The position numbers and the translations under genes were made by a program. Positions 1 through 33,275 of a stretch of 33,275 bases of DNA are shown piece after piece. The DNA lies in contig JAGQPT010000562.1 in the NCBI GenBank assembly GCA_020426575.1, positions 1-33,275 of the forward strand, written 5' to 3'. The notes under the pieces are model-generated. The model made no database searches and was not told the DNA's origin. It saw only the letters and a program-made list of their open reading frames with translations. How positions within the stretch are numbered: the stretch's first letter is position 1; every line of letters starts with the position of its first letter. The stretch comes from Planctomycetales bacterium (lineage in GTDB: Bacteria > Planctomycetota > Planctomycetia > Pirellulales > JAEUIK01).

Positions 1-1059
1 ATAGGCCACCTGCTCCATGAAGAACTGATTCACCTTCAGCCAGTCCGCCTTGTCGGTGTGAGACAGCAGATGATGAATCATGTAGTCGATGCCGTGCCCG
101 GCCTGCTGCACGCTTGGCAGATTCGGGAAGCGCAGGGCGCTGTGATCGTTGTTGAGCTTGAGCGTGCAGATCCGTGTCGTGTCGGTCTGGAACGCCAGCA
201 CAAGGATATCGCTCATCAACCGCATGTGCTCGCCGATGTCCTGGGGAATGCCGTCGGCCGGCCGGGGACGGTCGGGCTCACTGAGCGTGGGCCGCCAGCC
301 CTGCAATTCGCCGCGACGCCCCGCGTCTTCGATCCGTTTTTCCACCTCGCGGACCGAGTTGAGATACTCATCGAGCTTGTGCTGATCGCGGCTGCTGATG
401 TTGCGTCGCAGGTCGGCCGCGTCGGCCAGCACGGCGTCCAACACGCTCTCATCGCCCCGCTGGGCCGTGTCGTTGAATAAATGGTCGAAAGCCAATGCGG
501 GATACACTTCCAACGGCGTCGGCGTCGTCGGCGAACTCCACGAGATGTGCGAGCTGTATAGCATCGAGTAGTTCTTGTGCACCGACGGGTTCGCCTTCTC
601 GCACCCCAGCACCAGACTGGGCACCTTGGCACCGCGGCCATAGCTCGAAGCCAGCACCTGGTCAAAACTCGTGCCCGAGCGAATTTCGCCGCCGGAAGAG
701 AGTGGCGCCCCGGACAACAGATTCCCCGTCTGTGAGCTGTGGATGTTCCCTTTGAGGGCCTCTTCATTGTAGAGGCCGTGGATCAGCAACAACTTTTCGC
801 GATGTTCGGACAGCGGCGTGAGCACGCGTCCCAACTCCATGTCGCTGCCCGTGCCCTTGGCCCACCACTCGTTGCGGTGGAAGCCGTTGCCGGCAAACAG
901 CACGCCAAGCCGCAACGGCGGACCGTCGACGCCCGTGCCACCCGCCGCCGAAGCGTCGCGGTTCGGCACGGCCCCAAAGACGGCAACCGACTCCATCCAC
1001 GGCAGCGCCATCGATACGCCCACCCCACGGAGAAACGTTCTACGCGATACGTGATTCAT
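1..1059 (-). CDS. DUF1552 secreted protein, C-terminus cut by window edge
   Basis: The 353 visible residues begin MNHVSRRTFLRGVGVSMALP, a twin-arginine-like export signal, and continue with the family pattern: a G-N-G-F-H stretch near residue 56, then regions rich in SGTSFDQVLA and SEPDRPRP-like motifs. DUF1552 proteins are planctomycete and myxobacterial exported proteins of unknown biochemical function, almost always encoded beside DUF1592-type cytochrome proteins, as here. The family is usually a little over 400 residues, so roughly the last fifth is missing. The ATG at 1057-1059 overlaps the TGA of the upstream DUF1592 gene (ATGA), and GGAG lies ten bases upstream, so translation is probably coupled. 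Family assignment is confident; function is unknown. Confidence 0.9.
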   Translation of the reverse strand, partial: MNHVSRRTFLRGVGVSMALPWMESVAVFGAVPNRDASAAGGTGVDGPPLRLGVLFAGNGFHRNEWWAKGTGSDMELGRVLTPLSEHREKLLLIHGLYNEEALKGNIHSSQTGNLLSGAPLSSGGEIRSGTSFDQVLASSYGRGAKVPSLVLGCEKANPSVHKNYSMLYSSHISWSSPTTPTPLEVYPALAFDHLFNDTAQRGDESVLDAVLADAADLRRNISSRDQHKLDEYLNSVREVEKRIEDAGRRGELQGWRPTLSEPDRPRPADGIPQDIGEHMRLMSDILVLAFQTDTTRICTLKLNNDHSALRFPNLPSVQQAGHGIDYMIHHLLSHTDKADWLKVNQFFMEQVAY

Positions 1060-4000
1060 CGTTCGTTTTCTCCGGGCGGGAAAGTGGATTGCGATGCGGC
1101 AAATACGTTGCGCGAACCTGACATATCGGCGACCGCCCCTTCGCGGAAGTCGCGGCCCCGAATCATGCGGAATTGATCACTCAGTATGATCGTCTGGACG
1201 GCCGAAGCAAAGCGGTAGTCGTTTTTCGCCAAATTGGCGAGCATCTCCTCGAGCAGTGGTTCATCCGACAGTTGCACCGAGCGCCCCAGGGCATATCCTA
1301 GCAACTTGCGGCAAAACTGATGAAGCACGTCGTCGCGGCGGGTCGTGAGCAAATATTGCCGCAGTCCGTCCAGACCGTCGACTTCGTTGCCATCGACCAG
1401 GGTCGTGCGCGTATCGATCGCGTGGCCGCCGCCGTCGACCTCACGCCGCCTTCCGACCGTGTCAAACGACTCCAGGGCGAACCCGTAGGGATCGATGCGG
1501 GCATGGCACTTCGCGCAGGAAGCGTCGCTCGAGTGCTGTTCGATCAACTGCCGCTCCGTCAAGTTCTCCGGAACCGTTTCGGCGAGCACGGGCACACCTT
1601 TCGGCGGTCGTGGCGAACGCTCGCCCAGGAGTGTTTCCGATATCCAATTGCCGCGCAGGATCGGGCTGGTGCGCGACGCACCGGACTGCGCCGAGAGCGT
1701 CGTGGCCTGGGTGAGGATACCGCCGCGGCCGTAAATGCCGACGCCGTCCACTCGCCGCCAATTGTCCCCCGTAACGTCCGGAACCCCGTAGTAGGCGGCC
1801 AGCCGCTCGTTGAGGAACGTGTGGTCGCCGCCGACCAGGTCCAACACCGAGCCGTCGCCTTGGAACATGCCGGTGAAGAAGCGAACGGTTTCCTCGTACA
1901 TGTCGGCACGCTGCGCGGCGAACTCAGGAAAGAACTGTTCGTTCTTTTCGGCTGACTCGTCGAACCCACGAACGTGAAGCCACTGGCAGGCGAACTCGAT
2001 CGCCAGGCGTCGGACGCGCGGGTCGCCAAGCATGCGCTGAGCTTCCTGCTGTAGTACCTCGGGGTTGAGCAACTCGCCCGAGTTGGCCAACCGGCTGAGC
2101 GCTTCGTCCGGGGCTGAAGACCAGAGAAAATAGCTGAGCCGACTGGCCAACTCGTTGCCGTTGACCAGGCTCGGGCCGGCGCCCGGCTGCGGCTCTTCGA
2201 GCCGATAAAGGAACTGCGGTGACGTCAGCACACGCGCGAGCGTCAACCGCCAGGCGTCTTCGTGCGGCAACTCCTCGGCACGCAGCTTCGAGTACAACGC
2301 ACGCAGCTCGGTGATGTCGTTGTCAGTGAGGGGACGCCGGTAGGCCTCCGCGGCAATGTCACGCAGCGCGTCCAACTGTGCCGGCTCAGTGTCGACAAGC
2401 CGTTGACGGAACGCCGCCGCGTGTGCGTAGATCTCTTCGCCCAGCGGTTCGTACTTGGCGGGGTCGTCATCCTGCGAGGCGAACTCCAGCAGTTGCTCGA
2501 AGCCGGTCACGATCGCCAGGGCGTCCTGACTGACGTAGCGCAACTCGTCCCAGAGTCGGTCGAGCTTGGCCCGTTCTGCGGCGGTGAGCATCAGTCGCCG
2601 TAGCGGCTCGTCTTCGCGGTGAAACAGCACCAGTGTAACGACCACGTCGACCGGCACGATTTGTGGGTAACACATCGCCGCCGGAAAGATTTCACGAAAG
2701 TCGTCGAGCGATCGCCGCAGCTGCGCGTCGGCTGCGCTGCCGGCGGCGGCGACCAACGGCACACTGGGTAAAGGTGCATCCACGGCAGGCGGCGCCGATG
2801 TCGTAACCAATAACTGCACGCAGGCGTCGCTGGCCGGCTCGTCGGTCAGCGCCCCGTTGACGGCGAACACCGCACCCGTGGCCAGGGCACGCGGCACAGT
2901 GAACGTCGTCACCGAGGGTGACGCAACGACCAAGTCTTCCTCGGGCGGGTTGCCGAAGGCCAGTGGGTCGAGTCCAAACCTACTCGCCACGGTCGCGTCG
3001 ACCGCTTGCGATGTGACGAGTGCCGTCGTGTCGACTCGGGAAAACAACGGGCCGCCCAATGAAGTGAGTTGATCCCGCAGTGCGGTGTCGGTCGCATCTT
3101 CATTGTTCTTTTCACGAGCATCGCCACTGACCATCGCAGCAATGTGTTCGGCAAGTTCACCGGCTGCGGCGCGATCGGTCGTCTCGACCCAGCGTGCCAA
3201 CAGTGAACCCGGCACGATGTCTGACGGTGCACCCGTATCGTCGTTCAGGCCGGTGTAGAAGTGCCAGACGCCGAGGTTGCCGTATTGGTCGGCGTGGGGG
3301 TTACCCGCATCGATCGAATCGGCGCAGTCGGCCGTCAGCGACCAGCGTCGAGACGCGTCCGCCTGATCCTCGATCGCCAGGTCGATCTTGGTGAGGTCAC
3401 AGCCGTGATTCTGATCGCGCGCCGCGATCACGAGCGAAATCAAATCGCCCGAATGGACCGACACATCTTCGATTGACGGGATTTCGGCGGCGGCACCGTT
3501 GTCGATGTCACCCGACGCCAACACGTTGCGGCGACTTCCATGACGCAATTCGAGCGACCAGCTCACGCCGTTGCCACAGGCGGCGTGCGCGTCCTTCACG
3601 TGGGCGGTTAAGCGCATGTTACCGCGGGTCGGACTCTTCCACCCGACGGCGATCCAGCGCTCAGGACGGGGATGCACGGCAACCGAGTGGGCGTCCAGAT
3701 CGCCCGGCACCTTGAGGTTGTCGTCCGACGAGTTGGCAGCGATCGAGAGGTCGCCGACGCCCGGGATCATCCAGCCCCGGGCGGCGTCGTAACCGCCGAG
3801 GCGAGTGAGCGGCGTGTTGAGGTATTCATGGATCGCGACGTCACCGCCCGCATCGACACCGAGCAATTGCATCCAGGCGTCGAGCAGAAGGGGGGAAACG
3901 TCGTGTGTCTTAGCGAGTTGTCCCGTATCGACCGGACCGTCGAGCCCGCGGGCCTCGAAGGCCGCCGCCAGATAGGCGGCCGTGTTGGGCAGCGCCTGAC

Positions 4001-5375
4001 GGCGGAGTTCCTCCAGTGCCGCGACCGCGGTGCGCAGGTCACGCAACATCAGGGGCGGCCGTCCCGGTCGTTCGATCCGCGGCGCCTGCCAGACGACTTT
4101 TGCCCCGGACGTTGGACCACCCGGCGAGGCGGCGACCAGGTGCAGCGTGACGTCGTCCCCGTCGCCTTTACCGTCGAACTCGATGCGAAACCCTTGCGAC
4201 GAAGTCACCGGCACGATGGCTTCCTGCCACGGCTTGACCTGGCCGAAGTGCCCGACCGGATTGAACGCCCAGAGCTGATCCTGCCAGGTACGGATCTCAC
4301 CGGCGAGACGATGCGCCGCTTCCGCGCGACTGGTTTCAGTGCCGATGTCGGCATTCACGAGGCCGCGCTGCAAATACGCCAGCAGCAGCGACTCCGGTTC
4401 GTCCCCCAGTAGCGTTTCGGCAAGACGGCCGAGGTACGGTTCACTCAGGCCCGACTGCCGCGCGACCTCGGCGGCGGCCGCGGGATCGCTCTGCAATTGC
4501 TGGCGGTGGTCCAGCAGCGCGCGCAGATACTGTTCGAGGTTGACGCGGCCGTCGCGGTCGGTCAGTTGCGTCGGATCGGTCACGTCCCAGTGATTCAACG
4601 AGTTGGCATCGCCCACCCGGCCGGTGTACTGCACGTAGATGCCCCGAATCGACGCCAGGATTTCGTTCGTCCAGTCACGTCGGGTCGTGCTCGTCGAGAA
4701 CCGCACCCCGTCGGGCAAGAGCACGGCATGGGCGGCGACGTCCTTCGCCGCGGCGAGGTACTTTGTCACGAGCGACGGCGACATCGACAACGCGCTGCCC
4801 GTGTTGGTGAAACCTTCGCCCGCAGCGCCGTCGACGGGAAACTCGGCGGCCGGGCTGAGCGGGACGCCCGTCAGGTCGCGGATCGTGTACGTGTATTCGG
4901 CGTTGTTGAGCCGCCGCAATACGACGGGCCCCGGATCGCCCGCTGCCGCCCGAGCTTCGGCGTCGAGATAACGACGCGTCCACTCCCGCAATTGCGATCG
5001 TTCGTCCGCCGTGGGTTGCGGGCTGTCGTCCGGAGGCATTTCGCCGCTGTCGAGAATCTCGGCAACCTTCTGCCAGGCCGGTGGATCGTGGCGCACCTCC
5101 TGCAAAGTCGGAAATCGCTCCAGGTCGAGCTCTCCTTCGTGAGCGTCGGTCGAGTGGCAGTCCAAGCAGTATTGGCGGACGATTGCCGTAACGGCGGTCT
5201 CGTATTCGTGTCCCAACTCGTCGAACGGCGACGGCGGGGCAGCTGGTTGTGCCACCTCGTCGGGGGCCGCTGCCAATACCAACAGCGGGGCACCCAACGT
5301 GAACAGCAACGCCACTAACCACGCAGCGAAAGGACCGAGGTTGTCGTGTCGTGTCTTCATGCCGTCTTTGATCAC
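1056..5375 (-). CDS. Large exported di-haem-motif DUF1587/DUF1595/DUF1592/DUF1588/DUF1585 protein
   Basis: This 1439-residue protein has a signal peptide (hydrophobic residues about 15-36) and a planctomycete cytochrome-type CLDCH haem motif at 70-74. A DUF1587 segment follows at about 151-216. The C-terminal cassette is DUF1595 (about 1004-1062), DUF1592 (1070-1200), DUF1588 (1210-1312, containing a second haem motif CAKCH at 1287-1291) and DUF1585 (about 1345-1410). Between DUF1587 and DUF1595 lie nearly 800 residues that I cannot assign; most relatives are about 750-900 residues in total. Residues about 560-690 look beta-rich, like a carbohydrate-binding module. The GTG start at 5373-5375 overlaps the stop of the upstream gene. 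An ATG at 5358-5360, five codons later, is an alternative start that gives a cleaner signal peptide. A periplasmic electron-transfer role is an inference from the haem motifs. Confidence 0.92.
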   Translation of the reverse strand: MIKDGMKTRHDNLGPFAAWLVALLFTLGAPLLVLAAAPDEVAQPAAPPSPFDELGHEYETAVTAIVRQYCLDCHSTDAHEGELDLERFPTLQEVRHDPPAWQKVAEILDSGEMPPDDSPQPTADERSQLREWTRRYLDAEARAAAGDPGPVVLRRLNNAEYTYTIRDLTGVPLSPAAEFPVDGAAGEGFTNTGSALSMSPSLVTKYLAAAKDVAAHAVLLPDGVRFSTSTTRRDWTNEILASIRGIYVQYTGRVGDANSLNHWDVTDPTQLTDRDGRVNLEQYLRALLDHRQQLQSDPAAAAEVARQSGLSEPYLGRLAETLLGDEPESLLLAYLQRGLVNADIGTETSRAEAAHRLAGEIRTWQDQLWAFNPVGHFGQVKPWQEAIVPVTSSQGFRIEFDGKGDGDDVTLHLVAASPGGPTSGAKVVWQAPRIERPGRPPLMLRDLRTAVAALEELRRQALPNTAAYLAAAFEARGLDGPVDTGQLAKTHDVSPLLLDAWMQLLGVDAGGDVAIHEYLNTPLTRLGGYDAARGWMIPGVGDLSIAANSSDDNLKVPGDLDAHSVAVHPRPERWIAVGWKSPTRGNMRLTAHVKDAHAACGNGVSWSLELRHGSRRNVLASGDIDNGAAAEIPSIEDVSVHSGDLISLVIAARDQNHGCDLTKIDLAIEDQADASRRWSLTADCADSIDAGNPHADQYGNLGVWHFYTGLNDDTGAPSDIVPGSLLARWVETTDRAAAGELAEHIAAMVSGDAREKNNEDATDTALRDQLTSLGGPLFSRVDTTALVTSQAVDATVASRFGLDPLAFGNPPEEDLVVASPSVTTFTVPRALATGAVFAVNGALTDEPASDACVQLLVTTSAPPAVDAPLPSVPLVAAAGSAADAQLRRSLDDFREIFPAAMCYPQIVPVDVVVTLVLFHREDEPLRRLMLTAAERAKLDRLWDELRYVSQDALAIVTGFEQLLEFASQDDDPAKYEPLGEEIYAHAAAFRQRLVDTEPAQLDALRDIAAEAYRRPLTDNDITELRALYSKLRAEELPHEDAWRLTLARVLTSPQFLYRLEEPQPGAGPSLVNGNELASRLSYFLWSSAPDEALSRLANSGELLNPEVLQQEAQRMLGDPRVRRLAIEFACQWLHVRGFDESAEKNEQFFPEFAAQRADMYEETVRFFTGMFQGDGSVLDLVGGDHTFLNERLAAYYGVPDVTGDNWRRVDGVGIYGRGGILTQATTLSAQSGASRTSPILRGNWISETLLGERSPRPPKGVPVLAETVPENLTERQLIEQHSSDASCAKCHARIDPYGFALESFDTVGRRREVDGGGHAIDTRTTLVDGNEVDGLDGLRQYLLTTRRDDVLHQFCRKLLGYALGRSVQLSDEPLLEEMLANLAKNDYRFASAVQTIILSDQFRMIRGRDFREGAVADMSGSRNVFAASQSTFPPGENER

Positions 5376-7105
5376 TCCGGCTGGGGAGAATTCTGGAAGC
5401 CGTCGGGGCTCGCCAACTCGGCGATGCGCTCCGCGGCAAGAGCGCCACGGTAAACCCTCAGGTCGCGCATGCGCCCGTTGAAATAGTCATTGGCGCCGAA
5501 TCCCACGCGAAGTGGCTGGTCGGCGGCAAGGTCGTATTCTTCGCCGTCCAGCGGCGCCGATACCCCAGTCAACTTGCCGTCGACGTACAGTCGCAATTGA
5601 TCGTCATCGCGCACCGCCGCGATATGCCGCCAACCCGGCGCGAGCGCCCGGTCCGAGGTCACGTTGCGACCGATCTCGACGGAGTGTACGTGTCCGCCGG
5701 GAAGCGTGCCGGCGAAGAGGCGTCCTTGATAGACGGCCATCGACCATACCCGCCGATAACGCACGTCGGGGGTAAAGTCGAGCCGGGCAATCTTGCGCCA
5801 TTCGTCGTCGCCGTCGTATCGGTAGACCTCGGCGTTGGGAAGCGTGCCCCCGTATAGCTTGCCGTTGTACACCACCAGCGGCATGGTTTCGAGTTCTTCG
5901 CCAAGCTGGCCTGTGTTTTTCCAGACCGCGGCGTCGTCGGCACCGGAAAGTCGGAAGACACGCGCGTTGGGCCATTCGCTGGTGAAAAGTCGCCCCTCGT
6001 GGACGGCAAAGCCGTAGGTCTGCGTGGCCCCGTCGAGCACGCCGAAGTCCTCCCAGCCCTCGCCGTCAAATCGATAGACGGCGCCTTCGTCGTAGCCGGT
6101 GGCGTAAATTTGCCCGTTGTAGACGCCGAGCGCTTCGGTCCGCTTGCCGTCGGGCGTCGGCAGTGCCGTCCACCGCGTGTCGCCTTCGTAGCGGAAGAAA
6201 GCCGCCGGGTGGTACATCGACGTCGCATACAAACGACCGCCAAAGACAACCATGCCGTTGATCGCCTCGACGTCGGGGAGACGTCCACACTCGACCCAAC
6301 GGCCGTCCGACTCGTAACGGTAGACGCCACCACCTGAATGCGAGTTCTCGGATTCGGCTAGCGAGGATCCGCGCAGGCGGTACTTTCCCGTACCGACGTA
6401 GAGCGCGCCGTCGCAGACGGCCATCGAACTGACCGAATTGGCACGGTCAGGCGCGCCACAGTCGAACCACGCGCTGCCGTCGTAGCGGAACACGCGACCG
6501 GCGGCGTCAGGATCGGCCACACACGTGCCGGCGAATAACTGTCGGTCGTGAACGGTCATCGAGTAAATCAGAATGACGTCGCCGAGCCGTCCGTGGTCGG
6601 TCCACTCGCCCGGCTCACTTTCCGCATCGATGCCGAAGTGCACATTGCGGTAGTTCGACTGACTCGACGTCACACCGTGATTGCAGAGCAGGCTGAGATG
6701 AAGACCGCGCCGCGACGCCGGGTCGTACTGGCTGACGATGTCGCCCAACACGTCGGTGAGCGGGCCGTCCGTATGTATCCAGACGGCGACGGTGAATGGC
6801 TCGCTACCGAGCGGCAACCCGCCGGGCAGTTCGAGGAAGTCGTCGCGACCGTCGAACTCCAAGGCTTCGACGCGTTCGGCGTCTTGTCCGACGGAAACAA
6901 GAGTCGCCCCGTGATTGACGAGGTGGTACGCGCCGCCCGAGAGGTCTTTGACCTCGCCCGCATTTCCCGACGACGTGCCGGTCAGGGCCCAGTGGGCCAA
7001 CAATGCTTTCTCACCAGCCGCGGCGGCCGATGTGGCACCGATGCACCCAAGTGCACACAGGCAAAGCAGCGTGACGGCAAGATCGGACAAACGGGCGGAG
7101 AGCAT
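5372..7105 (-). CDS. Exported LamG-like protein with an inserted seven-repeat beta-propeller
   Basis: I chose the ATG at 7103-7105 because it gives a clean signal peptide (residues 1-30); longer readings up to 7225 add a cysteine- and proline-rich lead with no coding character. The 577-residue product opens with the first half of a LamG/concanavalin-type jelly roll (about 34-165). Seven repeats of 40-50 residues follow (about 168-480), each with the pattern V-Y-x-G-x-L-Y-x-G-T, then V-Y-R-Y-D-G, then W. The sequence then returns to a LamG ending (about 485-565: GWRHIAAVRDDDQLRLYVDG, then MRDLRVYRGAL). LamG and propeller domains commonly bind glycans or proteins. The stop overlaps the GTG of the DUF1592 gene, so the two are co-expressed. 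The specific ligand is unknown. Confidence 0.85.
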   Translation of the reverse strand: MLSARLSDLAVTLLCLCALGCIGATSAAAAGEKALLAHWALTGTSSGNAGEVKDLSGGAYHLVNHGATLVSVGQDAERVEALEFDGRDDFLELPGGLPLGSEPFTVAVWIHTDGPLTDVLGDIVSQYDPASRRGLHLSLLCNHGVTSSQSNYRNVHFGIDAESEPGEWTDHGRLGDVILIYSMTVHDRQLFAGTCVADPDAAGRVFRYDGSAWFDCGAPDRANSVSSMAVCDGALYVGTGKYRLRGSSLAESENSHSGGGVYRYESDGRWVECGRLPDVEAINGMVVFGGRLYATSMYHPAAFFRYEGDTRWTALPTPDGKRTEALGVYNGQIYATGYDEGAVYRFDGEGWEDFGVLDGATQTYGFAVHEGRLFTSEWPNARVFRLSGADDAAVWKNTGQLGEELETMPLVVYNGKLYGGTLPNAEVYRYDGDDEWRKIARLDFTPDVRYRRVWSMAVYQGRLFAGTLPGGHVHSVEIGRNVTSDRALAPGWRHIAAVRDDDQLRLYVDGKLTGVSAPLDGEEYDLAADQPLRVGFGANDYFNGRMRDLRVYRGALAAERIAELASPDGFQNSPQPE

Positions 7106-7246
7106 GACAGGCGGGCAGGGCCGGGGGGAGCAGGGGCCGGGTGGGCAGCGGAGACGCAGTTGCGAATGCGCTCCAGCCATCAAGCCTACCAATACGCCAG
7201 GCACGTTACCAGCATTTCCGCCCACCGCCGTCGGCGTCGATCCGGG

Positions 7247-8869
7247 CTAGACCTGCCAGCGCCGCGCGATCTGGTCCGCCTCGGTCGCGGTGATCAACCA
7301 GTCGAGAACCCTGCCTTTGAGTTCGGCCACGGTTTCGCGGTGCGCCGGGTCATTGGCGAGGTTGTGCTGTTCGGCCGGGTCGTTTGCAAGGTCGTACAAC
7401 TCGGCGAAGCCCTCAGGATAGTAATTGTACTTCCAGCGCTCGGTCCGCACCATCTTCGCGTCGGGGTGGCGAATGCCCTTGATGCCCTTTCCCGGAACAA
7501 ACTCGAAGTCGAGACTGCCCGAGGTGATCACCTCCGGTATGATGTTTTCGCTGAACACGGCGTCGCGCGTTGAAGTCTCAGCCGAAGCACCTGTCAGCAG
7601 ATTCGCCAGACTTTGGCCATGGCAATCTTCCGGGATTGGCGCGCCCGACAACTCAAGCAGCGTCGGCATCACGTCGATTGTTTCAACCAGTTGATCGTAC
7701 CGCCGCGGCGCGATGCGGCCGGGCAGGCGCATCATCAGTGGCACGCGCACCGATGCCTCGAAGAAGACGTTCTTGCCCATCAGTCCGTGTTCGAGCAACT
7801 GGTCGCCGTGGTCGGAGGTGAAGACGACGATCGTGTTGTCGGCCTGACCGGTCTCGGCGAGTGTTTCGAGAATGGCGCCCACCTCGCGGTCGATGTGGGT
7901 GATGCAGCCGTAGTAGCTGCGGTAAATCCAATTGAGCGTGCGGCGGTCCATGTCATACGGCGGCTTCTTGCCACGCAAGATGAGCTTCTGCAGCGGCAGC
8001 GGCAGCCGCTGGATGTCGTCGAGCGATTCGGGTTTCGGCAGCTCAAAGTCGACGTCGTTGTAAAGCGCGTCGAATGGCTGCGGCACCTCGAACGGCGAGT
8101 GCGGCTTCCAAAACGACGAGTAGAGGAAGAAGGGCCGATCGTCGGCGGCCAGTCGCTTGAGCGCTTCGCGGGTTTTCAGACTCGTCCATGACGTGTCGGT
8201 GTACTGCTCCTCGACTGCCGCGCGAAAAGGATTCGCTCCCGGTGGCAGCGTCGAGGCCAATTCGGCATCGTCTTTGGCAAGCGCACGGTAGTGCAGCCGT
8301 CGCAACGGATCGCGCTCGTTGCGCCAGCGCGCGTAGTCCGACCAGCCGTCCGTGCTCTGCGTGCCGTCGTGCAGCAACACACTGTCGAAGCCCGTCTTCT
8401 TGGCGTTCTCGCTCGACGGCGGCATTTGGTAGAACAAGTGCAACTTGCCGACCAGCGCCGTCTGGTAGCCTGCCGCGTGGAGCCGTTCGGGCAACAACAC
8501 CGTGCGACGGTCAATCGGCGTGTAGTTCACGCGGTTGCGATGCGCGTGGGCATAACGACCCGTGAAGAACGACGCCCGCGAGGGAACGCAAACCGGCGAC
8601 TGCACATACGCGCGGGCGAAGTTGGCCGACTCGGCGGCGAGCCGGTCCAGGTTGGGCGTGCGGATGATGTCGTTGCCGTTGACCCCGACACAGTCCGCCC
8701 GCTGCTGGTCGGTCATGATGAACAAGACGTTCAGCGGCCGCTGCGGATCGGTCGGCACGGCTTCCCGCGAATCGGCCGCCGAGGCTGTGGCAAGCAATGC
8801 GGGGGCGGTCGCCGTCTCGCGAAGGAACTCGCGACGCGGTAGCTGGGCAGGGGGCGGGCCGTCGGACAT
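7247..8869 (-). CDS. Type I (formylglycine) sulfatase, Tat-exported
   Basis: The protein has 540 residues. A Tat-like signal (PRREFLRETATAPALLATAS, residues 11-30) precedes an alkaline-phosphatase-superfamily core. The nucleotide signature C-x-P-S-R-x-x-x-x-T-G is complete (C94 VPSRASFFTG), so C94 should be converted to formylglycine. The metal-binding MTDQQ (about 52-56), GKLH and SDHGD motifs are present, and the C-terminal ELYDL-NDPAEQHNLA region is typical of arylsulfatase A-like enzymes. The ATG at 8867-8869 has GGGAGAG about six bases upstream. Planctomycetes carry many such enzymes for sulfated polysaccharides; the actual substrate cannot be read from sequence. It lies upstream of the LamG-propeller operon on the same strand with a 141-base gap, so co-transcription is possible but unproven. 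Confidence 0.95.
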   Translation of the reverse strand: MSDGPPPAQLPRREFLRETATAPALLATASAADSREAVPTDPQRPLNVLFIMTDQQRADCVGVNGNDIIRTPNLDRLAAESANFARAYVQSPVCVPSRASFFTGRYAHAHRNRVNYTPIDRRTVLLPERLHAAGYQTALVGKLHLFYQMPPSSENAKKTGFDSVLLHDGTQSTDGWSDYARWRNERDPLRRLHYRALAKDDAELASTLPPGANPFRAAVEEQYTDTSWTSLKTREALKRLAADDRPFFLYSSFWKPHSPFEVPQPFDALYNDVDFELPKPESLDDIQRLPLPLQKLILRGKKPPYDMDRRTLNWIYRSYYGCITHIDREVGAILETLAETGQADNTIVVFTSDHGDQLLEHGLMGKNVFFEASVRVPLMMRLPGRIAPRRYDQLVETIDVMPTLLELSGAPIPEDCHGQSLANLLTGASAETSTRDAVFSENIIPEVITSGSLDFEFVPGKGIKGIRHPDAKMVRTERWKYNYYPEGFAELYDLANDPAEQHNLANDPAHRETVAELKGRVLDWLITATEADQIARRWQV

Positions 8870-9044
8870 ATCGTCTCTCCCTGGGAACGTCTGCTTCCGG
8901 CGTCGCAAACTCCACGATACGATGTTCCCCCAGTTTAACATGACGGCGCGACTCTGTGTTCGATTCGCTGGTGTCGAACCGTCGGCCGGGGTGCGGCGTA
9001 TTTGACGTTGACGCCCGGTTCCGCGACATCTTTGCCTCTTGAAT

Positions 9045-10106
9045 ATGCCCACCACCGAAATTGCCGAACCCGCCGTCGACGCGCCATCGTCGACCGAAGG
9101 CGTCGCACCTCGACCGCGTCGTTCAGTCCTGGAGCAGGGCGTCGCCACCGTGGCTGGGCTCATTGCCGCTGCGGCAATTCTGGCCATCTTGGCGGGACTC
9201 CTCGGCCGGCTCTTTTGGGTCTTTGAACTGGCGTCGCACTTTCGCTTTCAATACCTCATCGCCTTAGCCGCGGCCGCACTGCTGTTTGCCGTGGTGCGAC
9301 GTTGGCGACAGGCGGCCTTCGTCGCGCTGTGCACAACGGCGCTCGCCACGACGTTCTGGCCGCTCTACCGCGCTCCGACAACGGCACCGCCCGCGCAGGC
9401 GACCGTGTACCGGGCGATGGCGATCAACGTGTTGACCGGGAACCGGCACTTCGACGAAGTGAAAGACCTGATCCGTCGCGAGTCGCCGGACTTCGTCGTG
9501 CTCGCCGAGGTCACACAGACCTGGGCCGACGAACTGGCTGATCTTGCCGACGAGTACCCCTATGCGAAGATCGACTCGCGCCCTGGTGCGTTCGGCATCG
9601 CGCTTTTCAGTCGCGTCGAACCGGAGCAGATGGAATTGTATCGCTACGGACGCGGCTACCGATCGGCGATCGTCGCCCAGTTCATCCTACAGGGGCACCC
9701 GTTTTCGGTCGTGGGAACGCACCCGTATCCGCCGCGCAGCCGCCAGGCGGCGGAGGTGCGCACCCAGCAATTGGCCGAAGTCGCCAATGTGGTCAATCGC
9801 CAGGAGGGCGACGTGCTGCTGTTAGGGGACCTGAACACGACGAGTTGGTCGCCGCTGTTCGCAGATCTGACCAATGCGACTGGGCTGCACGACAGCCGCA
9901 ATGGATTCGGCCGAAACCCTAGTTGGCCGAGCCCGCTGTCGCCCGCACTGCGGATCGCCATTGACCATGCGTTGGTGTCCGACGGAGTGTGTGTTCACGA
10001 CCGCCGCGTCGGCCCGCCGATCGGCTCGGACCACCTCCCGATTGTCGTCGACTTTTCGCTGTCGTCCGGCGACGCGTCACGCCCTGAGCAACGCGGCAAT
10101 CAGTAA
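9045..10106 (+). CDS. Membrane-anchored endonuclease/exonuclease/phosphatase (EEP) family protein
   Basis: The 353-residue protein has an N-terminal membrane domain with three hydrophobic segments (about 33-59, 69-84 and 90-107) followed by a C-terminal EEP domain. Catalytic-type residues are all visible: N128 in MAINVL, E155 in AEVTQ, H226 in GTHPY, D262 and N264 in GDLNTT, D307-H308 in IDHAL, and D329-H330 in SDHLP. EEP enzymes cleave phosphodiester or phosphomonoester bonds in nucleic acids, inositides or sphingolipids. The layout (three helices, then EEP) matches the widespread YafD-like inner-membrane proteins, whose catalytic side probably faces the periplasm. A TTG two codons upstream (9039) is a possible start; ATG 9045 is preferred although no clear ribosome site precedes either. 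The 3' end overlaps the convergent small gene by seven bases. Confidence 0.9.
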   Translation: MPTTEIAEPAVDAPSSTEGVAPRPRRSVLEQGVATVAGLIAAAAILAILAGLLGRLFWVFELASHFRFQYLIALAAAALLFAVVRRWRQAAFVALCTTALATTFWPLYRAPTTAPPAQATVYRAMAINVLTGNRHFDEVKDLIRRESPDFVVLAEVTQTWADELADLADEYPYAKIDSRPGAFGIALFSRVEPEQMELYRYGRGYRSAIVAQFILQGHPFSVVGTHPYPPRSRQAAEVRTQQLAEVANVVNRQEGDVLLLGDLNTTSWSPLFADLTNATGLHDSRNGFGRNPSWPSPLSPALRIAIDHALVSDGVCVHDRRVGPPIGSDHLPIVVDFSLSSGDASRPEQRGNQ

Positions 10107-10423
10107 AGGGCGTCTGGCGGCGCGAATCCGTCGACCAATGCTTGTTGCCGACGGTCGATCTCGCGCTCACACTCGTAGCGGAGCATGACGCGTCGCCACC
10201 AGCGCGCGTTGGCAACACCTTCAGCGTACTCGGCCCGCACCTCAGTGGCGATTTGAGCCAACAGGTCGGCGTGTCGCTCACGAACCCCGCATTCGGCGCG
10301 TTCAGCGCCGTCTACGACAAAACCGGTTGGTGTGCCCGCCACTGCTTTCCCGTTGTCGTTGCCGGGTTTCAGCGCTATCGGCGCCATGGCATCTGACAGA
10401 AGCGTCGTGTAACTGGTCGGCAT
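10100..10423 (-). CDS. Small charged protein of unknown function
   Basis: I do not recognise this protein of about 107 residues. The N-terminal third is nondescript. The C-terminal half (from HADLLAQIATEVRAEYAEG to RRQQALVDGFAPPDALY) is highly charged and predicted helical, with a WWRRVMLRYECEREIDRRQQ stretch that looks like real protein rather than a frame shadow. The ATG at 10421-10423 is the simplest start; a GTG at 10432 would add three residues. Its final codons overlap the convergent EEP gene end by seven bases, and a tandem 18-base repeat lies immediately upstream of its start. No ribosome site is obvious, so existence is likely but not certain. Confidence 0.5.
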   Translation of the reverse strand: MPTSYTTLLSDAMAPIALKPGNDNGKAVAGTPTGFVVDGAERAECGVRERHADLLAQIATEVRAEYAEGVANARWWRRVMLRYECEREIDRRQQALVDGFAPPDALY

Positions 10424-10427
10424 CAAG

Positions 10428-10457
10428 TACACCGAATTGGTCGACTACACCGAATTG
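10428..10457. repeat. Partial tandem repeat, 18-base period
   Basis: The 12-base word TACACCGAATTG occurs at 10428-10439 and again at 10446-10457, separated by GTCGAC. It lies just upstream of the start of the small unknown gene and downstream of the enolase-superfamily gene. It could be a paired binding site or a recent slippage product; nothing else identifies it. Confidence 0.6.
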
Positions 10458-10524
10458 TATGTAATCTCACCGCTACACGGCGACACGATTTGAAGTCCAA
10501 AACTCGAACCCCAACGGGCGCCGG

Positions 10525-11877
10525 CTAAAACCCCAGTCCCGGACCGTCCAGCACCGCGGTGCCGAGCGTGCCGTCGTTGACCTGGAACATCGTGGGGAAG
10601 CGGTCCTGCCAGCCCAGGTTGCCCGCCGGGCAATACTGTCGGGCGTTGCCCTCGATCGCCTCGGCGGCGGGAAATCGCGCCGACAGTGTGGCCGAGTGCA
10701 GGAATGACGCACCCGGGCATGTGAGATCCTGGACGCAGAGGAACATGCCATACTTCTCGGCGGCCGCGCCCATCAGCAGCGCTTCGCCGTGCCCCTTGCA
10801 GGCCTTCAGCGCCACGCCCGAGTAACCCATCTCGCGGCAGAGCATCAGGCTCTCCAAATCGACGAGCGACTCGTCGATCACGACCGGCTTGATAGCGGCA
10901 GCGGCGTGCATGCGATTCTCGGGATTGGCCCGCAGGTCGCGATGCGTGGGTTGCTCGATGTAGTGCACACGGTCGAGCGCCTCGGGCGCGCGCTCTTGGA
11001 CACCGGCGAGAAAGTCGAGCACATACTGCACGTTCGCACAGCGTTCGTTGAAGTCGAGCGAATAGCGCCACGAATCACAGCCGCGCCGCGCCTGTGCCGC
11101 GGCGGCAACGCGATCGACCGACGCCACGCGGTCGATATCCCAGTCCAGGTCGTCGCCGCCCAGCTTGATCTTCAGGTGCGAGAGCCCGTCGGCAGCGATC
11201 CACTCACCGAGCGTTTCCGGTAGTCCGTCGTTGATCCGCTCGGCGATGTCGCCGTCGGTCAGCGGGTCGAGTGCCCCGACGAGGTGATAGAGCGGCATCC
11301 GCGGTTTCGGGTCCCGCAGCGTGTAGCGATCGAGGTACTCACCGCGAAAGTCATCGCCCAAATAGCGGGACAGGTCGTGATCGATGTGTTCTTCACCGAG
11401 CATGTTGTACGAGTTGAGGCCACAAATCTTGCCCTGCGCGTCGTGAATAGCGGCGTGCAGCGGACTCGTGGCGACCATCAGCGCGAGTTGCGGTATCGGC
11501 TCGGCAAGTTCGCGCCGCTGCTCGGCCTCGTTTTTGAGTTCGGCTTCCCCCTTCGCCATCTCGTGCGTGAACGCGAGGGGGTGGGCAAATTCGTTGTAAT
11601 CACTGGCCGCTCGCACACTCGCTTCGGCCAGCTCGAGCATCACGTCGAGCGTCGTCTCGCTGTCGACGGCGTCGGTGGGCCAGGCCCAGACGTTGCCCAT
11701 CGTCATCGAGCCGTGGCCAACACCCTCGCGTCCGTCCCGGGTACGCGCCCGTACGACCACGTCGAAGATGACGGCGTCGGTGACGACGCGGCCGCCGAAC
11801 TTCATCGGCGTGCGGTAGGCGACGCGTTGTTGTTGGCAATTGGCTTCAAGGATCGTGATGTCGGTCGGTCGGGGCAT
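10525..11877 (-). CDS. Enolase-superfamily enzyme (MLE/mandelate-racemase-like)
   Basis: The 450-residue protein has the alpha/beta capping region at the N-terminus and a modified TIM barrel after about residue 200. Superfamily residues are recognisable: a K-x-K pair (K236, K238, in LKIKLGG), metal ligands D275 (SLDFNE), E308 (IEQPT) and D335 (VIDES), and a lysine opposite the K-x-K pair at K358 (ALKACKGHG). Lysines on both faces are characteristic of the muconate-lactonizing/dipeptide-epimerase/OSBS side of the superfamily, where they abstract the alpha-proton of a carboxylate. The protein is 70-90 residues longer than typical members, mainly through insertions at about 95-190. It is transcribed alone, divergent from the molybdoenzyme gene. 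The substrate is unknown. Confidence 0.88.
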   Translation of the reverse strand: MPRPTDITILEANCQQQRVAYRTPMKFGGRVVTDAVIFDVVVRARTRDGREGVGHGSMTMGNVWAWPTDAVDSETTLDVMLELAEASVRAASDYNEFAHPLAFTHEMAKGEAELKNEAEQRRELAEPIPQLALMVATSPLHAAIHDAQGKICGLNSYNMLGEEHIDHDLSRYLGDDFRGEYLDRYTLRDPKPRMPLYHLVGALDPLTDGDIAERINDGLPETLGEWIAADGLSHLKIKLGGDDLDWDIDRVASVDRVAAAAQARRGCDSWRYSLDFNERCANVQYVLDFLAGVQERAPEALDRVHYIEQPTHRDLRANPENRMHAAAAIKPVVIDESLVDLESLMLCREMGYSGVALKACKGHGEALLMGAAAEKYGMFLCVQDLTCPGASFLHSATLSARFPAAEAIEGNARQYCPAGNLGWQDRFPTMFQVNDGTLGTAVLDGPGLGF

Positions 11878-12071
11878 CTGAGCATCTGTGCTGGAGGTCG
11901 TGTCGGTGTTAAGCCCGCAGAGGGCTTGTCCGATTCAAACCCGAGAAGCGAACGTCATGAGAAGCGTTGCGGACTACGGCAAGAACCCCTGACGCTAGCG
12001 TTGTAGATGGGCTACCATACCACGATGACAGGATAATTGCGAAACGGCAGGGCGTCGCCCGGAGTATGCAA

Positions 12072-13337
12072 ATGCCAAGCCCAGTTGAGACGTTCCTGCT
12101 TCAACACCACGAACTTACGCGGCGCTATTTTCTGCGATTCGGCGCGGTGGGGCTGGTGGCTTCCGGATCGCTGCCGTTGCTTGCGACATCGATTGCCAGG
12201 GGCGATGCCGACGAGAGATCTCTCGCGCACCTGGAATCGTGGTTGACGAAACCCGACGAGTTTCAGGACGTCTCGCGCGGTGATCCCATGCCTCACAGCT
12301 TGCCGGAAGCAAGGCGTGCCGAAGTTGGACTCACGCGAGAGACCTGGAAGCTCGAAGTCCTCAGCGACCCCGATCATCCGGCGCGGTTGCACGAACCGAT
12401 GAGTGCCGCAGACAGAACGGCGCTCGACTTCGCCGGATTGATGCAGTTGGGTGAGACGCACTCCGTCCGCTTCCCCAAGGTGATGACGTGTCTCAACCTG
12501 GGGTGCCCACTTGGTAACGGAATCTGGGAAGGGGTGCCACTACGCGAAGTGCTATGGCGGACTGAGCCGCGACAGGACCTGCGGCGCGTTTTCTATCACG
12601 GCTATCACAACGACGACGCGGCTCAGATGTTTCGTAGTTCGCTCCCGGTGGGGCGAGTACTGGAAGATCCGTTCGATCTGCCGCCGGTGATACTCTGTTA
12701 CAAACTCAACGGTCAGTGGCTCACGCCCGAGCGCGGCGGACCGGTCCGCGTCGTCGTGCCCGAGGCTTACGGGTTCAAGAGCATCAAGTGGCTCACGCAC
12801 GTGTACCTGTCGAACATCGCCACGGCAAACGACACGTACGCGGAACAGAACAACGATGTCGACAGCCCGCTCAAGACGTTTTGCGCGACGCTGCGATTCC
12901 CGAGTGAGGTGAAGGCCGGCACTCCGATCGCGGTAACTGGCTATGCACAGGTTGGTATCTCAGGTCTGTCCAAAGTGCAAACGTGGGTTCATAACGAAGC
13001 GGACGAAATGCCCGAGGATGGGCGGTTCTTTACCGACGCGCCGTGGCGCGACGCGGAGATCTTGCCGCCGCCCGACAGCATGGGGGGTGATATCCCCGAC
13101 GACCGCGTTCCGCCAAACACGATGGGCTTTGACAACGACACCGGGCGGCCACTGAACTGGCCGTTACGGCTCACGAAGGCCCATTGGGCGACGCTGCTGC
13201 CGGGCCTGCCACCTGGGGAATATTCGCTCCGCTGTCGCACCGTCGACAGTCACGGCCACGCCCAACCGATGCCCCGTCCGTTCCGCAAGTCAGGCCACGC
13301 TGCCATCGAGCGCGTGCGGTTCACCGTTGTGTCTTGA
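12072..13337 (+). CDS. Tat-exported sulfite-oxidase-like molybdopterin enzyme
   Basis: The 421-residue product starts at ATG 12072, which has GGAG at 12061-12064 with a seven-base spacer; a closer ATG at 12066 is too near that site. A twin-arginine signal (LTRRYFLRFGAVGLVASGS, about 15-33) indicates export of a folded cofactor-containing enzyme. The molybdopterin-binding oxidoreductase domain spans about 85-290: C140 in VMTCLN is at the position of the Mo-ligand cysteine, followed by IWEGVPLREVLW and RVVVPEAYGFKSIKWL. A C-terminal Mo-co dimerisation-like immunoglobulin domain follows (about 297-421; ITGYA/VTGYAQVGISGLSKVQ region). There is no haem domain and no cytochrome partner gene adjacent, so the electron acceptor and substrate are unknown. 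Confidence 0.9.
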   Translation: MPSPVETFLLQHHELTRRYFLRFGAVGLVASGSLPLLATSIARGDADERSLAHLESWLTKPDEFQDVSRGDPMPHSLPEARRAEVGLTRETWKLEVLSDPDHPARLHEPMSAADRTALDFAGLMQLGETHSVRFPKVMTCLNLGCPLGNGIWEGVPLREVLWRTEPRQDLRRVFYHGYHNDDAAQMFRSSLPVGRVLEDPFDLPPVILCYKLNGQWLTPERGGPVRVVVPEAYGFKSIKWLTHVYLSNIATANDTYAEQNNDVDSPLKTFCATLRFPSEVKAGTPIAVTGYAQVGISGLSKVQTWVHNEADEMPEDGRFFTDAPWRDAEILPPPDSMGGDIPDDRVPPNTMGFDNDTGRPLNWPLRLTKAHWATLLPGLPPGEYSLRCRTVDSHGHAQPMPRPFRKSGHAAIERVRFTVVS

Positions 13338-13360
13338 AAGGCTGTGACCGCCGTGGAGAA

Positions 13361-13418
13361 TAAAAACAATTCCCAGAATCAGACCGTTCACTCGCCCGAG
13401 ACGGGGGCGGGGGAATTG
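13361..13418 (-). terminator. Rho-independent terminator candidate for the metallophosphoesterase gene
   Basis: CAATTCCC (13367-13374) and GGGAATTG (13411-13418) form a perfect eight-base inverted repeat. An inner CGCCC/GGGCG pair (13393-13397 and 13405-13409) lies between them. Read on the minus strand, the outer stem is followed at once by TTTTTA (13366-13361), and it lies ten bases after the stop of the metallophosphoesterase gene. The apical part is large, which weakens the call. Confidence 0.5.
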
Positions 13419-13427
13419 GATTAGCCT

Positions 13428-14402
13428 CTACGACTCGTTCACTTCCCAGCCGTAGGGCACGTATTGGTGCTCGAAGCTGCCGTCGTCGTAGAAGTCGACC
13501 AGACCGTAGCCTTCGTCGACGTGCAGCAGGTTGCCTTTCCACCAGTTGCCGCTGACGGCGCCGGTGCAGATGTAAGTGATGCCGGCGTAGTCGATCCGCT
13601 CGAGCAGGTGCAGGTGTCCACTCAGGCAGAGTTTGATGTTGGCGTGGCGGCGAAACAGTTCGACGAAGCGCCACTGGTCCGTGTGCGAGATGCTGCGGCG
13701 CAGACCCGGCTTCTCGACGAAGTACGGTTCGAACTCGACCGTAGCGACCGAGAGGATCGGAATGTGCGACACGATGCCGATCGGCACGTCGGCGGGCGAT
13801 GCTTTTAGATCGCCGGCGAGCCAGTCCCATTGCTGTTCGTCGATCCGGGCGATGTAGGCGTTTTCGTCGTCGGGGAATATGCTGTCGAGCACGACGAAGT
13901 GCCAGCCGCCGGCATCGAAGCTGCGGTAGCGCGCGTCGAGCCCGAGTTCATCGAGTGTGCGCTGTTTGCCCCAGCCCGGCTCGTCCGACGTCGTGCCGCT
14001 GCGCTTTTTGTTCCATCCCCACACGTCGTGGTTGCCGATCACATGCTGGACCGGTAGCGAACATTCTTCCTTGAGCACGCTTTGCCAGAGTTTCCACTGC
14101 TCGTCGAGCCGCGCGGCTCCGACCTCCAGCCCGTCCATGATCGCGTCGCCGCCGTTGATGATCATCTCCGGCGGGTCAGCGAGCGACTGCACGTGCCGCA
14201 GCGCTTTGGCAAATCCCGCGGGCGCGTCGCGCTCCGGCTGCACGTGCACGTCGGTCAGGTGGGCCACCCGCAATGTGCGCCGCCGCGGTGCGTCGCCGTC
14301 CGCCGCGTGCGCGCGTGGGGATGACGTGAGGGCGCGGGTCCCTACGAGAAGCCCCGCCGCCGCAGCACCGGCAAACTGGCGGCGAGTGTAGAAATCGTTC
14401 AT
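13428..14402 (-). CDS. Tat-exported calcineurin-like metallophosphoesterase
   Basis: The start is ATG 14400-14402, preceded by GAGGTG with a seven-base spacer, and it places the Tat signal YTRRQFAGAAAAGLLVG at residues 5-21. The 324-residue protein has all metallophosphoesterase blocks in order: D-x-H (LTDVHV, D51 and H53), G-D (INGGDA, about 86), G-N-H-D (VIGNHDVWG), a histidine in SHIPIL, and G-H-x-H (LSGHLHLLE). These bind two metal ions. It is probably a periplasmic phosphodiesterase or phosphatase; the substrate is unknown. It converges on the molybdoenzyme gene, with a terminator candidate between them, and diverges from the DUF1501 gene. Confidence 0.93.
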   Translation of the reverse strand: MNDFYTRRQFAGAAAAGLLVGTRALTSSPRAHAADGDAPRRRTLRVAHLTDVHVQPERDAPAGFAKALRHVQSLADPPEMIINGGDAIMDGLEVGAARLDEQWKLWQSVLKEECSLPVQHVIGNHDVWGWNKKRSGTTSDEPGWGKQRTLDELGLDARYRSFDAGGWHFVVLDSIFPDDENAYIARIDEQQWDWLAGDLKASPADVPIGIVSHIPILSVATVEFEPYFVEKPGLRRSISHTDQWRFVELFRRHANIKLCLSGHLHLLERIDYAGITYICTGAVSGNWWKGNLLHVDEGYGLVDFYDDGSFEHQYVPYGWEVNES

Positions 14403-14726
14403 TTCAAGCACCTCAGTCGGTGAATCTTCGCGACCGGTTCTGTGTCCCGTGAGTAGCGACAGGGGCGACACGCCACGCTGGTCGGCTTCTCGCTATTCGG
14501 CCTCACTGTCTCACTGAAACCCGCCTTTTTCCACCTTACTCGCTCTGCCCCAAAAGGCGGCGTTGGAGCCGTTGTTTACATCGTAAGATCGGGTGCCGAC
14601 GGGCTCAACGAAAATATCGCCCACGGCTGGTTGCGGAATTTCGTTGCCGCTGGCGGCCGATTCCCTTGCGAATTGGCCGCCAGCGGCGATACGATCAGGG
14701 GGTTGCACATCGCCCCGGTTTTGACC
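14403..14726. other. Divergent intergenic region with long hairpin
   Basis: This 324-base spacer separates the divergent metallophosphoesterase and DUF1501 genes and should hold both promoters. I see no clear -10/-35 pair. Its outstanding element is the hairpin at 14646-14687. If the DUF1501 gene began at an upstream in-frame start (14631), the hairpin would be translated, but the residues there do not resemble a signal peptide. Confidence 0.6.
14646..14687. repeat. 18-base-pair hairpin (inverted repeat)
   Basis: GCCGCTGGCGGCC (14646-14658) and GGCCGCCAGCGGC (14675-14687) are exact reverse complements. The inner bases GATTC/GAATT extend the stem to 18 pairs with one G-T wobble, leaving the six-base loop CCTTGC. 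There is no T-run on either side, so it is not a standard intrinsic terminator. It sits 39 bases upstream of the DUF1501 start. A REP-like element, an operator, or an mRNA-leader structure are all possible. Confidence 0.8.
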
Positions 14727-16181
14727 ATGGTTTCGCGCGTGCCCGTTCGTCACACTTCCCAATTCGATGTCCGATGTCCGGGTCCTGCGTGGAACTGTGG
14801 GCGTCGGGAAATCTTGCGAGCCGGGCTGGCTGGTTTTGCCGGGCTCGGCTTGGCTGACCTTTTCCGGGTGCGCGCCCGTGCCGCCTCCACGGACGCAAGT
14901 CAGCGAACGGCCGTCATCCTCGTTTGGCTGCGCGGCGGGGCCAGTCACCTGGAAACGTTCGACCCGAAGCCCGAGGCGCCGTCCGACTACCGCGGACCCT
15001 ACCGTTCGATCCACACGAACGTCCCTGGCATCGACATTTCGGAACTGCTTCCCCGCCTGTCGACCATCGCCGACAAATACGCGCTGTTGCGATCGGTGGC
15101 GCACACCGGTGGCGGGCATCCGGCCGGTTCGCTGCAGGTGCTCTCGGGCGACAAGGCGCCGCAGGATCGCCCTAAGCCGATCTATCCCGACTGGATGTCG
15201 GTCGCACACTACGTGCGTCGTGATCGACAGCGCGACCTGCCCAATTACATCGCCGTCAACCCAGTCGACCGCTACGACAATTTCGTGATCGCCGGCCCGG
15301 CCTATTTGGGGCCGGCCTTCGAACCGTTCCGGGTGTTGGGCGATCCCAACCAACCGGAATTTGCCGTTCCCAACGTGGGCGTCGACGGCCAACAACAACT
15401 CGCGCGGCTGCGAAGTCGCGTCGAATTACGTGGCGGGCTTGATCGCATCCGCCAGCAGGTCGACCAGAGCGGCATGATGGAGGCCGTCGACGAGTTTCAG
15501 GCCGAGGCGATCAACCTGCTGACCAGTCCGCGGGCGGCTGCGGCCTTTGATCTTACTCAGGAGCCAGACGAGCTGCGTGACCGCTACGGCCGTAACCAAT
15601 GGGGGCAACAGTGTTTGCTCGCGCGACGCCTCGTTGAGGCCGGTGCCGAGATCGTCACGACCGAGTTTGACGGGCCCTTGTGTGGCCGCGTCGCCAATTG
15701 GGACGATCATGCCGTGAACCATCACGTCTTCGAGGCGCTGGCGTACCGCGCTCCGTTCTTTGACCAGGCAGTATCGGCGTTGATCGAAGACGTCTATGCC
15801 CGCGGCATGGACCGTCGAGTGTTAGTCGTCGTGACGGGCGAGTTTGGACGCACACCGAAGATTTCCTACGTCGCCAGCAGCGGGGGCGGTGTAGCCAGCG
15901 GCGCGATGGGAACGGTACAGCCGGGCCGCGACCATTGGCCACGCGCCAACACGATGTTGTTCTCCGGCGGCGGCATTCACACGGGCCAGGTCATCGGTGC
16001 GACCGACCCGCGCGGTGAAGACCCGATTGAGCGCCGCGTCGGTCCGGGTGATTTTCTCGCCACCATCTATCGCCATCTGGGCATCGACTACGAGCGGATC
16101 GCCATCAACGATTTTTCGGGGCGGCCCGTCCCGATTCTCACCGACGGTGCGCCGATTGCTGAACTCGCCCGGACAACGTGA
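14727..16181 (+). CDS. DUF1501 exported protein (sulfatase-like fold)
   Basis: The 484-residue protein begins at ATG 14727 and carries a twin-arginine-like signal with CGRREILRAGLAGFAGLGL at about 24-42. Family hallmarks follow: VILVWLRGGASHLETFDPKP near 60-80, SGDKAPQ-type and AGHPAGS-like segments, GGGHPAGSL, VVVTGEFGRTPKI near the C-terminal third, GRDHWPRANTMLFSGGGI, and a TIYRHLGIDY ending. DUF1501 proteins are abundant in planctomycetes, have an alkaline-phosphatase/sulfatase-like fold, and normally accompany DUF1549/DUF1553 cytochrome proteins. None is adjacent here, so the gene stands alone. Biochemical function is unknown. Confidence 0.93.
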   Translation: MVSRVPVRHTSQFDVRCPGPAWNCGRREILRAGLAGFAGLGLADLFRVRARAASTDASQRTAVILVWLRGGASHLETFDPKPEAPSDYRGPYRSIHTNVPGIDISELLPRLSTIADKYALLRSVAHTGGGHPAGSLQVLSGDKAPQDRPKPIYPDWMSVAHYVRRDRQRDLPNYIAVNPVDRYDNFVIAGPAYLGPAFEPFRVLGDPNQPEFAVPNVGVDGQQQLARLRSRVELRGGLDRIRQQVDQSGMMEAVDEFQAEAINLLTSPRAAAAFDLTQEPDELRDRYGRNQWGQQCLLARRLVEAGAEIVTTEFDGPLCGRVANWDDHAVNHHVFEALAYRAPFFDQAVSALIEDVYARGMDRRVLVVVTGEFGRTPKISYVASSGGGVASGAMGTVQPGRDHWPRANTMLFSGGGIHTGQVIGATDPRGEDPIERRVGPGDFLATIYRHLGIDYERIAINDFSGRPVPILTDGAPIAELARTT

Positions 16182-16192
16182 CGCGGCGTCAC
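16178..16192. other. Small perfect hairpin between convergent genes
   Basis: GTGACG, loop CGG, CGTCAC forms a six-pair stem that includes the DUF1501 stop codon. No T-run follows on either strand. It might slow convergent transcription between the DUF1501 gene and the response regulator gene; evidence is weak. Confidence 0.25.
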
Positions 16193-16259
16193 CGTTCGCC
16201 GTCGCGCCATCGGGGCAGAGGCGAAGTCCCTCGACTCCCGGCGCCGCCGTCAGTTGTCG

Positions 16260-17617
<1,358 letters not shown>

Positions 17618-17621
<4 letters not shown>

Positions 17622-19084
17622 GCTTCCACCTCTACGGGCAAATAAACGGTGAAACAGGCGCCTTGGCCGGGCTGGCTGCGGGCGGCAATCCAACCGCCGT
17701 GCTCCTCGACAATACCTTGTGCGATCGACAATCCCAACCCGGTGCCTTCGCCCGACCCCTTCGTCGTAAAGAACGGCTCGAACAATTGGTCGAGGTTGGC
17801 CGGATCAATGCCGTCGCCCGTGTCCTGGACGTCGATGCAATAATAATCACGCTCGAGGCACTCGGCTGCGCCCGGCCGTCGCGCCTTTTTTTGGTAAACG
17901 TCAAGGTTGATCGTGCCGCCGCGCGGCATCGCCTGCACGGCGTTGACAACCAGGTTCGTCAACACCTGTTGTAGCCGGCCCTCGTCGACGTGGACCAGCA
18001 CCGGGCCGGCCTGTTCGGGCTCGACGATCTGCACGTTGTTCTTTGCGGCGATTCCACCGAGCATGTGGGCCGTCGCGCGGACCAACTGCACCAGGTCGGC
18101 TCGGCTCCGCGACGGCGCGCCTCGCCGGGCGAAGTCGAGCAACTGCCGGATAATCGGCGTCATGCGGTCGGCCTGCGACTTGATCGCTTCGGCACTCTCG
18201 ACCACCTCGGCCGCGCTCAACCTACCCGAAGCGATCAGGTTAGCCCGACCGGCAACGACGTTCAGCGGCGTTCCCAGCTCGTGCGCCATTCCCGAAGCCA
18301 GTCGCCCCACCGTCTGCAGGCGATCGGCGTGCCGGAGCTGCTCGAGGGCGGCCACCCGCGCGGCCGCTTCTTCCTCCACGGCCCGTTGCGAGGCGGACAG
18401 CTTTTCGCACATGCCGTTGAGGCTCGTCGCCAGGTCGGACAACTCGTCGTGCGTGTGCAGTTCGAGCGGCTCGTCCAGCTTGCCATCGGCGATCTGTTGG
18501 GTCTTGGTTACCAATTGTTGCAAAGGTCGGCCCACGAAGCGGACTCCCACGGCGAGCGACACCACGGCGGTCGAAAGCACCATTGAGGCGATCAACCAAA
18601 GCGCCCGGTGGATGGCGTCCCGCTTCTCCTCCTCGAGCGCCCGTAGTGGCCTCGATAGTTCGAGCATGACCGTTGGCCGCTGCGGGGCGGCGACTTCCCA
18701 GTACGCCGTCAGATACGCGTCGCCTTTTGTGCCGCGCGTCTGCACGAATTCGTGTCTCGCCAGCACGTGCGGATTGAACCATTGCTGGGGGGCCCAGGGC
18801 TTCTCGATGTGTTCGGGACCGCCCGACAGAGCGACCAGCCGAGTCACGATCGTGCCCTGCTCGGCATTCTGACTCCGCAGTAGCAAGAGTTCGTCGGCCG
18901 GGTCGTCCGTGAGCACACAGGCGATCACCTGGTCGTTCAATGCGGCGGCAAGTTTTTGCGTATCGGCCAACGCCTGTTCGCGGAACAGGCGCGATTCGTG
19001 TTCGATGCGGTAATAAACGTGGGCGATGGCCAACAGCGTCATCGCTACGAGGAAGACTCCCGCTACCTTGAATGCCAGTTTCAT
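17618..19084 (-). CDS. Membrane sensor histidine kinase (NtrB/ZraS-type)
   Basis: The 488-residue protein has TM1 (about 5-25), an extracytoplasmic sensor region (about 26-160) and TM2 (162-184). A HAMP linker (about 184-236), a short coiled coil and a HisKA domain follow, with the phospho-acceptor H268 in SGMAHELGTPLN. The HATPase has the N box (NLVVNAVQAM), the G1 box (DTGDGID), the F box (FEPFFTTK) and the G2 box (GEGTGLGLS), so it should be an active kinase. The ATG at 19082-19084 is preceded by AGGG with a seven-base spacer. It overlaps the response regulator gene by four bases and forms a two-component operon with it. The sensor region has no domain I recognise, so the signal is unknown. 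Confidence 0.95.
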
Positions 19085-19739
19085 AGTCTCACCCTATGTT
19101 TCGCCGCCGCAACTGACGATCGTCGCGTTTTGGCGCGCCGCTACATTTCGCTGCGCTCGCCGCCGCGTCGCCGAGCGGCGAAATCCCGCGTTTTTTGCCA
19201 TTTCGCTGCCACATTCTGCCCATTGGCGGGGCATCGTGCGGGCCCACCCACGGTTTGGCACGTTACGTGCATTATCTGCGCCACGACGCGAAGCGGCAAT
19301 CGACCTCGAACTCGACAGGGAGCTTTTCCCGTGCGAACGCATGCGACGATTGAAACGGTCGTTCCACCTGTCGCCTCCGCGACGGCGCTACATCAGACCG
19401 TCGAAGAACACGGCGGGCCGAAACGCCCTCGTCGTCGTAGTGCACCGCCCACAACCGCTGCCAGTACGACCCAAAACAACGAAACCGCTCCCAGCAACGA
19501 AACCACCTTTAACAATCAACCGGCCAAGAAGACTGCGAAGACTCCCGGCGCGCTGCGGCTAACCATCTCTGCCCCTCCGATCGTAAGCCGCACGCCCGGG
19601 AGTTCTTCGTCTTCTCAGGATACCACCAGCAGTGGCACTCTCAGGAAGCGACACCGCAGTCAAGGACTCGCGTTCTTGATCGCGGCAATTCGCCACCTCA
19701 ACCGTCGCCACGATGAACCCTAGAAACACACCGAGGGCC
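19085..19739. other. 655-base intergenic region, no secure gene
   Basis: This gap lies between the divergent sensor kinase and the orphan ATPase-like gene. It contains the -24/-12 promoter candidate at 19254-19273. Downstream of it on the plus strand is an open frame from GTG 19331 to the stop at 19721-19723, preceded by AGGGAG; its product would be S/T/N/P-rich with a basic tail and is doubtful. On the minus strand an ATG at 19564-19566 has a strong GGAGGGG site. It opens MVSRSAPGVFAVFLAG, meets a TGA at 19516-19518, and continues as a hydrophobic 40-residue stretch ending at 19393. Direct repeats of TCTCAGGA occur near 19614 and 19640. None of these is strong enough to call as a gene. Confidence 0.5.
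19254..19273 (+). promoter_or_regulatory. Sigma-54 (-24/-12) promoter candidate overlapping a palindrome
   Basis: TTTGGCACGTTACGTGCATT carries the invariant GG (19257-19258) and GC (19269-19270) exactly ten bases apart. It differs from the TGGCACG-N4-TTGC consensus at one base (GTGC for TTGC). The same bases contain the near-palindrome GCACGT-T-ACGTGC, so an operator is an alternative. It points toward the orphan ATPase-like gene, and a sigma-54 activator is encoded about 1.6 kb away. Both facts raise its plausibility. Confidence 0.5.
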
Positions 19740-20495
19740 ATGATGTCTCAGCCTACCATGACGACGGGCCAACCAATTTGTGAGGGAATGAACGTGACCA
19801 CGTCCGACCACAAATGCGCGCCGCATAACACCTCCGACGGCTCGGCCACGTCGCCAGCGGTCATCCTTGAGGAGATTGGCTGTCAGCTCGCCAACGCTGT
19901 GCGACACGTCGAACGTTGCCGCAATCTACACAGCCGGTTCCCCGACGAGGTTGACTTCGATCTCGAGTGCGCCACCGGCGCCATGCTCGACGCAGCGCTG
20001 GCCGCCCGCCGGCTCCGCGATGCCCTGGACGAGACACCCACCGGCGAACCCTTCACGCATATGCACACATTTGCCAAAGCGGCCACGCGCGCCGACGAGG
20101 CGGCGGAGAGTGACGGCGAACGTGCCGAATCTCAATTGTCCGATCCGGCGACACCGGAGCAGCGGTTGCTGCTGAAAATCGTCCGCGACGCCCTCATGAA
20201 CATATGCTTGCAAGGACACGGCAGTCATGGCCGCCTTGAAGTCGTTCGCGGTGACGGCATGGTCAAATTGACCGTCGAGGATGGACACGGAAACGACGAT
20301 GCCGAACTGCTCACGACGGGAGACGAGGGTCGCCGAGCCGCCGACATTCCGGGGCTCCGGGCGCGAACGGCCATCCTGGGCGGCGAACTCAGCGCGCAAC
20401 GGGGCGATGGCTGCGGGCTGCGGATCACGGCCCGAATTCCGCTGGCGCACGTGGTTGCGACACCGCCGACTGGGCAGGTTGCGGCGAAGGCGTAA
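19740..20495 (+). CDS. Orphan NarX/DesK-like histidine-kinase-ATPase-domain protein
   Basis: The protein has about 250 residues; the start is uncertain. ATG 19740 has GAGGG just upstream, ATG 19713 would lengthen it by nine residues, and ATG 19788 or GTG 19794 (GAGGGA upstream) would shorten it. A helical segment (SPAVILEEIGCQLANAVRHV, then ALAARRLRDALD) resembles a two-helix dimerisation domain but lacks the ELHD phospho-acceptor motif of HisKA_3. The C-terminal half matches a NarX/DesK-type HATPase: an N-box-like LLKIVRDALMN, a G1-like VEDGHGND, a G2 region GLRARTAILGGEL, and GDGCGLRITARIPL. In G1 the usual aspartate that contacts adenine appears as glutamate. It may be a non-kinase ATP-binding or ATP-sensing regulator; this is inferred. 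Confidence 0.7.
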   Translation: MMSQPTMTTGQPICEGMNVTTSDHKCAPHNTSDGSATSPAVILEEIGCQLANAVRHVERCRNLHSRFPDEVDFDLECATGAMLDAALAARRLRDALDETPTGEPFTHMHTFAKAATRADEAAESDGERAESQLSDPATPEQRLLLKIVRDALMNICLQGHGSHGRLEVVRGDGMVKLTVEDGHGNDDAELLTTGDEGRRAADIPGLRARTAILGGELSAQRGDGCGLRITARIPLAHVVATPPTGQVAAKA

Positions 20496-20603
20496 ACTGG
20501 CGATGCTGGCCGACGAGCCGATCGTGGTGGTCGGCTCATTCCACGACGATGTTGACGCCGATGACTCCATCAGGCGGTAACTTCCGACGTGGCGCGACCG
20601 GTG

Positions 20604-20831
20604 ATGACCATCATGCGAGTTTCGAGGGCGCTCATCGACCGCATGTTGGCCTGCAAGCTGCGACTCTGGCTCGCGCCGTTGCTGGTCACGGCAGCGGGAT
20701 GTCCGGCGATGTTCCGTGGGGCGGTCGTCAACGGCATTGCCGACGAAATGCACCGCCAGAGCGACGAGCAAACCTACCTCGAGCTGCGTCAAGAACTCGA
20801 AGAAGTCGAGCAGCGGCCGATCGTTCCCTGA
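20604..20831 (+). CDS. Small putative lipoprotein
   Basis: The 75-residue product starts at ATG 20604 (a GTG at 20589 is an alternative start). A basic N-region and hydrophobic segment (about 19-32, LRLWLAPLLVTAAG) lead to C33, a lipobox-like A-A-G-C. The remaining 42 residues are acidic and helical (TYLELRQELEEVEQRP). I do not recognise the family. It follows the ATPase-like gene on the same strand after about 100 bases and may share its transcript. The compact signal-plus-acidic-helix layout supports a real secreted peptide. Confidence 0.5.
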   Translation: MTIMRVSRALIDRMLACKLRLWLAPLLVTAAGCPAMFRGAVVNGIADEMHRQSDEQTYLELRQELEEVEQRPIVP

Positions 20832-20870
20832 GCGGCATTCGGGCCTCAGCGGCCGTTTACCCGACACACG

Positions 20871-21527
20871 CTACGTTTGCATTTCGTCGCGGGTCTTTTT
20901 CACAATCGCGACGTACTCGCGGGCCAGTTGCGCGATGCGGTCGAAGTCGCCGGACTTGACGGCCCCGGCCTCGACCAGCGCGCCGCCGATGCCCAGTGCA
21001 CAGGCCCCCGCTTTGAGGAAGTCCGCCGCCGTGTCGAGGTTCACGCCGCCCGTAGGCATCAATCGCACCTGAGGCAACGGTCCATGCAGCGCCTTGAGGT
21101 ACTGGGGGCCCGTGATGTCTGACGGAAACACTTTCACGATTTCGGCGCCCGCTTCCCATGCCGTCAGCACCTCGGTCGGCGTCAGTGCGCCGGGCATACA
21201 AACGTGACCGTAGCGGTGGCACATGCGGATCACGTCGAGATTCAGCGTCGGCGAGACGATGTAGCGGGCGCCGGCAGAGAATGCCAAACGAGCCGTTTCC
21301 GTGTCGAGCACCGTGCCCGCACCAAGCAAGATTCGGTCGCCGAGTCGGTCGGCAACGCGCTCGACAACGCGTTCGGCCCGTGGCACCGTGAACGTAATCT
21401 CGAGCACGTCAACGCCGCCGGCCAGCAATGCCTCGGCCACGTCAACCAACAGTTCGCCGCTCGGTGCCCGCACCACCGCCACGATGCCACGGTCGATAAT
21501 GCGTTCCAAATCGGTAGGGTTGCTCAT
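20871..21527 (-). CDS. eda: KDPG/KHG aldolase
   Basis: The 218-residue class I aldolase has the Schiff-base lysine K132 in AEIVKVFPSD and the catalytic glutamate E43 in LEITFTVP. The phosphate-binding PTGGVN and GIGGALV segments are also present. Length and order are typical of the family. It cleaves 2-keto-3-deoxy-6-phosphogluconate to pyruvate and glyceraldehyde 3-phosphate, or the related 4-hydroxy-2-oxoglutarate. No dehydratase or sugar kinase gene is adjacent to decide between the Entner-Doudoroff, uronate or hydroxyproline routes. It lies 88 bases downstream of the ACT-domain gene on the same strand and could be co-transcribed. Confidence 0.93.
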   Translation of the reverse strand: MSNPTDLERIIDRGIVAVVRAPSGELLVDVAEALLAGGVDVLEITFTVPRAERVVERVADRLGDRILLGAGTVLDTETARLAFSAGARYIVSPTLNLDVIRMCHRYGHVCMPGALTPTEVLTAWEAGAEIVKVFPSDITGPQYLKALHGPLPQVRLMPTGGVNLDTAADFLKAGACALGIGGALVEAGAVKSGDFDRIAQLAREYVAIVKKTRDEMQT

Positions 21528-21615
21528 GGGGCGGTGGCTGGCACGGTGTGTTGTAGGCGTTGTGGCGAGAGAGTCGTGATGACGCGCTGCAAACGCGGGG
21601 CGCCCTACCTCCGCG

Positions 21616-22107
21616 TCACCCGTTGTGTCGCAGGTCGTCTTCCTTGATCATCGTGAAGCCCTGTGCGACCAGCGTGTCGGCTGCGGCGTCGATGTCATCG
21701 ACCATCAGCGCCACCGACGGACGTCCGTGTGGCGGGGTCAGCAACGGGTACGTCTGCGTGATGTTCACCTCGGCCTGCAGCAACGCTGTGCAGATGCGCA
21801 AGAGGGGCTGTGGTCGCGGTGGCAATTCGACTCCCAGCAAGTCGGTCTCAATCATCGCCAAACCGGCTCGTTCGAGTATTTCTCGACCGTTTTCGGGATC
21901 GCTCAAGAGAAAGCGGGCGAATGCGCACTCGGCCGACTCGGTCACCGAGAACGCCACGATGCGGACATCGGTACCGTCGAAGCGGCGCACCACGTCGAGC
22001 AATTGCCCCACCCGGTTCTCCAGGAACACGGTGAATTGCCGCAGGGCGGGGTAATCGCGTCCGCGCTGCGTCTGGAATGTGGTACCCGTGCCTTCGCCTA
22101 CGCTCAT
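21616..22107 (-). CDS. Tandem ACT-domain regulatory protein
   Basis: The 163-residue protein starts at ATG 22105-22107, with AGGG about five bases upstream. Two ACT-like units are visible: about 24-95 (RQFTVFLENRVGQLLDVVRR, then DVRIVAFSVTESAE) and about 100-157 (PLLRICTALLQAEVNITQTY, then SVALMVDDIDAAADTLVAQG). ACT domains bind amino acids or other small ligands and regulate enzymes or genes. The first unit resembles those of acetolactate synthase small subunits, but no catalytic partner is nearby and there is no DNA-binding domain. A free-standing ligand sensor is the safest reading. Confidence 0.8.
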   Translation of the reverse strand: MSVGEGTGTTFQTQRGRDYPALRQFTVFLENRVGQLLDVVRRFDGTDVRIVAFSVTESAECAFARFLLSDPENGREILERAGLAMIETDLLGVELPPRPQPLLRICTALLQAEVNITQTYPLLTPPHGRPSVALMVDDIDAAADTLVAQGFTMIKEDDLRHNG

Positions 22108-22521
22108 GAGAACCCTGGTGCTGAGGTCAACGCTCTGGCCAGCGGCGACGCCCGATGCGGCGAACCGCACCGCCGCGTTGTTGCTTTCACCATGACGCGG
22201 ATCCGGCGATGCTCGAACTCAATGTACGTCAACCGGCGCGAGGGCGTCAATAAAGAGGCGTTTTGCGGCTGGCATCCGCCGATCCTCCCTTTCACGGCAA
22301 CGAATTGTCCACGGTATTCCGCGTCAAATGACCTGCCCAAATGCGCAGCGGCGCCGGGTGGCTTGGTCGCCGTGCCCTGGGGCGATATGATCATGAGTTC
22401 CGCGCCACAGCCGCGCGGCGTTCCCCCCGCGCAACCGCGCTGAGTGATCTTGGCTGAGGGCGGGGGGATGAAGCAAAGGACTGAAGTCGTCGCAACCTTG
22501 TGGCTACGGATCGTGGCTGAG
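22108..22521. other. Intergenic region, nothing recognised
   Basis: This spacer of about 400 bases lies between the divergent ACT-domain and thioesterase genes. Short open frames on both strands have no coding signature that I can see. It probably contains both promoters, but no convincing -10/-35 pair or repeat was found. Confidence 0.4.
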
Positions 22522-22908
22522 ATGATTACCGAACACGAAATCGAAATTCGCGTTCGTTACTACGAAACCGACGCGATGGGCGTGGTGCATCACTCGCGGT
22601 ATCTGACCTACTTCGAGTTGGGGCGGACCGAGATGCTCCGCGCCGCCGGGATCACCTACCGCGAGGTCGAAGAGACCGGCCTGTTGATGGTGATCGTACG
22701 GGCTGAGTGCCGCTATCGCAAGCCGGCTCGCTACGACGACCTGCTCCGGCTCGTGACCAAGACGCGGCGCGTGACGGCTGTCAAGCTGGAACACGAGTAT
22801 CAACTGTTCCGCGACAATGAATTGCTCGTCGAGGGCAGCACCACGCTGGCGTGCATCGATCGCAACGGCGAAATCTGTCGCGTACCCGAACAGTTCCGCA
22901 CTGAGTGA
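22522..22908 (+). CDS. YbgC/4HBT-type acyl-CoA thioesterase
   Basis: The 128-residue hotdog-fold protein has the catalytic aspartate in the diagnostic [20 protein letters not shown] (about residues 13-32, D17), then GRTEMLR and a beta-rich second half ([20 protein letters not shown]). The chosen start [17 protein letters not shown] matches the usual N-terminus; ATG 22468 (after a G-rich run) would add 18 residues. It hydrolyses acyl-CoA esters in the cytosol or at the membrane. No tol-pal genes flank it, so the YbgC name applies to the family only. It converges on the TIM-barrel gene with a 21-base gap. Confidence 0.9.
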
Positions 22909-22929
22909 CCGCTGCGCTCACCGCGTGAG

Positions 22930-23751
22930 TCAACTCCGTAGCCCGATCGACCGCATCAGTCGGTCGGTGGCAGTGTAGGCTTCTTCCACCCACTCGACGA
23001 TGCGGCTCGGCTCCGGCGAATACTCCAATTCGATCGACACGGTTCCGTCGATATCTAGTGCTTGAATCTCAGCCAAGTAGGGCTCAAAGGGGACGACGCC
23101 GCGCCCCGGCGGCAGGTCGCCGTGCACTTTGCCGTCGCAGTCGGAAATGTGCACGTGCGCCGCACGCCCCTTGAGGCGACGCAGTTGCTCGGGCGCAACG
23201 TCGGCCAGCACCAGGTGCGAAACGTCGATGTTCGCCTTCACCGCCTCGTGATCGACGTCGTCGAGCAACTTCACCATCGTCTCGACGTTGTTCACCAGCG
23301 AGAGCGGGAAGGGTTCGAGCTCGATGGCGATTTCCAGGTCCAACTCGGCCGCTCGATCGGCCAGTCGTCGCAGTTGCTCCACTCCCGTTTGCCATTGTTC
23401 CGCGGGCGGAATCACCTCACGGTTCCAGATGTATTCGCCGATCACGAGCAGCAGGTTTTCCGCCTCGAACTCGTACGCCATGTCGAGGAAGGCACGCACT
23501 CGTTCGAGGTGAAACCGCTGGACGGCCGGGTTGAAGTCGATCAGTCCGACGGCAACACAGGGTACCGAAACAATCGGCAGGTCTAGCCGTTGGCAGGTGC
23601 GGCGGATCAGACGGCGTTCCCGCACGTCGGCGTCGAGCGGATCGAGGAAGATATCGATCGTGTCGAAGCCGATTTCCTTCGTCTTTTCGATACCGAATAC
23701 GACCGGCTGGTTCGCCTGCGTCCAGGCCGAATTGATCAGGCCGAGCTTCAT
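22930..23751 (-). CDS. Sugar-phosphate isomerase/epimerase-like TIM-barrel protein
   Basis: The 273-residue protein of the xylose-isomerase-like/AP-endonuclease-2 barrel family has metal-ligand candidates in typical places: a Glu in IAIELEPF, Asp and His in NIDVSHLVL, His in AAHVHISD and Glu in VSIELEYSPE. These enzymes isomerise or epimerise sugars and inositol derivatives. ATG 23749-23751 (MKLGLINSAW) is the natural start of the first barrel strand and has AAGGA ten bases upstream; a GTG at 23772 would add seven residues. It is monocistronic as far as can be seen, divergent from the TPR membrane gene. The substrate is unknown. Confidence 0.9.
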   Translation of the reverse strand: MKLGLINSAWTQANQPVVFGIEKTKEIGFDTIDIFLDPLDADVRERRLIRRTCQRLDLPIVSVPCVAVGLIDFNPAVQRFHLERVRAFLDMAYEFEAENLLLVIGEYIWNREVIPPAEQWQTGVEQLRRLADRAAELDLEIAIELEPFPLSLVNNVETMVKLLDDVDHEAVKANIDVSHLVLADVAPEQLRRLKGRAAHVHISDCDGKVHGDLPPGRGVVPFEPYLAEIQALDIDGTVSIELEYSPEPSRIVEWVEEAYTATDRLMRSIGLRS

Positions 23752-23881
23752 CGTGGGGTGGTCCTTCGTCACGGCTGGTTTTGCACACCGGACAGCGATC
23801 GTACGTCATGGCACATCGCCGCACAATCATGTGGACGCGGGCAAACGATTGAGCCTTTTCGCCGAATGAACGGAAACTCGG

Positions 23882-23910
23882 TTCACCCGGCCAATCGTGA
23901 TTGTTATACT
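23882..23910 (+). promoter_or_regulatory. Sigma-70-type promoter candidate, possibly giving a leaderless mRNA
   Basis: TTCACC (23882-23887, four of six matches to the -35 consensus) and TATACT (23905-23910, five of six to the -10) are 17 bases apart, the optimal spacing. The -10 ends six bases before ATG 23917, so a start seven bases downstream falls on the A of the start codon. No Shine-Dalgarno sequence fits in between. Confidence 0.5.
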
Positions 23911-23916
23911 GCCGCC

Positions 23917-24684
23917 ATGCAGCGCGTACTGGTGCCGATCTTGCTGTTGTTCGTCGCGGCCCTCGCGTTGGGGCCGTTCTTGCCGCCGGCGCTCGCGGGG
24001 ATCGCCGCCTGGTACGTAGGGCTCGTTTCGGGCTTGTTCTTCCCCTTTTTGCTGCTCTCGCTCTTCGTTGCCCCGGGAATTTGGGGAGGCCTCGCCCAGC
24101 GGCTCCGTCAATGGAGCGAACGAATCAGCAGCCGTCGTCAGGAGATCGATGACCTGCGCCACAAGATCCGCACGTTGGGCAATCCCCACCACATGGTCAA
24201 ACTTGGCGCGATCTACGAGCGCCAGGGACGCATGGCGAAGGCCGAAGACCTATTCCGCCAGGCGCTCGGTATCGATCCCAGCCTGACCGAGGCCCGGTTT
24301 CAACTCGGCCTCTGCCTCTACGAACGGCACGACTACGCGGCAGCCGCCCAGTGCATGGAGGCCGTCTGCGCGGAAAAGACCGACTATGGCTACGGGCTCG
24401 CCCAATTGCGCTTGGCGCAGTCGCTCGACCATTTGGGTGAATCTCGCGCTGAGGACGTTTACGCCGCGTTTCTTCGGCTTTATCACGCACATCCCGAGGG
24501 ATCGGTGTGCTACGCCCAATTGCTGAGTGGCGAGGGCAGGGAGGCGGAGGCGGCCGAAGTGCTGCGGCAGATGGTCGCCGCTTCGCGTGTGTCACCCGGG
24601 TTTCAGCGTCGCCGCAATCGGCACTGGATCTGGAAGGCGCGGTGGCGGCTCCTGCGCGACGGCCGCAGCGAATCGACCGTTTGA
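23917..24684 (+). CDS. Membrane-anchored TPR protein
   Basis: The 255-residue protein has two hydrophobic segments (about 3-25 and 29-53), a basic amphipathic linker (RLRQWSERISSRRQEIDDLR) and tetratricopeptide-like repeats from about 95 to 225 (HHMVKLGAIYERQGRMAKAE, then a decapeptide-rich series ending near EAAEVLRQMV). TPRs assemble protein complexes; this layout matches short planctomycete or proteobacterial PLD_nuclease-like or CcmH-like TPR proteins, but no specific family is certain. The chosen ATG has no ribosome site; the promoter just upstream suggests leaderless translation. It converges on the glycosyltransferase gene with a 63-base gap. Confidence 0.8.
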   Translation: MQRVLVPILLLFVAALALGPFLPPALAGIAAWYVGLVSGLFFPFLLLSLFVAPGIWGGLAQRLRQWSERISSRRQEIDDLRHKIRTLGNPHHMVKLGAIYERQGRMAKAEDLFRQALGIDPSLTEARFQLGLCLYERHDYAAAAQCMEAVCAEKTDYGYGLAQLRLAQSLDHLGESRAEDVYAAFLRLYHAHPEGSVCYAQLLSGEGREAEAAEVLRQMVAASRVSPGFQRRRNRHWIWKARWRLLRDGRSESTV

Positions 24685-24747
24685 CCGTTTCTCAGCAGAG
24701 CGTCGGTCTCTCATCTGTGTTCGCTTCGCACCAGTGGTCGTATCGCA

Positions 24748-25635
24748 TCAGTGGTATTTGAGAATGCACCACAGCGCCCGCACGCCATCGCGCCAGGTGA
24801 TCTTCTTGCCTTGCGCGTAGGTGCGACCCGAGTAGCTGATCGGCCGTTCGTAAATGCGCACTTCGGCGATGTCGGCGAGCTTGGCCGTCAATTCCGGCTC
24901 GATACCGAAGCGGTTTTCCACCAACGTCGGCGCGATTTGCTGGATCACATCTCGACGGAACACCTTGTAACAGGTTTCCATGTCGGTGAGATTCAGGTTC
25001 GTGAAAAAGTTCGACATCAGCGTGAGGAAGCGATTTCCCATGTAGTGCCAAAAATAGAGCACCCGCTGGTTGTCGCCCGCGAAGCGGCTGCCGAACACAA
25101 CGTCCGCTTGGCCTTCGACGATCGGCTGGATCAACTTGCGGTACTCGGCCGGGTCGTATTCCAGGTCGGCGTCTTGCACGATCACGACGTCGCCGCGCGC
25201 CGAGCGAAAGCCGGTGCGCAGCGCGGCGCCCTTACCCTGGTTCTGCTCGTGGAAAAGAATCCTCAGGTCTTCTTGGCCCTGCCAGCTTTCAAGCAACGCG
25301 CGGGTCCCATCGGTGCTGCAGTCGTCGATCAGGATGATCTCACAGGGGACGCCGCTCTCGCGCACCCGACCGACCAAGGTCTCCAGCGTGGCGATTTCGT
25401 TGTAGACCGGGATCACGACCGAAAGCAGAAAGCCCTCGGGCAGCGTGTAAATGCCGAGTTGCCGACAGACGTTCTTACCGAGCAGACCCTCGATGCGCTC
25501 GACGTGCTCCGCGTCAAACGCCGAATCGGCCGGCGGCTCGTCGTCGGTCGACGGAAGGTGAATGTGGGGACCGGCCGGGCTGCCCGGGGCAGCACCTTCT
25601 GAGCGCTGGCTGGCTCGTTGGGGCGACGTACTCAT
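24748..25635 (-). CDS. Family 2 glycosyltransferase, DPM1-like
   Basis: The 295-residue protein starts at ATG 25633-25635. A disordered, proline-rich lead (1-40) and a short helix ([20 protein letters not shown], about 44-63) precede a GT-A domain with SVVIPVYNE (72-80), [10 protein letters not shown] and the metal-binding D-A-D (D155, D157 in [10 protein letters not shown]). [18 protein letters not shown] and [10 protein letters not shown] follow. This signature is that of dolichol/undecaprenyl-phosphate mannosyl- or glucosyltransferase-like enzymes. There is no C-terminal membrane domain, so the protein is cytosolic or peripheral. It probably transfers a sugar to a polyprenyl phosphate; donor and acceptor are not determinable. 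Confidence 0.93.
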
Positions 25636-25751
25636 CGCGGGGTTCCGCCGAGAGAAAAGACCACGGGCGCGTGATCCGTCACGACCCTTCATCTAGGCGA
25701 TGATACCCCTGCTCGACGAATCGGATCAAGGTCGATATCACCCCCCGCACG

Positions 25752-25777
25752 GGGCCCGTCACCGCGCAGGGCCCGTC
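25752..25777. repeat. Short direct repeat in intergenic DNA
   Basis: GGGCCCGTC occurs at 25752-25760 and 25769-25777, eight bases apart, within the 149-base gap between the AAA+ ATPase stop and the glycosyltransferase start. No T-run follows. It may be a weak transcription-slowing structure or a paired site. Confidence 0.4.
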
Positions 25778-25784
25778 GCACCGG

Positions 25785-27113
25785 CTACTGCGAATCGCAG
25801 ACGTTCGTGAAGAAGCTCGTTGCCACGTAGTCGAAATACTCCGGACGCATCTCGACCGGCAGGTCCTGGAACACACAGTAGTTGCGCACCTGCATCAAGA
25901 GGTCGCGGGGATGACAGCGTCGCAGCGGCCGGTTCTGCGATCGGTAGTGTTTTGCCAGCACGTAGTCGACCACTTCCCGCCGGTTCTCACACTTGAACTG
26001 CTCCGCGCTCATCTCGAAAAGCTTGTGGAACTCTTTTTCGTCCGGGTCCGTGACGTGAATCTTGTAGGGAATGCGCCGCAGAAACGCCTCGTCCACCAAG
26101 TCGTCCGGCTTCAGGTTCGTCGAGAAGAGGATCAGTTGTTCAAAGGGAACCTGAATCTTTTTGCCCGTCGGTAACGTGAGCAGATCGAAGCCGCTTTCCA
26201 ACGGCACGATCCAGCGATTGAGCAACTCGCGGGGCTCGATCCGCTGACGTCCAAAGTCATCGATCAGCAGGCTGCCGCAATTGCTCTTCATTTGTAGAGG
26301 CGCCTCGCTGACGTTACTGCGAGGATCGTGACGGATTTCGAGACCGTCCATCGTGAGTTCGCCACCGACGATCACCGTGGGGCGTTTTACCTTCACCCAG
26401 CGGCGGTCGTGGGCACTCGACGAAAGCAGTCGGTCAGCTTCGCCGACAACCTCCTGGTGATATGCCGGGTCGTAGAGCTTGATGATCTGGTTGTCTTCGA
26501 TGATCGTGTGGGGAATCCAGACGTGCTGGCCAAAACAGGCCGTGAGCCGACGCGCCACGGTCGACTTGCCGTTGCCCGGTGCGCCGTAGAGGAAACAACC
26601 GGCCGCGGAGTTGACCACCGGTCCCAGACTCCCGACCAGTTCCGGAGGTACGAGGATGTCGGCAAAGGCCGCTTCGAGTTCCGGCCGCTTGGGCGCCTCG
26701 GCGCGAATCGTCTGTGCCTCGACCGAGACGATGTACTCGTTCAGTTGCACGGGGGCGGGGCCGCAATACGAACAGGCGTCCATGAACGTCTGCGTCCGTT
26801 CCTGTCCTTGATCGGTCAACTTGTAAAAATAGTCGTTCAGAGGGGCCGCGCCGGTGTGGCAGAGAATCTGCCGCGACCGCAACGTGCGATATAGGTCTTC
26901 CAACACGCCAAACGGCAAGCAGATGTGGTCGGCAATGTCACGGCCGCTGGCCGTGCCTGCGATCGAGACGTATTTGCAGATCAGGCCTTCCACGACCGAC
27001 GGGCTGAGGTCCGTCTGCTCGATGCTTGTTGGCGCCGACGGATAAAACCGCTCCTCGGAAAGAAGCGACGCGAGCAGCCCACCTTCGGGTTGTGCTTCAA
27101 CGGCTATCGACAC
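25785..27113 (-). CDS. AAA+ ATPase with N-terminal helical/winged-helix-like domain
   Basis: I chose GTG 27111-27113, which has GAGG with a five-base spacer; an ATG at 27293 would add 60 residues without domain character. The 442-residue protein has an N-terminal domain (about 32-130) with three or four helices, a YKLTDQGQERT segment typical of a winged-helix end, and a CSYC pair (C114, C117). The ATPase core follows: Walker A GAPGNGKS (177-184), Walker B SLLIDDFG (281-288), sensor-1 N333 in LFSTNL and an arginine-finger candidate in FLRRIPYKI (346-347). The C-terminus is a helical lid (HPRDLLMQVRNYCVF). This looks like a planctomycete ATPase of unestablished role. It lies between the glycosyltransferase and TPR-lipoprotein genes. 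Confidence 0.85.
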   Translation of the reverse strand: MSIAVEAQPEGGLLASLLSEERFYPSAPTSIEQTDLSPSVVEGLICKYVSIAGTASGRDIADHICLPFGVLEDLYRTLRSRQILCHTGAAPLNDYFYKLTDQGQERTQTFMDACSYCGPAPVQLNEYIVSVEAQTIRAEAPKRPELEAAFADILVPPELVGSLGPVVNSAAGCFLYGAPGNGKSTVARRLTACFGQHVWIPHTIIEDNQIIKLYDPAYHQEVVGEADRLLSSSAHDRRWVKVKRPTVIVGGELTMDGLEIRHDPRSNVSEAPLQMKSNCGSLLIDDFGRQRIEPRELLNRWIVPLESGFDLLTLPTGKKIQVPFEQLILFSTNLKPDDLVDEAFLRRIPYKIHVTDPDEKEFHKLFEMSAEQFKCENRREVVDYVLAKHYRSQNRPLRRCHPRDLLMQVRNYCVFQDLPVEMRPEYFDYVATSFFTNVCDSQ

Positions 27114-27374
27114 GGCGACCTCACTGGCTGCGACTGGCGAACGGTTAGTCAGGCGCAAGTGACGATCACGCCGCGTGTGTGCCTGCCGGCCCCTCTCCAG
27201 AAAGCCTAGGTCAACCCTGGCGGTGCGGGTCACGAACCGACCCGCAGAGGTTTTAGCCACCGGCCCCGCGCCCGTTTGTAACGATCGTAGCATCCGTGCG
27301 ATCAGGCGAATCGACGTTCTCGTCCCGGACCGCCGATCTCACCACCGATCATTGCGTTTCGGCGGATGTTCCGT

Positions 27375-28442
27375 TTAGCGCCGGCGGGCTCGATTCGCCG
27401 CCAGGCGATCGGCATCGGCCTTTTCGCGATCTCCCAGCATGAAGTACGCGTGTCCCCGCTTTTCCAGGGCGTCGGCCTGCTTCGGGTCGATCTCGATCGC
27501 CTTGGTCAGGTCGGCGATGCCCTGCTCATAGTAACCCGAGTCGACCAACACGCGTCCGCGAACCACGTAGGCTTCGCCATCGTCCGGCACGAGTTCGATG
27601 GCGCGGGTGGCGTCGTTGACCGCCGCCTGGGCGTCGCCCTGTTCCCAGTAAAGCACGGCGCGGGCCGTGTAGTACGTCCCCTCGTTGGGCGAAATCTCAA
27701 TGGCCCGTGCGAGCTGCTGTGTGGCATTGGGCAGGTCGGCCGCATCCCAGTAAAACTTTGCCGTAGCAAAGGGGATTGTGGCATCATTGGGGTCGAGCTG
27801 CGCGGCATGGGACAAATCGGCCAGGGCCTCGTCGCGCAGACCCATCGCATAACGCACCACGGACCGTTCCTTGTAGGCGTCGACGCAATTGGCGTCGATG
27901 CCGAGCGCCGCGTCGAGGTCTTCGATTGCCTTGAAACCCAGGCTTTGTCGCATGTACGCTTTGGCACGCCACACGAGGGCTTCCGTGTTTTGAGGATCAC
28001 GCTCCAGCGCCGCGTTCGTCTCGTTGATGATTGACGGCAGGTCACCTTGTTCGAGCAGACCACGCAGCTGGGCGGCAAAGGCCGATTCGTTGGCCGGTGC
28101 GGCCGATGCGCTGGATGGCCCGTTTTGACGCGGCGGAACCATTTTCGCCGTCGGGGCGTACGACGTGGTCGTATCGACCGTGCCACTGTTGGCCGTATTG
28201 TTCGCCGTTTCATACGACGCGGAGTGCGACGGTTGCATTTCCGTCGGACCGCTCGTGGCCACGGCCTCGTTCGACGACGATGGATCCCCCCCTCCACAAC
28301 CGGCAAGAAACAGCGAACTCACAAACAGCGCGGCGCTGCTTACCAGCGACTTTCCACGTCGGACCGAAAGACGCTGCGTTGTTATTCGGGAAATCGTTGC
28401 CGGGGACTGCAACCAGTGTGTCGTCAGCGTGTGTTGGCCCAT
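27375..28442 (-). CDS. TPR lipoprotein
   Basis: The 355-residue protein starts at ATG 28440-28442 with AAGGAG nine bases upstream. Its signal segment ends in a clean lipobox (FLAGC, C49), so it is membrane-anchored outside the cytoplasm. A low-complexity S/T/N/P linker (about 50-125) leads to at least six tetratricopeptide repeats (about 140-345), with motifs such as ALVWRAKAYMRQSLGFKAIE, AYKERSVVRYAMGLRDEALA and AYVVRGRVLVDSGYYEQGIA. These are protein-binding scaffolds. The C-terminus ends in ADRLAANRARRR. It is on the same strand as the ATPase and glycosyltransferase but separated by a 261-base gap, so it is likely a separate unit. Confidence 0.9.
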   Translation of the reverse strand: MGQHTLTTHWLQSPATISRITTQRLSVRRGKSLVSSAALFVSSLFLAGCGGGDPSSSNEAVATSGPTEMQPSHSASYETANNTANSGTVDTTTSYAPTAKMVPPRQNGPSSASAAPANESAFAAQLRGLLEQGDLPSIINETNAALERDPQNTEALVWRAKAYMRQSLGFKAIEDLDAALGIDANCVDAYKERSVVRYAMGLRDEALADLSHAAQLDPNDATIPFATAKFYWDAADLPNATQQLARAIEISPNEGTYYTARAVLYWEQGDAQAAVNDATRAIELVPDDGEAYVVRGRVLVDSGYYEQGIADLTKAIEIDPKQADALEKRGHAYFMLGDREKADADRLAANRARRR

Positions 28443-28697
28443 CGGGGCTGGCTCCTTCCGCCCTGTTCGCTTGCTGATGCCTGACGCGGGGAGAAGGCCG
28501 GCGACAATCGCGCCAGGCCAACCCTCGGGACTCATCGAGCGTGTCGCTCGACATGCAAGTCCTGCAGGAGACACGACGTTCGCCTCGCACAATCAATCCG
28601 CGACGCCATCGTGTCACCCCCCGTGCTCTACGTGTTCGCGGGAAAGATATCGCTCGGGCCGGGCTCGGGCAAGATCAATGGACGGCGATGGTCAACG

Positions 28698-29189
28698 CTA
28701 GCGGGTCAGCGGCCGAATCGTCCGCGAACGATACGGTCCCTGGTATTCCGGCGCCGGGGATCGGTCCTGCGGTGCCGGTGTCGATGCCTGGCTGCCGTCG
28801 ATCGGGCCGAAAATTGAGTTCGTGAACGTGAAACTTTGCCGCGGGATCGGCGAAAACGTCATCTGTGGGATCACGATCGGCGTGCGCGGCAGCGGCGTCG
28901 AGGGCAGCGTCGGAATTGTCAGCGGCGTGAACGACTGGTTTGTGATGTTGAGCTGCTGCCGCTGGATAGGCGTGAACACCTGCTGCTGGAAGCGAATCGG
29001 TCCGAAGTATCCCGGCGTATTCTGCGATTGCCCATGAGAAGGCGACGCAAGCGCAATCACCGCCGTTATGCCCATGGCCCACACCAACGGCGGAGCGCGG
29101 CCGGCGTCACAAACACATTTGCCGTGGCCGGCACGGCGAATGGGATCATCGCTGAAGCTGTGTTCATGGCATTGTGCAAGTGCTGTCAT
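28698..29189 (-). CDS. Secreted low-complexity protein with repeated F-x-P-I motif
   Basis: The 163-residue protein starts at ATG 29187-29189, preceded by AGGAAGG at five bases, an excellent ribosome site. A long N-region is followed by a hydrophobic stretch (about 35-49) and a cleavage site near residues 52-54, leaving about 110 mature residues. These hold five F-x-P-[IL] motifs (F62, F72, F87, F112, F127). They also hold an approximate 19-residue duplication, in which F-T-P-I-Q-R-Q...T-N..F-T-P-L (72-90) matches F-S-P-I-P-R-Q...T-N..F-G-P-I (112-130). The C-terminus is proline- and arginine-rich. I do not recognise the family; a structural or adhesive cell-surface role is a guess. Confidence 0.75.
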   Translation of the reverse strand: MTALAQCHEHSFSDDPIRRAGHGKCVCDAGRAPPLVWAMGITAVIALASPSHGQSQNTPGYFGPIRFQQQVFTPIQRQQLNITNQSFTPLTIPTLPSTPLPRTPIVIPQMTFSPIPRQSFTFTNSIFGPIDGSQASTPAPQDRSPAPEYQGPYRSRTIRPLTR

Positions 29190-29613
29190 GGGGACCTTCC
29201 TATTAGGTGCCGCGGGGCCGCATGCCGACGGACGTTTATCGGCGGCGGTACGATCGTTCTTGAGCCAGTTTTTCCGTGCGCTGCGAAGTCGGTGGCCGTC
29301 GGCCGATCTTGACGTAAAGCGTGTACCCCAAGTACCTTTTCACCCCTCGGGAAGTTGGGGGCCCGGCTGCTGGCCTCGAACGTAGAAGCTTCCCCTGACA
29401 AAACATAGCGTGCCGGGGCGCCAGTTCAGTGTAAAATGAGTTACCGGCCGCGAATCACGCACAATCGTCACCGCGGTCCTGCAAATCGAATCACTCGTCT
29501 CGGGCGTTCGCCCAATTCGATGTCGCCGACCCCGTCGGCGGCGCTGCTGAATCAGTTCACGTCGGGTCGTGACCACCGCGGTCGCGGTCCTGGCGAAATC
29601 CGCACGGAGCGCC
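29190..29613. other. Divergent intergenic region, nothing recognised
   Basis: This 424-base spacer lies between the secreted F-x-P-I protein (minus) and the secreted HExxH protein (plus). Short open frames on both strands lack coding character. GGGAAG and CTTCCC words about 40 bases apart (near 29350-29396) could pair weakly. A GTAAAAT at 29431 resembles a plus-strand -10 but has no matching -35. Confidence 0.4.
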
Positions 29614-30504
29614 ATGCTGCCTCACCCCCACTTGCCGTTCCACACGGTGCGACGTAACGCTGCCGGCCCGCGTTGGGTGAATGCCTTTGCCTTGTGGGCG
29701 ACGCTGGCGTGCTCTGCTGCGTCCGTGGCCATCGCCGACGACACGCCCTGGGTCGAGTCGTGTCGTATCGACTCGTTTCGCCTGCGGGCCGACTTCGCCG
29801 TCGGCGCCCACGACACGCTGCTCGACGAACTGGGCGGGCTTCGTCGTGACGTCAGCCAGACGCTCGGCATCGAAACGACGCAGCAGCCGGTCGACCTCTA
29901 TCTGTTCGGCGACCGCACGGCGTATGAATCGTTTCTGCAGCGTCGCTACCCTAAGGTACCGTTTCGCCGGGCCTTGTTCATCAAGAACTCGGTGTCCCGC
30001 GTTGTTTGTGCCTATCGTAGCGAGATGTTCGACGTCGACTTGCGGCATGAAGCAACGCACGCGCTGCTGCACTCGGCGCTGCCGCGCGTGCCGCTTTGGA
30101 TCGACGAGGGCCTTGCCGAGTACTTCGAAATGGCGCCCGCCGAACGTGCCTCCGGCCACCCCCACTTCGAGTCGCTTGCGTCGGACGAAGCGCGGCCGGT
30201 CGCCTCGTTGGCGTCACTCGAACGCAAGGTGAAGTTGGTCGAGATGGGCCGCGACGACTATCGCGATGCCTGGGCCTGGGTCCATTTCATGTTGCACGGC
30301 CCCCGTGAGGCGCACGAAGAGCTGGTCGGTTATCTCGCCGAGTTGGCCGACGGCAAGGAGCCCGAACCGCTCAGCCTGCGATTGGCGCGGCGGTTCCCCG
30401 ATGTCGAGCACCAACTGGTGCAACACTTGGCGCACTACCAGCATCTGCAACTTGCGCGGGCTATATCGGCCCCTGCGACGACCGGCACCGCGGGACATCG
30501 CTAG
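29614..30504 (+). CDS. Secreted putative metallopeptidase (HExxH, DUF1570-like)
   Basis: The 296-residue protein starts at ATG 29614, with GGAG five bases upstream; an in-frame GTG at 29569 would add 15 residues. A signal peptide (hydrophobic about 21-40) is followed by a domain carrying R-H-E-A-T-H-A-L-L-H (HEATH at 145-149) and, sixteen residues on, DEGLAEYFE. This is the gluzincin arrangement, with two zinc histidines, the catalytic glutamate and a downstream zinc glutamate. That is the layout of DUF1570-type proteins, which are common in planctomycetes. It is probably a cell-envelope or secreted metalloprotease, but no substrate is known. Its stop TAG lies in CTAG and shares bases with the convergent polymerase gene's stop. 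Confidence 0.82.
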   Translation: MLPHPHLPFHTVRRNAAGPRWVNAFALWATLACSAASVAIADDTPWVESCRIDSFRLRADFAVGAHDTLLDELGGLRRDVSQTLGIETTQQPVDLYLFGDRTAYESFLQRRYPKVPFRRALFIKNSVSRVVCAYRSEMFDVDLRHEATHALLHSALPRVPLWIDEGLAEYFEMAPAERASGHPHFESLASDEARPVASLASLERKVKLVEMGRDDYRDAWAWVHFMLHGPREAHEELVGYLAELADGKEPEPLSLRLARRFPDVEHQLVQHLAHYQHLQLARAISAPATTGTAGHR

Positions 30505-33275
30505 CGGAAGTCGCGGCTGCGAGTCGCCAGCCCGCCGGCTCGGGGCGAAAAGTCTTCCAATCGCCGCACGATCACGTGGATCACCGTGTCTTTGGCTTCG
30601 AGCCGACCATCGGCCAACCACACCGGCGCGTGCCGCGTGATGCGGGCAAACCGTTCCCAGGTTTTTTGGTGCAGCACAAGATTCACCGTGCCCGTCTCGT
30701 CTTCCAGCGTGACGAACGTGATGCCCTTGGCCGTGCTGGGGCGTTGGCGAAGCAGCACGAGCCCGGCGACGCGGACCGGCTGGTTGTTGGCGACTGTACG
30801 GAGTTGGTCTGCCGGCGTGACTCCTCGGCGAGCCAACTCGTCGCGAAAAAACGCCAACGGGTGACCGCGCAGCGAAAGCCCGCTGCTGCGGTAGTCGGCC
30901 ACCACCTGTTGCCACTGGTCGAGCGCAGGCAAATCCGGCTCCGCGGCCGTCTCGTTCGACTCGGTCCCGCTGTCGTGTTTCGTCTCGTCGAGGCGTGGTG
31001 AGTCGAACAGTGGCAAGCTGCGAGGCCGACGCTCCTGCACCAGAGCGTCCCAAAGCGCTCGGCGGCGATCCTCGGCCAGCGAGCCAAACGCGTCGGCCTC
31101 GGCCAAACGCACCACGGTGGCCCGTGGAAGCCCGATGCGGCGGGTGAACTCGTCGACCGAACGAAACGCCTTCTTGCCGCGGGCAGCCACGATCCGTGCG
31201 ACGACCGCTTCCCCCAGTCCCACCAGCAACCGCATACCCAGCCGTAGCACGTCCGTGTCTGGCGCGTCGTTGACAGTTGCGTCCGTGTCAGGCACGTCGG
31301 ACTCTGGTGGCACGTTCGACTCTGGCGGCGCGGCGGGCGATTCCAGCGTGCAACCCCAGTCGCTGTGGTTCACGTCGACCGGGCGTACCTCGACGCCGTG
31401 GTCGCGCGCGTCGCGGACGAGCTGAGCCGGTGCGTAGAACCCCATCGGCTGGCTGTTGATGATCGCCGCCGTGTAGGCCGCCGGATAATGACACTTGAGC
31501 CAGGCCGAGACGTACACCAGCAGGGCAAAACTGGCGGCGTGCGACTCGGGAAAGCCGTATTCGCCGAAGCCGCGGATCTGTCGATACACCTGCTCGGCAA
31601 ACTCGCCCCCCAGTCCGTGCGCCGTCATGCCGTCGACGAGGCGTTGACGGAATTCGTCGATCACACCGGGGCGGCGCCAGGCCCCCATGGCGCGGCGCAA
31701 CTGGTCCGCCTCGCCGGGAGTGAAACCGGCGGCCACCACGGCCAGCCGCATGCACTGCTCCTGAAAAATCGGTACACCCAGCGTCTTTTCCAACACGTGG
31801 CGGACCGCTTCGTTCGGGTAGTCGACCGGCTCGTCGCCGTTGCGGCGCCGCAGGTAGGGGTGCACCATCTGGCCCTGGATCGGCCCTGGGCGCACGATGG
31901 CCACCTCGATCACCAGGTCGTAGTAGCAGCGCGGCCGCAGCCGCGGCAACATCGACATCTGCGCCCGGCTTTCGATCTGGAACACACCGATCGTGTCTCC
32001 GCGGCAGATCATGTCGTAGACCGCCGCGTCGTCGGCGGGAATGTCGGCCAGGGTGAGTCGGCGGCCGTGTCGCGCCTCGATGAGCCGGAAGCATTTGCCG
32101 ATCGCCGTGAGCATTCCCAACGCCAGGCAATCGACCTTGAGGATCCCGAGCGCGTCCAGGTCGTCCTTGTTCCACTGGATCACGGTGCGTTCGGCCATCG
32201 CCGCGTTTTCAATCGGCACCAACTCGTCGAGCGCGCCCCGTGTGATCACCATGCCGCCGACGTGCTGGGACAGATGGCGCGGGAAGCCGATCAAGTGCTC
32301 GATGCAGTAGAGCAATCGCTCGCCGAGCGGCGACTCGGGAGCGATGCCCAACTCGGCGCAGCGCCCGGCAAGCCCGTTGTCGTGACGATAACCGTCGGTG
32401 TTCTTCGCCAGCTTGTCGACCAGGTCGAGCGACAGCCCCAGCGCCTTGCCGACGTCGCGGATCGCCGAGCGAGTGCGGTACGTGATCGTCACGGCGGTGA
32501 GCCCGGCGCGGTTTCGGCCGTATTTGTCGTAGACATACTGCAGCACCTCCTCGCGACGTTCGTGCTCGAAGTCGACGTCGATGTCGGGCGCCTCGTCGCG
32601 CTCGCGGCTGATGAACCGCTCGAACAACATGTCGGTCCGCGCCGGATCGACGGCCGTGATCCCCAGGCAGTAGCAAACCGCCGAGTTCGCCGCCGAGCCG
32701 CGTCCCTGACAGAGGATGCCCCGCCGGCGGGCGAACTGCACGAGGTCCCACACCGTGAGAAAATACGCCTCGTAGTGAAGGTCTTCGATCAATTTCAGTT
32801 CGTGTCGCAGGGCTGAGCGAATCTTTTCCGGGATGCCGCCCGGGTAGCGCCACTGCGCCTGTTGCCAGGTGAGGCCGCTCAGGTGTTCCATCGGCGTGAG
32901 CCCCGCCGGTGCCAACTCCTCGGGATATTCGTAACGCAACTCGTCGAGAGAAAACGTGCAGCGATCGGCGATCTCAACGGTCCGCTGCAGGGCGTCGGGC
33001 GCGGCGTGGAATATCTCCCGCAATTCGTCGAGACCGCGCAGATGCCGCTGGGCATTGGGAGGCAACCGCTCGGCCGCCGCGGCTACGGTCGTACCACAGC
33101 GGATCGCCGTGAGCACGTCATGCAACACCATCCGCGACGGGGCGTGATACAACACGCCTCCCGAGGCCACGAGCGGCAGTCGGCTCGTGCGGCTCGTCTG
33201 CTGCAGTTTCGCCAACCAGCCGGCGTCGTCGACACCCCGATGCAACTCGGCCAGCAGATAGCAACGGCCGGCAAA
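30501..33275 (-). CDS. dnaE2: Error-prone DNA polymerase DnaE2, N-terminus cut by window edge
   Basis: The 924 visible C-terminal residues of a C-family polymerase lack only the PHP domain and palm start. Palm motifs include RGRGSAANSAVCYCLGI and the catalytic PDIDVDFEHERR (D-x-D-x-D near 32580). The DnaE2-specific block YPAAYTAAIINSQPMGFYAP, then VRPVDVNHSDWGCTLE, is present, and the protein ends in an OB-fold plus SRDFR, as DnaE2 does. A helix-hairpin-helix region and an acidic low-complexity insert (about 31250-31340) interrupt the helical part. DnaE2/ImuC carries out translesion synthesis with ImuA/ImuB during damage-induced mutagenesis; those genes are not in the window but could lie beyond the right edge. 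Confidence 0.94.
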   Translation of the reverse strand, partial: FAGRCYLLAELHRGVDDAGWLAKLQQTSRTSRLPLVASGGVLYHAPSRMVLHDVLTAIRCGTTVAAAAERLPPNAQRHLRGLDELREIFHAAPDALQRTVEIADRCTFSLDELRYEYPEELAPAGLTPMEHLSGLTWQQAQWRYPGGIPEKIRSALRHELKLIEDLHYEAYFLTVWDLVQFARRRGILCQGRGSAANSAVCYCLGITAVDPARTDMLFERFISRERDEAPDIDVDFEHERREEVLQYVYDKYGRNRAGLTAVTITYRTRSAIRDVGKALGLSLDLVDKLAKNTDGYRHDNGLAGRCAELGIAPESPLGERLLYCIEHLIGFPRHLSQHVGGMVITRGALDELVPIENAAMAERTVIQWNKDDLDALGILKVDCLALGMLTAIGKCFRLIEARHGRRLTLADIPADDAAVYDMICRGDTIGVFQIESRAQMSMLPRLRPRCYYDLVIEVAIVRPGPIQGQMVHPYLRRRNGDEPVDYPNEAVRHVLEKTLGVPIFQEQCMRLAVVAAGFTPGEADQLRRAMGAWRRPGVIDEFRQRLVDGMTAHGLGGEFAEQVYRQIRGFGEYGFPESHAASFALLVYVSAWLKCHYPAAYTAAIINSQPMGFYAPAQLVRDARDHGVEVRPVDVNHSDWGCTLESPAAPPESNVPPESDVPDTDATVNDAPDTDVLRLGMRLLVGLGEAVVARIVAARGKKAFRSVDEFTRRIGLPRATVVRLAEADAFGSLAEDRRRALWDALVQERRPRSLPLFDSPRLDETKHDSGTESNETAAEPDLPALDQWQQVVADYRSSGLSLRGHPLAFFRDELARRGVTPADQLRTVANNQPVRVAGLVLLRQRPSTAKGITFVTLEDETGTVNLVLHQKTWERFARITRHAPVWLADGRLEAKDTVIHVIVRRLEDFSPRAGGLATRSRDFR

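Follow-up and report, generated by a model that had tools for sequence, protein, structure and literature searches.

A compact candidate pseudo-histidine kinase with a degenerate HisKA_3-type core in a single planctomycete-like lineage

In this study, we examined an open reading frame of 251 codons in a stretch of planctomycete DNA (the window, 33,275 nucleotides). Judged from its sequence and its predicted structure, the encoded protein is a degenerate HisKA_3 (NarX/DesK-type) core, in which a whole DHp–CA unit can be traced although the DHp is worn. Kinase and phosphatase motifs have been lost together with part of the nucleotide-binding motifs, and the motif alignments support the view that this is a non-catalytic kinase-like protein. 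The explanation that we favour, with moderate confidence, is that the gene encodes a compact, soluble, lineage-specific pseudo-histidine kinase, which would act by binding, if it still acts. The features referred to below are as follows.

19740..20495, plus strand: coding sequence of the candidate pseudo-histidine kinase core (open reading frame, codon signal, models)
19854..20030, plus strand: degenerate DHp, predicted two-helix hairpin at about residues 39–63 and 68–97 (profiles, alignment, both models)
19857..19883, plus strand: former H-box AVILEEIGC, residues 40–48 (31-row alignment)
20172..20201, plus strand: N-box LKIVRDALMN, residues 145–154, with the Asn kept and the invariant Q-E changed to R-D (both alignments)
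20274..20294, plus strand: G1 box V-E-D-G-H-G-N, residues 179–185 (profile and 31-row alignments, model)
20340..20366, plus strand: G2 region ADIPGLRAR, residues 201–209 (both alignments)
20406..20420, plus strand: GxGT-like DGCGL, residues 223–227, with the Thr of 28 of 30 kinases replaced by Leu227
20589..20831, plus strand: downstream open reading frame of 80 residues with a lipobox-like LLVTAAGC (sequence)
17618..19084, minus strand: divergent HAMP–HisKA–HATPase_c sensor kinase, outside the system (Pfam)
16260..17693, minus strand: NtrC-type sigma-54 response regulator, outside the system (Pfam)

Reading frame and predicted fold

The frame is real and intact and has normal codon periodicity. 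GC content at the three codon positions is 0.70/0.51/0.73 and the in-frame codon score (frame 1) is 0.161, both inside the range of the window's other genes (0.099–0.334 for the score); we therefore regard 19740–20495 as genuine coding sequence. The start codon is putative, as further in-frame ATGs are found at 19713, 19743, 19758 and 19788, and residues 1–33 are without structure in the predicted model. Family searches gave little by themselves: the Pfam match to HATPase_c was weak (16.8 bits and E 0.0098, against a cut-off of 26.4) and HisKA_3 (PF07730) was not listed up to E 1, and the top NCBIfam profiles were those of the MadS, UhpB, MctS and NarX kinases, all of them far under their own cut-offs. 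A sequence search of the PDB gave no match up to E 10, and neither PADLOC nor PHROGs matched up to E 1, that is, no defence or phage family was recognized. Rfam found no RNA element in the window at gathering scores, and a promoter and terminator scan of 19000–21000 found no terminators and, on the minus strand, a single sigma-70-like site (shuffles mean 0.3), which is uninformative.

The protein was modelled as a DHp-like hairpin (residues 39–98) followed by an ATPase-like domain (residues 140–236). A profile built from 14 HisKA_3-type kinase cores of related genomes matches residues 49–238 with 41 bits for the best domain and 44 bits overall. When a DHp-only profile was run against residues 1–130, the score was 10.5 bits and the top of 200 composition shuffles reached 4.3 bits; this is a weak match (about 10 bits) with a modest margin, the shuffles control for composition only, and about seven of the profile's rows had originally been picked up through their alignment to this N-terminal half. 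An AlphaFold model made with 30 kinase rows has a mean pLDDT of 74.7, with a hairpin at about 86–94 (model residues 4–28 and 33–62, corresponding to protein residues 39–63 and 68–97); the linker that follows is poorly modelled, and an ATPase-like domain comes after it. Because this model borrows the kinase rows and would be circular if taken alone, a second fold was computed without an alignment; it is of low confidence (mean pLDDT 49.5) and contains the same hairpin and the same order of elements.

Structure comparison of the alignment-based model, the check that had been proposed in a first-pass annotation of this DNA, bore out the assignment to the NarX/DesK type, as Foldseek ranks 1–27 are all DesK structures (189–203 aligned columns). 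The TM-scores on the query are just 0.34–0.38 because the domain arrangement differs from that of DesK. The best VIA-align rows are those of the DesK CA domain (Z 10.1, 87 residues, 2.2 A), a comparison in which the hairpin is barely tested. With the no-alignment model, Foldseek gave eight matches at E up to 0.001, each of them to a histidine kinase or ChpT chain. The first-pass annotation had described only a NarX/DesK-type HATPase-like half; the weak HATPase_c match and the presence of NarX among the best profiles agree with this description, but the protein is predicted to hold a DHp hairpin as well. The two structural elements by which a pseudo-histidine kinase is recognized, a DHp hairpin and a Bergerat ATPase fold, are thus both present by prediction.

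Sequence motifs of the kinase core

The main motif alignment contains 31 rows, the protein and 30 kinases; the kinases were drawn from 80 loci, of which 37 were listed and 7 of these dropped. A second alignment, made with MAFFT, has 15 rows (the protein and 14 kinases), and the motif alignments omit residues 1–35. In an alignment with the full N-terminus, S32-D33-G34 had come to lie opposite the H-box; this placement was rejected as wrong and the alignment was redone minus residues 1–35. The kinase rows of this full-length alignment and of the 15-row one were chosen by a pattern in which the HD motif is obligatory, and the His is there by construction; the counts over 117 loci given below are independent of this pattern.

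Where the kinases of the 31-row alignment have the H-box I-H-D-G-x-x-Q, the protein has I-L-E-E-I-G-C. L43 occupies the position of the phospho-acceptor His, and E44 and C48 those of the D and Q of the DxxxQ phosphatase motif; H, D and Q are present at these columns in 30/30 kinase rows. An ELHD or EIHD motif is likewise absent from the protein, in agreement with the first-pass annotation. The change from H to L is the best alignment and not the sole one, since the local profile alignment begins at residue 49 and the 15-row MAFFT alignment places a gap in the His column; the absence of a His is hence surer than its exact substitute, L43. H56 lies outside the H-box, in a column in which several intact kinases also carry His (MHLE/LHLE). 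With regard to the second activity of such enzymes, the available text of PMC3510030 states that the phosphatase activity of NarX needs DxxxQ, a motif that appears highly conserved in HisKA_3.

The CA domain has not kept its N, G1 and G2 boxes intact (HATPase_c, 16.8 bits against the cut-off of 26.4). It had been proposed that Glu takes the place of the adenine-contacting Asp in G1. This is not the best reading: in the profile and 31-row alignments D181 falls on the invariant Asp (30/30 kinases), the modelled strand ends at D181, and one residue is deleted before the glycines, giving DGHG for DxGxG, with Asn in place of the aromatic residue after the second Gly. The 15-row MAFFT alignment again sets D181 on the invariant Asp (14/14), here with no gap and with the glycines shifted. 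In the G2 region, the 31-row alignment has Asp202 at the position of the first invariant Gly, whereas in the 15-row alignment an insertion placed after Gly197 lets this residue fill the Gly column; the G2 glycine is therefore probably lost, a clear result in the first alignment and an ambiguous one in the second. The threonine of GxGT also appears to have been lost. The glycine registers of G1 and G2 are less sure than the loss of the His. Asn154 and Asp181 remain, so residual nucleotide binding is possible.

Given these motif losses, the protein is probably unable to autophosphorylate or to dephosphorylate a regulator by the known route, and it would be neither an autokinase nor a regulator phosphatase of the usual kind. 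The loss of key residues for kinase functions, here read from the sequence, also belongs to the definition of a pseudo-histidine kinase in the available part of PMC12632262.

Relatives, neighbourhood and competing explanations

The His motif is present in 115 of the 117 homologous loci read, and the other two (L002 and L121) are truncated before the motif; by set, it was found in 31/32 loci (L002–L033), in 5/5 (L186–L190) and, within the matched frame, in 79/80 (L106–L185). The patterns behind the set of 80 contain no H-box but do contain two motifs that are absent or altered in this protein, and this set could consequently not hold a close match to it. A search of 97 relatives, the own genome included, yielded no orthologue; 36 matches at E up to 1e-3 came from 29 other genomes, and 29 of these matches were read (L002–L030) and 7 not fetched. 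The same was true of 396 genomes of the order (own included), where three others at E up to 1e-6 are kinases with an intact His, and of 392 genomes of the phylum (own included), where five others are kinases, again with the His intact. These three sets overlap, at most six candidates were scored per listed genome in the order and phylum searches, and the own family is represented by six other genomes. A scan of the genome contigs with the protein itself gave 222 pattern matches, none confirmed, and a profile search of 20 relatives listed many more kinase matches, most of them unread.

The protein is 16–24% identical to its relatives, which are themselves 38–67% identical to the first row of their own alignment, and in a tree it forms a very long branch that makes placement among the kinases impossible. 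The nearest intact counterparts by architecture are compact kinases of the order, 235 residues with HisKA_3 and HATPase_c (L078 and L089), which match Pfam HisKA_3 at 1.4e-13 and 2e-11. Both (L078:1495-2202 and L089:1498-2205, minus strand) are soluble, and no obvious response-regulator gene is seen by eye within 0.7–1.5 kb on either side. In the own genome, a HisKA_3 kinase that has its H-box and G1 is encoded on contig C198; the frame behind it looks by eye like a receiver protein. A further relative, in genome G323 (L031, 813–1469, plus strand), is half-degenerate: its H-box is intact, its G1 is an odd HDGGGEGDP without the aromatic residue, and its G2 has FDL for FGL.

The gene is preceded by a divergent intergenic region of 655 bp (19085–19739) without codon periodicity or an Rfam match, in which the long frames look like chance. 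For the downstream 80-residue frame, a search of 39 other genomes gave no convincing match (best E 0.074), and no family was matched in Pfam, NCBIfam, PADLOC or PHROGs. Nine KDPG aldolase loci of related genomes (5.8–18 kb, two of them on short contigs) show no conserved neighbourhood, the sole other match to a window gene being a 30%-identical DUF1501 protein (L069). Elsewhere in the window, 25785–27293 on the minus strand encodes a 502-residue protein with a P-loop, GAPGNGKST, and a normal coding signal, for which no Pfam match lies above the cut-off.

It had been suggested that the protein, adjacent to the kinase/NtrC pair and a small lipoprotein, serves that pair as an ATP-sensing or dominant-negative partner or as a scaffold. 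The pair is real and the downstream frame does have a lipobox-like sequence, physical proximity and an ATPase fold common to both proteins speak for a connection, and divergent genes can share control. However, the pair lies on the opposite strand, diverging, across the 655-bp gap, and the DHp of the neighbouring kinase is of the HisKA class whereas that of the 251-residue protein is HisKA_3-derived, with no sequence similarity between the two (BLASTP E 6.6, phmmer no match). The latter result also led us to reject an origin by duplication of the neighbouring kinase. An orthologous pair (NtrC 64–66% identical) was found in four other genomes, at loci of 8.0–11.0 kb each, and the gene is missing from 4/4 of them; the best scores of the kinase-core profile over these loci, 8.7 and 7.8 bits, both come from the HisKA kinases' own frames. 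These four genomes belong to other families of the order, and in six other genomes of the own family the pair kinase has no match at E up to 1e-70 (up to 39 candidates scored in each), so its distribution is patchy. With intact homologues and a neighbourhood that is not conserved, as the proposed survey of homologues and neighbours turned out, the circuit reading fails: the non-catalytic character that it assumed agrees with the sequence, a specific tie to the pair is unsupported, and we regard this partnership as improbable.

A different possibility is that the gene is a decaying compact HisKA_3 kinase gene, which lost its function recently enough that the frame remains open. This would fit the lack of orthologues in the searched genomes, the very long branch, the simultaneous loss of many invariant residues and the absence of a conserved neighbourhood. 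When neutral drift was simulated on four real kinase cores with substitutions only, however, just 6, 8, 14 and 14 of 500 sequences still lacked stops at 50% identity and, at 30%, 1, 2, 0 and 0 of 500, whereas the gene is open with normal codon periodicity at 16–24% identity to its relatives; the comparison is rough, as part of this divergence lies on the relatives' own branches. Local decay, which had been named as a possible refutation, is thus not proven, the frame being open at a divergence at which neutral drift nearly always leaves stops. This points to a frame that was long kept under coding constraint, with no particular function implied, and the constraint on the gene may have been relaxed yet lasting. 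We consider decay unlikely, though it is the obvious alternative. The protein could also be a GHKL protein that still binds ATP and serves a different chemistry, such as an ATP sensor or an anti-sigma-factor-like Ser/Thr kinase. The N-box Asn154 and the G1 Asp181 are retained, and structures of RsbW/SpoIIAB appear in the list of 50 VIA-align rows (Z 8.4–8.6), but they come behind DesK (10.1), no HATPase_c_2 (RsbW-type) match was listed by Pfam up to E 1, and the nearest profiles and structures are those of NarX/DesK-type kinases. The G1 deletion and the probable loss of the G2 glycine also speak against normal nucleotide binding, and we give this explanation a low probability.

Proposed action and comparison with known systems

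According to the pseudo-histidine kinase reading that we prefer, the ancestor would have been a HisKA_3 (NarX/DesK-type) kinase, possibly of the small stand-alone DHp–CA type found in the order. The predicted dimerizing helical hairpin and ATPase-like fold would have been retained, while the phospho-acceptor His, both phosphatase residues of DxxxQ and some of the nucleotide site (G1, G2 and GxGT) would have disappeared. By analogy with known pseudokinases, we infer that the protein acts in the two-component network through protein binding, and it might do so by pairing in a mixed dimer with an intact HisKA_3 kinase, such as that on contig C198, or alternatively by docking a NarL-type regulator. 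Either mode would change the output of that pathway, in line with the action of DivL, RocA and the ChrS pseudokinase through binding. A more specific version is possible but doubtful, namely that a soluble, bare and stand-alone HisKA_3-class pseudo-histidine kinase has had its frame kept in one planctomycete-like lineage as a binding regulator, either as a dominant inhibitor of NarX/DesK-type dimers or as a core-only reader of phosphorylated NarL-type regulators; such a bare core would lack the kinase and phosphatase residues and probably those for ATP binding as well. The searched genome sets offer no orthologue by which a conserved function could be judged. For now this is one gene in one genome, and only a candidate regulator, which limits its wider interest.

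Among known systems, the NarX/DesK-type HisKA_3 kinases (PF07730 and PF02518) are closest: the hairpin-then-ATPase order, the best-matching structures (DesK) and the profile match over residues 49–238 are shared. The protein differs from them in its altered His, DxxxQ, N-box Q-E, G1 spacing, G2 Gly and GxGT Thr, and it has neither a HisKA_3 Pfam match nor a sensor domain in its 251 residues. ChpT/Spo0B-like phosphotransferases also combine a DHp hairpin with a non-catalytic ATPase-like domain, and they require their His for phosphotransfer. The ChpT structure 4fmt is among the Foldseek matches (ranks 28–29 for the alignment-based model and 2–3 for the no-alignment model); however, the present protein lacks the H-box His.

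The cases that share a disabled core are more instructive as to a possible mode of action. DivL of Caulobacter, whose structure 4q20 is among the Foldseek matches, also has a core without the phospho-acceptor His; in the available text of PMC4211667 it is described as having Tyr550 at this site and no kinase or phosphatase activity, as binding an ATP analogue weakly and as acting by binding a regulator. DivL has PAS sensor domains and DivK~P as its partner in that account, whereas here a bare HisKA_3-derived core is predicted. RocA of group A Streptococcus, according to the part of PMC7028121 available, is a pseudokinase whose CA domain is degenerate and which acts through a second kinase, CovS; unlike the present protein it spans the membrane and keeps a dispensable His. 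A ChrS pseudokinase variant, a disabled sensor kinase as well, is reported in the accessible portion of PMC9491836 to form mixed dimers with the intact kinase HrrS, although that variant arose from a laboratory frameshift in the CA domain, whereas the present protein occurs naturally and has both domains, if in degenerate form. While pseudo-histidine kinases are already a named kind, HisKA_3 domains without the His are rare, amounting to 56/16,025 sampled (0.3%) in the available text of PMC12632262. The protein described here would be a new, compact and single-lineage member of this kind, and such a sensor-less case would offer a small and tractable test of kinase-core signalling without chemistry.
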